From: Ciceribacter sp. L1K22
Lineage (GTDB): Bacteria; Pseudomonadota; Alphaproteobacteria; Rhizobiales; Rhizobiaceae
Direction of reading: 5' to 3'
Assembly: GCF_017599385.1 (NCBI RefSeq)
Contig: NZ_JAGFPK010000001.1
Coordinates: forward strand, 2,059,541-2,123,540
Length of the DNA: 64,000 nucleotides
This document shows positions 1 to 64,000 of the stretch, in pieces. A program made the translations under genes and the position numbers. The notes under the pieces are model-generated. The model was not told the DNA's origin, made no database searches, and saw only the letters and a program-made list of their open reading frames with translations. Position 1 is the first letter of the stretch; every line of letters starts with the position of its first letter.

Positions 1-777
1 ACCACCCGTAAGGTTGAAGCGTCCGAGTTCCGGAAAGCTGAAGCTGAGCGGCCAACCGACCGCGGCAAACGCCAGCACGGGAAGGCCGACGATCAGGCCG
101 AGCGACGCCCAGCCCACGGGAAACTGCTGTCCCGTAGCCGCCTGACGGGCCTTGGCCCAGCGCGCCATGACGATGGCGGCGACGATAGCGACCCCGAATG
201 CGATCGGCAGCACGATGGAGCCGTCACCCCACGAGGGCTTCGGAATGGCGAGGCCGCGATTGTTGAGGAACATGCCGAAGGGCAATTCAAGAGATTCGCG
301 AACCTGGGGCAGGGTGCTCAAGACACCGGAATACCAGAAGAAGATGACGAGCAGCACCGGGATGTTGCGGAACACCTCGACGTAAACGGTGCAAAGCCTT
401 GCGATCAGCCAATTGCCCGAGAGACGGCCGATGCCGATGATGAAGCCGACGATCGTGGCGGTGATGATGCCGGTGACCGCAACCAGTACCGTGTTGAGAA
501 AGCCGACGAGAAGGGCACGGCCGTACGTCGAGTCGCTGGAATATTCGATCATCGACTGGCCGATGTCGAAACCGGCGCGGCTGTCAAGGAAGTCGAAGCC
601 CGAGGCGGTGCCGGATCGAGCGAGGTTTTCGGCCGTATTTCCGGTCACCCAGATCACGAAGATGACGGTCAGCAGCGCAGTCAGGATCTGGAAGAATATC
701 GCGCGGACCGTTGGATTGTAGATATAGCTGCTAAGCGTTCCCCGTTCCGCCGGCGCGCTCAAGGCGTGGTCAGTCAT
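1..777 (-). CDS. aapQ: General L-amino acid ABC transporter permease AapQ (partial, N-terminal 259 residues)
   Basis: This is the inner-membrane permease of the broad-specificity amino-acid importer AapJQMP. The reading frame runs off the left edge, so only the N-terminal part is present. It starts MTDHALSAPAERGT at an ATG at 777. A first membrane segment follows (about residues 25-45), then a long periplasmic stretch, then the start of the permease core, where EVFRNIPVLL matches the conserved amino-acid permease pattern. It lies 94 bases downstream of aapJ on the same strand, separated by a strong terminator-like hairpin. This is the usual rhizobial aapJ-aapQ order. aapM and aapP would be expected just beyond the edge. 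Confidence 0.92.
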   Translation of the reverse strand, partial: MTDHALSAPAERGTLSSYIYNPTVRAIFFQILTALLTVIFVIWVTGNTAENLARSGTASGFDFLDSRAGFDIGQSMIEYSSDSTYGRALLVGFLNTVLVAVTGIITATIVGFIIGIGRLSGNWLIARLCTVYVEVFRNIPVLLVIFFWYSGVLSTLPQVRESLELPFGMFLNNRGLAIPKPSWGDGSIVLPIAFGVAIVAAIVMARWAKARQAATGQQFPVGWASLGLIVGLPVLAFAAVGWPLSFSFPELGRFNLTGG

Positions 778-827
778 TGGCCAGTCCCCTGTGGTTCTTT
801 TCGAACCTTATTGTGTCGTCGTCAGGC

Positions 828-859
828 AAAAAGGCCGGGGCGCGGCAGACGCCCCGGCC
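828..859 (-). terminator. Intrinsic terminator/attenuator between aapJ and aapQ
   Basis: Read on the minus strand, a perfect 10-bp stem (positions 850-859 pairing with 833-842) closes a 7-base loop and is followed by five Ts (832-828). It sits inside the aapJ-aapQ gap. A leaky terminator here would give more binding protein than permease, a common arrangement in ABC importer operons. The partial read-through is inferred. Confidence 0.88.
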
Positions 860-871
860 GATATCAGCGGA

Positions 872-1900
872 TCAGCGGATCGGCGGAGCGTACTGCAGGC
901 CGCCCTTGGTCCACAGAGCGTTGAGGCCACGTTCGATCTTCAGCGGCGTGGACGCGCCGATGTTGCGCTCGAACACTTCGCCATAGTTACCGACGGCCTT
1001 GATGATGTTGTAGGCCCAGTCGTTGGTCAGACCGAGGTCGGTACCGATCTTCGAGTCGGCTTCGGTGCCGAGGAAGCGCTTGATGTCGGGGTTGGTGGTC
1101 GACGACTTGATTTCGTCGACATTCGCCTGGGTGATGCCGAATTCTTCAGCCTGCACCAGAGCGTAGTGCGTCCACGAAACGATGTCGAACCACTGGTCGT
1201 CACCCTGGCGAACGGCCGGGCCAAGCGGCTCCTTGGAGATGATTTCCGGCAGGATGACGTGGTCGTCCGGGTTGGTCAGGTTGAGACGCACGGCATAGAG
1301 ACCCGACTGGTCGGTCGTGTAGACGTCGCAACGGCCGGCGGCGTAGGCAGCGTTCACTTCCTCGAACTTTTCGAAGACGACCGGCTTGTATTCCAGGTTG
1401 TTGGCGCGGAAATAGTCGGCGAGGTTTAGTTCGGTGGTGGTGCCGGCCTGGACGCAGACGGCAGCGCCGGAGAGTTCGAGTGCCGACGAAACGTTGAGGC
1501 TCTTCGGGACCATGAAGCCCTGGCCGTCATAGTAGTTGACGGTGCGGAAGTTGAAGCCGAGCGCGGTGTCGCGGCTGATCGTCCACGTGGTGTTGCGGAA
1601 CAGCACGTCGCCTTCGCCGGACTGCAGCGCGGGGAAGCGCGTGGTGCCCGTGGTTGGCGTGTACTTGACCTTGGTTCCGTCGGCGAAAATTGCCGCTGCG
1701 ACAGCCTTGCAATAATCAACGTCGAAACCGGACCAGTTGCCGGAGGCGTCAGGTGAAGCAAAGCCGGCGAGACCGGTGTTGACGACGCACTGAACAAAAC
1801 CCTTGGCCTTCACGTCGTCGAGCGTAGCGGCGGAGGCGGCGGACGCGCCCATTCCGAGAACCGCAGCGCCGAGTGCGACTGACAGGAACTTGATGTTCAT
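872..1900 (-). CDS. aapJ: General L-amino acid-binding periplasmic protein AapJ
   Basis: The periplasmic substrate-binding subunit of the Aap importer delivers many L-amino acids to AapQM. The 342-residue product has a clear Sec signal peptide (MNIKFLS, hydrophobic core, ASAASA|ATLDDV). The mature family-3 solute-binding fold includes FDVDYCKAVAAAI and TTRFPALQSGEGDV, typical of AapJ. The ATG at 1900 has AAAGG about 9 bases upstream. An in-frame TTG three codons earlier is less likely. It is the first visible gene of the aap operon and is divergent from metC. Confidence 0.95.
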   Translation of the reverse strand: MNIKFLSVALGAAVLGMGASAASAATLDDVKAKGFVQCVVNTGLAGFASPDASGNWSGFDVDYCKAVAAAIFADGTKVKYTPTTGTTRFPALQSGEGDVLFRNTTWTISRDTALGFNFRTVNYYDGQGFMVPKSLNVSSALELSGAAVCVQAGTTTELNLADYFRANNLEYKPVVFEKFEEVNAAYAAGRCDVYTTDQSGLYAVRLNLTNPDDHVILPEIISKEPLGPAVRQGDDQWFDIVSWTHYALVQAEEFGITQANVDEIKSSTTNPDIKRFLGTEADSKIGTDLGLTNDWAYNIIKAVGNYGEVFERNIGASTPLKIERGLNALWTKGGLQYAPPIR

Positions 1901-2256
1901 TTTTCCCAACCTTTATCTGTTGTCTTTTTGCTGACGGTGGGTTGCGCCTGTTAAAACGCGCATGCCACCGGCCCGCCGCCCTCCCGGCGCGGACCGACCT
2001 ATCACAGTCGTAAATGGGTGTGTGGTCAAGTGTTGATGGCAAGAATCGGACACAAAAGTGGCAATTCGCCTAAATGGCTTGAAAAATGGGCATATTTTGC
2101 TGTTCTAAGGCAGCTGTTGAACAAAAAAGTGACTGCTGAAAACGCTTTGAATCGCGTTTTTACCGTTTTGGAGACGTATGCGGGCCCTCTTGACCGACCC
2201 CGCCGGGGAGGCCACAAATGCCGCCGATACGACGCTGACAAAAGGTGCCTTTACAC
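1901..2256. promoter_or_regulatory. Divergent intergenic region between aapJ and metC
   Basis: These 356 bases separate two divergently transcribed genes and must hold both promoters. The middle (about 2010-2175) is much richer in A and T than the flanking genes. It contains a 7-bp inverted repeat, AAAACGC at 2139-2145 and GCGTTTT at 2154-2160. No confident -35/-10 pair or SAM riboswitch was recognised. Confidence 0.6.
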
Positions 2257-3447
2257 ATGAAAGACCGCAAGAAGATGCTGGCCGAAGCCGGCACGGATAC
2301 CAGGCTCTGCCATATCGGAAACGACCCGTCCGACTTCTTCGGTTTCGTCAATCCGCCGGTCGTGCACGCGTCCACGGTCCTGTTTCCCGACGTCAAGACG
2401 ATGGAGACCCGGGCCCAGAAATACACCTACGGAACGCGTGGTACGCCGACGACGGACGCGCTCTGCGCGGCGATCGATGAACTGGAAGGCTCCGCCGGAA
2501 CGATTCTGGTGCCTTCGGGGCTGGCCGCGATCACCGTGCCATTCCTCGCCTATCTGTCGGCGGGCGACCATGCGCTGATCGTCGATTCGGTCTATTCGCC
2601 CTGCCGCCATTTCTGCGACACGATGCTCACGCGTCTGGGCGTCGAGATCGAATACTACGATCCTGCCGTCGGCGCCGGCATAGAAACGCTGATCCGCCCC
2701 AACACGAAGCTCGTGCACGCCGAGGCACCGGGTTCGAACACCTTCGAAATGCAGGACATCCGTGCCATCGCCGACGCCGCCCACAAGCATGGCTGCGTCG
2801 TCACCATGGACAATACCTGGGCGACGCCGCTCTATTTCCGGCCACTCGATTTCGGCGTCGACGTCTCGATCCACGCCGCCACCAAGTATCCGTCCGGCCA
2901 TTCCGATATCCTGATGGGAACCGTTTCGGCCAACGAGGCACACTGGAAGGCGCTCAGCGAAGCGCAGTATACGCTCGGCACCTGTCCGTCGCCGGATGAT
3001 TCCTACATGATCCTGCGCGGCCTGCGCACCATGGGTTTGAGGCTCGACGCGCACCAGAAGGCCGCCCTTGCCGTAGCGGAGTGGCTGGAGGGCAGGGAAG
3101 GTGTGGCCAAGGTCCTGCATCCGGCGCTGCCGAGCTTTCCCGGCCACGACATCTGGAAGCGCGACTTCAAGGGAGCGAGCGGCATCTTCTCCTTCGTGCT
3201 CGCTGCCGACGGTCAGGCACAGTTCAAGCCAAAGGCCCGCGCCTTCCTCGACGAACTCTCCCTTTTCGGCCTGGGCTATTCGTGGGGCGGATACGAAAGC
3301 CTCGCGGTCATGGTCAATCTCGACGACCGCCGGATCTGCAAGGCACCGACAGAGGGCCCGGTGATCCGACTGCAGATCGGCCTGGAGAATGTCGAGGACA
3401 TCATCGCCGATCTCGAACGCGGTTTTGCGGCGGCTGCGAAGGTCTGA
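2257..3447 (+). CDS. metC: Cystathionine beta-lyase
   Basis: A PLP enzyme of the Cys/Met metabolism family. It probably cleaves cystathionine to homocysteine, pyruvate and ammonia in methionine synthesis. The 396-residue protein shows the PLP-phosphate contact YTYGTRGTPT (about 56-65), the cofactor Asp in MDNTWAT (D185) and the Schiff-base lysine in HAATKYPSGHSD (K210). The length fits MetC. The ATG at 2257 follows AAAGGTG at a good distance. A GTG four codons upstream overlaps that ribosome site and is less likely. It converges on the downstream monooxygenase, two bases from its stop. A gamma-lyase or synthase role cannot be fully excluded from motifs alone. Confidence 0.93.
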   Translation: MKDRKKMLAEAGTDTRLCHIGNDPSDFFGFVNPPVVHASTVLFPDVKTMETRAQKYTYGTRGTPTTDALCAAIDELEGSAGTILVPSGLAAITVPFLAYLSAGDHALIVDSVYSPCRHFCDTMLTRLGVEIEYYDPAVGAGIETLIRPNTKLVHAEAPGSNTFEMQDIRAIADAAHKHGCVVTMDNTWATPLYFRPLDFGVDVSIHAATKYPSGHSDILMGTVSANEAHWKALSEAQYTLGTCPSPDDSYMILRGLRTMGLRLDAHQKAALAVAEWLEGREGVAKVLHPALPSFPGHDIWKRDFKGASGIFSFVLAADGQAQFKPKARAFLDELSLFGLGYSWGGYESLAVMVNLDDRRICKAPTEGPVIRLQIGLENVEDIIADLERGFAAAAKV

Positions 3448-3449
3448 GA

Positions 3450-4613
3450 TCAGCCCTTGGCGCGGTAGCCGTAGAGCCAGTCGAGATCGGAAATCAGAGC
3501 CTTCGGCGATCTGAGCGACAGCACAAGGTCGCGGGCGACCCGCATCGGGCCGCTTGCGTGATAGGCCATCCGGTTGAAATCGGCCCGATCCTTGACCTTG
3601 GCGGCACGGCGTTTGCGGCCGGTCTCGAAGGATGACAGTGCCTGTGGCAGGGGCTGGCGTGACACCGCGCCGGCCAGTTCGAACCCATCCTCGATCGCCA
3701 TGGCCGCGCCCTGGGCTGCAAATGGCATCATGGCATGCGCGGCGTCGCCGATCAGGACCGTGTCGCGGCCGTTCTGCCAGCTGCCGGCACTCGCCTGGTA
3801 AAGCGGCCAGAAGGTCGGCTCGCCGGCCTCCAGCAACAGCGCGGTGATCTTGCGGTTCCACCCGGAAAACCGTTCCATGATGACCGCCCGTTGCGCGGCG
3901 CTGCCCTGCGCCGCCCAGGTCTCGCCCGGACTGGCGCCGGCCGTGATCGCGACGATGTTGAAGCCGTCGATCTCCTTGAGCGGATAGCAGACCATATGGC
4001 TGTCGCGGCCGAGATAGGCGGTGAGGTTCGACGGATCCAGAATGTCAGTGCGGCCCGTGTCCTTCAGGGTAAACCGCCAGGCGACATTGCCGGAAAAAGT
4101 GACGCCGGGACTGTTGGGCACCCGCTCGCGAAGGGTCGACCACACGCCGTCGGCGCCGACGAAGAGGTCTGCCTTCACGCCGGTCAGTGCCTCGATGGAT
4201 GCGGGATCGGTCGATGTCAGCCGCGAGCCGAGATGCAGCCGGCAATTGCGATTGTGCAGCACCGCGTGGAGCAGGCCCTGTTGCAAGGTCGCGCGATGCA
4301 GGACTCCGTAGGGCGCGCCCCAGCGCTCGCGGGCGAAACGACCGGCGGGTAGGGCGGTGATGGCTTTCAACGAGCGCCCGTCGGCAAGCCGCAGCGTGTC
4401 GGGCTCGCACCATTTTCGCTCAAGATCATCGAGCACGCCGAGATCGCCGAGAATGCGCGAGGCGTTCGGCGAGAGCTGCAGTCCGGCGCCGACTTCGGTC
4501 AGCTGCGGCGCCTGCTCGAGGATGTCGCAGTGTATGCCGAGACGCGCCAAGGAGAGCGCGGCCGTCAGCCCGGCGACACCGGCGCCGACGATCGCGACGT
4601 TCTGGATGGACAT
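3450..4613 (-). CDS. FAD-dependent aromatic-ring monooxygenase family protein (salicylate hydroxylase-like)
   Basis: A single-component flavoprotein hydroxylase of the PHBH/UbiH class (387 aa). Three fingerprints are visible: the N-terminal Rossmann GAGVAG (10-15) with an acidic residue at the end of beta-2 (E33), the DG motif in VGADGVWS, and the GD motif in IGDAAHAMMPFAAQG that binds the FAD ribityl chain. It resembles salicylate 1-hydroxylase or 3-hydroxybenzoate 6-hydroxylase. The substrate cannot be read from sequence, and no aromatic-degradation genes flank it. The ATG at 4613 is the only reasonable start. Confidence 0.85.
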   Translation of the reverse strand: MSIQNVAIVGAGVAGLTAALSLARLGIHCDILEQAPQLTEVGAGLQLSPNASRILGDLGVLDDLERKWCEPDTLRLADGRSLKAITALPAGRFARERWGAPYGVLHRATLQQGLLHAVLHNRNCRLHLGSRLTSTDPASIEALTGVKADLFVGADGVWSTLRERVPNSPGVTFSGNVAWRFTLKDTGRTDILDPSNLTAYLGRDSHMVCYPLKEIDGFNIVAITAGASPGETWAAQGSAAQRAVIMERFSGWNRKITALLLEAGEPTFWPLYQASAGSWQNGRDTVLIGDAAHAMMPFAAQGAAMAIEDGFELAGAVSRQPLPQALSSFETGRKRRAAKVKDRADFNRMAYHASGPMRVARDLVLSLRSPKALISDLDWLYGYRAKG

Positions 4614-4653
4614 GGAAAACGCCGTCCTGACGGCCGGTTTCTAGACCTGGAGA

Positions 4654-4899
4654 TCAGGCGGCCTTGCTGTGGAACACGCAGCCGGCCGGGATCGTCTGTT
4701 CCGCCTTCAGGGACGGATTGTAGCGATAGAGCGTCGAGCAGTAGGAGCAGACCTTCTCGTTGTCGTCGCCCATGTCGATGAAGATGTGCGGATGGTCGAA
4801 CGGCACGGATGCGCCGGTGCACATGAATTCCTTCACGCCGATCTCGATCACGCGGTGACCGCCATCGTTCTGGAAGTGGGGGATGGAGTGCCCGGCCAT
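4654..4899 (-). CDS. Zinc-finger domain protein (zf-CHCC, NDUFS6-like)
   Basis: A small 81-residue protein with a CHCC zinc site: C27, H36 or H38, then C51-x-x-C54 inside VCSYCSTLY. The segment around VIEIGVKEFMC is characteristic of the family. The family includes the mitochondrial complex I accessory subunit NDUFS6, and alphaproteobacterial homologues are thought to act in complex I biogenesis or Fe-S handling. The role here is inferred from family only. It lies 40 bases upstream of the monooxygenase on the same strand and may be cotranscribed with it. Confidence 0.85.
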   Translation of the reverse strand: MAGHSIPHFQNDGGHRVIEIGVKEFMCTGASVPFDHPHIFIDMGDDNEKVCSYCSTLYRYNPSLKAEQTIPAGCVFHSKAA

Positions 4900-5061
4900 G
4901 AATGTCTCTCCGCTGCCATTGCCTGTTTGCGGCGGACATTATCGCCGTTCGCCGCAAATGTGTAGTGCCGCGCCTGGGGAAGCGGCGAGAAAAACTGTCG
5001 CGGGCCGTTGGATGAAAGAGTGTGTTCTCTTATGGTGCGCGCCGACGAAAGGACCCGCCGC

Positions 5062-5859
5062 ATGAACCTCAACGTGCCCGCATTCTCCCTGTTTTATCAC
5101 GATGGCCTGCAGCTTGCCTATTTTGACCAGGGGGAAAGAGACGCCCCGCCGGTGTTGCTGATTCATGGCTTTGCTTCGACGGCGAGCGTCAACTGGGTCA
5201 ATCCGGGCTGGCTGAAGACACTGATTGAAGCCGGCTACCGGGTGATCGCGCTGGACAATCGTGGCCATGGCGCGAGCGACCGGCCGCACGATTCGGAAGC
5301 CTACTATCCGCCGCTGATGGCCGCCGACGCCGCCGCGCTCTTGAAGCATCTGGGCATCGAAAAGGCCCATGTGATGGGTTACTCAATGGGCGCCCGCATC
5401 TCGGCGTTCATGGCGCTGGATTATCCAGATGTGGTTCGCTCGCTCGTATTCGGTGGCCTTGGAATCGGCATGATCGAGGGTGTCGGCGACTGGGACCCGA
5501 TCGCCGACGCGCTGCTGGCGCCATCGCTCTCCGACGTCACCCATGAACGCGGCCGCATGTTCCGCCTGTTCGCCGACCAGACCCGTTCGGATCGCTTCGC
5601 GCTCGCCGCCTGCATCCAGACCTCGCGTGTGCTGGTGACGCGCGAACAGGCCGAAAGCATCGACCAGCCGACACTGATTGCCGTCGGCACGAAGGACGAT
5701 ATCGCCGGCTCAGGCGAGGAGCTGGCGAAGATCATGCCGAACGCCCGGGCGATCGACATCCCGAACCGCGACCACATGCTCGCCGTCGGCGACCGGGTTT
5801 TCAAGGCGGCGGTGCTGGATTTCTATCGCGAGTTGGATGGTCCGCTCACCGCCCGGTGA
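5062..5859 (+). CDS. Alpha/beta-fold hydrolase
   Basis: The 265-residue protein has the full catalytic triad of the alpha/beta hydrolase fold: nucleophile S108 in GYSMG, an acid in GTKDD (D212/D213) and H238 in IPNRDHM. The HG oxyanion motif LLIHGF is near residue 35 and the DNRGHGASD strand near 65-73. The ATG at 5062 has AAAGGA eight bases upstream; in-frame TTG/GTG codons further up lack a site. The substrate is unknown. Its 3' end overlaps the convergent crotonase-fold gene by 14 bases. Confidence 0.88.
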   Translation: MNLNVPAFSLFYHDGLQLAYFDQGERDAPPVLLIHGFASTASVNWVNPGWLKTLIEAGYRVIALDNRGHGASDRPHDSEAYYPPLMAADAAALLKHLGIEKAHVMGYSMGARISAFMALDYPDVVRSLVFGGLGIGMIEGVGDWDPIADALLAPSLSDVTHERGRMFRLFADQTRSDRFALAACIQTSRVLVTREQAESIDQPTLIAVGTKDDIAGSGEELAKIMPNARAIDIPNRDHMLAVGDRVFKAAVLDFYRELDGPLTAR

Positions 5860-6649
5860 AGATCGGCTTCCGCCGCTCGACGAAGGCGGCGCGACCTTCC
5901 GCGTAGTCTTCGCTGTCGAAGGTCGAGGCACCGAGTACCTCCGCGTCCGCCAAGAGCACCGCATCGCCGGTCTCGGCCGCCCGGAGCGCAAGCTTGGCCG
6001 CCTGGACGGAGAGCGGCGCGTTCTGCGCGATCGTGCCAGCAAGCTCGAAGGCGGCGCCGTCGAGTGCGCCAGGCGGCGTGACCTCCAGAAGGAAGCCATT
6101 GGCGGCGAGCGTACCGGCGGTCATCGCCGCGCCGCTGAAGAGCGCTTTGCGCGCCTGTTGCGCGCCGAGCGACAGCAGGAAATCGCCGACGGCATCGGCC
6201 GGATAGGCAAGCCCGAGACGCGCCGCCGGCACGGCGAACACGGCGGTGTCGTCGGCCAGCCTCAAGTCACAGGCCGCTGCGAGCCCGAAACCGCCGCCAT
6301 AGCAGATGCCTCTGATCGCCGCGACCACCGGGACCCGGCAGTCGCGCACGGCGGCAAACGCCGCTGAATTGGCCGCCTCGTAGATTCGAGCCGTCTCCGC
6401 GTCCTTGCGGACGGTCGGAAACTCGGAAATGTCGGCGCCCGCGGAAAAGTCCCGCTCGCCGGCCCCCGACAGCACGACGACCCGAGCGTGGGCGTCCGCC
6501 ACCAGCCAGTGCAGCGCTTCCGGGATCGCCCGCCACATCGCAAGGGTGACCGCGTTCTTCCGCTCCGGATGGTCGAGTACCAGCGTACCGACGCTATCGC
6601 GGCACGCGGCCTTCACACGCCCTCGGGCGAAATCACTCGTTATCTTCAT
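5846..6649 (-). CDS. Enoyl-CoA hydratase/isomerase (crotonase) family protein
   Basis: A 267-residue crotonase-fold protein. The two oxyanion-hole segments are present: DFSAGADISEF (67-77) and CYGGGFGLAAACDLRLA (about 115-131). Where true hydratases carry their two catalytic glutamates, this protein has AVFAVPAARLGLAYPADAVG, with no Glu. It is therefore probably not a standard enoyl-CoA hydratase. An isomerase, hydrolase, lyase or dehalogenase-type activity is as likely. It overlaps the 3' end of the convergent hydrolase gene. Confidence 0.85.
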   Translation of the reverse strand: MKITSDFARGRVKAACRDSVGTLVLDHPERKNAVTLAMWRAIPEALHWLVADAHARVVVLSGAGERDFSAGADISEFPTVRKDAETARIYEAANSAAFAAVRDCRVPVVAAIRGICYGGGFGLAAACDLRLADDTAVFAVPAARLGLAYPADAVGDFLLSLGAQQARKALFSGAAMTAGTLAANGFLLEVTPPGALDGAAFELAGTIAQNAPLSVQAAKLALRAAETGDAVLLADAEVLGASTFDSEDYAEGRAAFVERRKPIFTGR

Positions 6650-6721
6650 TTTGATCGGCCCATTTAAGTCGAGTCACACTTGCTATATATATTGTCACCG
6701 AACACGACGAGGAGACAGTCG

Positions 6722-7546
6722 ATGCCGGCCAAGAGCGAAATGCTTCAGGGACAATCGCTGAAGACCATGGACCCGATCTGGGACACGCTCCGTCAGGAGG
6801 CCAAGCTTGCGGCGGAGCGCGAGCCGTTGCTCGCCGCCTTTCTTTATTCCACCGTGCTGAACCATCGCTCGCTGGAAGACTGCGTGATCTATCGGATCTG
6901 CGAACGGCTCGACCATCCAGATCTGCAGGCGACGCTTTTGCGCCAGACCTTCGAGGAAATGCTCGAGGACTGGCCGGAATGGTCGTCGATCGTGCGCGTC
7001 GACATCCAGGCCGTCTACGACCGTGATCCCGCTTGCCTGCGGTTCCTGGAGCCGGTCCTCTATTTCAAGGGCTTCCACGCGATCCAGACCCATCGTCTGG
7101 CGCACTGGCTGTGGAAGAAGGGCCGCCGTGATCTGGCGCTCTACCTGCAGAGCCGCTCGTCGAGCGTCTTCCAGACCGACATCAACCCCGCAGCCCATGT
7201 CGGCCGCGGCATCTTCCTCGACCATGCTACCGGCCTGGTCGTCGGCGAGACCGCGCGGATCGGCGACAATGTCTCGATCCTGCACGGCGTCACGCTCGGC
7301 GGCACCGGCAAGGAGGGCGCCGATCGCCATCCGAAGATCGGCGATGGCGTGCTGATCGGCGCCGGCGCCAAGGTGCTCGGCAATATCGCCGTCGGCAATT
7401 GCTCTCGTGTGGCAGCCGGTTCGGTCGTGCTGAAACCCGTTCCGCCTTGCTCGACCGTCGCCGGCGTCCCGGCCCGCGTGGTCGGCGAAGCCGGCTGCGC
7501 CGAACCCGCCCGGTCGATGGACCAGATGCTCGCCTCAGAGGCGTGA
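6722..7546 (+). CDS. cysE: Serine O-acetyltransferase
   Basis: CysE transfers acetyl from acetyl-CoA to serine, the committed step of cysteine synthesis. The 274-residue protein has the alpha-helical N-terminal domain (PIWDTLRQEA; FLYSTVLNH) and a left-handed beta-helix of hexapeptide repeats. The catalytic His regions are FLDHATGLVVGE and ILHGVTLGGTGK, and the C-terminal tail is typical. The ATG at 6722 has AGGAG (6710-6714) seven bases upstream. A TATATA-rich stretch near 6684-6692 may hold its promoter. It runs opposite to the crotonase gene. Confidence 0.96.
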   Translation: MPAKSEMLQGQSLKTMDPIWDTLRQEAKLAAEREPLLAAFLYSTVLNHRSLEDCVIYRICERLDHPDLQATLLRQTFEEMLEDWPEWSSIVRVDIQAVYDRDPACLRFLEPVLYFKGFHAIQTHRLAHWLWKKGRRDLALYLQSRSSSVFQTDINPAAHVGRGIFLDHATGLVVGETARIGDNVSILHGVTLGGTGKEGADRHPKIGDGVLIGAGAKVLGNIAVGNCSRVAAGSVVLKPVPPCSTVAGVPARVVGEAGCAEPARSMDQMLASEA

Positions 7547-7666
7547 GAGGCTCTTTCCAGCCGGGCGAAATCTCGGAGAAAACCGGATAAACGGCGCTCG
7601 CGCCTTTACAGCGGCGCGCGGGCCGTGCGACAAGCGCCGCGATTTGAACAGTTGATGGAGATTGCG

Positions 7667-7870
7667 GTGAAGCCGGAAGAAATCAAGAAACTCGAAGCCT
7701 ACTTCAAGCGCATGTTCAATCCGAACATGGTCGTCAAGGCGCGGCCGCGCAAGGATGACTCGGCCGAAGTCTATCTGGGCGATGAGTTTCTCGGCGTCGT
7801 CTTCAAGGACGACGAGGATGGCGATCTGTCCTACAATTTCTCGATGGCGATCCTCGACGTGGATCTCTGA
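7667..7870 (+). CDS. DUF3126 family protein
   Basis: A 67-residue protein of a family restricted to Alphaproteobacteria. It starts VKPEEIKKLEAYFKRMF and ends in the conserved acidic stretch FKDDEDGDLSYNFSMAILDVDL. Function is unknown. The GTG at 7667 is chosen because GGAG (7657-7660) lies six bases upstream and the resulting N-terminus matches the usual family length. An ATG at 7655 has no ribosome site. A strong terminator follows directly. Confidence 0.85.
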   Translation: MKPEEIKKLEAYFKRMFNPNMVVKARPRKDDSAEVYLGDEFLGVVFKDDEDGDLSYNFSMAILDVDL

Positions 7871-7894
7871 GCGGTTCGCCGTTTGATGACTTTA

Positions 7895-7924
7895 AAGGGC
7901 CGGTTGAGCGATCAACCGGCCCTT
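7895..7924 (+). terminator. Terminator after the DUF3126 gene
   Basis: A perfect 13-bp inverted repeat (7895-7907 with 7912-7924) around a GCGA tetraloop starts 24 bases after the DUF3126 stop. The T-run is short. It separates this gene from the phasin promoter. Confidence 0.82.
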
Positions 7925-7958
7925 CTTGATTGTCGTCAAATGCAACCAAGAGATTTTG

Positions 7959-8006
7959 TGCAATGCAACAAAATTCCTTGACCGAATGTGCGCCAGTGCT
8001 TATATG
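7959..8006 (+). promoter_or_regulatory. Phasin promoter with an upstream TGCAATGCA palindrome
   Basis: A good sigma-70 promoter is visible: TTGACC at 7978-7983 and TATATG at 8001-8006, with a 17-base spacer. Just upstream, TGCAATGCA (7959-7967) is a small palindrome of the TGC/GCA type bound by PhaR/AniA repressors, which are known to control phasin genes in several Alphaproteobacteria. That PhaR acts here is inferred. Confidence 0.62.
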
Positions 8007-8039
8007 AGGCTCAGAACAACGACGGGAAGGAGCATTTGC

Positions 8040-8384
8040 ATGTTCAATTTTGACGAAGCCAACCGGAAGGGCAAGGAAGCCATGGATAACGCGCTGAAGG
8101 GCTATTCCGACGTCGCCAGGGGCTTCCAGGCGATCGCCACCGAAGCAACCGAATATTCCAAGAAATCGTTCCAGGACATGGCCGCCCACATGGAGGCGCT
8201 CACCTCCGTGAAGAGCGTCGAGCAGGCCATGGAGCTCCAGACCTCGTATCTGAAGTCGTCCTACGAGAGCTTCGTTGCCGAAGCCACGAAGATGGGCGAA
8301 ATGTACGCCGATCTCGCAAAGACCGCCTACAAGCCCTACGAGGCACCTGTGTCCAAGGCAATGTCGATGTCGAACGCCGCCTGA
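8040..8384 (+). CDS. Phasin family protein
   Basis: A 114-residue, almost entirely helical protein of the phasin_2 type. The helical heptad-like stretch includes MDNALKGYSDVARGFQAIATE and QTSYLKSSYESFVAEATKMGEMY. Phasins coat polyhydroxyalkanoate granules in the cytoplasm and limit granule size. The ATG at 8040 has AAGGAG (8027-8032) seven bases upstream. It is monocistronic, with its own promoter and terminator. Confidence 0.9.
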   Translation: MFNFDEANRKGKEAMDNALKGYSDVARGFQAIATEATEYSKKSFQDMAAHMEALTSVKSVEQAMELQTSYLKSSYESFVAEATKMGEMYADLAKTAYKPYEAPVSKAMSMSNAA

Positions 8385-8410
8385 GCGGTTTAAACCCGAC
8401 AATCCCAAGG

Positions 8411-8440
8411 ACCGGTCGCGACATTCGCGGCCGGTTTTTT
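8411..8440 (+). terminator. Terminator after the phasin gene
   Basis: A 10-bp stem (8411-8420 with 8426-8435, one T-G pair) with a 5-base loop is followed by TTTTT. It is placed 26 bases after the phasin stop. Confidence 0.9.
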
Positions 8441-8491
8441 CGTTTGTACGCTCTCTTCCTCCTTATTTTTGGGCCCTTTGCGCAAATCTGT

Positions 8492-8519
8492 TTGCACTGC
8501 GCCACGGGGGGCTTAAAAT
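8492..8519 (+). promoter_or_regulatory. Candidate clpS-clpA promoter
   Basis: TTGCAC at 8492-8497 and TAAAAT at 8514-8519 are spaced by 16 bases, about 90 bases upstream of clpS. No other plausible pair was found between the phasin terminator and clpS. Heat-shock sigma control is possible, but a clear RpoH match was not seen. Confidence 0.45.
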
Positions 8520-8607
8520 TGGCTCAAATCGAACTACCTTATGACAACTGTGTCACGGGGCGGTCTTGTCGTTCAAAACCGTCCCTGGCCGAGGAGAATG
8601 AATTGAA

Positions 8608-8955
8608 ATGATCGCCAAGCCGCTTCTCATGCAGCAGCAACGGGATGGGGACAACGCCAATCGCGGCACCTCGGTGATCACGCGTACGAAGCCGAAGACG
8701 AAGAAGCCGAACCTGTATCGCGTGCTGCTTCTGAACGACGACTACACACCGATGGAGTTCGTGATCCACATCCTGGAGCGTTTCTTCCAGAAGGATCGCG
8801 AGGCAGCGACCCGTATCATGTTGCATGTCCACAATCATGGCGTCGGCGAGTGCGGCATCTTTACCTATGAGGTGGCCGAGACCAAGGTCAGCCAGGTGAT
8901 GGATTTCGCGAGGCAGCACGAACATCCGCTTCAGTGCGTGATGGAAAAGAAATGA
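8608..8955 (+). CDS. clpS: ATP-dependent Clp protease adaptor ClpS
   Basis: ClpS delivers N-end-rule substrates to ClpAP. The 115-residue protein has a flexible N-terminal tail of about 35 residues, then the conserved core: [20 protein letters not shown] binds the N-degron, and [23 protein letters not shown] contacts the ClpA N-domain. The clpA GTG lies 10 bases after its stop, so the two are cotranscribed. Confidence 0.96.
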
Positions 8956-8965
8956 GGAACTGACT

Positions 8966-11416
8966 GTGCCCACATTTTCTCCCAGTCTAGAGAAGGCGCT
9001 GCATCAGGCACTGACTTTTGCCAACGAGCGTCACCACGAATATGCAACGCTCGAGCACCTGCTGCTGGCATTGATCGATGATGCCGACGCGGCGGCCGTG
9101 ATGGGCGCCTGCAACGTCGATCTCGACGCTCTGCGCAAGACCGTCAAGGATTATGTCGACAACGAACTCGCCAATCTCGTGACGGGGTATGACGAGGATT
9201 CCAAGCCGACGTCCGGATTCCAGCGCGTCATCCAGCGCGCGGTGATCCACGTCCAGTCGTCGGGCCGCGAGGAAGTCACCGGCGCGAACGTGCTGGTCGC
9301 GATCTTCGCCGAGCGCGAGAGCCACGCCGCCTTCTTCCTTCAGGAGCAGGAGATGACCCGCTACGATGCGGTCAATTATATCTCGCACGGAATCGGCAAG
9401 CGTCCGGGGGCGACCCAGACCCGCGCGCCGCGCGGTGCCGAGGAAGGCGAGAGCGAGGCCAAGCAGGCCCGCGACGCTGACGAAGGCGGCCAAAAGAAGC
9501 AGCAGGACGCGCTGAAGGCCTACTGCGTCAACCTCAACGAAAAGGCCAAGGGCGGCAAGATCGATCCGCTGATCGGTCGCCACGACGAGGTCAACCGCAC
9601 GATCCAGGTCCTGTGCCGTCGCTCGAAGAACAACCCGCTCTACGTCGGCGATCCCGGCGTTGGCAAGACGGCGATCGCCGAAGGCCTTGCCAAGCGCATC
9701 GTCGAAGGCAAGGTGCCGGAAGCGCTGGCCGACGCCACCATCTTCTCGCTCGACATGGGCACGCTGCTCGCCGGCACGCGCTATCGCGGTGACTTCGAGG
9801 AACGCCTGAAGCAGGTCGTCAAGGAACTGGAAGAGTATCCCGGAGCCGTGCTGTTCATTGACGAGATACACACGGTCATCGGCGCCGGCGCCACGTCCGG
9901 CGGCGCGATGGATGCATCGAACCTATTAAAACCGGCCCTCTCTTCCGGTGCGATCCGCTGCATCGGCTCGACCACCTACAAGGAATACCGCCAGTTCTTC
10001 GAGAAGGACCGGGCCCTGGTCCGCCGCTTCCAGAAGATCGACGTCAACGAACCGTCGATCGACGATGCGATCGAGATCATGAAGGGCCTGAAGCCGTACT
10101 TCGAGGACTATCACAAGCTGAAATACACCAACGACGCCATCAAGGCCGCCGTTGAGCTGTCGGCCCGCTACATCTCCGACCGCAAGCTGCCTGACAAGGC
10201 GATCGACGTGATCGACGAGACGGGCGCGGCGCAGATGCTGCTGACCGCCTCCAAGCGCCGCAAGCTGATCACCGAGAAGGAGATCGAGGCAACAATCGCG
10301 ACCATGGCGCGCATTCCGCCGAAGACGGTGTCCAAGGACGACGAGATGGTTCTCGCCAATCTCGAGAAGGAACTGCGCTCGGTCGTCTACGGTCAGGACA
10401 AGGCCATCGAGGCGCTTTCGACATCGATCAAGCTCGCTCGTGCGGGTCTGCGCGAACCGAACAAGCCGATCGGCGCCTATGTCTTCTCCGGTCCGACCGG
10501 CGTTGGCAAGACCGAGGTTGCGAAGCAGCTGGCTTCGTCGCTCGGCGTTGAACTGCTGCGCTTCGACATGTCGGAATACATGGAGCGCCACACGGTTTCC
10601 CGTCTGCTCGGCGCACCTCCCGGCTATGTCGGCTTCGACCAGGGCGGTCTCTTGACCGACCAGGTGGACCAGCATCCGCATTCGGTCGTGCTGCTCGACG
10701 AAATCGAGAAGGCGCATCCGGATATCTACAACATCCTGTTGCAGGTGATGGACCACGGCTCGCTGACGGACCACAACGGCAAGAAGATCGACTTCCGCAA
10801 CGTCATCCTGATCATGACGACCAATGCGGGCGCATCGGAAATGGCCAAGGCCGCGATCGGTTTCGGCTCGTCCAAGCGCACCGGTGAGGACGAAGAGGCG
10901 CTCAACCGCCTGTTCACGCCGGAATTCCGCAACCGCCTCGACGCGACCATTCCGTTCGCGCCGCTGCCGACGGAGGTCATCCACCAGGTCGTGCAGAAGT
11001 TCGTCATGCAGCTGGAAGCCCAGTTGTCGGAACGCAACGTCACCTTCGACCTGTCGAAGGAGGCAATCGCCTGGCTCGCAACGCGCGGCTACGACGAGAA
11101 GATGGGCGCCCGGCCGCTGTCGCGGATCATCCAGGAGCACATCAAGAAGCCGCTGGCCAACGAGATCCTCTTCGGCAAGCTGAAGAAGGGCGGCGTGGTC
11201 AAGGTCGGTGTGAAGACCGACGATACAGGCGCTGAGATGCTGGATCTGGAGGCGGTGTCCGAAGTCGCTCCGGTCAAGCCGAAGCCCGAGGCCGAGCAGG
11301 TCGAGGCCAAGGCCAAGAAGCCCCGCAAGGCGGCGAAGGCAAAGGCCGAGAAGGTGACCGAACCCGAGCCGCAGTCCAAGCGCCGGACATCGGTTCCGCG
11401 GGTGCCGAAGAAATAA
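8966..11416 (+). CDS. clpA: ATP-dependent Clp protease ATP-binding subunit ClpA
   Basis: ClpA is the AAA+ unfoldase that feeds ClpP. In the 816 residues are the Clp N-domain (1-145), a charged linker (150-180), D1 with Walker A GDPGVGKT (228-235) and Walker B VLFIDEIHT, and D2 with Walker A GPTGVGKT (about 507-514) and VVLLDEIEKAHPD. The GTG start follows GAGGAA. After the D2 small domain comes a Lys/Ala/Pro/Glu-rich tail of roughly 45 residues (about 770-816) that E. coli ClpA lacks. The tail may affect turnover or partner choice (inferred). Confidence 0.96.
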   Translation: MPTFSPSLEKALHQALTFANERHHEYATLEHLLLALIDDADAAAVMGACNVDLDALRKTVKDYVDNELANLVTGYDEDSKPTSGFQRVIQRAVIHVQSSGREEVTGANVLVAIFAERESHAAFFLQEQEMTRYDAVNYISHGIGKRPGATQTRAPRGAEEGESEAKQARDADEGGQKKQQDALKAYCVNLNEKAKGGKIDPLIGRHDEVNRTIQVLCRRSKNNPLYVGDPGVGKTAIAEGLAKRIVEGKVPEALADATIFSLDMGTLLAGTRYRGDFEERLKQVVKELEEYPGAVLFIDEIHTVIGAGATSGGAMDASNLLKPALSSGAIRCIGSTTYKEYRQFFEKDRALVRRFQKIDVNEPSIDDAIEIMKGLKPYFEDYHKLKYTNDAIKAAVELSARYISDRKLPDKAIDVIDETGAAQMLLTASKRRKLITEKEIEATIATMARIPPKTVSKDDEMVLANLEKELRSVVYGQDKAIEALSTSIKLARAGLREPNKPIGAYVFSGPTGVGKTEVAKQLASSLGVELLRFDMSEYMERHTVSRLLGAPPGYVGFDQGGLLTDQVDQHPHSVVLLDEIEKAHPDIYNILLQVMDHGSLTDHNGKKIDFRNVILIMTTNAGASEMAKAAIGFGSSKRTGEDEEALNRLFTPEFRNRLDATIPFAPLPTEVIHQVVQKFVMQLEAQLSERNVTFDLSKEAIAWLATRGYDEKMGARPLSRIIQEHIKKPLANEILFGKLKKGGVVKVGVKTDDTGAEMLDLEAVSEVAPVKPKPEAEQVEAKAKKPRKAAKAKAEKVTEPEPQSKRRTSVPRVPKK

Positions 11417-11498
11417 GTCGAGGAATTCGACACGCAGAAAGGCCGGGCAATGCCCGGGCTCAGACTGCTGACAAACCCCTGGCTACATCCGGGGGTTT

Positions 11499-11573
11499 AT
11501 GATTCACTGGGACATGTTGAAGAAACCTGCTCCCGAACAGACGGCTCTCGAGATGGAGATCACGAAAACCTAA
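11499..11573 (+). CDS. Possible 24-residue micro-ORF inside the inverted-repeat element
   Basis: ATG at 11499 opens a frame beginning MIHWDMLKKPAPEQTA and ending EMEITKT before TAA at 11571-11573. GGGGG (11491-11495) sits three bases before the start, a little close for a ribosome site. The peptide matches nothing I recognise, and 25 codons can arise by chance. It is listed because it is neatly framed between the two internal hairpins. Confidence 0.25.
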   Translation: MIHWDMLKKPAPEQTALEMEITKT

Positions 11574-11653
11574 GACCAAAACACCACCTGACCGCGCACC
11601 TAAAAACAAGAAAACCCGCCAAGCAAAAATCGGCGGGTTTGTCAGCAGTCTGA

Positions 11654-11676
11654 GCCCGGCAATGCCGGGCCTTTTT
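11654..11676 (+). terminator. Terminator at the right end of the element, probably serving clpSA
   Basis: GCCCGGC (11654-11660) pairs with GCCGGGC (11664-11670) around AAT, followed by CTTTTT and more Ts after GCG. It reads in the clpA direction. Confidence 0.8.
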
Positions 11677-11709
11677 GCGTTTTTAGGATTGAAGCCTCTC
11701 TCTGAGACC

Positions 11710-12108
11710 TCAGCCGGCATTGGGGACGCGGGCCACCACCTTGATCTCGAAGTCGAAACCGGCAAGCCAGGTGACGCCAACGGCGGTCCAGTTGGGGTAG
11801 GGCGCTTTCGGGAACACGGCTTGCTTCACGGCCATGATGGTGCCGAACTGGTTTTCCGGGTCGGTGTGGAAGGTCGTCACATCGATGATGTCATCGAGGC
11901 CGCACCCGGCGGCTGCGAGCGTCGCCCGCAGATTGTCGAAGGCAAGCTCAACCTGCCTCGCGAAATCGGGTTCCGGCGTGCCGTCTGTACGGCTGCCCAC
12001 CTGGCCGGAGACGAACAGGAGATCACCGGATCGGATTGCGGCGGAATAGCCATGCTCTTCATAGAGCGCGTGCCGATTGGCGGGGAAGACGGGTTGAGGC
12101 TTGGACAT
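11710..12108 (-). CDS. RidA family protein
   Basis: A 132-residue member of the YjgF/YER057c/UK114 fold. It carries LLFVSGQVGSRTDG, FDNLRATLAAAGCGLDDIIDVTTF and the C-terminal PYPNWTAVGVTWLA. RidA proper deaminates reactive enamines through an Arg in the C-terminal signature. Here that region reads NWTAVGVTW without Arg, so this is probably a Rid subfamily other than RidA and not the classical deaminase. It is divergent from a TetR gene whose operator array lies between them, so it is likely regulated by that repressor. Confidence 0.85.
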   Translation of the reverse strand: MSKPQPVFPANRHALYEEHGYSAAIRSGDLLFVSGQVGSRTDGTPEPDFARQVELAFDNLRATLAAAGCGLDDIIDVTTFHTDPENQFGTIMAVKQAVFPKAPYPNWTAVGVTWLAGFDFEIKVVARVPNAG

Positions 12109-12189
12109 TGATTTTCCTTATCTAGGGCATCAAGAGACCCGTCCCGCGGACGCCATGCGCCACCGGCTTTCCAGGTCTGCAATTTTCAT

Positions 12190-12252
12190 ATACGGTGCGT
12201 ATCTAATCTGATGACATACGCATCGTATTTCAAGTTTAAATACGCGTCGTAT
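12190..12252. promoter_or_regulatory. Array of three TetR-type operators ATACG-N3-CGTAT
   Basis: Three 13-bp palindromes of the form ATACGNNNCGTAT lie at 12190-12202 (centre GTG), 12216-12228 (centre CAT) and 12240-12252 (centre CGT). Start-to-start spacings are 26 and 24 bases, a little over two helical turns. They occupy the gap between divergent ridA and tetR and end 16 bases before the tetR ATG. Self-repression and control of ridA are inferred. Confidence 0.85.
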
Positions 12253-12268
12253 GTGAAGTGGGAAGAAG

Positions 12269-12862
12269 ATGGCCAAAAGCCGGGCAGAAACGATGGAAGA
12301 AAACCGCGCCAAGCTGATCGGCGCGGCGCGCAAGGCGTTTGCCGAGAAGGGCTATGCCGCGGCCTCGATGGACGAACTGACGGCTGATGTCGGGCTGACG
12401 AGGGGCGCCCTCTACCATAATTTCGGTGACAAGCGCGGCCTGCTGGCCGCGGTCGTCGACCAGATCGACTGCGAGATGGCCGCCTGCGCGCAGTCGATCG
12501 GTGCGAAGATCGGGGACGACTGGGAGGGGCTGCTGGCCGAGGGCGCCGCCTATATCGAGATGGCGCTCGATCCGGAGGTCCAGCGCATCGTCCTGCTCGA
12601 CGGACCCGCCGTGCTCGGCGATCCGTCGCTGTGGCCAAGCCAGAACAGCTGCCTGCAGGTCACGCGCCGAACGGTGGAGAAGCTGATCGAGCGTGGCGTC
12701 ATGAAGCCGCTCGACGCCGAGGCCGCGGCGCGTCTGGTGAGCGGCGCGGCGCTCAACGCGGCGCTGTGGGTGGCTGCGAGTGACGATCCCAAAGGCGTGC
12801 TGCCGAAGGCGCTGGAGGCATTCCGGGCGCTCGCGGCGGGTTTGCTCGCCAAGCCGGCATGA
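12269..12862 (+). CDS. TetR/AcrR family transcriptional regulator
   Basis: A 197-residue repressor with the N-terminal helix-turn-helix: AARKAFAEKGYAAASMDELTADVGLTRGALYHNFGDK spans about residues 19-55, quoted by motif as KGYAAASMDEL and GALYHNFGDK. The C-terminal ligand domain is variable and its inducer is unknown. The ATG at 12269 follows GGAAGA. The three palindromes immediately upstream are its likely operators. AzlCD and DUF1989 genes follow on the same strand and could be further targets. Confidence 0.93.
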   Translation: MAKSRAETMEENRAKLIGAARKAFAEKGYAAASMDELTADVGLTRGALYHNFGDKRGLLAAVVDQIDCEMAACAQSIGAKIGDDWEGLLAEGAAYIEMALDPEVQRIVLLDGPAVLGDPSLWPSQNSCLQVTRRTVEKLIERGVMKPLDAEAAARLVSGAALNAALWVAASDDPKGVLPKALEAFRALAAGLLAKPA

Positions 12863-12906
12863 CAGGCGCATTGCCCGTGCCGCGCGTTTGCGCTAGCGGT
12901 AGATCA

Positions 12907-13665
12907 ATGTCAGAAGCAGCATACTCATCATCCTCACTTCACTGGTTCCTTGCCGGCGCGCGGGGAATCTTCTCGCTTCCGGCGCTTATCCTGATGACCT
13001 CCTTCGTCGGCTTCGCCGCCTTCGCCTTCGAGGCCGAACTGACGCGCGGCGAGGCAATGTTCATGACGCTGATGGTCTGGGCGCTGCCGGCCAAGATGAT
13101 CCTCACAGGCATGCTGGTAAGCGGCGCCCATCTCTTCGCGATCATCCTCGCTGTCTCGCTCTCGTCGATCCGGATGATGCCGATGGTCGCGTCTCTGGTG
13201 CCAGACATGCGCAGCGACCGGACGCCGACCTGGTGGCTGCTGTTCCTCTCCCATTTCGTCGCCATCACCGCCTGGGTCTTTGCCACCCGCACGATCAGCG
13301 CGGTCCCGCGCGAGCATCGCACCACCTATTTCGCCGGCTTCGGAATGACGCTGACGCTGGTCAACACGGCTCTGGTCGGCATCTGTTTCGGCCTAGTCGC
13401 GGCCTTTCCGCCCGTTGTCGCCGGTATTCTCTATTTCCTGACGCCCGTCTATTTCATCGCCTCGATCTGGGCGACGTCGCGCCAACCGCTGCTGAAGCTC
13501 GCCTTCGTCATTGGCGCCGTCGGCGGTCCGCTGCTGGCGCTGGTGGCGCCGGGCATGGATGTCCTGATCGCCGGCATTGGCGGGGGAACGCTTGCCTGGC
13601 TGATCGACCGCCAGATCAGACGCTCGAAGGCGGCCAGGGTGGCGCCGGACGAGGGGATGCCGTGA
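12907..13665 (+). CDS. AzlC family ABC transporter permease-like protein
   Basis: A 252-residue polytopic inner-membrane protein with the AzlC core: ARGIFSLPALILMTSFVGF, then MVWALPAKMILTGM and the SLSSIRMMPM loop. AzlC/AzlD pairs (also BrnFE) export branched-chain amino acids or analogues; the specificity here is unknown. The ATG at 12907 is preferred, because further upstream codons overlap the end of tetR. Its stop overlaps the azlD start by one base (TGATG), so the two subunits are translationally coupled. Confidence 0.85.
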   Translation: MSEAAYSSSSLHWFLAGARGIFSLPALILMTSFVGFAAFAFEAELTRGEAMFMTLMVWALPAKMILTGMLVSGAHLFAIILAVSLSSIRMMPMVASLVPDMRSDRTPTWWLLFLSHFVAITAWVFATRTISAVPREHRTTYFAGFGMTLTLVNTALVGICFGLVAAFPPVVAGILYFLTPVYFIASIWATSRQPLLKLAFVIGAVGGPLLALVAPGMDVLIAGIGGGTLAWLIDRQIRRSKAARVAPDEGMP

Positions 13666-13994
13666 TGGCCGACTCCTGGGTCTATATCGTGATCATCTGT
13701 GCCGGCTGGCTGGCGACGGATATCTGGCGCTGGCTCGGCGTGCTCGCCGGCAATCGCCTTGACGAGGAATCCGAGGCGCTGCGCTGGGTGAAGGCGGTGG
13801 CAACCGCGCTCGTCATGGCCGTCACGGTCAAGCTGATCGTGTTTCCGACCGGCTCGCTCGCCGACACGCCCCTGTGGCTGAGGCTGGGAGCGACGATTGC
13901 CGGCTTTGCCGCCTTCCTCGCCACGGGCCAGCGCGTTGCCGTCGGCGTGGTCGTGCCCATCGTGTTGCTCGCGGCAGGCATGGCGCTGTTGTGA
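13665..13994 (+). CDS. AzlD family protein
   Basis: A 109-residue small membrane partner of AzlC with three to four hydrophobic segments (WVYIVIICAGWLATDIW; VAVGVVVPIVLLAAGMALL). It starts one base inside the azlC stop. The pair is expected to form the small/large subunits of an amino-acid exporter (family knowledge). Confidence 0.82.
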   Translation: MADSWVYIVIICAGWLATDIWRWLGVLAGNRLDEESEALRWVKAVATALVMAVTVKLIVFPTGSLADTPLWLRLGATIAGFAAFLATGQRVAVGVVVPIVLLAAGMALL

Positions 13995-14102
13995 GCCTGC
14001 CGGAAAAGCCGTTGCCGCTGTCGGACTGGCGGTTCGTCGCGCCGCAGGTCAGGATACCGAAGTGAGTGGGGCCGAAACCCCGGAAGAACTGAAGGACATG
14101 TC

Positions 14103-14957
14103 ATGACGTCGAACGCCTCCGTCGCCACCCCCGCCGATGCCGCGGCCCGCCGCGCCGTGAAGCCGGTGATATGTTATCCGAACGAGACCTTACCGGCGCC
14201 GGATATGTCCTTGCTCGGCAAGGCACGGGCAACGATGGAGAAGATCGACGAGGTGATCGTGCCGCCGCGCGAGGGGCGGACGTTCACCGTGCCGAAGGGC
14301 CATTTCTTCCGCATCGTCAGCATCGAGGGCCCGCAGGTCGGCGACCTCAATCTCTGGAATACCAACGATTTGAACGAGCGGTTCTTCAGCGGCAAGACGC
14401 GGGCGCTGCACGCGACGCATGTCACGACCGGAAACCGCCTGTGGAGCAACCTGCCGAGCCTCAGGCCGATGGCGACGATCACCCACGATACGCTCGGCTG
14501 GTACGGCTTTGACGAATACGGCGGCGGCGTCCACGACGTCATCGGTACGCGCTGCGATCCATACACCCACCGCCTGCTTGCGGGTGGCGACTATCACCAC
14601 TGCTGCCATTCCAACCTGACGCGCGCGCTCGCCGGCGCACGCGGCATGACATTCGGCCAAGCCGAACCGTTCGTCCACGATGTACTGAACGTCTTCATGT
14701 GCACCGGCTTCACCGCCGATACGCACCAGTATTTCATGAAGGCAAGCCCGGTCCGTCCGGGCGACTACCTGGAGTTTTTCGCGGAGATCGATCTTCTGGG
14801 TGGTCTTTCGGCATGTCCGGGCGGCGACTGCAGCGCCGAGCATTCGAGCGATGCAGCGGCATGCCATCCTCTGAAGGTCGAGGTGTACCGACCGGATATG
14901 GACCTTCTGAAAACCTGGCCGTTCCCGGATCGCAACGGCTATGTCAGCCCCTCCTGA
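14103..14957 (+). CDS. DUF1989 (urea carboxylase-associated) family protein
   Basis: A 284-residue protein with conserved family stretches: VPKGHFFRIVSIEGPQVGDLN, HVTTGNRLWSN, CDPYTHRLL and YHHCCHSNL, where several His and Cys residues suggest a metal or substrate site. Family members flank urea carboxylase/allophanate hydrolase or guanidine-related genes in other bacteria, but none are present here. It sits 108 bases after azlD on the same strand. A role in nitrogen-compound metabolism linked to AzlCD export is an inference. A perfect hairpin surrounds its stop codon. Confidence 0.85.
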   Translation: MTSNASVATPADAAARRAVKPVICYPNETLPAPDMSLLGKARATMEKIDEVIVPPREGRTFTVPKGHFFRIVSIEGPQVGDLNLWNTNDLNERFFSGKTRALHATHVTTGNRLWSNLPSLRPMATITHDTLGWYGFDEYGGGVHDVIGTRCDPYTHRLLAGGDYHHCCHSNLTRALAGARGMTFGQAEPFVHDVLNVFMCTGFTADTHQYFMKASPVRPGDYLEFFAEIDLLGGLSACPGGDCSAEHSSDAAACHPLKVEVYRPDMDLLKTWPFPDRNGYVSPS

Positions 14958-14965
14958 GGAGGGGC
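14947..14965 (+). other. Hairpin enclosing the DUF1989 stop codon
   Basis: GCCCCTCC (14947-14954) and GGAGGGGC (14958-14965) form a perfect 8-bp stem whose three-base loop is the TGA stop codon itself. No T-run follows, so it is not a standard terminator. It could stabilise the 3' end or pause transcription. Confidence 0.6.
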
Positions 14966-14982
14966 CGCCGGCGCGCCTGTAG

Positions 14983-15171
14983 CTACCCGTATCGATGCGG
15001 GTAGGGAGACAGCGGAATGAGGTTCAGAAGCTCCGTCACCTCGATCGCCTCGTGCTGGCGGAGCGACGAAGCCTCCCGGTCACCAATGAGCGATGGCCGG
15101 TTGGTGAAGGTATCGATGACAGTCCAACGACCGTCGGGTTCCCTGATGCATTCATAGCGTTGCTGGTTCAT
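14983..15171 (-). CDS. Small hypothetical protein (62 aa)
   Basis: The protein begins MNQQRYECIREPDGRWTVID and includes the aspartate/serine-rich middle FTNRPSLIGDREASSLRQHE. It has no membrane segment. GGAGGACGG lies just before the ATG, and the ATG overlaps the upstream gene's stop as ATGA, implying translational coupling. The pattern of a Trp-Thr-Val strand after a DG turn suggests a compact beta domain. Function is not recognised. Confidence 0.75.
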   Translation of the reverse strand: MNQQRYECIREPDGRWTVIDTFTNRPSLIGDREASSLRQHEAIEVTELLNLIPLSPYPHRYG

Positions 15172-15308
15172 CGTTCCGTCCTCCTGTTGGAGAGAGAGCA
15201 ATGAAAAGCGGATCGGACTTCTGTACTAGGAACCGAAACCGCCCGTTTCGGTTGATATGCACGGCGGCGACGAACGTCGACGCCTGATATGGTGGGCATG
15301 GAAGACAT
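15168..15308 (-). CDS. Very small hypothetical basic protein (46 aa), coupled to the 62-aa gene
   Basis: The ATG at 15308 has a near-perfect ribosome site, AAGGAGG, five to six bases upstream. The product runs from MSSMPTISGVDVRRRRAYQP to a C-terminal SNRRTER and is strongly basic in the middle. The stop TGA overlaps the downstream ATG. The strong site plus the ATGA overlap make it a likely real gene despite its size. No known domain. Confidence 0.6.
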   Translation of the reverse strand: MSSMPTISGVDVRRRRAYQPKRAVSVPSTEVRSAFHCSLSNRRTER

Positions 15309-15456
15309 GATGTCCTCCTTGGCTTGGGGCAAAGGTAACGAGCCTCCCGCCGACAGCGCCCGTTTCAAAATGCTGTCGATATCATCATCATGCGGGTGAA
15401 ATGCGTTATTAACAAGACCCAATTTTAGTCTGGCCGAAAAAACGGCCTTTGGTGCG

Positions 15457-15876
15457 CTAGAGTACCGACTTGATCTTTTCCGCGTACGCTTTCAGCACAT
15501 CGATATCCTCCATGCCGCCGCTATGTGGCTTGAGCGGCAGGCCCTCGTGGCGGGGGATAACGTGGAAATGCAGGTGGAAGACGGTCTGCCCGGCTGCCGG
15601 TTCGTTGAACTGCGCCACGAACACGCCATCGGCCTCGAAGGCTTCCTTTGCGGCGACCGCAAGCTTCTGCACCACCGGGATGACCTTTGCGAGAACAGCC
15701 GGGTCCGCATCGAGCATGTTGCGCGATGGTGCTTTCGGAATGACCAGAAGATGGCCCGGCGCCTGTGGCATCACGTCCATGAAAGCCAGCGTGTCGTCAT
15801 CCTCGTAAAGCTTCACGGACGGGATTTCACCGCGCAGGATCTTGGCGAAGACGTTGTCGCTGTCATAGCTGGTCAT
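15457..15876 (-). CDS. HIT family protein
   Basis: A 139-residue histidine-triad nucleotide-binding protein of the Hint branch. The triad HLHFHVIPR gives H101, H103 and H105, and the N-terminal [11 protein letters not shown] is typical. These proteins hydrolyse nucleoside phosphoramidates or related AMP conjugates in the cytoplasm. It appears monocistronic. Confidence 0.93.
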
Positions 15877-15933
15877 GGGAATCTCCTCATTGTCGCGCGT
15901 ACTTAACGACGGCCCGTCATGCCGATCAAGCCG

Positions 15934-17127
15934 TCAATCATCGCTTTCCGCCTGCTGCCGCTCACCCTTGCGGAACGGCGTATGTTCGCTGAGATAGTCG
16001 CCGATATGCTCCACCTCGAGCCGTTCCCGCTCAAGATAGTCTGCTACCGCCCGGCGCAGGCCCGGATGGGAAATGTAATTTGCGGAATGGGTCGTCACCG
16101 GCACGTAGCCCCGCGCCAGCTTGTGCTCACCCTGCGCACCCGCCTCGACCCGCTTCAAACCCTTCGACAGGGCGAAGTCGATCGCCTGGTGATAGCAGAC
16201 CTCGAAATGCAGGAAGGGATGGTCCTCGACGCAGCCCCAGTGCCGCCCGTAGAGCGCCTCGGTCCCGATAAAGTTGATCGCACCGGCGATATAGCGACCC
16301 TCGCGCTTTGCCATCACGAGAAGCACGTCGTCGGCCATGCCTTCGCCGATCAGCGAGTAGAAATGGCGCGTCAGATACGGACGGCCCCATTTGCGGCTGC
16401 CGGTGTCCATATAGAAGGCGTAGAACTGGTCCCAGATATCCTCGGTGAGATCCGACCCCGTCAGCCAGTCGATCTCGATTCCGTTGGCAAGCGCATTGCG
16501 CCGCTCCTTGCGCAGGTTCTTGCGCTTGGCCGAGGAGAGTTCGCCGAGAAACTCTTCGTGGTTCGCGTAACCCTTGTTGATGAAATGGAACTGCTGGTCC
16601 GTCCGGTGCAGATAGCCGGCGTCTTCGAAGACGGATACCTCCGCGTCGGGCAGAAACGTGACATGTCCGGAGGAGACGCCAAGCTCGCGCACGACCTGCT
16701 GCAGGCCGGCGGCAAGCAATCCCTGAATCTCGTGCGGATTTTGCCCTTCGGCCACCAGAAGCCTCGGGCCTGTCGCCGGCGTGAACGGGATCGAACACTG
16801 CAGTTTGGGGTAATACGAACCGCCGGCGCGCTCGAAGGCATCGGCCCAGCCCTGGTCAAAGACGTATTCGCCGCGGCTATGGCTCTTGAGGTAGGCGGGA
16901 ATTGCGCCGATAAGGTCGCCTCCGCGCTCCAGAAGAAGATGGTGGCCCAGCCAACCGGTCTCCCGTACGGCCGATCCCGAGGCTTCAAGCGCGGAGAGGA
17001 AGGCATGCGACAGGAACGGATGATAGGGCATTCCGTCGCGTTTCGATGTGCCGGAAAGGCGCGCCCACATGGCGGGCGCGATATCGTCGAAGGATCGTGC
17101 GATCCGGATGGTGACGCTGTCGGTCAT
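15934..17127 (-). CDS. GNAT-fold acyltransferase, peptidogalycan biosynthesis-like (DUF482/COG3146)
   Basis: A 397-residue protein of the COG3146 family. Typical blocks include PYHPFLSHAFLSALE, FDQGWADAFERAGG, YYPKLQCSIPFTP, SAKRKNLRKERR and the C-terminal GAQGEHKLARGYVP. The fold is a double GNAT-like domain related to FemABX transferases. Its substrate is unknown. The ATG overlaps the stop of the upstream phosphodiesterase gene (ATGA at 17124-17127), so it is the last gene of a RidA-GDPD-acyltransferase operon. Confidence 0.87.
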   Translation of the reverse strand: MTDSVTIRIARSFDDIAPAMWARLSGTSKRDGMPYHPFLSHAFLSALEASGSAVRETGWLGHHLLLERGGDLIGAIPAYLKSHSRGEYVFDQGWADAFERAGGSYYPKLQCSIPFTPATGPRLLVAEGQNPHEIQGLLAAGLQQVVRELGVSSGHVTFLPDAEVSVFEDAGYLHRTDQQFHFINKGYANHEEFLGELSSAKRKNLRKERRNALANGIEIDWLTGSDLTEDIWDQFYAFYMDTGSRKWGRPYLTRHFYSLIGEGMADDVLLVMAKREGRYIAGAINFIGTEALYGRHWGCVEDHPFLHFEVCYHQAIDFALSKGLKRVEAGAQGEHKLARGYVPVTTHSANYISHPGLRRAVADYLERERLEVEHIGDYLSEHTPFRKGERQQAESDD

Positions 17128-17858
17128 GCCGTGGCTGTCTGGCTCTCCCGCGGGTCGAAACCCTCGAATGTCATCTGCTCCGCATAGGTATAGGTATGCG
17201 CCCGCATGATTTCATCCCTGACCGTCCAGGTAATGACAGGAATTCCGCGCTGGCGCTGGGCGGTGATGAAGCTGTTCGGCAAATGCGCCGCCGCATAGGA
17301 GATGAAATCCAGTCCCCAGGCCATGGCCTCGTCATGGGTGAAGAAATCCTCGGGCTTCGCCCCTTCCGCCGTCAGGCCGACAGGGTAGGGGCAGTCGGCT
17401 TCCTTCAGCGCCTTCAAGAGCCAGTGGTCGAAGCTCATCAGCGCGACATGGCCCTGATATCCCTCCAGCGCGTCGAGAACGTCATCCACATACCCCTCGT
17501 CCTCGACCGCGCCGATGCCCTTGAGCTCGATCACGAGCGGCACCTGGCCTTTCACAAGTGCCAGCATCTGCTTCAGCGTCGGAATGCGGTCGGACGTGCC
17601 GCCGATCGACAGCATGCCGAGTTCGGCCGCGGTGCGCTCCCGCACCTCGCCGTTAATGCCGCAAAGCCGCTGCAGTTCGTGATCATGGAACACCATGGGC
17701 ACGCTGTCGGCGGACAGCTGGATGTCGCACTCGATCGCGAAACCCGCCTCGATGGCGCGGGCGAAGGCCGAGAGCGTGTTCTCCCAGACCGACTTGTTCA
17801 TGTCGTGATAGCCGCGATGCGCGATCGGGCGCTCTGTCAGCCAGTCGAGCTTGCCCAT
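17124..17858 (-). CDS. Glycerophosphodiester phosphodiesterase family protein
   Basis: A 244-residue GDPD-fold enzyme. Catalytic and metal residues are visible: H14-R15 in IAHRGYHD, E26-N27 in VWENT, E43 and D45 in IECDIQLS, and H58 in VFHDHEL. It would hydrolyse glycerophosphodiesters to sn-glycerol-3-phosphate and an alcohol. No signal peptide is seen from the ATG at 17858, so it is cytoplasmic. It begins one base after the RidA-like gene ends. Confidence 0.92.
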   Translation of the reverse strand: MGKLDWLTERPIAHRGYHDMNKSVWENTLSAFARAIEAGFAIECDIQLSADSVPMVFHDHELQRLCGINGEVRERTAAELGMLSIGGTSDRIPTLKQMLALVKGQVPLVIELKGIGAVEDEGYVDDVLDALEGYQGHVALMSFDHWLLKALKEADCPYPVGLTAEGAKPEDFFTHDEAMAWGLDFISYAAAHLPNSFITAQRQRGIPVITWTVRDEIMRAHTYTYAEQMTFEGFDPRESQTATA

Positions 17859-17859
17859 G

Positions 17860-18327
17860 TCACGCGATCTCGATGATGGCGTCGATCTCGACGGCGGCAT
17901 TGAGCGGCAGCGAGGCCATGCCGACGGCGGCACGCGCGTGCTTGCCGGCATCGCCAAGGATGTCGGCGATGAGGTTCGATGCGCCGTTGATGACGAGGTG
18001 CTGGTCGGTGAAGCCGGCGCCCGACGCCACGAAGCCGTTCAGCTTGACGATGCGCTTGATGCGTCCGAGATCGCCGGACAGCGCTGCCTTCGCCTGAGCG
18101 AGGATGTTGATGGCGCAGAGTTCTGCCGCGCGCTGCGCGTCTGCCAGAGCCACCTCGCTACCGACGAGACCTGTCACCGCCACCTTGCCATTTTCCATCG
18201 GGAGCTGTCCGGAGAGAAAGAGCAGATTGCCGCTGATCACGTAGGGCACGTAGTTGGCGGCCGGCGCTGCGGCGGCGGGCAGGGTGATGCCCCGCTCCTG
18301 GAGGCGGTTTTCGATGACGTCGGACAT
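17860..18327 (-). CDS. RidA family protein (second copy)
   Basis: A 155-residue Rid protein of the longer YjgF-like group. Key blocks are YVPYVISGNLLFLSGQLPME, CAINILAQAKAALSGDLGRI and the C-terminal RAAVGMASLPLNAAVEIDAI, in which the expected active-site Arg precedes AAVG. It heads the operon with the phosphodiesterase and acyltransferase. The ATG at 18327 gives the family-standard N-terminus; longer in-frame upstream codons are unlikely. Confidence 0.88.
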   Translation of the reverse strand: MSDVIENRLQERGITLPAAAAPAANYVPYVISGNLLFLSGQLPMENGKVAVTGLVGSEVALADAQRAAELCAINILAQAKAALSGDLGRIKRIVKLNGFVASGAGFTDQHLVINGASNLIADILGDAGKHARAAVGMASLPLNAAVEIDAIIEIA

Positions 18328-18446
18328 TTTCGTTTCCCGGATTTGTTGTAAAATCTTCAAGAATGCTGCATTCAGAGGGGCAAATGCCTCGCCTGAACCG
18401 AGAGAGTTCTTATCGCATCGGCGGCGAGTCCGACAGGAGGAATTGC

Positions 18447-19274
18447 ATGCAAAGCTCGAGGACGGCGATCGTCGCCACCGTGGTCGCAACGGCAGGCTGC
18501 CTCAGCGCCGCGAGCGCCAGCGCCACGATCGCCGCGGGCCTGGTTCCGCACCGCGCCGTCTACGACATCGAGCTCAAGGAAGCCTCCGAACGCTCCGGCA
18601 TCGAGGGTCTGAGCGGTAGGCTCGTGTTCGAGTTCAGCGGCTCCGAATGCGCCGGCTATACGACGAACTATCGCTTCGTGAACCGGATCGACACCGGCGA
18701 CCAGGTGCGCGTGACCGACCAGCAGAGCGTCATGTTCGAAGACTTGAAGGCGGGCACCTTCGAGTTCGAATCGAAATCCTTTACCGACGATCAGCTCGAC
18801 AAGGATGTCAGCGGCCTGGCCCAGGAGGAGAAGGAAGGCGTCAAGATCGAGCTGTCCGAGCCCGCGCGTCGCACGGTGGAACTGGCGAGCAGCCATTTCC
18901 CCGCCGAGCACATGCTGGAGATCATCGATCGCGCCAGGCAAGGCCGTGCGATTTTCGAGGCGCGGATTTTCGACGGGTCCGAGGACGGCGATCGCAGCTA
19001 CATGACGACCATCGTCGTCGGCAATTCGCAGCCCTCGACGGCCGAGGATCCGGAAGTCAAGGCGGCCGGCGATCTCGCCAAGTCGAGCTACTGGCCCGTC
19101 TCCATCGCCTATTTTGATGAGGCAGGCGCCGGCGATCAGCTGCCGATCTATACCAATTCCTTCAAGCTTTATGAAAACGGCATCACCCGTGACCTGACGC
19201 TGGATTACGGGGATTTCGTCCTCACCGGCAAGCTGTCCCGGCTGGAAATTCTGGGCGACGGCGACTGCAAGTAG
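18447..19274 (+). CDS. eipB: Cell envelope integrity protein EipB (DUF1849)
   Basis: A periplasmic protein of 275 residues with a signal peptide (TAIVATVVATAGCLSAASASA). It has the EipB/DUF1849 features: PHRAVYDIELKEA, GRLVFEFSGSECAGYTTNYRF and a C-terminal Cys (GDGDCK), which pairs with the SEC cysteine in characterised Brucella EipB. EipB supports envelope integrity in Rhizobiales and Brucella. The ATG at 18447 follows AGGAGG (18435-18440). Confidence 0.92.
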   Translation: MQSSRTAIVATVVATAGCLSAASASATIAAGLVPHRAVYDIELKEASERSGIEGLSGRLVFEFSGSECAGYTTNYRFVNRIDTGDQVRVTDQQSVMFEDLKAGTFEFESKSFTDDQLDKDVSGLAQEEKEGVKIELSEPARRTVELASSHFPAEHMLEIIDRARQGRAIFEARIFDGSEDGDRSYMTTIVVGNSQPSTAEDPEVKAAGDLAKSSYWPVSIAYFDEAGAGDQLPIYTNSFKLYENGITRDLTLDYGDFVLTGKLSRLEILGDGDCK

Positions 19275-19472
19275 GGCGTCGCCCCGGCACTAATCCCGTC
19301 TTTCTGTCACAAATGCCTTGATTTCCCGGCGCCTTGGCTATAAGGCCACCTCCATTCCACACGCGTGGCTTGGGATTGTCCGGGAGAAATCCGGTCCGTT
19401 CCGCCCGGTGGCACGCCGAAAGGGGTGCTGTTCGCCACGCGGGGGTTCAACCGGAAAAGGAGAATGACAGGC
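19275..19472 (+). promoter_or_regulatory. Leader region of rpsB
   Basis: The 198 bases before rpsB hold a weak promoter-like pair (TTGATT at 19318-19323; TATAAG at 19339-19344, short 15-base spacer). Several GC-rich inverted repeats follow, including one around a GAAA loop near 19413-19430. Ribosomal-protein genes are often autoregulated through such leaders; no known leader class was matched. Confidence 0.4.
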
Positions 19473-20240
19473 ATGTCTTTGCCCGATTTTAGCATGCGCC
19501 AGCTTCTGGAAGCCGGCGTCCACTTCGGCCACCAGACTCACCGCTGGAACCCGAAGATGAAGCCGTACATCTTCGGCGACCGCAACAACATCCACATCAT
19601 CGACCTCGCTCAGACCGTCCCGATGCTGTCGAAGGCCCTTCAGGTCGTTTCCGACACCGTCGCCCGTGGCGGCCGCGTTCTGTTCGTCGGCACCAAGCGC
19701 CAGGCTTCGGAAATCATCGCTGATTCCGCCAAGCGTTCGGCCCAGTACTACGTCAACTCCCGCTGGCTCGGCGGCATGATGACCAACTGGAAGACCATCT
19801 CGAACTCGATCCAGCGCCTCCGCAAGCTCGACGAGATCCTGAACTCGGAAGCCTCGGGCTTCACGAAGAAGGAACGCCTGAACCTGGAGCGCGAGCGCGA
19901 GAAGCTGGACAAGGCTCTCGGCGGTATCCGCGACATGGGCGGCACTCCGGATCTGATGTTCATCATCGACACCAACAAGGAAAAGATCGCCATCGATGAA
20001 GCCAAGCGCCTGGGCATTCCGGTCGTTGCCATCATCGACTCCAACTGCGATCCGGACCAGATCGACTACGCGATCCCGGGCAACGACGACGCTTCGCGCG
20101 CCATCGCTCTCTACTGCGACCTGATCGCGCGTGCTGCCATCGACGGCATCGCTCGCCAGCAGGGCGCGGCAGGCCGCGACATCGGCGCCTCGGCCGAAGC
20201 ACCGGTCGAGCCGGCTCTCGAGGAAGAAGCTGGCGCCTGA
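19473..20240 (+). CDS. rpsB: 30S ribosomal protein S2
   Basis: The 255-residue S2 protein shows the family signature [20 protein letters not shown] at the N-terminus and [20 protein letters not shown] near 190-210. The start at 19473 is preferred because AAGGAG (19457-19462) is ten bases upstream; an ATG nine bases earlier is too close. It heads the translation-factor cluster rpsB-tsf-pyrH-frr. Confidence 0.98.
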
Positions 20241-20266
20241 TCGCCGCTTCTGACGCGATCATGACT

Positions 20267-20307
20267 GGCCGCCGCGCCGAAAGGTAGTTCGGCGGCCGGT
20301 TTCTTTC
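20267..20307 (+). terminator. Weak terminator or attenuator between rpsB and tsf
   Basis: GGCCGCCG (20267-20274) pairs with CGGCGGCC (20290-20297) across a 15-base loop and is followed by GGTTTCTTT. It probably reduces but does not stop transcription into tsf. Confidence 0.55.
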
Positions 20308-20461
20308 AGGCGAGGGCATTTGGTCCGCAAAGCCTGGGACATTCCATTTTCCGTGGTGACCGGTTCATCACGTTGTCATGTTGCGGGTACATGTCGTGCC
20401 CGACACGGGCCAGGCGCCCATCGTGCGTCCTGCGTCCGCGAAAACGATCAAGAGGCAAACA

Positions 20462-21388
20462 ATGGCTGAAATCACTGCTGCACTGGTGAAGGAACTGCGC
20501 GAGAAGACCGGCGCGGGTATGATGGACTGCAAAAAGGCTCTCGCCGAGACCGACGGCGACATGGAAGCCGCCATCGACTGGCTGCGCGCCAAGGGCATCG
20601 CCAAGGCCGACAAGAAGTCGGGTCGTACCGCTGCTGAAGGTCTGGTCGGCATCGCCAGCGCCGGCACCTCCGCCGTCGTGGTCGAGGTCAACTCCGAAAC
20701 CGACTTCGTCGCCCGTAACGACGCGTTCCAGGATCTCGTCCGTGGCGTTGCTTCGGTCGCGCTCGGCACCGACGGCACCGTCGATGCCATTGCCGCCGCC
20801 AGCTATCCGGCCACCGGCAAGTCCGTCGCCGACACGATCAAGGACGCGATCGCCCATATCGGCGAGAACATGACGCTGCGTCGCGCCGTCAAGCTCTCGG
20901 TCGAGGACGGCGTCGTCGCGACCTACATCCACAACGGCGTCGCAGACGGCCTCGGCAAGCTTGGTGTTCTCGTCGCGCTGAAGTCGACCGGCAACAAGGA
21001 TGCGCTCGCTGCGATCGGTCGTCAGGTCGCCATGCACGTCGCCGCCACCAATCCGCTGGCGATCCGCGCCGAGGAAGTCGATGCCGCCGTCGCCGAGCGC
21101 GAACGCAACGTCTTCATCGAGCAGTCACGCGCCTCTGGCAAGCCGGACAACATCATCGAGAAGATGGTGGAAGGCCGCATGCGCAAGTTCTTCGAGGAAG
21201 TCGCCCTTCTCTCGCAGGCTTTCGTCATCAATCCGGAGCTCACCGTCGGCGCCGCCGTCAAGGAAGCCGAGAAGGAAGTGGGCGCTCCGATCGAAGTGGT
21301 CGGCATGGCCCGCCTGCTGCTCGGCGAAGGCGTCGAGAAGGAAGCATCGGACTTCGCCGCCGAAGTTGCCGCTGCCGCCAAGGGCTGA
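20462..21388 (+). CDS. tsf: Translation elongation factor Ts
   Basis: EF-Ts exchanges GDP for GTP on EF-Tu. The 308-residue protein has the N-terminal UBA-like domain, with signature [16 protein letters not shown], and the core TDFVARN motif that inserts into EF-Tu. The start fits AGAGGC just upstream and homologue length. It follows rpsB in the universal order. Confidence 0.98.
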
Positions 21389-21390
21389 TT

Positions 21391-21448
21391 ACGGACGCCT
21401 TGTCCGTGTTTTGGAAAAGATCGGGCATCGCGTGACAACGCGGTGCCC
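21391..21448 (+). other. Two hairpins in the tsf-pyrH gap
   Basis: ACGGAC/GTCCGT (21391-21396 with 21402-21407) is followed by GTTTT. Then an 11-bp stem (21423-21433 with 21438-21448, one T-G pair) around GACA is followed by TT. Either may attenuate read-through to pyrH. Confidence 0.55.
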
Positions 21449-21487
21449 TTCGTGTATCGGGCAGTAAGTTCATCGACAGGAGCCAGT

Positions 21488-22210
21488 ATGACCTCCACCC
21501 CTCTCTACAAGCGCGTCCTTCTCAAAGCCTCCGGCGAAGCCCTGATGGGCAGCCAGGGCTTCGGCATCGACGTCGCGGTCGCCGACCGCATCGCCGGCGA
21601 TATCGCTGAGGCGCGGCGGATGGGGGTCGAGGTGGGTGTCGTCGTCGGCGGCGGCAATATCTTCCGCGGCGTTGCTGTCGCCTCGAAAGGCGGCGACCGC
21701 GTCACCGGCGACCACATGGGCATGCTGGCGACCGTCATCAACGCGCTGGCGCTCGCCACATCGCTGCGCAAGCTCGATATCGACACCGTGGTCCTGTCGG
21801 CGATCGCCATGCCCGAGATCTGCGAGAGCTTCTCGCAGCGCGCCGCGATCCACCACCTGTCGCAGGGCAGGGTGGTGATCTTCGCCGGCGGCACCGGCAA
21901 TCCGTTCTTCACGACCGACTCGGCCGCCGCTCTGCGTGCCGCCGAAATGGGCGCCGAGGCCATCTTCAAGGGCACCCAGGTCGATGGCATCTATTCCGCC
22001 GACCCGAAGAAGGACCCGAATGCCACGCGCTTCGACCAGCTGACCCACAGCGAGGTTCTCGAACGCGGTCTTGCGGTCATGGACGTCGCCGCAGTGGCGC
22101 TCGCGCGCGAAAACTCCATCCCGATCATCGTCTTCTCGATCCACGAGAAGGGCGGTTTCTGCGAAATCCTGTCCGGCGGCGGCCGCAAGACCATCGTCAG
22201 CGACACCTGA
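21488..22210 (+). CDS. pyrH: UMP kinase
   Basis: PyrH phosphorylates UMP to UDP. The 240-residue amino-acid-kinase-fold protein has LLKASGEALMG, GVVVGGGNIFRG, GDHMGMLATVINALAL and GGTGNPFFTTDSAAALRA (nucleotide and UMP sites). The ATG at 21488 follows AGGAG (21479-21483). It lies in the standard tsf-pyrH-frr order. Confidence 0.98.
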   Translation: MTSTPLYKRVLLKASGEALMGSQGFGIDVAVADRIAGDIAEARRMGVEVGVVVGGGNIFRGVAVASKGGDRVTGDHMGMLATVINALALATSLRKLDIDTVVLSAIAMPEICESFSQRAAIHHLSQGRVVIFAGGTGNPFFTTDSAAALRAAEMGAEAIFKGTQVDGIYSADPKKDPNATRFDQLTHSEVLERGLAVMDVAAVALARENSIPIIVFSIHEKGGFCEILSGGGRKTIVSDT

Positions 22211-22270
22211 GAACGGCGGACGTCGCCCGCCGGGGCGCGGCACCGCCAGTAAAGAATGGGAGACATGACC

Positions 22271-22831
22271 ATGAGTGAAGGCATCGACTTCAACGACCTG
22301 AAGCGCCGCATGGAAGGCGCGATCAACGCGTTCAAGCACGACATCGCGTCGCTGCGCACGGGCCGCGCCTCGGCCAACCTTCTCGACCCCGTCACGGTGG
22401 AAGCCTACGGTTCGCGCATGCCGCTGAACCAGGTCGCCAACGTGACCGTTCCCGAACCGCGCATGCTCGGCATCTCTGTCTGGGACAAGTCGATGGTCAA
22501 TGCCGTCGATCGCGCCATCCGCGAGGCCAATCTTGGGCTCAATCCGATCATCGATGGCCAGAACCTGCGTATTCCGCTACCGGAACTCAACGAAGAGCGC
22601 CGCAAGTCGCTGGTCAAGATCGCGCACGAATATGCCGAAAAGGCCAAGGTCGCGATTCGCCATGTGCGCCGTGACGGCATGGACGGCCTTAAAAAGGCCG
22701 AGAAGGACGGCGTCATTGGCCAGGACGACAGTCGCGCCCATTCCGAGAAGGTGCAAAAGCTGACCGATGACACGATTTCCGACGTCGACCGCTTGCTCGC
22801 GGAGAAGGAAAAGGAAATCATGCAGGTCTGA
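22271..22831 (+). CDS. frr: Ribosome recycling factor
   Basis: RRF splits post-termination ribosomes with EF-G. The 186-residue protein includes [36 protein letters not shown] and the C-terminal helix pair. The ATG at 22271 is eight bases from GGGAG (22258-22262); the ATG at 22265 would be only two bases away. Confidence 0.98.
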
Positions 22832-22876
22832 TGCTGCACTGCACTGCATCGACCGCTGCCTAATCCGGAACCTCCC

Positions 22877-23623
22877 ATGACGATATCCGACGACCGCACT
22901 CCGCCCGAACATGTCGCCATCATCATGGACGGTAACGGCCGCTGGGCGAATTCGCGCGGACTTCCGCGGACCGTCGGGCATCGCAAGGGGGTCGAGGCGG
23001 TGCGCGAGGCCGTCCGCGTGGCGGGCGATGTCGGTATCCGCTATCTGACCCTCTTTGCCTTTTCCTCGGAAAACTGGCGTCGGCCGGCCACCGAGATCAA
23101 CGATCTCTTCGGCCTTCTGCGCATGTTCATTCGCCGCGATCTCGCTGAATTGCATGCGGAAAACGTGAAGGTCCGGGTGATCGGCGACCGCAACAACCTG
23201 CGTGACGACATCCTGCCGCTGCTGATCGAGGCGGAGGAGACCACCCGCGACAACACGGGGCTGACGCTGGTGATCGCCTTCAACTACGGAGCGCGGGACG
23301 AGATCGCGCGGGCCGCGGTTACACTGGCGCGCGAGGTCGCCGAAGGCCGCCTGCCGCCGGAGGCGTTGACGGTCGAGGCGATCGGCGAACGCCTCGACAC
23401 CGCCGGCATTCCCGATCCCGATGTCATCATCCGCACCTCTGGCGAGGAGCGTCTTTCGAATTTCCTGCTCTGGCAGGCTGCCTATTCCGAACTCGTCTTC
23501 GTGCCGGAATACTGGCCGGATTTCAGTCGCGAGGTCTTCCTAGGGGCCCTCGATCGGTTCGCCGCGCGCGAGCGCCGCTTCGGCGGGCTCGCCGGCCGGC
23601 CGCCGGTCGCCGTCAGGTCGTGA
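22877..23623 (+). CDS. uppS: Isoprenyl transferase (undecaprenyl diphosphate synthase)
   Basis: UppS condenses isopentenyl units to the C55 lipid carrier for peptidoglycan and polysaccharides. The 248-residue cis-prenyltransferase has [10 protein letters not shown] (catalytic D18), the FSSENWRRP region and [16 protein letters not shown] near the C-terminus. Its stop overlaps the cdsA start region, indicating cotranscription. Confidence 0.97.
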
Positions 23624-24462
23624 TGTCCATGTCGCGCGAGCTTACACTGCGGATCTACTCCTCGATCGTCCTGATTGCGGTCGTGGTCGCGGCCACCTGG
23701 TTCGGCGGCTTCGCCTTCCGTATTCTAGCCGCCGCCATCGCGCTTCTGGTGTTCTACGAATGGTCGAAGATGACGCGGCTCTACGAACGGTCCGTTCCGG
23801 GCCATAGCTGGGGCTGGCTGTCGGTCGGCGTCGTCTCGCTCAACATGCTGTTCGGCGAGCCGGATCTCACCGTACCGCTGCTAGCAGGCTTTTTCGTCAC
23901 CGCGCTGATCCTCTCCATCGTCAGGGTGTGGAGCGGCTGGCTGCCCGGCGGCATCGCCTATGCGGGGCTGACGGCCGTCGCGCTGGCGGAGATCCGTGGC
24001 AACGATGCGGTTGGCTTTGCCGCTATGCTGTTCGTCTTCGCCGTCGTCTGGTCGACCGATATTCTCGCCTACTTCGTCGGGCGCGCGATTGGCGGACCGA
24101 AGCTCGCGCCGCGAATTTCCCCCGGCAAGACCTGGTCGGGCGCGATCGGCGGCACGCTCGCCGGTGTCATCGGCGGCGTCTTGCTGGCGCTTGTCTATTT
24201 CCAGAACGTCGGTCTGTGGGTCGTGGTCGTCGCCTTGCTGCTGTCGGTTTTCAGCCAGATCGGCGACCTGTTCGAATCCTTCATCAAGCGTCGATTCGGC
24301 GTGAAGGACTCCAGCCACCTGATCCCTGGCCACGGCGGTGTCATGGATCGGGTCGACGGACTTGTTTTTGCCTGTTTCACCGCGTTCTTTCTCGCCGTGT
24401 TCCACGCGGCTTCGACCGGTCGACCGGTCGCGACACTGGGTGGTTTCCTGTTCGGCCTCTAA
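23623..24462 (+). CDS. cdsA: Phosphatidate cytidylyltransferase
   Basis: CdsA makes CDP-diacylglycerol from phosphatidate and CTP in the inner membrane. It is 279 residues with about seven to eight membrane segments. The family signature is clear: STDILAYFVGRAIGG, APRISPGKTWSGAIGG, then QIGDLFESFIKRRFGVKDSS and HGGVMDRVD. Start choice is uncertain among GTG 23620, ATG 23623 (one-base overlap with the uppS stop) and ATG 23629. Confidence 0.94.
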   Translation: MSMSRELTLRIYSSIVLIAVVVAATWFGGFAFRILAAAIALLVFYEWSKMTRLYERSVPGHSWGWLSVGVVSLNMLFGEPDLTVPLLAGFFVTALILSIVRVWSGWLPGGIAYAGLTAVALAEIRGNDAVGFAAMLFVFAVVWSTDILAYFVGRAIGGPKLAPRISPGKTWSGAIGGTLAGVIGGVLLALVYFQNVGLWVVVVALLLSVFSQIGDLFESFIKRRFGVKDSSHLIPGHGGVMDRVDGLVFACFTAFFLAVFHAASTGRPVATLGGFLFGL

Positions 24463-24495
24463 AGCGGGCCGGCGACAGCGGAAAGGCTTGAAGAA

Positions 24496-25629
24496 ATGGA
24501 ATTTGTCGCATCGGTGTTCGGCTTCCTGACGGGCTATATCGTGCCGTTCGTTCTGGTCCTGTCGCTGCTCGTTTTCGTCCATGAAATGGGTCACTATCTG
24601 GTCGGGCGCTGGTCTGGCATCCGGATCCTTGCCTTTTCCGTGGGATTCGGTCCGGAACTCGTCGGCTTCACCGACCGCCACGGCACGCGCTGGAAGATTT
24701 CCGTCATTCCGCTCGGCGGCTACGTCCGCTTTTTCGGCGATGCCGATGCCTCGAGCCGTCCCGAGAAGGACGCCTACGATAGCCTGTCGCCCGAGGAAAA
24801 GGCGCAGACCCTGTCTGGCGCAGCGCTCTGGAAGCGGGCCGCGACCGTTGCGGCCGGACCGATCGCCAACTTCCTGCTGGCGATCGTCATCTTCGCCGTT
24901 CTCTTCGGCATCTTCGGCAAGCCGATCGCCGATCCGGTCGTCGCCGAGGTCAAGTCGCCGAGCGCCGCCGAGGCCGCCGGGGTCCTGCCGGGGGACGTGC
25001 TGCTGGCGCTCGACGATGTCCGCGTCCAGACTTTCGACGACGTGCGGCGCTATGTCTCCGTCCGCCCGGAGATTCCGATCACCGTCACGCTGCGCCGCGG
25101 CGAGGAAGAGCTGCGCCTTCCCATGGTGCCGGAGCGCAGCGAAATCACCGACCAGTTCGGCAACACGATGGAAGTCGGCCTCATCGGCATCATCACCAAT
25201 CAGGAGGCCGGTAATTTCCGCGTCGAGGAACTGACACCGGTCGAGGCCGTCGGCGAGGGCGTTCGCCAGACCTGGCACGTGGTTACCGGCACCCTCGATT
25301 ATCTGGCGAATCTCGTCACTGGCCGCATGAATGCCGACCAGCTGGGCGGTCCCGTCCGCGTCGCGCAGGCTTCCGGCCAGATGGCAACGCTTGGCGTGGC
25401 TGCGGTCCTGCAGCTTGCAGCCGTGCTCTCGGTTTCCATTGGATTGTTGAACCTGATGCCGGTTCCGGTACTCGACGGCGGCCATCTGGTGCTTTATGCG
25501 CTCGAGGCGGTGAGGGGACGTCCGGTCGGCGAGGCCGCGCAGGAAATAGCCTTCCGTATCGGTCTGGCAATGATCCTGTCGCTGATGGTGTTCGCCACCT
25601 GGAACGATATCACCCGGTTGATCGGGTAG
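24496..25629 (+). CDS. rseP: RIP metalloprotease RseP
   Basis: A site-2 intramembrane zinc protease of 377 residues. The zinc motif HEMGH (H29, E30, H33) lies in the first membrane helix, and VPVLDGGHL in a C-terminal helix supplies the Asp ligand. One PDZ domain is readable (about 125-200: AAGVLPGDVLLALDDVRV), against two in E. coli. It likely cleaves anti-sigma factors or signal-peptide remnants. Located just before bamA, as in most Proteobacteria. Confidence 0.96.
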   Translation: MEFVASVFGFLTGYIVPFVLVLSLLVFVHEMGHYLVGRWSGIRILAFSVGFGPELVGFTDRHGTRWKISVIPLGGYVRFFGDADASSRPEKDAYDSLSPEEKAQTLSGAALWKRAATVAAGPIANFLLAIVIFAVLFGIFGKPIADPVVAEVKSPSAAEAAGVLPGDVLLALDDVRVQTFDDVRRYVSVRPEIPITVTLRRGEEELRLPMVPERSEITDQFGNTMEVGLIGIITNQEAGNFRVEELTPVEAVGEGVRQTWHVVTGTLDYLANLVTGRMNADQLGGPVRVAQASGQMATLGVAAVLQLAAVLSVSIGLLNLMPVPVLDGGHLVLYALEAVRGRPVGEAAQEIAFRIGLAMILSLMVFATWNDITRLIG

Positions 25630-25838
25630 GTGCGGGCGAGGTGGCCGTCTTGCCAATCCGGATAGGATTTGTTTACGATGTTTCAAACTGATAGTGGCGG
25701 ATGTGACACGCCTCCAAATGAAGTAAATAGAATTTAACGGTCCACCTTGCTTGTAGGGGAAAACCGGGTAAAACCTCTCACGAGCCGGAGTCGGGACACT
25801 TGGCTGTGGGGCAACGGAAAAAGGTTGAAAGTAAGACT

Positions 25839-28199
25839 ATGAAAGCTGGTTCGAGGTTTTTGAACGCAGTATCGGCGTTTGCGCTGTCTGCAGGTGTTGC
25901 TTCCTCGGGCGCGGGTATTGCTGTTCTGGCATCTACTGTCGCGGCTGAAGCGGCGGTCATCCAGCGAATCGAAGTCCGCGGTGCGCAGCGCACCGGCGTC
26001 GACGCGGTCCGCTCCAACATCACGATCCGCCCGGGCCAGAACTTCTCCAGCGCCGACATCGATGAGTCGGTAAAGCGTCTTTATGAGACAGGTTTCTTCT
26101 CCGACGTCCGCATCGCCGTATCCGGCGGCACGCTGGTCGTTACTGTGTCCGAGAACCAGCTGGTCAACCAGGTCGTCTTCAACGGCAACCGCAAGATCAA
26201 GGACGATCGTCTCCAGGGTCTGGTCCAGACCCAGCCGCTCGGTCCCTACAGCGACGCGCTCATCTCCTCCGACATCGAACGCATCCGTGAAGCCTATAGC
26301 GCCATCGGCCGCAGCGATGTCGAGATCACCACGCAGGTCGTTCCCGTCGGCGAAGGTCGCGTGAACCTGGCGTTCGTGATCAACGAAGGTGATCGCACCA
26401 AGATCAAGAACATCAATTTTGTCGGCAACCAGGCCTATAGCGACGGTCGTCTCGGCGCTGTTCTGCAGACGAAGGAATCGGGCATCCTGTCCTTCCTGAC
26501 CCGCAAGGACGTCTATAACGCCGACAAGCTTCGCGCCGACGAAGAGGCTTTGCGCCAGTTCTATTACAATCACGGTTATGCCGACTTCCGCGTCATTTCC
26601 TCTGATGCCGTTCTCGATGAAGCAAGCAACGAATACACCCTGACGATCACGGTCGAGGAAGGTGAGCGTTACCGCTTCGGCAACGTCGCGGTCGAGTCGA
26701 CTGTCGAGGGCGTTGATCCGGCTGAACTCGAGCGCATGCTCGAGACGCGCACCGGCAACATCTACAACGCCTCCGATATCCAGAAGTCGATGGAGGCCAT
26801 CTCGCGCCGGGTTTCGTCCCAGGGCTACCCGTTTGCCCGAATCGTTCCGCGCGGCGACCGCAACTTCGAGGACAACACGATCGGCGTGACCTATCTCGTC
26901 GACCAGGGCGAGCGCGCCTATGTGGAGCGTATCGAGATCCGCGGCAACACCCGCACGCGTGATTACGTGATCCGCCGCGAGTTCGACATCTCCGAAGGCG
27001 ATGCCTTCAACCAGGAAGTCATCTCGCGTGCCAAGCGCCGCCTTGAGGCTCTCGGCTACTTCACGACGGTCAATATCTCGACTGCCCCTGGCAGTTCTGC
27101 CGACCGCGTTGTCATCGTGGTGGATGTCGAGGATCAGTCGACCGGATCGTTCGGCATCGGCGCCGGCTACTCTGTCGACGACGGTGTCGTGGTTGAAGCG
27201 TCCGTCGAGGAAAAGAACTTCCTCGGTCGCGGCCAGTTCATCCGTCTCGCTGTCGGCGGCGGTCTGGACAATGCCCGCAGCTACAATTTCTCGTTCACCG
27301 AGCCGTATTTCCTCGGCTACCGTCTTGCTGCGGGCTTCGATCTGTTCCGCAACTCGACCAGCAGCTACGACTACTATGACTACGAAGAGCAGGGCGTAAC
27401 CTTCCGCGTCACGGCGCCGATCACCGAGGATCTGGCGACGACGGTTCGTTACACCTACAAGGAGCTCAAGTACAAGGAAGACGGCGCTTTCGGTGCGGAC
27501 GGTATTCCGAATACCGCGGACGACAAGCTTTCCGATCCCTACGTCGACCTTGTCGATGGAGAGAAGTACCAGCAGTCGATCCTGTCGCATCAGCTGGTCT
27601 ACAACACGGTCGACGATCGCCTGAACCCGCATGAAGGCATCTATGCGAGCTTCACGCATGAATATGCCGGTATCGGCGGCGATTCGGAGTTCTACAAGCT
27701 CTACGGCAAGATCCGCTACTACCATACGCTGTCGGATGAGTTCGATCTCGTCGGCTCGGTGTCCGCGAGCGCAGGCCATGTCATTGCGACCGGCGACGAT
27801 TTGAACATCTTCGACCAGTTCCGGATCGGCGGCAAGGAAATCCGCGGCTTCGAGAACAACGGTATCGGCCCGCGTGTCCGCGGCGACGACGATTCGCTCG
27901 GCGGGACGACCTACTTCACCACTTCGGCTGAAGTCAACTTCCCGATGCCGGCCATTCCGCAGGATCTCAACGTTCGCGGCGCGCTGTTCGCCGATGCCGG
28001 TACGCTTTACGGCAATGACGTTCCGAGCGGTGGTGAAACCATCGTCGGCGACGACATGGCATGGCGTGCCTCGGTCGGTGTTGGCGTGATCTGGCTGTCG
28101 CCCTTTGGTCCGCTGCGGTTCGACTATGCTGTGCCGGTCCTCAAGGAGGACTACGACAAGGAGCAGAACTTCCGGTTCTCGATGGCCGGCCAATTCTAA
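25839..28199 (+). CDS. bamA: Outer membrane protein assembly factor BamA
   Basis: BamA inserts beta-barrel proteins in the outer membrane. The 786-residue precursor has a long signal peptide (cleaved near AAEAAVIQR), five POTRA domains (about 50-420; the first is IQRIEVRGAQRTG) and a 16-strand barrel. The conserved loop-6 segment is RIGGKEIRGFENNGIGPR, with the VRG-like motif altered to IRG. It ends in FRFSMAGQF, with the terminal Phe expected of outer-membrane barrels. The start at 25839 gives the usual rhizobial N-terminus MKAGSRFLNAVSAF. Confidence 0.97.
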   Translation: MKAGSRFLNAVSAFALSAGVASSGAGIAVLASTVAAEAAVIQRIEVRGAQRTGVDAVRSNITIRPGQNFSSADIDESVKRLYETGFFSDVRIAVSGGTLVVTVSENQLVNQVVFNGNRKIKDDRLQGLVQTQPLGPYSDALISSDIERIREAYSAIGRSDVEITTQVVPVGEGRVNLAFVINEGDRTKIKNINFVGNQAYSDGRLGAVLQTKESGILSFLTRKDVYNADKLRADEEALRQFYYNHGYADFRVISSDAVLDEASNEYTLTITVEEGERYRFGNVAVESTVEGVDPAELERMLETRTGNIYNASDIQKSMEAISRRVSSQGYPFARIVPRGDRNFEDNTIGVTYLVDQGERAYVERIEIRGNTRTRDYVIRREFDISEGDAFNQEVISRAKRRLEALGYFTTVNISTAPGSSADRVVIVVDVEDQSTGSFGIGAGYSVDDGVVVEASVEEKNFLGRGQFIRLAVGGGLDNARSYNFSFTEPYFLGYRLAAGFDLFRNSTSSYDYYDYEEQGVTFRVTAPITEDLATTVRYTYKELKYKEDGAFGADGIPNTADDKLSDPYVDLVDGEKYQQSILSHQLVYNTVDDRLNPHEGIYASFTHEYAGIGGDSEFYKLYGKIRYYHTLSDEFDLVGSVSASAGHVIATGDDLNIFDQFRIGGKEIRGFENNGIGPRVRGDDDSLGGTTYFTTSAEVNFPMPAIPQDLNVRGALFADAGTLYGNDVPSGGETIVGDDMAWRASVGVGVIWLSPFGPLRFDYAVPVLKEDYDKEQNFRFSMAGQF

Positions 28200-28246
28200 T
28201 CGCGGCGGCTTGGGCCGCCGCCTGAAAGACTCCGAGGCTTTGCTCG

Positions 28247-29308
28247 ATGGAGCATAATATCTTCTTCCCGCCCCAGGACGGCTTTGCCCTTGGGGCGCTC
28301 GCCGCGCGTATCGGCGCGACTTTGGAAGACGCCAGCAAATCAGACACGCAGATTCGCTCTCTTTCCCCCGTTTACCGGGCGAAGGAGGGTGATCTGTGTT
28401 ATATTCTGTCGCGCCGCAGCCGTGACGAACTGAAGACCTGCAAGGCGTCCGCAATCCTCTGTGCCCCCGAATTGCGCTCCGCCATTCCCGCACACATCCC
28501 GGTTCTGGTGACGAACAACCCGCATACGGCCTTCGCCGTCGCCGGCTCGCTTCTTTTCCCGCAGGCCATGCGGCCCCGACGTCTGGATCGGTCTGCGCCT
28601 GATATCTCTCCCGCCGCCCATGTGCATCCGACAGCAAAGCTCGAGGACGGGGTTGTAATCGAGCCCATGGCCGTGATCGGTGCCGGTGTCGAGATCGGTG
28701 CAGGCACGCAGATTGGCGCCGGATCGATCATCGGTGAGAATGTCCGCATTGGCCGAAACTGCACGATCGCCACCGGCTGTTCCATCCAGTCGGCCCTGAT
28801 CGGCAACAATGTCATCGTCTTCGATGGTGCTCGTATCGGCCAGGACGGCTTCGGCTATGCGCCGGGTCCGCGTGGCATGCTGAAGATTGTCCAGGTCGGC
28901 CGCGTCATCATTCAGGATCATGTCGAGATCGGCGCCAACACGACCATCGATCGTGGCACGATGGACGACACCGTCATCGGTGAGGGCACCAAGATCGACA
29001 ATCTCGTGCAGATCGGCCACAACGTCCGCATCGGCCGCCATTGTGGCATCGTCGCGCAGGTCGGCATCGCCGGCAGCACGCGCATCGGCGATGGGGTCAT
29101 GATCGGCGGCGCAAGCGGCGTCAACGGCCACATCACCGTCGGCGACGGCGTGCAGATCGCCGCGATGAGCGGCGTCATCGCCGATGTCCCGCCGGGAGAA
29201 AAATATGGCGGCCTGCCGGCCCGTCCGCTGAAGGATTTCCTGCGGGATGTCGCCCAGCAGATGAGCCAGTCCGAAAGCCGCAAGGGGAAGGGGAAGACCA
29301 ATGAGTGA
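28247..29308 (+). CDS. lpxD: UDP-3-O-acylglucosamine N-acyltransferase
   Basis: LpxD adds the second 3-hydroxyacyl chain in lipid A synthesis. The 353-residue protein has the N-terminal uridine-binding domain, then a left-handed beta-helix of hexapeptide repeats with catalytic H258 in QIGHNV and the acyl-carrier contact region after it. It overlaps fabZ by eight bases. A GC-rich hairpin (28203-28220) lies between bamA and this gene. Confidence 0.97.
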
Positions 29309-29771
29309 AACCGAAAAGGCGAGCCTTCACGCGGCCGACATCCTGGAGATCATGCGGCTCCTGCCGCATCGCTATCCGTTTCTGCTGATCGACAAGATCA
29401 TCGAGATCGACGGCGACAATTCCGCCATCGGCATCAAGAACGTCACCATAAATGAGCCGCAATTCACCGGCCATTTCCCGACGCAGCCGATCATGCCGGG
29501 TGTGCTTCTGATCGAGGCGATGGCCCAGACGGCGGGCGCGATCTGCGCGCGCAGCCAGGGCGGCGCCGGCGACCTCGTCTACTTCATGACGATCGACAAT
29601 GCGCGCTTCCGCAAGCCGGTGGTGCCGGGCGATCGGGTGGAGTTCCACGTCGTCAAGCAGAAGCAGCGCGGCAATATCTGGAAGTTCCACTGTGATGCCA
29701 AGGTCGACGGCGCGCTGGTCGCCGAGGCCGACATCGGCGCGATGATCGCGCCCGACAAGGAAAAGAAATGA
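29301..29771 (+). CDS. fabZ: 3-hydroxyacyl-[acyl-carrier-protein] dehydratase FabZ
   Basis: FabZ dehydrates 3-hydroxyacyl-ACP in fatty-acid elongation, drawing on the pool that LpxA and LpxD use. The 156-residue hot-dog protein has the catalytic pair H58 and E72 in [20 protein letters not shown]. It starts inside the lpxD end and its own stop overlaps the lpxA ATG by four bases. Confidence 0.97.
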
Positions 29772-30583
29772 GCAAGATTGCCCCGAGCGCCCGCATCCAC
29801 CCGATGGCTGTCATCGAGGATGGTGCGGTCATCGGCGAGAACGTCGTCGTTGGCCCCTTCTGCCGTGTCGGCCCGAAAGTGGTGCTGAACGAGGGCGTGG
29901 AGCTTCTGTCGAACGCGGTGGTCACCGGGCTCACGACGATCGGGCGCGATACCCGCATCTTCCCGATGGCGGTCATCGGCGGCGATCCGCAGAGCATTCA
30001 TCATGCGGGTGAGGAAACGAAACTCTTCGTTGGCGAAAATTGCACCATCCGCGAAGGCGTGACGATGAACACCGGCACTGCCGAGGGCGGCGGCGAGACT
30101 GTTGTCGGCAACAACAACCTTTTTCTTGCCAATTCGCACGTGGCGCATGATTGCCGCCTTGGCGACCATATCATCCTGTCGAACAACGTCATGCTGGCCG
30201 GCCACGTCAAGGTCGAGGACCGCGTGATCCTCGGCGGCGGCTCGGCCGTGCACCAGTTCACCCGCATCGGCCGCCAGGCCTTTGTGGGTGGTCTCTCCGC
30301 CGTCAGCTATGACGTGATTCCCTATGGCATGTTGAACGGCAATCCGGGCCTGCTTGGCGGTCTCAACGTCGTCGGCATGACCCGTTCCGGCATCGAACGC
30401 GCAACGATCCACCGCGTCCGCAAGGCCTACCAGGCGATCTTCGCCGAAGAAGGGGCGATCCGCACCAAGGCGGCTGCGATCCGCGACGAGTTCGCCGACT
30501 GCAAGGAGGTGATGGAGATCCTCGATTTCATCGCCGCCGACAGCGATCGCGCGCTGTCCTCGCCGTTCCGCGGCAAGGCCTGA
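29768..30583 (+). CDS. lpxA: Acyl-ACP--UDP-N-acetylglucosamine O-acyltransferase
   Basis: LpxA performs the first step of lipid A synthesis. The 271-residue beta-helix has catalytic H127 in [12 protein letters not shown], and VAHDC with [13 protein letters not shown] is diagnostic for LpxA. A C-terminal helical domain completes the trimeric fold. It is coupled to fabZ by ATGA. Confidence 0.97.
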
Positions 30584-30584
30584 C

Positions 30585-31466
30585 ATGGCGACCGCCGCCA
30601 CCGCATCGCGCGCGGGACGGCTGGCGATCATTGCCGGCGACGGCAAGCTTCCGCTTTACGTTGCGCAAGCCGCGCGTGCCGGTGGCGAGAACCCCTTTAT
30701 CCTTCCGTTACGGAACGAAGCAGCCCAGGACTGGCACGGCTTCGATAGCGCCGTGATCGGTGTTGGCGACATGGCCGGTCTCGCCCGTCTCCTGAAACAG
30801 AATGGGATCGGTCGCGTCGTGCTCTCCGGCGGAGTCCGGCGGCGACCGGCCTTCGGCGAAATTCGCGCCAACCTGCGCCATATCCTGAAGCTGCCTTCGG
30901 TCGTCCGCACGCTTCTGGCTGGCGGCGATGATGTGGTGCTGAAAATGGTGATCGAACTCATCGAGGCCCAGGGCGTGCGTGTCGTCGGCGCCCACGAGAT
31001 CGCGCCCGACCTTCTGGCGACCGCCGGCCCGATCGGCAAGGTGGTGCCTGGCGAGGATGACCGTCGCGACATCGCCCGCGCGGCAGACGCGGCCGAAGCG
31101 CTCGGCCGGCTGGATGTGGGGCAGGGCGCCGTGAGCGTCGGCGGCCGCATCGTCGCGCTGGAAGGTGTCGAGGGTACCGATGCGATGCTCGCCCGCGTCG
31201 CCGACCTGCGTGCGGAAGGCCGTATTTCGAAATCCCGCAAGGGTGTCCTGGTCAAACTCTGCAAGCCGCAGCAGGATGTCCGTGCAGATCTTCCGACGAT
31301 CGGCCGCTCGACGGTTGAAAATGCCGTGAAGGCCGGGCTTTCCGGGATCGCCGTGGAAGCCGGCCGGTCGCTGATCGTCGATCGCGTGGCACTCGTTGCG
31401 ATGGCAAACGACGCGGGGCTCTTCGTCTGCGGTCTCGACCGCAGCCTGCCGGGAGATGGACTATGA
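30585..31466 (+). CDS. lpxI: UDP-2,3-diacylglucosamine diphosphatase LpxI
   Basis: LpxI (DUF1009) replaces LpxH in Alphaproteobacteria and hydrolyses UDP-diacylglucosamine to lipid X. The 293-residue protein shows RLAIIAGDGKLPLYVA, VVGAHEIAPDLLA and the C-terminal catalytic region VLVKLCKPQQDVRADLPTIG with TVENAVKAGLSGIAVEAG. It begins one base after the lpxA stop and overlaps lpxB by four bases. Confidence 0.95.
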   Translation: MATAATASRAGRLAIIAGDGKLPLYVAQAARAGGENPFILPLRNEAAQDWHGFDSAVIGVGDMAGLARLLKQNGIGRVVLSGGVRRRPAFGEIRANLRHILKLPSVVRTLLAGGDDVVLKMVIELIEAQGVRVVGAHEIAPDLLATAGPIGKVVPGEDDRRDIARAADAAEALGRLDVGQGAVSVGGRIVALEGVEGTDAMLARVADLRAEGRISKSRKGVLVKLCKPQQDVRADLPTIGRSTVENAVKAGLSGIAVEAGRSLIVDRVALVAMANDAGLFVCGLDRSLPGDGL

Positions 31467-32644
31467 CGGGAACGCCGCTGAAGATCGCCGTGATTGCCGG
31501 GGAGGTGTCCGGCGACCTGCTCGGCGCGGACCTGATCGCAGCGCTCAAGCGCCGGCATGACGGACCCGTCTCGCTCGTCGGTATTGGCGGAGAAGCCTTG
31601 CAGGCCGAGGGGTTGTCCTCTCTCTTCGACTTCTCCGAACTCTCGATCATGGGCTTCACCCAGGTCATTTCGAAACTGCCGAAGCTGGTGCGGCTGATCA
31701 ACCGTGCCGCGGACACCATCGTGGCGGCCGAGCCCGACCTGCTGCTGATCGTCGACAGCCCGGATTTCACCCATCGCGTTGCGAAGAAGGTGCGCAAGGC
31801 GCTGCCCGATCTGCCGATCGTCGATTATGTCTGCCCGAGCGTCTGGGCCTGGAAGGAATACCGCGCAACGGCGATGCTCGACTATGTCGACCTCGTGCTC
31901 GCCGTCCTGCCGTTCGAGCCTGAAACCATGCAAAAGCTTGGCGGCCCCGAGACGCATTACATCGGACACCGCCTGACCGCTGATCCGGATCTTCTTCGGG
32001 TGCGGCAACAACGGTCCGAGCGTGGCCTCACTCCCGCCACGGGTGAGCGCACCATCATGCTGCTGCCCGGCTCGCGCGGCGGCGAGATCCGGTCGCTGAT
32101 GCCGGTCTTCGGCGAGGCGGCGGCCGAGTTCATCACCCGAAACGGACCGACACGCCTCGTCCTCCCCACGGTTCCCCGGCAGGAAAACCTGGTGCGCCAA
32201 CTAGCCGCCGGCTGGACGGTGAAGCCGGAAATTTCCGTAGGCCCCGCCGCGAAGTGGCAGGCCTTCGCCGCTGCGGACGCCGCAATTGCTGCCTCCGGCA
32301 CGGTTATCCTGGAACTCGGCCTTGCCGGGGTGCCGGTGGTCTCCTGCTACAAGACCGACTGGCTGATCAAGCTGCTCGCCGGCCGCATCAAGACCTGGAC
32401 GGGCGCGCTGCCCAACCTGATTGCCGACTACGTCATCGTCCCGGAATACATCAACGAGGTGGTCCGCCCGGCGAGCCTTGCCCGCTGGGCGGAGCGGCTG
32501 TCGGCCGACACGCTTCAGCGGCGCGCCATGCTGGAGGGTTTCGACGCCGTCTGGAGCCGCATGGGCACGGAAACGCCATCGGGCGAGGCGGGCGCGGGTC
32601 TGGTGCTCGATCTGCTCCGAAAGAGAAACCGCCTGCCGCGCTGA
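31463..32644 (+). CDS. lpxB: Lipid-A-disaccharide synthase
   Basis: LpxB (GT19) joins lipid X and UDP-diacylglucosamine to the disaccharide. The 393-residue GT-B protein has IAVIAGEVSGDLLGADLI, LLLIVDSPDFTHRVAK, YVCPSVWAWKE, LLPGSRGGEI and ASGTVILELGLAGVPVV. It ends the lipid A block. A hairpin spans its stop codon and separates it from the convergent zigA. Confidence 0.97.
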   Translation: MTGTPLKIAVIAGEVSGDLLGADLIAALKRRHDGPVSLVGIGGEALQAEGLSSLFDFSELSIMGFTQVISKLPKLVRLINRAADTIVAAEPDLLLIVDSPDFTHRVAKKVRKALPDLPIVDYVCPSVWAWKEYRATAMLDYVDLVLAVLPFEPETMQKLGGPETHYIGHRLTADPDLLRVRQQRSERGLTPATGERTIMLLPGSRGGEIRSLMPVFGEAAAEFITRNGPTRLVLPTVPRQENLVRQLAAGWTVKPEISVGPAAKWQAFAAADAAIAASGTVILELGLAGVPVVSCYKTDWLIKLLAGRIKTWTGALPNLIADYVIVPEYINEVVRPASLARWAERLSADTLQRRAMLEGFDAVWSRMGTETPSGEAGAGLVLDLLRKRNRLPR

Positions 32645-32656
32645 CGCCGGCAGGCG
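32630..32656 (-). terminator. Hairpin between convergent lpxB and zigA
   Basis: A perfect 9-bp stem (32630-32638 with 32648-32656) encloses nine bases that include the lpxB stop. On the minus strand it is followed by GGTTTCTCTTTC, so it probably terminates the znuA-zigA transcript, and may also help end lpxB. Confidence 0.7.
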
Positions 32657-32662
32657 AGGGTG

Positions 32663-33871
32663 CTACTCCGCCGCGACCGCGCGTTCCCAGGAGGCGAACG
32701 GGTCCGGCAGGTTGCGCCAGCGCTCCGGCGTGAAACCGTCGGCGTCGAGAAGACAGGAATCGAGCTCGGCCCGGATCGCCGCTTCGTCCATCGCCTGAGC
32801 GCCGATGAAGACGAGTTCCTGGCGCCGGTCGCCCCAGACGGGATCGAGATACGGCGCCATCATGCGCTCGAAGCCGGGATCGTCCGGCCAGCGCTGGCGC
32901 GGAACGGATGCCCACCACAAGCCCATCTTGCCCGTCCGGACGATGGCGCCGGCCTGGCTGAGTTCACCCACATGGTGCGGACGTGTCGCCAGCCAGAAAA
33001 AGCCCTTGGCGCGCACGACACCGACCCAGCTCTTGTTGATGAACCCCTGGAACCGCTCGGGATGAAACGGCTGCCGCGCCCGGTAGACGAAGGATCGGAT
33101 GCCGTATTCCTCGGTTTCCGGCACATGGTCCTTGAATCCGTGCAACTCCTTGAACCAGAGCGGATGCTCCTGCGCCCTCTCCAGATCGAAGAGGCCGGTG
33201 TCCAGCACGTCGGAGAGCGCCACCCGCCCGAAATCGGCTTCCACCAGACGCGCATCCGCGTTGAGGCCGCGGATGATAGCGCGGGCGGCCTCGCGCTGTT
33301 CGTCGGTCGCGGTGCCGACCTTGTTCAGCACCACGACATCGGCGAATTCGATCTGCTCCACCAGCAGGTCCACCAGCGTCCGATGATCGCCGTCACCTGC
33401 GGTCTCCCCGCGATCGGAGAGGAAATCCGTCGAGGAATAATCGGCGAGCAGATTGGCGGCATCGACCACCGTCACCATTGTATCGAGTCGAGCGACGTCG
33501 GACAGGCTGCGGCCGTGCTCGTCGCGATAGTCGAACGTGGTGGCGATCGGCAGCGGTTCGGCAATGCCGGTGCCTTCGATGAGCAAATAGTCGAACCGGC
33601 CGTCCTCCGCGAGCCGCCGAACCTCGGTCAAAAGGTCCTCGCGCAAGGTGCAGCAGATGCAGCCATTGCTCATTTCGACGAGCTGCTCTTCGGTGCGCGA
33701 GAGATTGGCGTCACCGCCGCGCACGAGCGCCGCGTCGATATTGATCTCGCTCATGTCGTTGACGATGACGGCGACCCGCAGACCCTCGCGATTGGCGAGA
33801 ATATGGTTGAGCAGGGTCGTCTTCCCGGCTCCGAGGAAGCCGGAAAGGACGGTGGTCGGAAGGCGCTTCAT
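32663..33871 (-). CDS. zigA: COG0523 zinc metallochaperone GTPase (ZigA type)
   Basis: A 402-residue G3E-family GTPase. Walker [10 protein letters not shown] (11-19) and the metal-binding CxCC motif C71-I-C73-C74 are clear, as is the GTP-specificity motif VVLNKVG. The C-terminal CobW_C domain contains WATRPHHVG. Zur-controlled members deliver zinc to client enzymes during scarcity. It lies 39 bases after znuA on the same strand and so is probably cotranscribed under Zur, which supports zinc rather than cobalt or nitrile-hydratase service. Confidence 0.9.
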
Positions 33872-33910
33872 GCGGAATTGTCCCGTTTTATAGCAGAGAT
33901 TTCGCTTCGG

Positions 33911-34960
33911 TCAGTCCGAGAGGCAATCCTTGAGTGATGTCGCGATCGCCCGCATCATGTCCGGGTAAAGCTGCGGTCCGGCGGTGAGCGCGCCTGCCTC
34001 CGGATCGAGAACGCCGGACTTGGCATCTGTTCCCTCGGTCACGACCGCAATCAGCTTCGGCTCGAACTGCGGTTCGGCGAAGACGCAGGCCGCGTTCAGT
34101 TCCTTGATCTTGGCATGGATCTGGCTGACGCGATCGGCGCCGGGCATGACTTCCGGGCTGACCGTTATGGAGCCGGCCACGCGCACGCCGTAACGATGCT
34201 CGAAATACTGGTAGGCGTCGTGGAAGACGACGAACGGCTTGTCCTTGATCGGCGCAACCGTCTCGGCAATCTCCTTGTCGAGAGCGTCGAGCGAGGCGAG
34301 CAGGGCCTCTGCGTTCGTGGCATAGGTCGCGGCATTCTCAGGGTCGGCCTCTTCCAGCACGCGGGCGATCTCGCTCGCCATGGCTTTCGCATTCATCGGG
34401 TCTAGCCACATGTGCATGTCGTTGCCGCCATGCTCATGGTCGTGCCCTGCCTCCTCATGCGCGTGCTCTTGATCTTCATCCTCGTGCTCGTGCGCATGGG
34501 CCTCCTCGGCGCTTTCAGCCGCATGATCGTGATCGTCATGCCCGGCTTGTTCGCCTTCGTGTGCATGATCGTGGTCGCCGTGATCGTGCGCCTCAAAGGC
34601 GCCGCCTTCACGGAACGGCAGAACCTCGAGGCCCGACGCGTCTTCTAATTCGACAACCTTTGCGTCGGACGACAGCGCCTCGAGCGGCTTTTCCAGGAAG
34701 GCTTCCAGCCCATGACCGACCCAGAACACGACATTGGCATCCTGAAGCTTCCGCGCATCGGAGGGCCGCAGCGTATAGGTATGCGGGGAGGCGGCGCCCT
34801 CGACGATCAGGTCCGGCGTCTCGACACCCTCCATGATGGCCGCGACCAGGGAGTGGACCGGCTTGATCGAGGCAACCACCTTCGGCGCGGCCATCGCGGC
34901 CTGGGGGAGAAAGGTAAGCGCGACCGAGGTTGCGAGGAGGGCTATAACTGACGATTTCAT
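33911..34960 (-). CDS. znuA: Zinc ABC transporter substrate-binding protein ZnuA
   Basis: The periplasmic high-affinity zinc receptor. The 349-residue precursor has a signal peptide ending near QAAMA|APK. Zinc ligands are the expected His residues in SIKPVHSLV (H36 or the following core), SPHTY (H60) and DMHMWLDP (H183), plus a C-terminal acidic residue. A His/Asp/Glu-rich loop covers about residues 125-178 and is unusually long, with some 20 histidines. The ATG at 34960 has GGAG upstream. It is divergent from znuC. Confidence 0.96.
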   Translation of the reverse strand: MKSSVIALLATSVALTFLPQAAMAAPKVVASIKPVHSLVAAIMEGVETPDLIVEGAASPHTYTLRPSDARKLQDANVVFWVGHGLEAFLEKPLEALSSDAKVVELEDASGLEVLPFREGGAFEAHDHGDHDHAHEGEQAGHDDHDHAAESAEEAHAHEHEDEDQEHAHEEAGHDHEHGGNDMHMWLDPMNAKAMASEIARVLEEADPENAATYATNAEALLASLDALDKEIAETVAPIKDKPFVVFHDAYQYFEHRYGVRVAGSITVSPEVMPGADRVSQIHAKIKELNAACVFAEPQFEPKLIAVVTEGTDAKSGVLDPEAGALTAGPQLYPDMMRAIATSLKDCLSD

Positions 34961-34984
34961 GAATATGCTCCGGTTTGGCCGATG

Positions 34985-34999
34985 TGTAATGTTATTACA
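34985..34999. promoter_or_regulatory. Zur-box candidate between znuA and znuC
   Basis: TGTAATGTTATTACA is a perfect 6-3-6 inverted repeat with flanking bases that extend the AT-rich symmetry. It lies 24 bases upstream of the znuA ATG and 62 bases upstream of znuC. Its form matches Zur operators, and zur is the last gene of the znuCB operon, so autoregulated zinc repression in both directions is the likely logic. Confidence 0.82.
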
Positions 35000-35061
35000 T
35001 ATGTTGCGTAACGCTATAACGTGTGCCATAGCGTCGGGCAAGATCAAAAACTGGAAAAACC

Positions 35062-35934
35062 ATGACCCCTTCCGAACTTCTCGGACAGACGCCGTTGGTG
35101 ACGCTCAGGAATGCTGGCGTACGCCGCGGCGGGCGCTGGCTGGTGCGCGGCGTCGACTTTTCGGTCAGCCCCGGCGAAATCGTGACGCTGATCGGCCCGA
35201 ACGGCTCCGGCAAGTCGACGAGCGCCAAGATGGCGATCGGTGTCCTGAAGCCGGACGAGGGCGAGGTTGAACGCCATCGCCCGTTCACCGTCGGCTACGT
35301 CCCACAGAAGCTCGCGATCGACTGGACGATGCCGCTCACCGTCCGTCGCCTGATGACCCTGACCATGAAGCTGTCACCGGTGGAGATCGACGCGGCGCTT
35401 CATGCGGTCGGTATCGCCCACCTGAAGGAGGCCGAGGTGCAACACCTCTCCGGCGGCGAGTTCCAGCGCGCGCTTCTTGCCCGCGCCATCGCCCGGAAGC
35501 CGGACCTGTTGGTGCTCGACGAGCCCGTGCAGGGCGTCGACTTCTCCGGCGAGATCGCGCTCTACGATCTGATCACTTCGATCCGCAAGTCGACCGGCTG
35601 CGGCATCCTGCTGATCTCGCACGATCTGCACGTCGTCATGGCAGAGACCGATACCGTGATCTGCCTCAACGGACACGTCTGCTGCCGCGGAACGCCGGAG
35701 GCCGTCAGCCGCAGTCCGGAATACCAGCGCATGTTCGGCGCCACTGCCGGCAGCACGCTCGCCGTCTACAACCATCATCACGATCACACCCATCTGCCTG
35801 ACGGTCGCGTACGCCATTCAGACGGCACCGTCACCGATCATTGCCACCCGGAGGATGGCCATCACCACGAGCATGACCACGACCACCACGGACACGCCCA
35901 TGCGGTGAAGCACGAGGGACATCGCCATGCTTGA
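35062..35934 (+). CDS. znuC: Zinc ABC transporter ATP-binding protein ZnuC
   Basis: The ATPase subunit of the zinc importer (290 aa). Walker A GPNGSGKST, signature LSGGEFQRALLARA, Walker B LLVLDEPVQGVD and the switch His in LLISHDLHVV are intact. After the ATPase core comes a His/Asp-rich tail (about 238-290), longer than in E. coli ZnuC (251 aa), which may bind or sense cytoplasmic zinc. It overlaps znuB by eight bases. Confidence 0.95.
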   Translation: MTPSELLGQTPLVTLRNAGVRRGGRWLVRGVDFSVSPGEIVTLIGPNGSGKSTSAKMAIGVLKPDEGEVERHRPFTVGYVPQKLAIDWTMPLTVRRLMTLTMKLSPVEIDAALHAVGIAHLKEAEVQHLSGGEFQRALLARAIARKPDLLVLDEPVQGVDFSGEIALYDLITSIRKSTGCGILLISHDLHVVMAETDTVICLNGHVCCRGTPEAVSRSPEYQRMFGATAGSTLAVYNHHHDHTHLPDGRVRHSDGTVTDHCHPEDGHHHEHDHDHHGHAHAVKHEGHRHA

Positions 35935-36751
35935 CGACTTCTTCGTCCGCGCGCTCATCGCCGGCGTCGGCGTCGCGCTCACCGCCGGCCCGCTCGGCTG
36001 TTTTGTCATCTGGCGGCGCATGGCCTATTTCGGCGACACCATGGCCCACTCGGCCCTGCTGGGGGTCGCGCTCTCGCTGTTCTTCTCGCTCAATCTGATG
36101 GTCAGCGTCTTCGTTGTCGCCGCCGGCGTCTCGTTGTTGCTGCTGCTTCTTCAGCGCCGGCAGGCGCTGTCGTCCGACGCGTTGCTTGGCATTCTCAGCC
36201 ACTCGACGCTGGCGATCGGCCTGGTCATGGTCGCTTTCATGACCTGGGTGCGAATCGACCTCATCGCCTTCCTGTTCGGCGACATCCTCGCGGTCACCCG
36301 TGCCGATATCGCCGTCGTCTGGGTCGGCGGCGCATTAGTTCTTGCGGCCATCGCGGCCCTGTGGCGGCCGCTGCTCGCCTCCACTGTCAATGTCGAGCTG
36401 GCCGAGGCGGAAGGGCTGAACCCCGAACGCGCCCGCCTGTTCTTCATGCTGCTGATGGCGCTCGTCATCGCGATCGCCATGAAGATCGTCGGCATCATGC
36501 TGATCACCTCGCTGCTGATCATTCCGGCAGCCGCAGCGCGGCGGTTTTCGTCGACGCCGGAGATAATGGCGATCTACGCGGCCCTGCTCGGCGCCGTCGC
36601 CGTGGTCGGCGGCCTGTTCGGCTCGCTCGAATACGATACGCCCTCCGGCCCCTCGATTGTGGTTGCGGCCCTTCTTATCTTTCTGGTGAGCCTGCTGCCT
36701 TTCGGTCGCAGGAACGCCGTGGCGGATGCCACTAGGGAGACCACGCGATGA
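35927..36751 (+). CDS. znuB: Zinc ABC transporter permease ZnuB
   Basis: A 274-residue ABC-3 family permease with about eight membrane helices. The characteristic GDTMAHSALLGVAL loop that contacts the ATPase or metal path lies near residues 36-49, and the ISLLIIPAAAARR-type motif appears as TSLLIIPAAAARRF. Its last four bases overlap the zur start (ATGA). Confidence 0.95.
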   Translation: MLDDFFVRALIAGVGVALTAGPLGCFVIWRRMAYFGDTMAHSALLGVALSLFFSLNLMVSVFVVAAGVSLLLLLLQRRQALSSDALLGILSHSTLAIGLVMVAFMTWVRIDLIAFLFGDILAVTRADIAVVWVGGALVLAAIAALWRPLLASTVNVELAEAEGLNPERARLFFMLLMALVIAIAMKIVGIMLITSLLIIPAAAARRFSSTPEIMAIYAALLGAVAVVGGLFGSLEYDTPSGPSIVVAALLIFLVSLLPFGRRNAVADATRETTR

Positions 36752-37146
36752 ACCAGATGACGCTGACCAAGAACCAGTCCCTCGTGCTCGGCGTACTGCG
36801 CCAGACCGACCAGCCGCTCTCGGCCTATACGATCCTCGACAAGTTGCGCGACCAGGGTTTTCGCGCGCCGCTGCAGGTTTACCGGGCGCTCGAAAAGCTT
36901 CTCGACACCGGTCTGGTGCATCGCCTTGAGAGCATCAATTCCTTCGTCGCCTGCGCCCATCCGCAGGAAAGCTGCTGCAGCCACGGCATCGTCGCCTTCG
37001 CGATCTGCAACAGTTGCGGGCAGGTGTCGGAATTCCACGATCATGCGATCGACGACCGTCTTCGCCAGTGGGAGACGTCGAAGCAGTTCCGCGCGGAAAA
37101 GACCACGATCGAGATCCGGGGCCTATGCGCCGCCTGTGCCGCCTGA
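36748..37146 (+). CDS. zur: Zinc uptake regulator Zur (Fur family)
   Basis: A 132-residue Fur-family repressor. The N-terminal winged helix includes QPLSAYTILDKLRDQGFRAPLQVYRALEKL. The structural zinc site is formed by CNSCG and the C-terminal GLCAACA, and the sensory site by ESCCSHG and the HDH segment. Position at the end of znuCB and the palindrome upstream of znu assign it to zinc rather than iron. (The helix segment spans about residues 24-53.). Confidence 0.93.
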   Translation: MNQMTLTKNQSLVLGVLRQTDQPLSAYTILDKLRDQGFRAPLQVYRALEKLLDTGLVHRLESINSFVACAHPQESCCSHGIVAFAICNSCGQVSEFHDHAIDDRLRQWETSKQFRAEKTTIEIRGLCAACAA

Positions 37147-37149
37147 ACC

Positions 37150-37677
37150 TCAGAGTGGTGTGAGGTCGCGCGAAAACCTTTTCCAGTTGGCGACATAGCT
37201 TTCCGCCGAGCGTTTCAGCCCATCGACGGCCGCCTCGTCCAGCGTACGGATGGCGCGGGCGGGCGAACCGACGATCAGCGAATTGTCGGGAAATTCCTTG
37301 CCCTCGGTGACGAGCGCGTTGGCGCCGATCAGGCAATTGTTGCCGATCCTCGCGCCGTTCAGCACCGTCGCACCCATGCCGACAAGCGTGTTGTCGCCCA
37401 AAGTGCAGCCGTGCACGATCGCGTGGTGGCCGATGGTGCAGCCCCGGCCGATGGTAACGGGAAAGCCCGGATCGACATGGATCATCACGCCTTCCTGGAT
37501 GTTCGTGCCGTCGCCGATGACGATGGGTTCGTTATCGCCCCTAAGCACCGCGCCGAACCAGATGCCGACATCGCGGCCAAGCGTGACCTGTCCGATCACA
37601 TGCGCGTCCGGCGCGATCCAATAAGCGTCGTCCGCCGGTGTGTTCGGCGTCAGATTGCCAAGTCGATAAAGCGGCAT
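37150..37677 (-). CDS. Gamma-carbonic anhydrase family protein
   Basis: A 175-residue left-handed beta-helix protein. The zinc-ligand histidines of the gamma class are present: H67 in GVMIHVDPG, H84/H85 in GHHAIVHG and H89. The conserved LRGD and NIQEG motifs are also present. Such proteins (YrdA/PaaY-like) bind zinc and may hydrate CO2; activity is unproven for many. It converges on zur with a 3-base gap. Confidence 0.92.
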   Translation of the reverse strand: MPLYRLGNLTPNTPADDAYWIAPDAHVIGQVTLGRDVGIWFGAVLRGDNEPIVIGDGTNIQEGVMIHVDPGFPVTIGRGCTIGHHAIVHGCTLGDNTLVGMGATVLNGARIGNNCLIGANALVTEGKEFPDNSLIVGSPARAIRTLDEAAVDGLKRSAESYVANWKRFSRDLTPL

Positions 37678-37716
37678 GGTCGTCCTCCCGGCTTGCCGGC
37701 CCCGGTGGGGCGCGGC

Positions 37717-37986
37717 TTACTTAAGCCGCAGGATAACCGGGAAACGACCGTGATGCGAGCCGATGTGCAGATGGATGTCGGCGTGCGCCTGCGATTGCCG
37801 CCAGGCGCGGGCGCCGTGGCTGAGCAGCAGGCCGATGAGATCCTTGCTCTTCGCCTTGGGCTTGCCGAGCCCCATGTCGGCAAGCCGCATCGCGGCTTCA
37901 TGAAGCGGATGCAGTGTAAAGCGGGACTGCTGTTCGCTCTCTAGCCCTTGCCGTGCGGCATCGAGGCTGTTCTCGTTCGTCGCCAT
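37717..37986 (-). CDS. Conserved-looking hypothetical protein (89 aa)
   Basis: A small soluble protein beginning MATNENSLDAARQGLE and containing HEAAMRLADMGLGKPKAKSK and GARAWRQSQAHADIHLHIGSHHG. The His-rich end and a Lys-rich centre are notable. GAGGGAAA precedes the ATG. It lies upstream of and in line with the gamma-carbonic anhydrase gene (39-base gap). No domain recognised; proximity to the zinc locus is the only functional hint. Confidence 0.72.
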   Translation of the reverse strand: MATNENSLDAARQGLESEQQSRFTLHPLHEAAMRLADMGLGKPKAKSKDLIGLLLSHGARAWRQSQAHADIHLHIGSHHGRFPVILRLK

Positions 37987-38033
37987 TGAATTTCCCTCGT
38001 ACGCAGTACACAAATCGAGGGGTCACGGGGCCA

Positions 38034-39485
38034 TTACTGCAGTGCGGCCCAGCAACCAATTCCTTTTTTCTTCAGAGAGTTGCACGCATTGACGGCCGAC
38101 TTCTGATCGTCAAAGCCGCCGAAACGCGCGCGATACACCTGTGCGGCGCCCGTATCGTAGGCAACCGTGAATGGGGTGGCGGAACGCAATACCTTGCCGC
38201 CTTTATCCTGCGCCTTGCGCAGGAGTTCCATGGCCATGTCGCGATCGGGCGACGTGCCAACCTGTACGATCCAGCCCGACACCGGCGCTGCCTGCTGCGT
38301 CGAGGCCGTGACCGTGCCATCGACGCCTTCGGGAACCGAAAGCGAAGCCACCTGCTGCGGGGCCTGCGCCTGCGGCGCGATGATCGCGGATGATTGTTCC
38401 GGCATATAGGCCGGGGCGGGTGCCGGGACCGGCACGCTCGTTGCCATCGTCGCCGTGGCCGGTGCTACCGATGTCGTTGCCGTGACTTGCGCCAGCGCGG
38501 ATTGCGCGGCGCTTTCTGCCGGTGCGGCATAGGCGTTGGCAACCGGCGCATGCTCGTAGCGGGCAACCGGAACCGGACCGTTCAGCGGCAGCATGTCGTC
38601 AACGGTCACAACGGCCATCGTGTCTGCCGGCATGACCGAGGTGCTGCCGCGGGCGATCAGCAGGCTCTGGCGACCAGACCGGCTGGCCTTCGGCATGTAC
38701 TTCGCGACAAGTTCCCGCATCGTCGCGTCGCGCCGCGCGCCGGAGCTGCCGCCCATGACCACGGCGACGATCGTGCGGCCATCGGCCTGGGCCGAGGTCA
38801 CGAGGTTGAAGCCGGCGGCGCGTGTAAAGCCCGTCTTGATGCCATCGACGCCGCGCACATTGCCAAGCAGGCGATTGTGGTTGCCGATGACGGACTTGCC
38901 GAACTTGAAGCTGCGGGTGGAGAAGTAGCCGTAATATTGCGGAAAATGCTGGCGCAGCGCCACGCCGAGGATCGCTTGGTCGCGGGCGGTCGTCATCTGC
39001 GCGGTATTGGGAAGGCCGTGCGCGTTGCGATAGGTGGTGCGGCTCATGCCGAGGCTACGGGCCTTGGCGGTCATCATCTGGGCGAACCGGGATTCGGAGC
39101 CGCCGAGATATTCGCCGAGCGCGGTTGCGATGTCATTGGCCGAACGGGTGACGAGAGCGAGGATACCCTGCTCGATCGTCACGGACCCGCCCGCACGCAC
39201 GCCGAGCTTGGACGGCGGCTCTGCTGCGGCATTCTTGGAAACCGGAACCTTCGTGTCGAGCCGGACGCGACCGCTCTCGAGCGCCTCGAACACGAGGTAG
39301 AGCGTCATCATCTTGGTGAGCGATGCGGGATAGCGCAGCGAGTCGGCATCGCTCTCGTAGAGCGTCTTGCCGGTGCGGGCATCGATGACGATCCCGGCAT
39401 ATTTCGGCGCGGCCTCGGCTGTCGAAACGACGAGGCCGAGCGCGAGGGAAAACGCCAGGGCGAATATGGGCAATTGACGCTTCAT
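38034..39485 (-). CDS. D-alanyl-D-alanine carboxypeptidase with C-terminal SPOR domain
   Basis: A DacA-type S11 peptidase trimming peptidoglycan stem peptides in the periplasm. The 483-residue precursor has a signal peptide, SxxK (S55-L-T-K58), SxN (S114-A-N116) and KTG (216-218). A Pro/Ala-rich linker (about 335-400) leads to a SPOR domain (about 405-483: WIVQVGTSPDRDMA, YRARFGGFDDQKSA) that binds denuded glycan at the septum. The ATG at 39485 is set by the signal peptide. Confidence 0.94.
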   Translation of the reverse strand: MKRQLPIFALAFSLALGLVVSTAEAAPKYAGIVIDARTGKTLYESDADSLRYPASLTKMMTLYLVFEALESGRVRLDTKVPVSKNAAAEPPSKLGVRAGGSVTIEQGILALVTRSANDIATALGEYLGGSESRFAQMMTAKARSLGMSRTTYRNAHGLPNTAQMTTARDQAILGVALRQHFPQYYGYFSTRSFKFGKSVIGNHNRLLGNVRGVDGIKTGFTRAAGFNLVTSAQADGRTIVAVVMGGSSGARRDATMRELVAKYMPKASRSGRQSLLIARGSTSVMPADTMAVVTVDDMLPLNGPVPVARYEHAPVANAYAAPAESAAQSALAQVTATTSVAPATATMATSVPVPAPAPAYMPEQSSAIIAPQAQAPQQVASLSVPEGVDGTVTASTQQAAPVSGWIVQVGTSPDRDMAMELLRKAQDKGGKVLRSATPFTVAYDTGAAQVYRARFGGFDDQKSAVNACNSLKKKGIGCWAALQ

Positions 39486-39654
39486 CAGGAAAGAAAGGGC
39501 CTGCCTGAAACCAACCGTTCTTGTTCTTGTCACCGCTAAACTCTTCACTTGATCTGTCTGGATACGGATGCCCCCTCCGACCCTCTTCAAGGATATGCAG
39601 CCAGCCTTACCAAGTGGTTTATGATGAATGGAAAGTTTCCACGTTCAGTCGAAT

Positions 39655-40413
39655 TTATTGAGAATCCGAGCTTTTTTCGGCGCCGCCGCCAAGACGCGCC
39701 TCAAAGTGCTGCCGGATCGCCGCGTCGATCCGCTCCCAGTCGGCAAGGCGCCGGCTGGAAAAGCGGTAGAGCACGGTGAGGTCGCGCCCGACATGGATGT
39801 CGCGCTGGCAGTCACCGCTGCTCGGCGGGCTGTCGGGAGCGGCGATCAGGCAGCGAACCGCGTAATCGGCTTGGCCGAAACGGGGTGCGGTGTACATGAC
39901 TTCGTTCGCATAGCCGGCATCGTTGCGAAGCCGGTGAAGGGTAAGGCCGTGCGGGCCGGGTTCGGCAGGCCCATCGAACAGATAGGAGTAGATCGGTTCC
40001 ACGCGCCCCGACATGTCGCGGGACATCGTGCTCTGGGAAAGCTGCACGAAGATCAGGGTGTCGGCGAGGCTCACGTCGTCGAAGCGCCGTCGCTCCCCGC
40101 GCTGATAACCCGTCATCTCCGGCCAGAGGAAATAAAGATCGGCGCGCTCGGCGGAACCGCTGTGCCTCTGACCGGCGAACCGCAGCGTGTTCGCCTCGAG
40201 CGAAAGCGTATCCTGGCCGATCCGGATGGAGAATGTTTCAGTGCTGTCGGTGTGTCCTGCCAGAAGCATGCGATCGCCGAACATCTGGCCGGCAATGCTG
40301 ATGGCAACGGAGAACAGGGCGATCGCCACTACGGCGATGGCAACCTTGGTGATGAAACCGCTGGAGATCGCTGGCGCTTCGCTGTGCGCGCTCGTCTGGC
40401 TGGCATTCGCCAT
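39655..40413 (-). CDS. Hypothetical membrane-anchored protein (252 aa)
   Basis: One membrane helix (about 22-44: KVAIAVVAIALFSVAISIAG) anchors a periplasmic domain with several Trp, Tyr and Arg residues (LYFLWPEMTGYQRGER; RVEPIYSYLFDGPA) and two cysteines near 188 and 202. The pattern is seen in rhizobial proteins of unknown function. It lies upstream of the carboxypeptidase on the same strand (169-base gap), which hints at an envelope role. Confidence 0.75.
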   Translation of the reverse strand: MANASQTSAHSEAPAISSGFITKVAIAVVAIALFSVAISIAGQMFGDRMLLAGHTDSTETFSIRIGQDTLSLEANTLRFAGQRHSGSAERADLYFLWPEMTGYQRGERRRFDDVSLADTLIFVQLSQSTMSRDMSGRVEPIYSYLFDGPAEPGPHGLTLHRLRNDAGYANEVMYTAPRFGQADYAVRCLIAAPDSPPSSGDCQRDIHVGRDLTVLYRFSSRRLADWERIDAAIRQHFEARLGGGAEKSSDSQ

Positions 40414-40515
40414 GTCTCGTGTCCCGGCTATCGGCTCACGGCACGGTTTGTCGTGAATCTCAAGCGGCAGGCTGCGATATCAGGGTTAACGAAACGCTAA
40501 CGACGGATCTGCTGC

Positions 40516-40560
40516 CCAAAGAAAGAGAGCCGATCCCGCTGGCGTTTGCGGGATCGGCTC
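40516..40560 (-). terminator. Terminator of the transglutaminase-like gene
   Basis: On the minus strand a perfect 13-bp stem (40548-40560 with 40527-40539) and 8-base loop is followed by TCTCTTTCTTT. It lies 74 bases after the BTLCP stop. Confidence 0.9.
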
Positions 40561-40633
40561 CTGGCGCCGGTCGGGGACGGGGTGCGGGGGACGGACCGGG
40601 GCCAAACTCTCCTGTAACGGTTGATCGATGCGG

Positions 40634-41248
40634 TCAGTTGGTGCCGACGCTGCTGACGGCCATCGCGCGGCCATCCTGCAGCTTCACCCACCGACCGGCA
40701 TGGGTCGAGGACTGCCGTTTCAGGTATGTGTATTCGGTGTCGGACCACAGCAGCACCTTGTTGCGCATGTTGTCCAGAATGAAGTCGCCATGATCGGTGC
40801 GGACGGTCAGCACCGCGTGGCCCTCGCCATTCGGCTGCAGCACCACGGTGATCAGCAGGTCGGAGGCCGAGAACCCGGCATCCATCAGCATCTTGCGCTT
40901 CAGCAGAACGAAGTCCTCGCAGTCGCCGACCGAGCGCGGATAGGTCCACAGTTCCTCGACGCCGTAGATCTCCTGGTCCGTCAGTGGCTGGATTGCCGAG
41001 TTGACGTCGTAATTCACCTGAAGAAGCGTTTTCCACGCGTTCTCGGTCAGCGTCATCGGTCCTGTATCGCCGGACGCGGAAGGTTGGCATTCCGAGCTGT
41101 AGGTCTTGCAGAATTCGTAGTGACCGATCGGCGGATTGGCTTTGCCGACGATGTGCATGTTCGCGGGTACGGCGGCTGCCTGTGACGTGAGCGCTCCCAG
41201 CGCGGCTGCGACGATCAGGCTGCGGCGAAGTGTGTTGTTTCTTGTCAT
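40634..41248 (-). CDS. Transglutaminase-like cysteine peptidase (BTLCP)
   Basis: A 204-residue secreted protein with a signal peptide (LIVAAALGALTSQAAA). The papain-like triad is C110 in VGDCEDF, H144 in GEGHAVL and D159 in FILDN. BTLCP members (LapG relatives) cleave surface adhesins when paired with a LapD receptor, but no lapD is nearby. Many rhizobial paralogues have no assigned substrate. The ATG at 41248 follows GGGGAG. Confidence 0.9.
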   Translation of the reverse strand: MTRNNTLRRSLIVAAALGALTSQAAAVPANMHIVGKANPPIGHYEFCKTYSSECQPSASGDTGPMTLTENAWKTLLQVNYDVNSAIQPLTDQEIYGVEELWTYPRSVGDCEDFVLLKRKMLMDAGFSASDLLITVVLQPNGEGHAVLTVRTDHGDFILDNMRNKVLLWSDTEYTYLKRQSSTHAGRWVKLQDGRAMAVSSVGTN

Positions 41249-41710
41249 TGTTTGTCTCCCCGTTATGGAAGAACAATGACACAAACACTTTTATCCATCG
41301 CAAAATCATGAAGTAAAAAGAAGGACTTATAAGAGTTAAATAAGAATAGATTTTGCGATTAATAGTATTAAAGTTCTAGTTTTATTTGAGTATTTTTTGA
41401 ATAAAACACGCGTAAAATTTGAATGAAATGCACCGGCGCGAAATGAGGCCATCAATGATTTCATTGGAGTTTTTCGCTCTGCGAGTGCCAGATGAACGCT
41501 GGCCTCTGCTGCGCGGGACGCAGGGCTGCCGCGGTTTTTGTCGCACTCCCGCTATCCGCGAGGCGGCAGCAGCCATTTCTGCGGCCTTGCCGGCGTCTGA
41601 TTGTCCGCAAACCGTGGCAAAAATTTTCGGGAAGCGCGTATTTTTTTCGGTGAAACGGTCGACCGCGTGTTTGGGAGGGCCGGACATAAGAGGCCGACCC
41701 TCTTCACCGG
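41249..41710. other. Long intergenic region with an AT-rich, inverted-repeat island
   Basis: These 462 bases lack a convincing gene. From about 41285 to 41440 the sequence is very rich in A and T, unlike the rest of the window. It contains ATCGCAAAATC (41297-41307) inverted as GATTTTGCGAT (41349-41359), and GTTTTATT (41379-41386) inverted as AATAAAAC (41400-41407). It lies immediately upstream of the BTLCP gene and so probably includes its promoter. The right half (41460-41700) is ordinary in base composition and no coding frame there is supported. Confidence 0.7.
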
Positions 41711-42079
41711 TTAAATCGGTTGTCCGACGTCGATGCGGTTCCCGTCTGGATCTTCGAACACGAAGGCCCTGAGGCCGTAGTCCTTGTCTGCGAGGCTCTT
41801 GATGATCCGTGTGCCGTTTTTCTGGCAGACAGCGTGCAACTGGTCGACATCCTCGACAATGAGGTGGGCGACATTGAAGGTCGCGGCCTTGTGTCCGGGC
41901 TGCAAGGTTAGGTGCAGTTCCGCGTCGTGGCGCTTCAGGATCATGAAGCCGACGGGATTGCCGTTTTCGAATAGTTTTCGGAAACCGAGCACTCCTGTGT
42001 AGAAGTCGTGCGCCTTGTTAATGCCACGGACAGGCAAGGTAGCGGCAATTCGTCCGAAGCGGACGCCGTGGTCGTTCAT
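41711..42079 (-). CDS. VOC family (glyoxalase/bleomycin-resistance fold) protein
   Basis: A 122-residue single-module VOC protein. The beta-alpha-beta-beta-beta pattern is readable: RINKAHDFYTGVLGFRKLF-like segment at 20-38 (GINKAHDFYTGVLGF) and the C-terminal AFVFEDPDGNRIDVGQP, where Glu/Asp and upstream His (AELHLTLQ; VAHLIV) could bind metal. Substrate unknown. ATG 42079 is preferred; an ATG at 42091 is also in frame. Confidence 0.85.
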   Translation of the reverse strand: MNDHGVRFGRIAATLPVRGINKAHDFYTGVLGFRKLFENGNPVGFMILKRHDAELHLTLQPGHKAATFNVAHLIVEDVDQLHAVCQKNGTRIIKSLADKDYGLRAFVFEDPDGNRIDVGQPI

Positions 42080-42230
42080 GGCGGAACCCATTTTGCGAAC
42101 CCGCATGCATCGACGGACAGTGCCGGTCGTTCTGCTGCGTCTCGCTGTTGATCTCCGCGAGACGGTGCCCGCAGGCATCCGTATAGCGTGACGCGCCGTT
42201 GGATGCCAGAGTCAGGATTTCGGAAGTGGA

Positions 42231-42842
42231 TTACAGAAACTCGGTCAGCGCTTCGCGCGACTGCAGAGTCAGGAATTCGATCGCAACGCCTTCGAGGAAG
42301 TGACGCACCACGCGTCCGCGCATGTTGCCGAGCTTGATCTGTGTGCCGATTGGCGGGCGGATATCGATGTCGATCGCCGCGCCCGACAGCGAAAGGTCCA
42401 TCAGCCGGCACGGATAGCGCCGGCCATCGTCGAGCACGAGTTCGGTCAGCGTGTTGCGCGGCGTCAGTCGGTCGTGGCGACGATCCTCGGGCAGGCCGAG
42501 TTCGTGCTTGTTGGCGATCCAGGTCAACTGTGCCGCAAGTTTCTCGCGCTTCCGGCCCGTGGCGACGATCGACATCACGAAACCGTCATCGGTCAGCTTG
42601 ATCGTGGTGCCCTCGATACGGCCGATATGATCGATATAGGCAATCACCCGCTCGCCGGGCTTCGGCCGGCCGTCGCAGGCAAAGCGCACGTCGCCGGGCG
42701 ACATGTTGACGACCGAGCAGACATATTCCTCATAGTTCGCAAGCATCAACCGGCCCTGCAGGTTGACGTTGACGCGCTGAAAAGACCGCTGATCAACAGG
42801 AGCGGACGATGGGCTGCTCTGTTGTGGCCTGAACGAATACAT
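42231..42842 (-). CDS. Tandem PilZ domain protein (c-di-GMP effector)
   Basis: Two PilZ-like domains in 203 residues. The first (18-100) has RxxxR as R19-SFQ-R23, but its second motif reads NMSPGD instead of (D/N)xSxxG. The second (118-200) has R121-RHD-R125 and D149-L-S-L-S-G154, a complete binding motif. So at least the C-terminal domain should bind cyclic di-GMP. The likely output is motility, polysaccharide or envelope control, unassigned here. The gene is divergent from the rhomboid. Confidence 0.9.
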   Translation of the reverse strand: MYSFRPQQSSPSSAPVDQRSFQRVNVNLQGRLMLANYEEYVCSVVNMSPGDVRFACDGRPKPGERVIAYIDHIGRIEGTTIKLTDDGFVMSIVATGRKREKLAAQLTWIANKHELGLPEDRRHDRLTPRNTLTELVLDDGRRYPCRLMDLSLSGAAIDIDIRPPIGTQIKLGNMRGRVVRHFLEGVAIEFLTLQSREALTEFL

Positions 42843-42869
42843 GCTGCTCTCTCGGCTGTTCTTGCGAAA

Positions 42870-43084
42870 CTTTACGCTGGAGCGGTTAACAGAAGGTTGG
42901 GCCGTACGCCGGACCGGGTCGATGTTAAGGTTAAAGATCGGTTGTCCTTGCTCGGATTGCGACGGAATGCGAAAACGTCATCAACGACGTCCTGCCAGAT
43001 GTCGATCAGCACATCTCTTCAGGGCCGGGGTAACCCGCGGGGGCCCGACCGGCCGTCCGGCGTTTGTCGGACGGCCTTTTTTTT
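42870..43084 (+). ncRNA. Candidate small RNA ending in an orphan terminator
   Basis: A strong intrinsic terminator (43051-43084) reads rightward but no gene lies before it on this strand; the nearest upstream gene, PilZ, points the other way. Immediately before it, CGGG-GTAA-CCCG (near 43026-43039) forms a hairpin with a GNRA tetraloop. The 5' end is not defined, so the interval is approximate. No known RNA family was recognised. Confidence 0.4.
43051..43084 (+). terminator. Orphan intrinsic terminator upstream of the rhomboid gene
   Basis: GGCCGTCCG (43051-43059) pairs with CGGACGGCC (43068-43076) around an 8-base loop, followed by eight Ts. It precedes rather than follows the rhomboid gene. 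Confidence 0.88.
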
Positions 43085-43129
43085 GATCGCCGTGTCGCGT
43101 ATGCCGGTGCCCAGCACCGAGGAGAAGCA

Positions 43130-43849
43130 ATGACCCACGACCCGAGAGATGACAACGGCGCGTTTGGTGGCCGGGGCAGGGGCGGCGAACCCGTCTTCAA
43201 CCTGCCGACCGGAATCCTGGCCGCGATGGTGCTGCTGGCCGGCATATACGTGCTGCAGGCCTATGTGCTCTCGCCGGACGCCGCCCAGTCCTTCGTCTTC
43301 ACCTTTGCCTTTTCACCGCTGCGATATGTCTATCCCTTGTCGGAACAGGGACTAGAGTGGCTGTGGACGCCGGTGACCTATTCGCTGCTGCACGGCAGTA
43401 TCGAACATATCGCCTTCAACAGCCTGTGGCTGGCCGCTTTCGGCACGCCGGTGTTCCGCCGCATTGGCGGGACGCGTTTTATGGCTTTCTGGGTTTTCTC
43501 CGCCGCCGCCGGCGCCGCGCTCCATGCGGCGGTCAATTGGGGTCAGCCGACCTTCATGATCGGCGCATCCGCCGTCGTATCGGCGCTGATGGGCGCCGCC
43601 TGCCGCTTTGCGCTTGGCCGCGGATCGCGCCTGAGCTTCGGTCACCTCCGTCCGCGCCTGACGATCGCGGAGGCGCTGGCAGACCGCACCGTTCGGGTGT
43701 TCGCAGGCGTCTGGTTCCTCGGCAATATCCTGATTGCCGTAGGGCTTCCGCTGATCGGCGATGTTTCCGGCTCGATCGCCTGGGACGCCCATATCGGCGG
43801 CTTCCTCTTCGGCTTCCTGCTGTTTTCCCTTTTTGATCCACAACGCTGA
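43130..43849 (+). CDS. Rhomboid family intramembrane serine protease
   Basis: A 239-residue protein with six predicted membrane helices. The catalytic dyad is S147 in the GASA motif (MIGASAVVSALMG) and H221 in DAHIGGFLFGF. The conserved HGSIEHIAFNSLWL (88-101) supplies the His/Asn oxyanion residues. Substrates are unknown. The ATG at 43130 follows GGAGAAG. Confidence 0.93.
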   Translation: MTHDPRDDNGAFGGRGRGGEPVFNLPTGILAAMVLLAGIYVLQAYVLSPDAAQSFVFTFAFSPLRYVYPLSEQGLEWLWTPVTYSLLHGSIEHIAFNSLWLAAFGTPVFRRIGGTRFMAFWVFSAAAGAALHAAVNWGQPTFMIGASAVVSALMGAACRFALGRGSRLSFGHLRPRLTIAEALADRTVRVFAGVWFLGNILIAVGLPLIGDVSGSIAWDAHIGGFLFGFLLFSLFDPQR

Positions 43850-43980
43850 GGACGGCCAAACGCTCCACCGCAAAGCGTGTTGCATTAGTTGCTAATTCAA
43901 GGCACGCTTTCCATGCGCGCCGTTTGCCGGAGGAGGGCAAGACGGAAGCGTTGAACGCGATCTTTGCGATGGAGGAGCGA

Positions 43981-44415
43981 ATGTCCGTACTGGTGAAGAC
44001 GATTCTCGATCAGAAGGGCCGCGACGTGGTTACCGTCGCGCCGCATGCGAGCCTCGCCGAGGCCGCCCGAACTCTCGAACAGCACAAGATCGGCGCCGTC
44101 GTCGTGGTCGGCATGGAGAACCGCATTGTCGGCATCTTCACCGAACGCGATCTGGTAACGGCGATCGGCCGCCGCGGCGCGGAATGCCTGGAAGACCCCG
44201 TGTCGTCGGCGATGACGGCGAATGTCTATCGCTGCGGCGAAGAGGCGACCGTCAACGAGTTGATGGAAGTCATGAGCGCCCGCCGCTTCCGCCACGTGCC
44301 CGTCGAAGCCGGCGGAAAGCTGTCGGGGATCATTTCGATCGGTGACGTGGTGAAGAACCGAATCCGCGAAATCGAGCACGAGGCCGAACAGATCAAGGCG
44401 TATATCGCCGGCTGA
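43981..44415 (+). CDS. CBS domain-containing protein
   Basis: A 144-residue protein made of a CBS pair: VVTVAPHASLAEAARTLEQHKIGAVVVVG spans about 17-45 (key GAVVVV), with a second copy in VNELMEVMSARRFRHVPV and GIISIGDVVK. Such stand-alone pairs bind adenosyl nucleotides and regulate partners. The ATG at 43981 has GGAGGAG upstream. It converges with the patatin gene. Confidence 0.93.
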   Translation: MSVLVKTILDQKGRDVVTVAPHASLAEAARTLEQHKIGAVVVVGMENRIVGIFTERDLVTAIGRRGAECLEDPVSSAMTANVYRCGEEATVNELMEVMSARRFRHVPVEAGGKLSGIISIGDVVKNRIREIEHEAEQIKAYIAG

Positions 44416-44440
44416 CACGTCATGAGAGGACGGAAGAGTG

Positions 44441-44459
44441 GCTGACGCCGCCCGTCAGC
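44441..44459. terminator. Hairpin at the convergent CBS/patatin junction
   Basis: GCTGACG (44441-44447) and CGTCAGC (44453-44459) form a perfect 7-bp stem over the patatin stop codon. No T-run on either side, so its efficiency as a terminator is doubtful. Confidence 0.4.
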
Positions 44460-45405
44460 GCATCACGGCTTCCTGCATCCGCTTGATTTCGGCGATTCGG
44501 GACTTCGTCTCCTCGTAACCCCGCTCGATCGCCTCCCCGGCGCGGTGAAACTCAGACAGGCCGATATCGCTGACGCGCGGATGCAGCGCCAGATCCGGCG
44601 GATCGCCGGCAAGCCTGGCCCGCGAGATGCGGTCCTGGATGATGTTGAACGACTGGACCATGACGCTCGTCACACCCAGCCGATTGGCCTTGTTCCGGAA
44701 CTCGGCGTCTTCGCCCAGTTCCTGGGCCTTGTGCTTGACCACCGCGGAGCGGCCGAACAGGTCGTAGTGCAGGTTGACGGCCATCACCAGCGTCTGCTCG
44801 TGCGAGCGACAGACGGATACCGGGACCGGATTGACGAGAGCGCCATCCACCAGGGTGCGCCCGTTGCACTTGATCGGCTCGAAGATGCCCGGTAGCGCGT
44901 AGGACGCACGGATCGCGGTAATCAGGCTGCCGCCGTCGATCCAGACTTCGTGGCCGCTGTTGAGTTCCGTCGCGACGGCGACGAAGGGCAGGGGCAGATC
45001 CTCGATCGACATGCCCTGCAGGTGTTCCTGCATGCGTTTGGTCAGCCGCATGCCGCCAAGCAGGCCGCCGCCGCCGATCGTCAGATCGAGAAGCGAAGCG
45101 ATGCGCCGCATGGTCAGCGATCGTGCGAAGGCTTCCAGTTCGTCGAGTTTTCCGGCGAGGTAGCAGCCGCCGACCAGCGCGCCGATCGAGGTGCCGGCCA
45201 CCATGCCGACTTCGATCTCCGCCTCGTCCAGAGCACGAAGCACGCCGATATGGGCCCAGCCGCGAGCAGCACCGCCACCCAGCGCCAGCGCTATCTTTGG
45301 CTTTTTCGGCAAGGCAGGGGGCGTCGGACCGGGATCGCCAGGTTCGCCGGATTTCGGCTTGTCGGCGGAAGGCGCCGCATGACGCGTCAAACTGAAGTTC
45401 AGCAT
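44455..45405 (-). CDS. Patatin-like phospholipase family protein
   Basis: A 316-residue serine acyl hydrolase with a Ser-Asp dyad: S73 in GTSIG and D187 in VDGALVNP. The oxyanion Gly-rich loop is GGGAARGWAHIG (43-54). It resembles the RssA/NTE group. A Pro-rich N-terminal stretch (16-34) precedes the domain. The substrate is probably a phospholipid or lysophospholipid at the membrane (family inference). ATG 45405 is chosen for a normal N-terminus. Confidence 0.92.
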   Translation of the reverse strand: MLNFSLTRHAAPSADKPKSGEPGDPGPTPPALPKKPKIALALGGGAARGWAHIGVLRALDEAEIEVGMVAGTSIGALVGGCYLAGKLDELEAFARSLTMRRIASLLDLTIGGGGLLGGMRLTKRMQEHLQGMSIEDLPLPFVAVATELNSGHEVWIDGGSLITAIRASYALPGIFEPIKCNGRTLVDGALVNPVPVSVCRSHEQTLVMAVNLHYDLFGRSAVVKHKAQELGEDAEFRNKANRLGVTSVMVQSFNIIQDRISRARLAGDPPDLALHPRVSDIGLSEFHRAGEAIERGYEETKSRIAEIKRMQEAVMR

Positions 45406-45511
45406 CCACAATACCCCTACGGCTGAACGATACCCCGAAGCTCTATTAGCGCATTCGATGCTTACGAATTCGTTATGGTCGTGCCGCAATGGGCGCGAAG
45501 AAGGCAGACGC

Positions 45512-45970
45512 CTATTTTTTGCTATCGCCGTAGACGTCGGCGGGATCGAAATGCCTGTGATCGTCGACGATCGTCAGTTGCGCCTCGCCATTCTCGAGCG
45601 CCGCCGATCGATAGAAGCAGGACCGGCGCCCGGTGTGGCATGTCGCGTCATGGCCGGCGACGGAGACCTTGAGCCACACGGCATCCTGGTCGCAATCGAC
45701 ACGGAAATCCTTCACCGTCTGCAGATTGCCTGAGCTTTCACCCTTTTTCCAGATTTTCCCGCGCGAGCGGCTGTAATAGTGCGCGATCCCGGTCGAGAGC
45801 GTCAGCGACAGCGCCTCCGCGTTCATGTGCGCCACCATCAGAAGCTCGCCGTCGCCGGCATCCGTGACCACGGCCGTCACCAGGCCGTTGGTGTCGAATT
45901 TCGGGGTGAACGGTCCGGCATCTTCCAGCGCCGCGTGGTCGGCCGGCGGCGGGGCGAATTCGATCGTCAT
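45512..45970 (-). CDS. hisI: Phosphoribosyl-AMP cyclohydrolase
   Basis: HisI opens the adenine ring of PR-AMP in histidine synthesis. The 152-residue monofunctional enzyme has the metal-site motifs DCDQDA (C93, D94, D96) and [13 protein letters not shown] (C111, H112, C118), with WKKGESSGN for substrate binding. It is not fused to hisE. It lies 28 bases after folE on the same strand. Confidence 0.97.
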
Positions 45971-45998
45971 GAAAAGCGTCCTTGGAGAAACGTCCGCG

Positions 45999-46604
45999 TC
46001 AGCGGCTGCGGATCATCGACATGAAGCGCGCCTGTTCGGCGGCATTGCCCTTGAACTCACCGGTAAACGTCGTCGTCAGCGTCGTCGATCCGGACATCTT
46101 GATGCCGCGCATGGCCATGCACATGTGCTCAGCCTCGACCATGACGGCAACGCCGCGCGGCTGCAAGGCGGAGTCGATCCCCTCGGCGATCTGTGCCGTC
46201 ATCGCTTCCTGCGTCTGCAGGCGGCGGGCGAAGACATCGACCACGCGGGCGATCTTGGAAAGGCCGAGCACCCGGCCGTTCGGCAGATAGGCGACATGCG
46301 CCTTGCCGATGATCGGCACCATGTGATGTTCGCAGTGCGAGAAGAACGAGATGTCCTTGACCAAGACGATGTCGTCATAGCCGGCGACCTCCTCGAAGGT
46401 CGTGCCGAGAATGTCGTGGATATCCGCCTCATAACCGGAGAAAAGCTCACGATAGGCCTTCGCCACGCGCTTCGGCGTATCGAGCAGGCCCTCGCGGGTC
46501 GGGTCGTCGCCCGCCCAGCGCAGGAGAACGCGCACGGCCTCCTCGGCTTCCTCGCGCGACGGCTTGCCGGCTTCCGGAACCAGTTTCTTGACGATGGCGT
46601 CCAT
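45999..46604 (-). CDS. folE: GTP cyclohydrolase I
   Basis: FolE makes dihydroneopterin triphosphate, the first step of folate synthesis. The 201-residue type IA enzyme has the zinc ligands C91 and H94 in [10 protein letters not shown] and C162 in [10 protein letters not shown], and the catalytic H93/H160 region. The ATG at 46604 follows GGGAGA. It precedes hisI in a two-gene unit; both enzymes open a purine ring. Confidence 0.97.
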
Positions 46605-46752
46605 GGTGTCGTCTCCCGCGGCCCTGATATCGGACCGGATCGTGCGGTTATCGCTTGTAATTGTGCAAAGCCGGCCTCGATGGCAAGGGCAGGCATGCTC
46701 TTTAACACGAGCCCGGTGAAAAAACCTTGTTTTGCATGTCTCGTCACCCGAC

Positions 46753-46769
46753 ATTACATATAGTGTAAT
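46753..46769. promoter_or_regulatory. Palindrome ATTACA-N5-TGTAAT between folE and the scaffold gene
   Basis: ATTACATATAGTGTAAT is a perfect 6-5-6 inverted repeat in the gap between divergent folE and the Fe-S scaffold gene. The half-site TGTAAT is the same hexamer as in the znu palindrome, but the arrangement is reversed and the spacing differs. It could be an operator or overlap a -10 element. Confidence 0.45.
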
Positions 46770-46847
46770 CGCAAGACGGGAGAAGGCGGCGCGATTGCGA
46801 CATGGCTTTCGCCGTCGCCGCTGCTGACGAACGGACCGAAACGGATC

Positions 46848-47291
46848 ATGGACGACATTTACAACAACAGGATTCTCGATTTCGCCGGCAATATCGAGCG
46901 GACTGGCGCGCTTGCCGACGCCGACGCCGTCGCGGACAAGCACTCGAAACTCTGCGGGTCCAAGGTCAGGGTGTACCTCAAGACCGATGGCGATACCGTT
47001 ACCGACTTCTCCCACGAGGTGAAGGCCTGCGCGCTTGGCCAGGCCTCGTCATCGATCATGGCGCGCCACATCGTTGGAGCCACGGCGGCGGAAATCCGAA
47101 AGGCTCGCGAGGACATGCTGGCCATGCTGAAGGAAGACGGCGAGGGCCCGTCTGGCCGTTTCGAGGACATGCGCTTCCTCAAACCCGTCAAGGACTACAA
47201 GGCCCGCCACGCCTCCACCATGCTGACTTTCGAGGCCGTCGTCGATTGTCTCGACCAGATCGAGGCGAAGAAGGTCGCCGAAGCGTCGTGA
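46848..47291 (+). CDS. Iron-sulfur cluster assembly scaffold-like protein (NifU N-terminal/IscU fold)
   Basis: A 147-residue NifU_N-domain protein. Two of the usual three cluster-ligand cysteines remain, C36 in KLCGS and C61 in [11 protein letters not shown]. The third position, in KARHASTML, is H121 instead of Cys. The rest of the fold matches SufU/IscU-like scaffolds. It is followed by yidD 56 bases later. Role in Fe-S transfer is inferred from family; the ligand change suggests a different cluster or zinc site. Confidence 0.88.
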
Positions 47292-47347
47292 TCGGAGCCG
47301 TGTTCGCGGTCGCCCCTGTCGCCGACTTCTCAACGGAAGCCGCCTGA

Positions 47348-47716
47348 ATGTGCGCTGCTGGCCACCATCAACCAGATTCCCGGCCTGGCGGTCGCAACTA
47401 TGCCGGTCCGTTCCGCAAGACGCCCGGCCGCCTTCTCGGCATGGGCCTGATCCGCCTCTACCAGTTGACGCTGTCGAGCCTGATCGGCAGCTCCTGCCGG
47501 CACAGCCCGACCTGTTCGGAATACGGCTACGAGGCGATCGCCCGCCATGGCCTCTGGTCCGGCGGCTGGCTGACGCTCTTCCGCGTCGGTCGCTGTGGCC
47601 CGGGTGGCACCTGGGGCTTTGATCCGGTTCCCGAAACGCTGGACGACCGCTATCACTGGTGGGCGCCCTGGTCGTTCTGGAAGGCCGGGCGGAAGAAAGA
47701 CGACATCCTCCGATAG
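47348..47716 (+). CDS. yidD: Membrane protein insertion efficiency factor YidD
   Basis: A 122-residue YidD-family protein. The core is IRLYQLTLSSLIGSSCRHSP, TCSEYGYEAIARHG and GRCGPGGTWGFDPVP, all diagnostic. YidD aids YidC/Sec-dependent membrane insertion at the inner membrane. Rather than the usual rnpA-yidC neighbourhood, it follows the scaffold gene, an arrangement often seen in Alphaproteobacteria. Confidence 0.95.
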   Translation: MCAAGHHQPDSRPGGRNYAGPFRKTPGRLLGMGLIRLYQLTLSSLIGSSCRHSPTCSEYGYEAIARHGLWSGGWLTLFRVGRCGPGGTWGFDPVPETLDDRYHWWAPWSFWKAGRKKDDILR

Positions 47717-47724
47717 GACGCTCC

Positions 47725-48087
47725 ATGCCCTTCGATCCCGCCGAACATGTCCGGATCTACCACGCCGCGATCAACGCCCTCGATTTCCCCGCGATCGAAG
47801 CCTTCTTCGCCGAAGATGCCGTCTATCTCTCCCCCGGCACCGGCGACACGGTCGGCCGCGACGCCATCCTGTCGGCCTTCCGACAATACTTCGAGACCTA
47901 TCCGGACCAGCGCGCCTGGGACGACGCGATCGAAGCCACCGGCCCGCGATCGGCCCGCGCCGTCTGGAACATCGAGGCGACACACGCGACAACGGGTGAG
48001 CGTCTCTCGCGCCGGGGAACCGAGACGGTCGAATTTGACAGCGAGGGCCGCATTGTCAGGATAGAAGTAGAGGATCGGAATCCATGA
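47725..48087 (+). CDS. SnoaL/NTF2-like domain protein
   Basis: A 120-residue alpha+beta cone protein with IYHAAINALDFPAIEAFFAEDAV and a C-terminal strand VEFDSEGRIVRIEVE. Typical of SnoaL-like proteins, which bind small molecules or act as isomerases. The ATG is eight bases after the yidD stop and its own end overlaps the next gene by ATGA, so it belongs to this operon. Function unknown. Confidence 0.82.
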   Translation: MPFDPAEHVRIYHAAINALDFPAIEAFFAEDAVYLSPGTGDTVGRDAILSAFRQYFETYPDQRAWDDAIEATGPRSARAVWNIEATHATTGERLSRRGTETVEFDSEGRIVRIEVEDRNP

Positions 48088-48512
48088 CCGTACCGATGGA
48101 ATACCGCCACGCATCGCGTGATTTCGACGCCTTCATGACCGACCTGCGCGACCATGCGATGCTGCAGACCACGCACCAGACTTATACCATGCTGCAGGCG
48201 GTCCTCTACGCCTTCCGCCGACGTCTCGACACCAGGCAGGCCATCGCCTTTGCCGCTGTTCTTCCGCCGGTGCTGCGTGCTATCTTCGTCAGCGATTGGG
48301 ACGTCGATGTCCCGCCCGTTTCATTCGGCACCGAGGCGGAAATGATGGCGGAGGTGAGGGCGCTTCGTCATAATCACAACCTGTCGACGGACTGGGCGAT
48401 CCGCGACGTCGCGGTCGTGCTCCGGCGTCACGTCGATCCGGCCGCGTTCGAACGTGTCCTGTCGGACTTGCCGCAGGACGCCCGGGAATTCTGGCGGACA
48501 GGGGAGACCTGA
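48084..48512 (+). CDS. DUF2267 domain-containing protein
   Basis: A 142-residue soluble helical protein. TTHQTYTMLQAVLYAFRRRLDTRQAIAFAAVLPPVLRAIF is the family core (about 29-68; key elements AFRRRL and LPPVLRAIF). Function unknown; in other bacteria DUF2267 genes sit with stress or BON/CBS proteins. It is coupled to the SnoaL-like gene by a 4-base overlap. Confidence 0.83.
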   Translation: MTVPMEYRHASRDFDAFMTDLRDHAMLQTTHQTYTMLQAVLYAFRRRLDTRQAIAFAAVLPPVLRAIFVSDWDVDVPPVSFGTEAEMMAEVRALRHNHNLSTDWAIRDVAVVLRRHVDPAAFERVLSDLPQDAREFWRTGET

Positions 48513-48559
48513 CGGAGCTCGCCAGCAGAGCATATGATCGGTGTCATGGGGGCGACCGG

Positions 48560-48763
48560 ATGACGGTGCTGCAGGGTCTTCTCTTTCTGGCCTCACTGGC
48601 GCTCGGCCTCTGGCTGACCGGCTGGGGTGCGCTCTACCTCCTGCAAGGCCGCCGCTTCGCCGCGCGTCGCGGCCACAGCCGCACCTCCTCGCCGTGGCAG
48701 ATCATCGCCTGCGGTCTTCTGGCGCTGGCGCTTGCCGTTTCGGTCGTGCTGGCCGAGTTCTAG
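48560..48763 (+). CDS. Small two-helix membrane protein (67 aa)
   Basis: Two hydrophobic helices (LFLASLALGLWLTGWGALYLL and IIACGLLALALAVSVVLA) flank a basic loop (QGRRFAARRGHSR). Both ends would face the periplasm by the positive-inside rule. No domain recognised. It lies at the end of the yidD unit, about 100 bases before thrS. Confidence 0.65.
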   Translation: MTVLQGLLFLASLALGLWLTGWGALYLLQGRRFAARRGHSRTSSPWQIIACGLLALALAVSVVLAEF

Positions 48764-48871
48764 CGTCTTTACTCAAGAGCGATTTCGCACTATCACGCGC
48801 ACGTCATCGCCGGCCGTCTCCGGCACTTTCACCACCCGCATTCGTTGGCGGGACTGGATAGGAGATCATAA

Positions 48872-50890
48872 ATGTCCGTTTCCCTTACATTCCCCGACGG
48901 TTCCGTGCGCAGCTTCGAGGCTGGCACCACGGGTCTCGCCGTCGCCGAATCCATTTCCAAGTCGCTCGCCAAGAAGGCTGTCGCGATCGCGCTCGATGGT
49001 GACTTGCGCGATCTCTCCGATCCCGTCACCGACGGCCGGATCGAGATCGTCACCCGCACCGATCCGCGCGCGCTGGAGCTCATCCGCCACGACGCCGCCC
49101 ACGTGATGGCCGAGGCGGTGCAGGACCTCTGGCCCGGCACGCAGGTCACCATCGGTCCTGTGATCGAGAACGGCTTCTACTACGATTTCAAGCGCGTCCA
49201 CCCGGATACCCGCGAGGACTGGCCCTTCACGCCCGACGATCTGCCGAAGATCGAGAAGAAGATGAAGGAGATCATCCAGAAGAACGCCGCCTTCACCAAG
49301 GAGATCTGGTCGCGCGACAAGGCCCGCGACGTCTTCGCCGACAAGGGCGAGGCCTACAAGGTCGAGCTAGTCGACATGATTCCGGAAGGCCAGGACCTCA
49401 AGATCTACAAGCAGGGCGACTGGTTCGACCTCTGCCGAGGTCCGCACATGGCCTCCACCGGCCAGATCGGCACGGCCTTCAAGCTGATGAAGGTCGCCGG
49501 CGCCTACTGGCGTGGCGATTCCACCCGACCGATGCTGACACGCATCTATGGCACCGCCTGGGCGACCCAGGAGGAACTCGACCAGTACCTGCATGTGCTG
49601 GAAGAGGCGGAGAAGCGCGACCACCGCAAGCTCGGCCGCGAGATGGATCTCTTCCATTTCCAGGAAGAAGGCCCAGGCGTCGTCTTCTGGCATGGGAAGG
49701 GCTGGCGTATGTTCCAGACCTTGACCTCCTACATGCGTCGCCGTCTTGCCGGCGCCTATGACGAGGTCAATGCGCCGCAGATCCTCGACAAGTCGCTCTG
49801 GGAAACCTCGGGTCACTGGGGCTGGTACCAGGAAAACATGTTCGCGGTGAAATCCGCCCATGCCTTCACCCATCCCGACGACGAGGAAGCCGACCAGCGC
49901 ATCTTCGCCCTGAAGCCGATGAACTGCCCGGGTCACGTGCAGATTTTCAAGCACGGCCTGAAGTCCTACCGCGACATGCCGATCCGGCTCGCCGAGTTCG
50001 GCACCGTCCACCGTTACGAGGCGTCCGGCGCTCTGCACGGCCTGATGCGCGTGCGCGGCTTCACGCAGGACGACGCCCACGTCTTCTGCACCGAAGAGCA
50101 GATGGCGGCCGAATGCCTGCGCATCAACGACCTGATCCTCTCGGTCTACGAGGACTTCGGCTTCTCGGAAGTCGTCGTCAAGCTCTCGACCCGTCCGGAA
50201 AAGCGCGTCGGTTCCGACGAGCTGTGGGACCGCGCCGAGAGCGTCATGATGGACGTCCTGAAGCAGATCGAGGCGCAGTCCGGCGGCCGCATCAAGACCG
50301 GCATCCTGCCGGGCGAGGGCGCCTTCTACGGTCCGAAGTTCGAGTACACGCTGAGGGATGCCATCGGCCGTGAATGGCAGTGCGGCACCACGCAGGTCGA
50401 CTTCAACCTGCCGGAACGCTTCGGCGCCTTTTACATCGACCAGAATTCCGAGAAGAAGCAGCCCGTGATGATCCACCGCGCCATCTGCGGCTCGATGGAG
50501 CGCTTCCTCGGCATCCTGATCGAGAACTTCGCTGGCCACATGCCGCTCTGGTTCGCGCCGACCCAGGTCGTCGTCGCCACGATCACCTCCGATGCCGACG
50601 ACTACGGTCGCGAAGTGGCCGAAACGCTGCGCGAGGCGGGCATGCAGGTGGAGACCGATTTCCGTAACGAGAAGATCAACTACAAGATCCGCGAGCACTC
50701 GGTCACCAAGGTCCCTGTCATCATCGTCTGCGGCAAGAAGGAGGCCGAGGAACGCTCGGTCAATATCCGTCGCTTGGGATCGCAGGCCCAGACGCCGATG
50801 TCGCTGGTGGAAGCCGTCGCGCTGCTGGCCGGCGAGGCGACGCCGCCCGATGTTCGCCGCAAGCTCTCGGCGAAATCCTTCATCGCCTGA
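48872..50890 (+). CDS. thrS: Threonine--tRNA ligase
   Basis: ThrRS charges tRNA-Thr. The 672-residue protein has TGS (1-62), the editing domain with H73-DAA-H77 and its partner region, the class II catalytic core (motif 2 [31 protein letters not shown]) and the anticodon-binding domain (from about 565). The ATG at 48872 is 8-10 bases after TAGGAGA. It is slightly longer than E. coli ThrS (642). Confidence 0.98.
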
Positions 50891-50897
50891 TCATCTG

Positions 50898-50927
50898 CGG
50901 CGGGGCTTTCACAGCCCCGCCGTTTTT
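50898..50927 (+). terminator. Terminator after thrS
   Basis: A perfect 10-bp stem (50898-50907 with 50913-50922), 5-base loop and TTTTT lie eight bases after the thrS stop. Confidence 0.93.
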
Positions 50928-50990
50928 CTGTCATGTCCCTGTCATCCAGAGGGTTCAAAGCTCTTCGGATAACGAAAGCCGGAGATTGCC

Positions 50991-51833
50991 TTGCGATTCG
51001 AGGAACTGTCCTATGCCAACGAGCGTGATCCGCGCCTCAAGCGCTGGTTCATCCGCTCCATCGAAGGTCTCTCCGGTCGCGACCGCTTCGCCCGTCTCTA
51101 CGACATCTGGCGCTCCGACATCGTCGGCAAGTCCGATCGCGTCTTCGGCAAGATGCTCGACCTGATCGACGTCCGCCTTGACATCACCGGACAATGGCCG
51201 CCGGCGAATCTTCCCGAAGGCCCCGTCGTCATCGTCGCCAACCACCCGTTCGGCATCGGCGACGGCATCGCCGTGCTGGCCATGGCCGAGGAACTCGGCC
51301 GTCCGTTCCGTGTGCTGATCAACAACGAACTGCTCAAGGTGCCGGAAATGGCGCCCTATTCGCTGCCGGTGTCCTTCGAGGAGACCAAGGAAGCCCTGGC
51401 GATCAACATGCAGACCCGGCACGAGGCCGTGCGGCTCTTGAAGGAAGGCGTCACCGTCGTGGTCTTCCCGGCCGGCGGCGTCGCCACGGCGAAGAAGGGC
51501 TTCGGCCGCGCCGAGGATCTGCCGTGGAAGATGTTTCCGGCAAAGCTTATCCAGTCGGCCCGCGCCAGCGTGATACCCGTGTATTTCGAGGGGCAGAACG
51601 GCCGCCTCTTCCACATCGCCAGCAAGCTGTCGCTGACGCTGCGGCTGTCTCTGCTGGTGCGGGAATTCCGTCGCCTGTCGGGCAGCGCCATCACGGCCCG
51701 CGCCGGACGGGTGATCACCTGGACCGAGTTGTCGCTGATCGCTGACCGCAAGGACTTGCTGTCGACGCTCTACCAGTCGGTCTTTTCCATGGCGCCGGTA
51801 AAGAAGACGCGCGTCTTCCGGAAGGCTGCCTGA
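50991..51833 (+). CDS. Lysophospholipid acyltransferase family protein
   Basis: A 280-residue PlsC-domain protein. The acyltransferase motif reads NHPFGIGDG: H85 and D91 are separated by five residues, not the usual four, as in the HPFG-D hemolysin-like/OlsA-like branch. A downstream FPAGGVA block matches motif III. It probably acylates a lyso-lipid at the inner membrane. The start is TTG at 50991 with GGAGA just upstream; no better ATG is in frame near it. Confidence 0.85.
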   Translation: MRFEELSYANERDPRLKRWFIRSIEGLSGRDRFARLYDIWRSDIVGKSDRVFGKMLDLIDVRLDITGQWPPANLPEGPVVIVANHPFGIGDGIAVLAMAEELGRPFRVLINNELLKVPEMAPYSLPVSFEETKEALAINMQTRHEAVRLLKEGVTVVVFPAGGVATAKKGFGRAEDLPWKMFPAKLIQSARASVIPVYFEGQNGRLFHIASKLSLTLRLSLLVREFRRLSGSAITARAGRVITWTELSLIADRKDLLSTLYQSVFSMAPVKKTRVFRKAA

Positions 51834-51857
51834 GGCAACGCCGCCCTTGGGACGACG

Positions 51858-52826
51858 TCAACTGCCGAGCAGCACCTCGACGTCCTTGTTGACGCCGGCT
51901 TCCACCGAGAAATCCTGTTGGAATATCTTGTCCTTGTTGCGGGCGATGGCGGTATAGCCGCCTTCGGCCAGTACGAGGGTCGGGAAGGCGCTGACGCTTT
52001 CCCCGACGATATCGCCGCCAGCAGTCACGATCGACCAGGCGGTGTCGGCGATCGCCTCGCCGCCGGCTTCAGAAACCAGCTTGAAGTTGATCTGCGCCGC
52101 GCGGTGTTGGATCGTCGCCTCGGTCAGCTTGCCGGCCTCCACCTTGATGTCGGCGCGCACGACTGCGTTCACACTGCCGTATTCCGACACGATATGATAG
52201 GTATCGGCGCCGAGCCGGACGATGGTGTTCGGCTTCACGTCGGACAGCACGAGCCGCCGGTCGCCATTTTCCTGCACCTCCGCCGCGTAGACGTCAAAGC
52301 GCAACTGCTGTGGCGGAACGCGGGTGTCGGCGCCTGACACGGCATTCAAAACCAGGCCACCGGCATCCAGAACCATGACCTGATGTTCGACCGTCCCGTC
52401 TTGCGGCACGGAGAGCTTCTTCGTCGCGCCTGCGCGGCCGAAGGCGACGTTGACGAAATAGTCTCCCGGCATCAGCTGGAAATCGGCCGATCCGCCCTCC
52501 GAGCTTGCCAGCAGGGGCAGCTTGCCGTCGTCGCCGGGGATCGGGCTGAACACGCGCCAGGAAAGTCCCTGTTCGACCGCTTCGCCGTCTTCCGTCAGCC
52601 GCGCTTCCATGCTGACGCTCTTGGCGGGACTGGCGGTCAGGGCGTCGGGCAGCTCAGGAGAAAACGCCTTCAGCTTGGGCATCTTCACCGAACCGTCCAG
52701 CTGCTTGAACGTGCTGAAGGCATCCTGCGCGAAGCCACGATCGGCCATCGGGACTGCCACGAGAAACAAAAGAAGAAGGCAGGCGAGCGGGCGAAACCCT
52801 GGCATGCGTCGGTAACCGGTTGACAT
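51858..52826 (-). CDS. Secreted protein with three tandem beta-sandwich-like repeats
   Basis: The 322-residue precursor has a signal peptide ([20 protein letters not shown] region). After a short linker the sequence repeats about every 75-90 residues with a shared pattern: a segment like [17 protein letters not shown], then [17 protein letters not shown]. The second copy has [16 protein letters not shown] then [14 protein letters not shown], and the third [15 protein letters not shown] then [15 protein letters not shown]. This looks like transthyretin/carboxypeptidase-regulatory-like domains. Function unknown. Start uncertain (52826, 52805 or 52862). Confidence 0.75.
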
Positions 52827-52907
52827 CTTGAGCGTTGGCAGCAAGTTCAATCCCAACCGCATGGCAATTTCAAGTCCATTCCGCTCCGCCTGACCCAGGG
52901 AAACCCC

Positions 52908-53498
52908 ATGAACACCCAAAATAATGCAGCGCTCCTCGACTATCTGAAGATCCGCCGGTCCGTTCCCGCCTTCCAGATGTGTGAGCCCGGCCCGAATCGG
53001 AGCCAGTTGGAGGATATTCTGCGGCTTGCCGTGCGCGTGCCTGACCATGGAAAGCTGGCCCCCTGGCGCTTCATCGTTTATCGCGGCGACCGCCGGGCCG
53101 AAATCGGCGAGGCGCTTTTGCAGATGGCACTGGAGAAGAACCCTGATCTCAGCGAGGAGATGGTGAATGTCGAGCGCACCCGCTTCACCCGCGCGCCGGT
53201 CGTCATCGCCGTTGTCAGCAAGGCCGCGCCGCACTTCAAGATCCCGGAATGGGAGCAGGTCATGTCCGCCGGCGCAGTGTGCCTCAATCTCCTGATGGCG
53301 GCCAACGCCCACGGCTACGTCTCGAACTGGCTGACGGAATGGTTCGCCTTCGACGAGCGCGCCTTCCCGCTGCTCGGCATCGAGCCGGGCGAAAAGGTCG
53401 CCGGCTTCATCCACATCGGCTCCACCACCTTCCCGGTCACCGAGCGTCCAAGGCCGGAGCTTGCCGATGTCGTCACCTGGGTCGGCGAGGCGGAGTGA
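52908..53498 (+). CDS. Nitroreductase family protein (YdjA-like)
   Basis: A 196-residue FMN-dependent oxidoreductase. The N-terminal RRSVPAF contacts FMN phosphate; [17 protein letters not shown] and the C-terminal [18 protein letters not shown] match the YdjA branch, small nitroreductases with relaxed substrate use. Its stop overlaps the downstream flavin-reductase-like gene by one base. Confidence 0.92.
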
Positions 53499-54103
53499 TG
53501 TTCTACGACACCGCCAGCAACCGACACGGTCTTGCCCATGATCCGTTTAAGGCGATCGTCGTGCCGCGTCCGATCGGCTGGATCGGTACGAAGGGCAGGG
53601 ACGGTTCGCTCAACCTCTCGCCCTATTCCTTCTTCAATGCCATCGGCGACAATCCCAAGCTGGTGATGTTCTCCTCCTCCGGCCCGAAACACAGCGCCCG
53701 CAATGCCGAGGAAACGGGCGTCTTCACCTGCAACTTCGTCGGTCGCGAACTTGTGGAGGCGATGAACATGTCGTCGATCGCCGTTCCCTATGGCGAGAAC
53801 GAGTTCGAGATCGCCGGGCTGACACCGGTGTTCGGCGAACTCGTCGACGCGCCCTATGTCGGCGAGGCGGCGGCGGCACTCGAATGCCGCGTAACCGAGG
53901 TTGTCCGCCCGCGCACCGTCGATGGCGGCGTCGCCGACTCGATCATGGTCATCGGCCAGGTCATGGGCATCCACATCGACGAGCGGATCATTCGCGACGG
54001 CATGCTCGACATGTCTCTCGCACGGCCGGTCGCGCGCATGGGCTATCTCGACTACGCGGAGGCGAGCGACACCTTCCCGTTGCGGCGTCCAAAGGCGCCC
54101 TGA
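53498..54103 (+). CDS. Flavin reductase family protein (FMN-binding split barrel)
   Basis: A 201-residue flavoprotein-like protein. Diagnostic stretches are FKAIVVPRPIGWIGTKG, NLSPYSFFNAIGDNP and VMFSSSGPKHSARNAEETG. It binds FMN in the family. Coupling to the nitroreductase (TGATG) suggests they function together in reducing a flavin-linked substrate. Partner unknown. Confidence 0.92.
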   Translation: MFYDTASNRHGLAHDPFKAIVVPRPIGWIGTKGRDGSLNLSPYSFFNAIGDNPKLVMFSSSGPKHSARNAEETGVFTCNFVGRELVEAMNMSSIAVPYGENEFEIAGLTPVFGELVDAPYVGEAAAALECRVTEVVRPRTVDGGVADSIMVIGQVMGIHIDERIIRDGMLDMSLARPVARMGYLDYAEASDTFPLRRPKAP

Positions 54104-54107
54104 GAGG

Positions 54108-54869
54108 TCATCCGGCGTCGCCGAAGCCTTGCCGCAGGGGTGCGACGAAATCCGCGTCCCGCGTCATCGCGCCAAGCATGCCGTCGTTCTGTAGCCGGCT
54201 ACAGATGGCCCCAAGCTGCGTATATTCGACCGACATCGGTAGCGCTTCGAAAACAGGCACGCCCGCTGAGGCCGCCGCCATCAGCGCCAGACCACGACCG
54301 GTCAGCGTCGCCGATCCGCCGATCTCGCGCGCGCCCGTCGCGGCTGCCAGCGCTTCCGGATCGAAGACGAGCGCCGCCAGTCGTGGCGTCTTGCCCGCAA
54401 GACTGGCCGCCTGCAGCACCCCGAGCGGCGTGTCGCCGAGCTCCGCGACGATCGCGAGTGCACCCTGATCGAGACCGCCTCGGGCTTCCTCCACCGCCAT
54501 CAGCGAATGCAGGTGCTGCAGGTCCGAGCCGTCGCGAATGCCGCACTGGACAATGCCATCGGCCCGCACCTGCGCCGCAATCGCGATTTCGTCGCTCACA
54601 TCGTCACCCGCCGTCACCGGCCGCACGCGCACGAGAACCGCACCGCCGCCAGCCTCACGCCATGCGTTCGCAATCATCCCCGCGGCGCCGGCGGTACCTT
54701 CGGTCGCGGCGCGGTCGCGGACATCGATCACGAGCCCGTCGCTGGCCGTAACGGGCGAGGGAAGCCGGTCGACTGGGGCGGGAGCGCCGATGTCGAGGAG
54801 CGTGCGAAGCGGACGAAACCGGGAAGCGTGGCTTGCGTCGGGGCTGAAGTGCGGATGGTTAAGAGACAT
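54108..54869 (-). CDS. CitE/HpcH-aldolase-like protein, apparently degenerate
   Basis: A 253-residue TIM-barrel-like protein whose segments align by eye to the CitE/HpcH family: PLRTLLDIGAPAP, LVIDVRDRAA, AVLVRVRPV, ADGIVQCGIRD, ALAIVAELGDTPLGVLQAA and AALVFDPEAL. The metal-binding acidic pattern of active lyases (DLEDAV; FG..DL) is not preserved: the first reads DVRDRA, without the Glu. So a lyase activity is doubtful. It converges with the flavin reductase gene. Confidence 0.68.
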   Translation of the reverse strand: MSLNHPHFSPDASHASRFRPLRTLLDIGAPAPVDRLPSPVTASDGLVIDVRDRAATEGTAGAAGMIANAWREAGGGAVLVRVRPVTAGDDVSDEIAIAAQVRADGIVQCGIRDGSDLQHLHSLMAVEEARGGLDQGALAIVAELGDTPLGVLQAASLAGKTPRLAALVFDPEALAAATGAREIGGSATLTGRGLALMAAASAGVPVFEALPMSVEYTQLGAICSRLQNDGMLGAMTRDADFVAPLRQGFGDAG

Positions 54870-54955
54870 GGTGAACCAATCTTAAACTTTTCCCCGCTAG
54901 CCTGCATCCATGATCTTCGGCGACGGGGACGTGGTGGCGAGTTGGGGTTGATGGC

Positions 54956-56095
54956 GTGATAGTAGAGGCATTTCTGCGCTGGGCAGAGACGGCAAGGGCG
55001 ACCGAGAGGGCAAGGGCTGCGAACGCGCTGGGCCGGGCCTACCTCAAGTCGGACATGTCTCCCGATGAGCGCAAGGCCGCCGGCGTCGCCATGACCTGGC
55101 TTCTCGACGACCCGTCTCCCCAGGTTCGCGGCGCGCTCGCCGAGGCGGTCGCCGAGGCCGAGGATGTACCGAAGGTCGTCGTGCTCTCGCTCGCCGAAGA
55201 CCAGATCGAGATCGCCGCGCCTGTTATCCTGCGTTCGCCGCTGCTTTCGGATATCGATCTCGTCGACCTTGTCGGCCGTGGCGCCGATCATACCCGAGCG
55301 CTCGTCGCGGCCCGCCGACCGCTCGGCTGCGGTGCCGTTGCGGCACTTGCCGAAATCGCCGCCGCCGATGAAATCGCCCTTCTTCTCGAAAACGACTCGG
55401 CCCGCTTCACTCGCCTTTCGCTTCGCCGCATCGCCGAGCGCCATGGCGACGATGCCGGTGTGCGCTGCCTCCTTCTCGACCGCGAGGACCTCCCGGCCGA
55501 TGTCCGCCATATCCTGATGCAGAAGGTCGCGAGCGCGCTGTGCGGCTGCGGCCTTGTGCGCGGCGCCGTCGGTGTCGAACGCGTCCAGCGGATTGCCGGC
55601 GAGGCTGAAACATCGGCCGCCATCGCGCTCGCAGGTGCCGCAAGGGCCGAAGATTGCGTCATGCTCGTCGACCAGATGCGCCGCTCCGGACGCCTGACAC
55701 CCGCCTTCCTCATGCAGGCCCTGTGCTCCGGCCGCACGGATTTCTTCGGCGCCGCCGTTGCAGCGCTGAGCGGGCTGGAAGATCGCCGCGTGCGGGCGAT
55801 CCTCGCCACCGGCCGCTTCCATTCGATCCGCGCGCTGGTCGAATCGGCCGGTCTCGGCCGCGCCATCAGCATCCTGTTCGTCGAGGCCGTGCTGCTCTGG
55901 CGCGACGCCGAACAGAATGCTCCCCACATTGCCGTCGTCGCCATGCTGGAGCAATTGCTCGAACGGGCCGCGGCCCTTGGCTCGCTCTCCGAGGAAGCGA
56001 TCGAACTCTTGGAAATCGTCGAAAAGCTGCATCGCCAGGAATTGCGCCGCCGCGCCCGTGACTACGCCGTCGGCGTGGCGCTCGCCGCCGCCTGA
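54956..56095 (+). CDS. DUF2336 domain-containing protein
   Basis: A 379-residue soluble protein of helical (HEAT-like) repeats, typical of DUF2336: LLDDPSPQVRGALAEAVAEAEDVPKVVVLSLAEDQIEIAAPVILRSPLLSDIDLVDLV spans about 49-106, with PQVRGALAEAV and SPLLSDIDLV as key motifs. The family is alphaproteobacterial, of unknown function. The start is GTG at 54956; no ATG fits. It is divergent from the CitE-like gene. Confidence 0.87.
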   Translation: MIVEAFLRWAETARATERARAANALGRAYLKSDMSPDERKAAGVAMTWLLDDPSPQVRGALAEAVAEAEDVPKVVVLSLAEDQIEIAAPVILRSPLLSDIDLVDLVGRGADHTRALVAARRPLGCGAVAALAEIAAADEIALLLENDSARFTRLSLRRIAERHGDDAGVRCLLLDREDLPADVRHILMQKVASALCGCGLVRGAVGVERVQRIAGEAETSAAIALAGAARAEDCVMLVDQMRRSGRLTPAFLMQALCSGRTDFFGAAVAALSGLEDRRVRAILATGRFHSIRALVESAGLGRAISILFVEAVLLWRDAEQNAPHIAVVAMLEQLLERAAALGSLSEEAIELLEIVEKLHRQELRRRARDYAVGVALAAA

Positions 56096-56109
56096 CCGGG
56101 TCGCCGGCG

Positions 56110-56523
56110 TTACTGGCCGACCTTCCGGGCGACCCAGGAATAGCTGTCGGAAATAACGTGCAGCGGCGCCTCGAACACCATCTTCACCTTTTCCTTGCCC
56201 GGTATCGCGAGCCGGACCGTGTCGAGCGCCCGAGCAGCAAGGCCCTTCTGCGCCGGCGAAGGTGCCGTCGGTGTTGTCTCTGCCGTGTCCTGCGTGTCGG
56301 GCGCTGGAGCGGCCTCCGCCGTCACCGGAGCGGGCTCCGGCTCCTGGCAGACAGCGATCACCGTCGGATAGCCGGCATTGCTGAACCCGTTCAGAAGCTT
56401 CTCCGACGCCGCATGGCAGAGCTCCACGCTCACCCAGCGCTCCCGGGGCGAGTCGATGTAGTCGCACTGGCTGACCGCGTCATCGCAGCCGAGAATCGTC
56501 ATGATGATGAGGGCAGTCTGCAT
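56110..56523 (-). CDS. Hypothetical protein with four N-terminal cysteines (137 aa)
   Basis: Cysteines at 13, 20, 36 and 59 (LGCDDAVSQC; ELCHAA; IAVCQE) precede a Pro/Ala/Glu/Thr-rich linker (61-90) and a C-terminal basic segment. The N-terminus is a weak hydrophobic stretch that may be a signal or anchor. The pattern looks like an exported, disulfide-bonded small domain. Not recognised. It lies convergent with the DUF2336 gene. Confidence 0.6.
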   Translation of the reverse strand: MQTALIIMTILGCDDAVSQCDYIDSPRERWVSVELCHAASEKLLNGFSNAGYPTVIAVCQEPEPAPVTAEAAPAPDTQDTAETTPTAPSPAQKGLAARALDTVRLAIPGKEKVKMVFEAPLHVISDSYSWVARKVGQ

Positions 56524-56734
56524 GCTCTTCTAACCTCTTGCGGCGGCCGATATCGCCACAATGCAGAGGATTGGGCCGGAAGCAAGACCGCTTGCCGCCC
56601 GCGTGACACTCAGCGTTGCGGTTCGGCCACGACCCGGCAAAAGCGGGCACGGATCGCAGAGGTGCGCTTGGCGTGCCCGGATTAACATGACAGAACACGG
56701 ATAGTTTTCGACGATAGCCATTTTGGTGCTGATC

Positions 56735-58462
56735 ATGCTCCGCCGATTCTTTGCCTATTACTGGCCCTATCGAGGCCTGTTCATACTCGATTTCACCTGC
56801 GCGGTGCTGTCGGGCCTGCTCGAACTCGGCTTTCCGATTGCGGTCAAGTCCTTCGTCGACGACCTCCTGCCGACCGGCCAGTGGGGCCTGATCATCGCCG
56901 CCTCTGTCGGCCTCCTGATGATCTACATCGCCAATACCGCGCTGATGGCAACGGTCACCTATTGGGGCCATATGCTCGGCATCAACATCGAGACCGACAT
57001 GCGCCGCATGGCCTTCAGCCATGTCCAGAAACTGTCGTTCCGCTATTTCGACAACGAGAAGACCGGCCATCTGGTCGGACGCCTGACCAAGGATCTGGAA
57101 GAAATCGGCGAGGTTGCCCACCACGGTCCGGAAGATCTGTTCATCGCGATCATGACCTTCCTCGGCGCGCTGGCGCTGATGCTGGCGATCAATGTCGAAC
57201 TGGCGCTGATCACCGCCGCGATCGTGCCGCTGATGGCTTGGCTGACGAGCCGCTACGGCACCCGCATGACCGACAATTTCCGCGCGCTCTTCGGCCGCGT
57301 CGGCGATTTCAACACCCGCATCGAGGAAAATGTCGGCGGCATCCGCGTCGTCCAGGCCTTTGCCAACGAGGAACACGAGCGCCGCCTGTTCGAGCGCGAC
57401 AACCAGAACTACCGCACCACCAAGCTCGCCGCCTATCGCATCATGGCTGCCTCCACCTCGATGAGCTACATGTCCATGCGGCTGATCCAGATGGTCGTCA
57501 TGGTCGCCGGCGCCTGGTTCGTGCTGAAGGGCGAACTGACCAATGGCGGCTTCATCAGCTTCCTGCTGCTCGTCGGCGTTTTCTTCCGCCCGGTCGAGAA
57601 GATCAACTCGGTGATCGAGACCTATCCGAAGGGCATTGCCGGCTTTCGCCGCTTTCTCGAATTGATGGACACCGAGCCCGAGATCGCCGACGCGCCGGGT
57701 GCGGTCGAGGCTCCGCCTCTCCGGGGGGATATTTCATTCCGTAACGTGAGCTTCGGCTACACGCCCGATCGTCCGGTCCTGTCCGGCGTAGATCTCGACA
57801 TCCGGGCGGGCGAAACCGTCGCCTTCGTCGGTCCCTCCGGTGCCGGCAAGACGACGCTGTGCTCGCTTCTGCCCCGCTTTTACGAAATCAGCGGCGGCGC
57901 AATTTCGGTCGATGGCCTGGATATCCGCAGTCTGAAGCTCGCCTCCCTGCGCGGCCAGATCGGCATCGTTCAGCAGGATGTCTTCCTGTTCGGCGGCTCG
58001 ATCCGCGAAAACATCGCCTATGGCCGCCTCGGCGCCGGCGATGTCGAGATCATGGAAGCGGCGCGCCGCGCCCGTCTCGACGGCGTCATTGCCGCCATGC
58101 CCGATGGTCTCGACACCATCATCGGCGAACGTGGCGTCAAACTGTCTGGCGGCCAGAAGCAGCGCCTGGCCATCGCCCGCATGTTCCTCAAGAACCCGCC
58201 GATCCTGATCCTCGACGAGGCGACCTCGGCCCTCGACACCGAGACCGAACGCGCCATCCAGCAATCGCTCAATGAACTGGCCAAGGGGCGCACGACGCTC
58301 GTCATCGCCCACCGTCTCGCAACCATCCGCGATGCGGCGCGCATCGTCGTCGTTGACGGAAACGGCATCACCGAGACCGGAACCCACGAGGAATTGCTGA
58401 AGAGGGGCGGCGCCTATGCCCGCCTGCACCAGGCGCAGTTCGGCTCGATCGCGGCGGAATAG
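56735..58462 (+). CDS. ABC transporter ATP-binding protein/permease (half-size exporter)
   Basis: A 575-residue homodimeric-type exporter with six membrane helices (about 15-310), then the ATPase: Walker A GPSGAGKTT, Q-loop IVQQDVF, signature LSGGQKQRLAIARM, Walker B ILILDEATSALD and switch AHRLAT. Similar to lipid/drug exporters (MsbA-like). The substrate is unknown. ATG at 56735 is chosen over the TTG at 56723. The gene converges on the AI-2E-family gene. Confidence 0.94.
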   Translation: MLRRFFAYYWPYRGLFILDFTCAVLSGLLELGFPIAVKSFVDDLLPTGQWGLIIAASVGLLMIYIANTALMATVTYWGHMLGINIETDMRRMAFSHVQKLSFRYFDNEKTGHLVGRLTKDLEEIGEVAHHGPEDLFIAIMTFLGALALMLAINVELALITAAIVPLMAWLTSRYGTRMTDNFRALFGRVGDFNTRIEENVGGIRVVQAFANEEHERRLFERDNQNYRTTKLAAYRIMAASTSMSYMSMRLIQMVVMVAGAWFVLKGELTNGGFISFLLLVGVFFRPVEKINSVIETYPKGIAGFRRFLELMDTEPEIADAPGAVEAPPLRGDISFRNVSFGYTPDRPVLSGVDLDIRAGETVAFVGPSGAGKTTLCSLLPRFYEISGGAISVDGLDIRSLKLASLRGQIGIVQQDVFLFGGSIRENIAYGRLGAGDVEIMEAARRARLDGVIAAMPDGLDTIIGERGVKLSGGQKQRLAIARMFLKNPPILILDEATSALDTETERAIQQSLNELAKGRTTLVIAHRLATIRDAARIVVVDGNGITETGTHEELLKRGGAYARLHQAQFGSIAAE

Positions 58463-58472
58463 GATCAGACCC

Positions 58473-59684
58473 TCAGCGAGACGAGGTTGCCTTGCGTGGC
58501 GCGGTCGTTTCCACCGTCGCGGTCTCCGGCTCGGCGAGCGCCGCGGCATCATGCGGCGGTTCGGCGAGCTCGACCTCGCGCATCCATTCCCGCCAGATCG
58601 ACACGATCAGCGCCATCAGCACCGGCCCGATGAAAAGGCCGAGAAAGCCCATGGTCTTCACGCCGCCGACCAGGCCGAAGAAGGTCGGCAGGAACGGCAG
58701 CTTGATCGGCCCGCCAACGAGCCTCGGGCGGATTGTCTTGTCGACGATGAAGAGCTCGACGGAGCCCCAGATGAAGAGCGTCACGCCGGCGACGTAGGAG
58801 CCGCTGGCGACGAGGTAGACGGAAACCAGCGTGAACGACAGGGGCGCGCCGCCGGGAATGAGCGCCATGATGCCGGTCAGCACGCCGAGCGTCACGGGCG
58901 AGGGCACGCCCGCCAGCCAGTAGGCGATGCCGAGCACGATGCCTTCGCCGATGGCGATCAGCGTCATGCCTGTCACCGTGGACGAGATCGTTGCCGGAAC
59001 GACGCGGGAAATGCGCTCCCATCTGGCCGGCAGGATACGTTCGCCGAGCAGGTCGAGCTGGCGCGAGAAGCTTGCCCCGTCGCGGTAGACGAAGAACAGC
59101 GCGATCAGCATGAACAGGAGCGTCAGCAGCAGGTGGAAAATCCCGTCGCCGGCGGCGATCAGCGCCCGGTAGATATTGCCGATATTGGCGCCGCTGACGA
59201 TCTGGATGAGCTCGCCGATCGCGCCCGGCGCACCCACATGGGCCGCCCATTTTTCGGCAAGCCACGGACCGACGGCCGGAAGCGCCACGATCCAGTCCGG
59301 CGGCGGCGCGCCGACCCGGTTGACCTCCAGAGTCCAGCCGATCCACTGGCGCAACTCGTCGATCGTATAGCCGATCGCGATGGTGATCGGCACCACCAGG
59401 AAACCGATGATGAACAGCAGTGCCAGCGTCGCGCCGAGGGTCGTGCTGCCGCCGATCCTGTCGAGCAGACGGCGGTAGAGCGGCCAGCTGGCAAAGGCGA
59501 TCACCAGCGCCGCTAGCACCGGCACAACGAAGCCGTGGAAGAAATAGATGGCGGCGATGACGATCAGCACCAGCAGCCAGCGGGCGGCCGAAATCGGCGT
59601 GATCAGCGCGCTGCGGCTGGCCGCCGCCGTCTGGCCGAGCCATCTCTGGGCTTTCGGCATTGTCTTCTGGTCGGCCTTGTCCAC
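58473..59684 (-). CDS. AI-2E family transporter
   Basis: A 403-residue polytopic membrane protein with seven to eight helices. FFVYRDGASFSRQLDLLGE and the GPVLMALI end are typical of the AI-2E (YdiK/PerM-like) family. Members export diverse substrates; AI-2 transport itself is not implied. GTG 59684 has GGAA upstream; ATG 59660 is the alternative. Confidence 0.9.
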   Translation of the reverse strand: MDKADQKTMPKAQRWLGQTAAASRSALITPISAARWLLVLIVIAAIYFFHGFVVPVLAALVIAFASWPLYRRLLDRIGGSTTLGATLALLFIIGFLVVPITIAIGYTIDELRQWIGWTLEVNRVGAPPPDWIVALPAVGPWLAEKWAAHVGAPGAIGELIQIVSGANIGNIYRALIAAGDGIFHLLLTLLFMLIALFFVYRDGASFSRQLDLLGERILPARWERISRVVPATISSTVTGMTLIAIGEGIVLGIAYWLAGVPSPVTLGVLTGIMALIPGGAPLSFTLVSVYLVASGSYVAGVTLFIWGSVELFIVDKTIRPRLVGGPIKLPFLPTFFGLVGGVKTMGFLGLFIGPVLMALIVSIWREWMREVELAEPPHDAAALAEPETATVETTAPRKATSSR

Positions 59685-59769
59685 GTGATTTCCGGGTTCC
59701 GTTGGCGTCGCCCTGCATATGGTCCATTATCGGCCATCCTGCAAGCGCCGGTCCTGACCGGCCGGATCA

Positions 59770-60111
59770 TTATGGGGTCGAACGGCAAACAAAGGGTAGA
59801 AACGAACTCGCCGTCCCGAATCCCATTGCCGCGATTGTCAGCGCGTTGGCAAGCTCGATGTCCTTGTCCGAGACGGGGCAGACATCGGCGCCGCTGGAGC
59901 AGCCGTCCGAGATGAATTTGCGATTGCCGGAGACGAAGTCAGCGGTAACGCCTTCCGGTCCGACAAAATCGAGAAGCTCGTCGAAGGCGCGGTCGTAGCG
60001 GACGCATTTCTCCACCGTCCAGGCGTCCGTGCTGCTCTCCTGCGCCGGGACTGGAGTGGGAAGCATGGCGACGGCCGTAACGAGTGAGAGGACGAAGCGG
60101 TGACCGCTCAA
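59770..60111 (-). CDS. Small exported protein with four cysteines (113 aa)
   Basis: A signal peptide (VLSLVTAVAMLPTPVPA|QES) precedes a mature protein of about 90 residues with four cysteines (EKCVRY; SDGCSSG; VCPVSD; FVCRS), probably two disulfides. The start overlaps the pdxY stop by four bases, so the two are coupled. No domain recognised. A role linked to vitamin B6 kinase is not obvious. Confidence 0.7.
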   Translation of the reverse strand: MSGHRFVLSLVTAVAMLPTPVPAQESSTDAWTVEKCVRYDRAFDELLDFVGPEGVTADFVSGNRKFISDGCSSGADVCPVSDKDIELANALTIAAMGFGTASSFLPFVCRSTP

Positions 60112-60956
60112 AGCGCCGTCACCGTCTGCGCCGCCGGATGGGCGAAGTCGTCCTGCGCGGCGATCAGCGCCAGTTCGCGACGGCCGGCGGCGCGAGTCTT
60201 CTCGAACAGCGCGAAGATGCTCGATGCCGTCTTGGAGAGCGCGCTGTCGAGGGAAGCGCCGGAGAGGATATGGCCGAGGAACAGCGCCGAGGTGCAGTCG
60301 CCGGCACCGTTCGGCGCCGGATCGAGCGGCAGGCGAGGGGTGGACACGAGGAACTGATGTCCGGCCTTCGAGGATGCGAGCATCTGGATTTCCGTATCCG
60401 CCGTCTGGTCATGGATCAATGACGTCACGAGCACGATCTCCGGACCCATGGCATGCGCTCGCCGCGCCGCCTCGCGCGCGTCGCCGAGCGTCGCGATCGT
60501 CATGTCTGTCAGGAATTCGAGCTCGAACTGGTTCGGCGTGATGATGCCCGCCCGCGCCAGCGCCCGATCGCGGAAATAGTCGGGTATGCCGGGCCGGACG
60601 AAGAAACCGCGCCCGACATCGCCCATGACGGGATCGCAGAGCCACTTGACGCCGGATGGCAGCCGGTTGAGCAGGTCGAGAATGATCTGCCCGATCGCAG
60701 GGTCGCCAAGATAGCCGGTCAGCAGGCCGTCCACCGTATCGAGCACGCCGAGCTTTTCGAGCCCGGTGACCACATCCTCGATATGCGCGGCCGAAAACAC
60801 CTCGCCGGTCCAGCTGCCATAGCCTGTGTGGTTGGAAAACTGCACGGTATTGATCGCCGTGACCTCGTGGCCGAGGCGCTGCAGCGGAAAGACGGCGGCG
60901 CGGTTTCCGACATGCCCGAAGGCGACATGGGACTGGATCGATAGGATGTGGGACAT
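60108..60956 (-). CDS. pdxY: Pyridoxal kinase PdxY
   Basis: A 282-residue ribokinase-fold kinase that phosphorylates pyridoxal (B6 salvage). ILSIQSHVAFGHVGN, the substrate loop NHTGYGSWTG, the catalytic region PNGAGDCTSALFLGH (the family Thr in GTGD is Ala here) and CDPVMGD are present. The small exported-protein gene follows and is coupled. Confidence 0.93.
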   Translation of the reverse strand: MSHILSIQSHVAFGHVGNRAAVFPLQRLGHEVTAINTVQFSNHTGYGSWTGEVFSAAHIEDVVTGLEKLGVLDTVDGLLTGYLGDPAIGQIILDLLNRLPSGVKWLCDPVMGDVGRGFFVRPGIPDYFRDRALARAGIITPNQFELEFLTDMTIATLGDAREAARRAHAMGPEIVLVTSLIHDQTADTEIQMLASSKAGHQFLVSTPRLPLDPAPNGAGDCTSALFLGHILSGASLDSALSKTASSIFALFEKTRAAGRRELALIAAQDDFAHPAAQTVTAL

Positions 60957-61230
60957 GGGCAGGCCGTGGATTGGAACGAAGGCGAAAAGTCGAAATGGAC
61001 ATCCTCTTTAGCCGGGTTCAGGCCGCCGCGCCAAAGAGAATTTGTCCCGGTGACATCTCTCTACCATGGCCGTGACCTGTCCCGTTCTGACGCAGCCGAT
61101 GACGGTTCTGGCAGAGGCCTCGTCGCCGGTTGGCAAAAGGGGGATACAACAGCGAAAAACATGGTACATAATCGTCCCGGCCGGGGGCGGAATCACGGGG
61201 TCTACGTACGTACGAACAGGACGACAGGAC

Positions 61231-62895
61231 TTGCGTTATCTGAATGTGTTTGGTCGCAGAGGCAGAGCCGGCGTAAGGTCCTACATGGTGGGCCTCGCAT
61301 TGATCACCACCCTGCCGCTCGCGGTCTTCTCGTTGGTGATCGTCGGGCAATCGCGCAATGAGGAGCTCCGTGCGCTTCAGCTGCGCGCCCAGCAGGAAGC
61401 CGACACCTATGCCCGCATGGTGGAACGCCAGTTCCACGACATGACCACAACGCTGATGGTGCTCGAAACCTCTCCGGAACTGCGCACGCGCGATTTTGCC
61501 GATTTCCACGCTCGCGCGACAGCGGCGCTCGCCCGCAGCGACTGGTACATGATCGTTGTCGACGAAACCGGGCAGCAATTGCTCAACACGCGCGTGCCCC
61601 GGGGGCAACCTCTCGGCAAGACCAGCAACATGGAGGCCCTGCAAGACACACTCGCGCGTGACGAGCTCGTCGTTTCGAACCTCTTCTTCGGCCGCACGAG
61701 TTCGCAATTCGTCTACAACGTCATGAAGCGGGTCGACTTGGCCGAGGGTGAGGGGCGACTCGTCATTATCCTAACTCAGGCCGCGGCCGACATGGATCGG
61801 ATCATCGACGGTCGGAAAGCGTTGGAAGGCTGGACCTACAGCATCATCGACGGCGCCGATCGGATGGTGGCTTCCAACACGGAGACGGCGCCCGGCGAGC
61901 CGGTTCCGCCTCAATTGCTCGCCGCCGCCCGCACATCGCTTGAGGACCGACTCCAGCGGCGCGGCGAAATGCTTGGCTATTCCCGCATCGGCCTGACGGA
62001 ATGGCAGGTGCTCGTCGAGGGACCGGCCGGCGCCGACGATACGATTTTTGCCTCGGTGTTGAACACGCTCGTCCTGGCCGGTCTCGCCTGCTTCCTGCTG
62101 TCGCTGGCGAGCGCCGCGATCTTCGGCCGCAAGCTTCGCTGGGCGATCGACCTGGTCGCCGACCGAGCCGATGGCGTCGGGCGGGGCGAGATCGTCTCTC
62201 CGCTCGACACCGGCATCCGCGAGATCGACGACGTGTCCAAGGCGCTCTCCAATGCCTCCTTCGACCGCCACCAGGCCGAAGAGCGCCTGCAACTGGTTCT
62301 CAGGGAAATGGCGCATCGCACGAAAAACGTCATCCTCGTCGCCCAGTCGCTGGTGCGCCAGAGCGCCCGCTACAGCGACGACAAGGAGAGCTTCGTGGCC
62401 GCGATCACCGGTCGGCTGCAGTCCTTCGCCGCGTCGCTCGACCGACTGCTGTCGGAAGCGGCGACCGCGCCGACTTTCCGCGATCTCGCCATGGTGCAGC
62501 TCGGCAGCTTCGTCGAAGGCGAGGAGCGCCTGACTCTCGACGGACCGGATTTCCCCGTCACCATGGAGGCCGTCAAGGAGATCGGCATGGTGCTGCACGA
62601 ACTGGCGACCAATGCGATGAAATACGGCGCCTGGTCCGGCCCAGCGGGACGCGTCGAATTGTCATGGACGGAGGAGGTTCTCGACGGCGAGACCCGCATC
62701 CGCGTCCTCTGGCGCGAACGCGGCGGGCCGCCGCCATCGGGCGACGCGCGCAAGGGCTTCGGCTCGCTGCTGATCCGTTCGACCATTCAGAGCCTGCGCG
62801 GAACCGCGCTCGGCGATTACAGGGAGGAGGGGGTGGTGTGGACCATGGACCTTCCGGCCGATCGCATCCGCGCCGCCGGCCAGACCGTCAGTTGA
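61231..62895 (+). CDS. Sensor histidine kinase, HWE family
   Basis: A 554-residue membrane kinase: helix 1 (about 19-39), an extracytoplasmic domain (40-268, with SWYMIVVDETGQQLLNT-type dCache-like features, seen as DWYMIVVDETGQQLL), helix 2 (about 270-295), a HAMP-like stretch, then the HWE catalytic unit. H362 in EMAHRTKNV, N-box HELATNAMKYGAW (456-468) and the WRERGGP motif mark the HWE family. The TTG at 61231 is chosen (AGGAC upstream); an ATG at 61285 is possible. Such kinases act in general-stress or light/oxygen pathways; no response regulator is adjacent. Confidence 0.85.
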   Translation: MRYLNVFGRRGRAGVRSYMVGLALITTLPLAVFSLVIVGQSRNEELRALQLRAQQEADTYARMVERQFHDMTTTLMVLETSPELRTRDFADFHARATAALARSDWYMIVVDETGQQLLNTRVPRGQPLGKTSNMEALQDTLARDELVVSNLFFGRTSSQFVYNVMKRVDLAEGEGRLVIILTQAAADMDRIIDGRKALEGWTYSIIDGADRMVASNTETAPGEPVPPQLLAAARTSLEDRLQRRGEMLGYSRIGLTEWQVLVEGPAGADDTIFASVLNTLVLAGLACFLLSLASAAIFGRKLRWAIDLVADRADGVGRGEIVSPLDTGIREIDDVSKALSNASFDRHQAEERLQLVLREMAHRTKNVILVAQSLVRQSARYSDDKESFVAAITGRLQSFAASLDRLLSEAATAPTFRDLAMVQLGSFVEGEERLTLDGPDFPVTMEAVKEIGMVLHELATNAMKYGAWSGPAGRVELSWTEEVLDGETRIRVLWRERGGPPPSGDARKGFGSLLIRSTIQSLRGTALGDYREEGVVWTMDLPADRIRAAGQTVS

Positions 62896-63847
62896 TCGTT
62901 CCGTTGACGACCATGCGCGAGACGAAGCGCTTTATCAGGTCGGGATCGAAATGCCCGTGCGCCTGCAGCATCCGTTCCACAGCTTCCGCCTGCGTCCAGG
63001 CCCGCTTGTAGGGCCGAACCGTCGTCAGGGCGTCATAGACGTCACATATCGCCGCGATCCGCGAAGCATAGGGGATCGCCTCGCCGCGCAGGCCCTGCGG
63101 ATAGCCGCTGCCGTCGAATTTCTCGTGGTGAAACCGGCAGATGTCGAGCACCTCGGTCGAGAGACCCTCGGTCCTGGCCAGCATGCGGTATCCCCGTTCC
63201 GGATGGCTGCGGATGATGGCCAGTTCGTTGTCGTTGAGGGAACTGTTTTTCTTGAGCACGCCCTTCGGGATCGCCATCTTGCCGATATCGTGCACCAGTC
63301 CGCCGAGGCCGAGTGAACGCACCGTATCCTCGTCCAGCCCGAGCGTGCGTCCGAAGGTTATCATCAGGGCGCTCACCGACAGAGAGTGGAGGAAGGTTCC
63401 CTCGTCCTTTTCCTTGAGCTTCAGCAGGCTGATCATCGCCGCCGCGTTGTCGACCGCCTCCATCATCACCGCGTCGATGGCGATACCCGCGCCCTCGGCG
63501 TCAAACGCCTTGTCCGCCTGCGCTGCCCGGAGCAGGTCCCTGACATGCGGCACGGTTTCGGCGATCGCCGCCTTGGCGCGGTTGATCTGCCGTTTCGAGT
63601 AGACGCCGATCAGTCCGGCTTCGTATTCGGCGCGGTTGAGCCGCGGGAATGCCGCGCCGTCGATGTCCACGCCCTTGCTGACGTCGATCACCGCGCTCAT
63701 CGCCTTGCAGGCGAGCAGCGACTTGAGCTCCGCCATCGAATTGATGAGAAAGTGTTGTCGGATGGCGACCGCCTTGGGATCGCGCGCTTCGATTTCCTCG
63801 ACATACATGCCGGGGCGGAGCTGGTGCAGGTGGATTCTCTTTTTCAT
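62888..63847 (-). CDS. HD-GYP domain protein (c-di-GMP phosphodiesterase)
   Basis: A 319-residue protein with an N-terminal DUF3391 domain (MKKRIHLHQLRPGMYVEEIE) and an HD-GYP domain. Metal motifs are LVHDIGKMAIP, IIRSHPERGY, FHHEKFDGSGYPQGLRGE and IAAICDVYDALTT, all intact, so hydrolysis of cyclic di-GMP is expected. The ATG at 63847 gives the usual start. In-frame ATG 63922 and TTG 63952 could add 25-35 residues of unusual composition. It overlaps the kinase by eight bases in a convergent arrangement. Confidence 0.9.
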   Translation of the reverse strand: MKKRIHLHQLRPGMYVEEIEARDPKAVAIRQHFLINSMAELKSLLACKAMSAVIDVSKGVDIDGAAFPRLNRAEYEAGLIGVYSKRQINRAKAAIAETVPHVRDLLRAAQADKAFDAEGAGIAIDAVMMEAVDNAAAMISLLKLKEKDEGTFLHSLSVSALMITFGRTLGLDEDTVRSLGLGGLVHDIGKMAIPKGVLKKNSSLNDNELAIIRSHPERGYRMLARTEGLSTEVLDICRFHHEKFDGSGYPQGLRGEAIPYASRIAAICDVYDALTTVRPYKRAWTQAEAVERMLQAHGHFDPDLIKRFVSRMVVNGTIN

Positions 63848-64000
63848 GTTGGCGAGCGACACACGAAGCGGTTTCCGATCCTTCTCCGGTGCCGCCGCGA
63901 TAGACGCGACAGGACCGGACATGCGAAAGCTTTGCCGCCGGCTCGTGAACAAAATCCTAATCGGTAATGTAAAAGACCGTCATATTTCGATATGCCGGTC

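Follow-up and report, generated by a model that had tools for sequence, protein, structure and literature searches.

The window analysed here is a 64,000-nucleotide stretch of the Ciceribacter sp. L1K22 genome, in which an 816-aa ORF on the forward strand (8966-11416) and a 132-aa ORF on the reverse strand (11710-12108) converge on a short, highly structured intergenic region. We call these genes clpA and ridA, the names used by a first-pass annotation of the same DNA. The genes beyond ridA are presumably tetR-like and azlC-like, names given from resemblance; the order clpA, element, ridA, tetR-like, azlC-like places a ridA-tetR block (11700-12862) between clpA and the azlC-like gene. The annotation had proposed an inverted-repeat element at 11433-11679 with a hairpin in each arm, and both arms and hairpins are borne out: 11454-11478 and 11635-11659 are complementary at 25 of 25 positions, and the arms of about 46 nt that include the outer hairpins (11440-11460 and 11653-11672) are inverted copies at 91% (E 5.2e-11). 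The 16-mer CAGACTGCTGACAAAC lies exactly at 11461-11476 (+) and again at 11637-11652 (-), giving terminal inverted repeats of 16/16 at both ends. The element is real, with narrower limits than proposed: the element proper is the 192 bp from 11461 to 11652, on the plus strand, and the outermost hairpins belong to its target.

Inside these limits, a left subterminal hairpin (AAACCCCTGG..CCGGGGGTTT, 11473-11498, +) carries in its 3' arm a Shine-Dalgarno-like GGGGG, 3 nt 5' of the ATG of a micro-ORF (11499-11573, +). This frame of 24 codons plus stop, which had already been noticed, is a truncated transposase start: its product, MIHWDMLKKPAPEQTALEM-EITKT, joins transposase codons 1-19 (MIHWDMLKKPAPEQTALEM) to five codons from beyond a deletion junction at 11556/11557, where the transposase body and its stop codon are gone. 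As annotated, there is no transposase-length ORF in the stretch. The right subterminal hairpin (11612-11640, -) has 11 pairs, which vary in sister elements, and a T-rich tail, TCTTGTTTTT, and is terminator-like for transcription from the ridA side. Both inner stems called by the annotation are present (-16.1 and -15.2 kcal/mol), and the AAACCC/GGGTTT pairing that it envisaged across the element is possible and is explained by the inverted repeat. Outside the element, the stem-loop AGGCCGGGCAATGCCCGGGCT (11440-11460, -14.9 kcal/mol), assigned to the clpA terminator, forms the left target copy; the right target copy is a terminator stem-loop, AGCCCGGCAATGCCGGGCCT then TTTTGCGTTTTT (11653-11672, +), with 80% identity to the left one over 20 nt. 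The right arm does end in a terminator-like site, with a stem at 11654-11670 that has 7 GC pairs and is followed by CTTTTTGCGT.

As RNA, the region 11400-11700 folds at -133.3 kcal/mol (z -8.3), a value matched by 0 of 100 shuffles, and three terminator-like sites lie in 341 bases around the element against a shuffle mean of 0.6. Such a stable fold would suit the annotation's idea that the clpSA transcript ends in a structured RNA, which would be regulatory. We regard this as very unlikely, as no Rfam family matches at the element, the same end sequence occurs elsewhere in the genome and in other genera, and the pairing is that of the terminal inverted repeats of the IS and of the target hairpins flanking them. 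The sole Rfam match in the window is an rpsB sRNA at 19358-19466 (+), at 43.1 bits against a gathering threshold of 40. Bidirectional terminators are common between convergent genes, which would favour the annotation's fallback of a chance double terminator; the 16-nt ends, exact and inverted at 11461 and 11637 and recurring in the genome with the same interior, leave that reading a negligible probability.

A search of the whole genome (4.73 Mb, 26 contigs) returned 15 matches, six of which are the inverted arms of sites already matched. Besides the window copy, eight matches are long, each lying within the left half (query 15-135) or the right half (query 133-258) at 94-100% identity; because each covers one half only, we read the window copy as left half plus right half minus the middle. 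It alone spans the deletion, and the other long matches end at the junction: on the left, copy C runs on as ATGG/TGACG, and on the right the sequence in copies B, C and D is GATTA/AGATCACG. At 192 bp (below 500 bp), with terminal repeats and without a transposase, the window copy has the size and structure of a MITE; since the short form is single-copy in the genome, we file it as a deleted IS copy rather than as a MITE family. The proposal of a dispersed non-autonomous repeat, or of a mobile cassette carrying a terminator, was thus right in substance, the ends recurring in this genome and in other genera with an IS1182-family parent, but the deleted form is not itself dispersed here.

Runs of N interrupt copies B (C1:2953.6 kb), C (C1:2960.3 kb) and D (C1:3231 kb, to 3231.5 kb), as expected of a multicopy IS collapsed in short-read assembly, and beside its gap copy B encodes a transposase C-terminus, AASAQNIKKIAMAVSKAPDRAWV followed by a stop. 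Profile searches with NF033551 and PF13751 found no transposase in the assembly, an absence that we attribute to the N runs lying inside these three copies. The left parts of copies B, C and F stop no more than 6 nt from the deletion junction of the window copy, which would fit a fork in the repeat graph between deleted and full forms; the junction may also be an assembly artefact. In copies B and C the hairpin is duplicated exactly, over 26 bp. Site D (C1:3231.1-3231.5 kb; region C1:3231117-3231538) carries two different hairpins: AGCCCGGTCGCAAGACCGGGCT is found at C1:3231.1 kb (right end) and at C12:365.9 kb (left end; C12:365937-366058), and AAGGCGTCCTGAACGGACGCCTT at C1:3231.5 kb and at the end of C12 (C12:963558-963660). 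These two IS insertions with halves on different contigs reflect either a replicon rearrangement via IS copies or a misassembly.

Full-length copies are present in two genomes of the same genus, at 1540 bp (L160, in G034) and 1539 bp (L161, in G028), each with a 461-aa ORF starting MIHW.MLKKPAPEQTA.EM; judged by these sister copies, about 1.35 kb is gone from the window copy. The L161 transposase scores 484 bits against NF033551 (IS1182 family; cut-off 270) and also matches PF13751 and PF05598. Full-length members of the IS1182 family measure about 1.3-2 kb, a range that includes both sisters, the window genome's own full copy not being seen whole. We conclude that 11461-11652 is the remnant of an IS1182-family insertion sequence of which both ends only are left.

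The exact 16-mer is carried by 4 of the 289 genomes of the class, too few for statistics, and the same end sequence is found in other genera, in at least 118 stretches with the 16-mer. Chance alone should yield about 120 hits in 257 Gb, both strands counted, and for this reason we used the flanks as the test. Short elements that share these ends and are flanked by exact or near-exact hairpin copies occur in Brucella oryzae (139 bp, L076), Mesorhizobium (140 bp, L070), Providencia (141 bp, L130), Sodalis (163 bp, L035) and Listeria fleischmannii (176 bp, L124). In G028, too, a 171-bp form has these ends and exact or near-exact hairpin duplications; four copies are 98.8% alike (L156 1509-1679, L157 1315-1485 and 1506-1676, L166 917-1087) and a fifth, of 182 bp, is about 90% alike (L154 1507-1688). 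This short form is a multicopy MITE whose interior is unlike that of the window copy (54% overall). The two L157 copies stand in tandem around a common middle hairpin. A repeat of 163-165 bp in Sodalis and Yersinia (L035, L080, L122, L127) has one CAGACTGCTGACAAAC end and a diverged other end, with near-exact hairpin copies on both sides in L035, two less similar ones in L080 and none found in L122 and L127.

Element ends adjoin hairpins. We scored 120 unique junctions, each flanked by 60 nt or more of sequence, for a perfect stem ending no more than 2 nt from the element, with random positions in the same loci as controls. Among the matches listed, a stem of at least 6 pairs adjoins the element end at 90 of the 120 junctions versus 22 of 2232 random positions, 70 of these 90 stems end exactly at the element, and stems of at least 9 pairs are found at 43 of the junctions versus 0 of 2232 controls; the 30 listed junctions without a 6-pair stem include some chance 16-mer hits and some imperfect stems. 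The 8 nt preceding the 90 listed stems contain 4.4 A on average. Around 14 measurable exact duplications, the 6 nt before the left hairpin hold at least 3 A in 13 cases and the 6 nt after the right hairpin at least 3 T in 11. The target is a terminator hairpin, a stem-loop the sequence of which is irrelevant.

In many elements the hairpin is present on both sides. Pairing left and right ends 100-2000 bp apart, and dropping L043 and L101 (contig ends) and flanks shorter than 40 nt, left 63 end pairs. Among the matches listed, 19 of the 63 are flanked by exact direct repeats of 19-28 bp, all of which form a stem of at least 7 pairs, and 17 more, the window copy among them, by near-exact repeats (at least 80% identity, at least 18 nt). 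The remaining 27 listed pairs have two different hairpins (5), a hairpin on one side only (14) or none (8). Eight of the 27 have one end in common with another listed pair and so represent nested or alternative pairings, and a few others resemble chance hits; L106, L045, L249 and L223 are real-looking exceptions to hairpin duplication. The search for empty sites that the annotation had recommended succeeded for a sister insertion, L219 on pRL11 of Rhizobium ruizarguesonis: its empty site in plasmids L255 and L257 has one 24-bp hairpin, versus two around the IS. For L218, the corresponding position in a related plasmid (97%) holds one hairpin, which differs slightly, and for L228 a sequence query found no empty site. 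In L140 (1483-1506 versus 3046-3069) the left hairpin contains a single mismatch, A against C, whereas the right one is a perfect 10-pair stem, a difference that would suit correction of the right copy by gap repair through the hairpin.

The two flanks of the window element are 80% identical (16 of 20), with one base pair of the stem swapped and a change at the foot, while the element ends almost match other copies. When the flanks of 33 other elements are mispaired, 3 of 1056 comparisons attain 80% (5 of 1056 are as close by edit distance), and the best match of the window flanks to the flanks of those elements is 0.76 in 66 comparisons. Both hairpins share the core GGCAATGCC, and CCSGGCAATGCCSGG has just one other exact occurrence in the genome. 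Because mispaired flanks seldom show such identity and the core common to both hairpins is rare genome-wide, we take the two outer hairpins as most likely diverged copies of one duplicated clpA terminator stem-loop, judging from sequence similarity. The clpA homologue also ends in a stem-loop in L195, L198, L200 and L201 of the same genus, and the core of the left hairpin, GCCGGGC..GCCCGG, recurs in the clpA terminators of L195 and L198 and, with one base changed, of L200; in other relatives (e.g. L188-L194) other stem-loops lie further downstream of clpA.

The four differences in 20 positions, set against an unchanged element body, could also mean that the window copy arose by recombination between two IS copies that sat in the terminators of two different genes, the interval between them having been deleted. 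Site D and L106 do carry two different hairpins, and none of the relatives inspected showed the clpA-ridA arrangement: in L195, L198 and L200, clpA is followed by a terminator with a GCCGGG..CCCGGC stem and then directly by the azlC-like gene, and ridA-like matches lie away from clpA. The shared core and the rarity of such similarity among mispaired flanks, never reached against the other 33 elements, make recombination an improbable origin. Insertion at a terminator combined with internal deletion very probably explains the feature. An IS1182-family element would have inserted at the stem-loop of the clpA intrinsic terminator, and this copy would then have lost its middle, or arrived without it, so that two ends remain. 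With the hairpin copied, transcripts from either side should meet a hairpin with a T tract at the far end of the insertion.

Apart from the target hairpins, the element ends carry covarying hairpins of their own. We compared two hand-picked sets of 23 related sequences each, the right ends chosen from 71 'right' types, which also held left ends and chance hits, and the left ends from 27 left types plus start-codon variants among the 71. In the left ends, the hairpin pairs in 93.0% of cells versus 91.4% when shuffled, three pairs have both partners changed (6 of 500 shuffles reach this number), and the covariation score is 0.158 versus 0.121 (0 of 500 shuffles). The right ends have on average 9.3 pairs of 10, whereas shuffling the partners gives 7.5 (at most 8.3 in 500 shuffles), and pairs 6-9 occur in several kinds; pairing was counted by script because the MAFFT alignment misplaced the 3' arms. 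The outer AAACC/GGTTT of the end hairpins is nearly constant. The 3' arm of the left hairpin, usually GGGGG or GGAGG, lies 3-4 nt 5' of the transposase start codon (ATG, GTG or TTG), and we infer that the left hairpin could hide this ribosome site, and with it the transposase start, in read-through mRNA. A hairpin hides the ribosome site similarly in IS10 and IS50. To transcripts coming in from outside, the right hairpin presents a terminator-like structure, and it could terminate those arriving from the other side. In these ways the end hairpins may give added protection.

By itself the window copy is ordinary, a dead IS copy; the structure-directed, terminator-duplicating insertion of its group is a variation on known behaviour. 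In a tree of 24 transposases, 7 members without hairpin duplication (labelled 'short', with duplications of 0 to 6 bp) split from the 17 others with branch support 94/93, the placing of three long-branched rows among the 7 (L226, L227, L254) being unsure. L226, L227, L250 and L254 have duplications of 0-6 bp. The 17, of which L221, L098 and L125 are partial open frames, comprise 11 exact and 4 near-exact hairpin duplications, L106, labelled hairpin-duplicating despite its two different hairpins, and L249 with a one-sided hairpin. On balance we favour a scheme in which a CAGACTG-ended IS1182 subgroup, spread over Alpha-, Beta- and Gammaproteobacteria and Bacilli, would cut both strands of an extruded terminator cruciform at the 5' feet and so duplicate the whole intrinsic terminator without loss of gene-end function; safe sites would be chosen by DNA shape, and short derivatives would spread extra terminators. 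Hairpins at gene ends are common and would offer a shape-reading element a ready supply of mostly harmless landing sites, and duplication of the whole hairpin should keep the neighbours' terminators intact. Within one transposase family, members duplicate, delete or ignore the hairpin, a contrast that makes structure-directed target choice testable, and annotators gain a rule for spotting such repeats, including short ones without a transposase.

Related behaviour has been described for IS1272 and TnSha1 of the IS1182 family, which enter stem-loops without sequence consensus, several of them transcription terminators (PMC4923244, PMC5678879), and both of these reports cite Siguier et al. for some IS1182-family members that target palindromic sequences. 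A large survey lists IS1182 among the families overrepresented between convergent genes (PMC9208149), which fits terminator targeting. Our literature search, with ISfinder outside its reach, found no paper describing terminator targeting with hairpin duplication, although Wan et al. sketch duplication of the whole stem-loop as a hypothetical 'pathway b' (PMC5678879); the mode may already be familiar to curators. The elements studied here share with IS1272 and TnSha1 the family, the stem-loop target, the freedom from sequence consensus and the use of several terminators. By the published description, those two partly delete or replace the target hairpin and make no target duplication (Furi 2016, PMC4923244; Wan 2017, PMC5678879), whereas in many of the sister elements it is duplicated whole and not removed (exactly in 19 of 63 end pairs, among the matches listed).

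ISCfr1 and IS1182 members on Aeromonas, Pseudomonas and Sphingomonas plasmids (L225, L251, L252, L253) have an IS1182-type transposase, 29-30% identical to that of L161 in the ISCfr1, Pseudomonas and Sphingomonas rows, but have ends GATTCTGTTGAAAAAG.. and 4-bp duplications (GGCC, CCCC; L225 readable as 6) with no hairpin. ISPse1 of Paracoccus (IS1182) is likewise listed with 4 bp (PMC3281130). MITEPye1 of Paracoccus yeei resembles the window copy as a short, intergenic, IS1182-type MITE with terminal repeats of that type and no transposase; unlike it, MITEPye1 is reported with 4-bp direct repeats, in a main text that does not use the word 'terminator' (PMC11578231). A further group comprises IS1182 members with ends CAGACTGTAGACAAA from Enterococcus faecium (L224) and Peribacillus (L248), with the ISEfa7-like L223 and L249: L224 and L248 are flanked by exact hairpin copies of 22 and 24 bp, as in the elements described here, whereas in L249 and L223 only one side bears a hairpin and the L224 transposase is 41.9% identical to that of L161.
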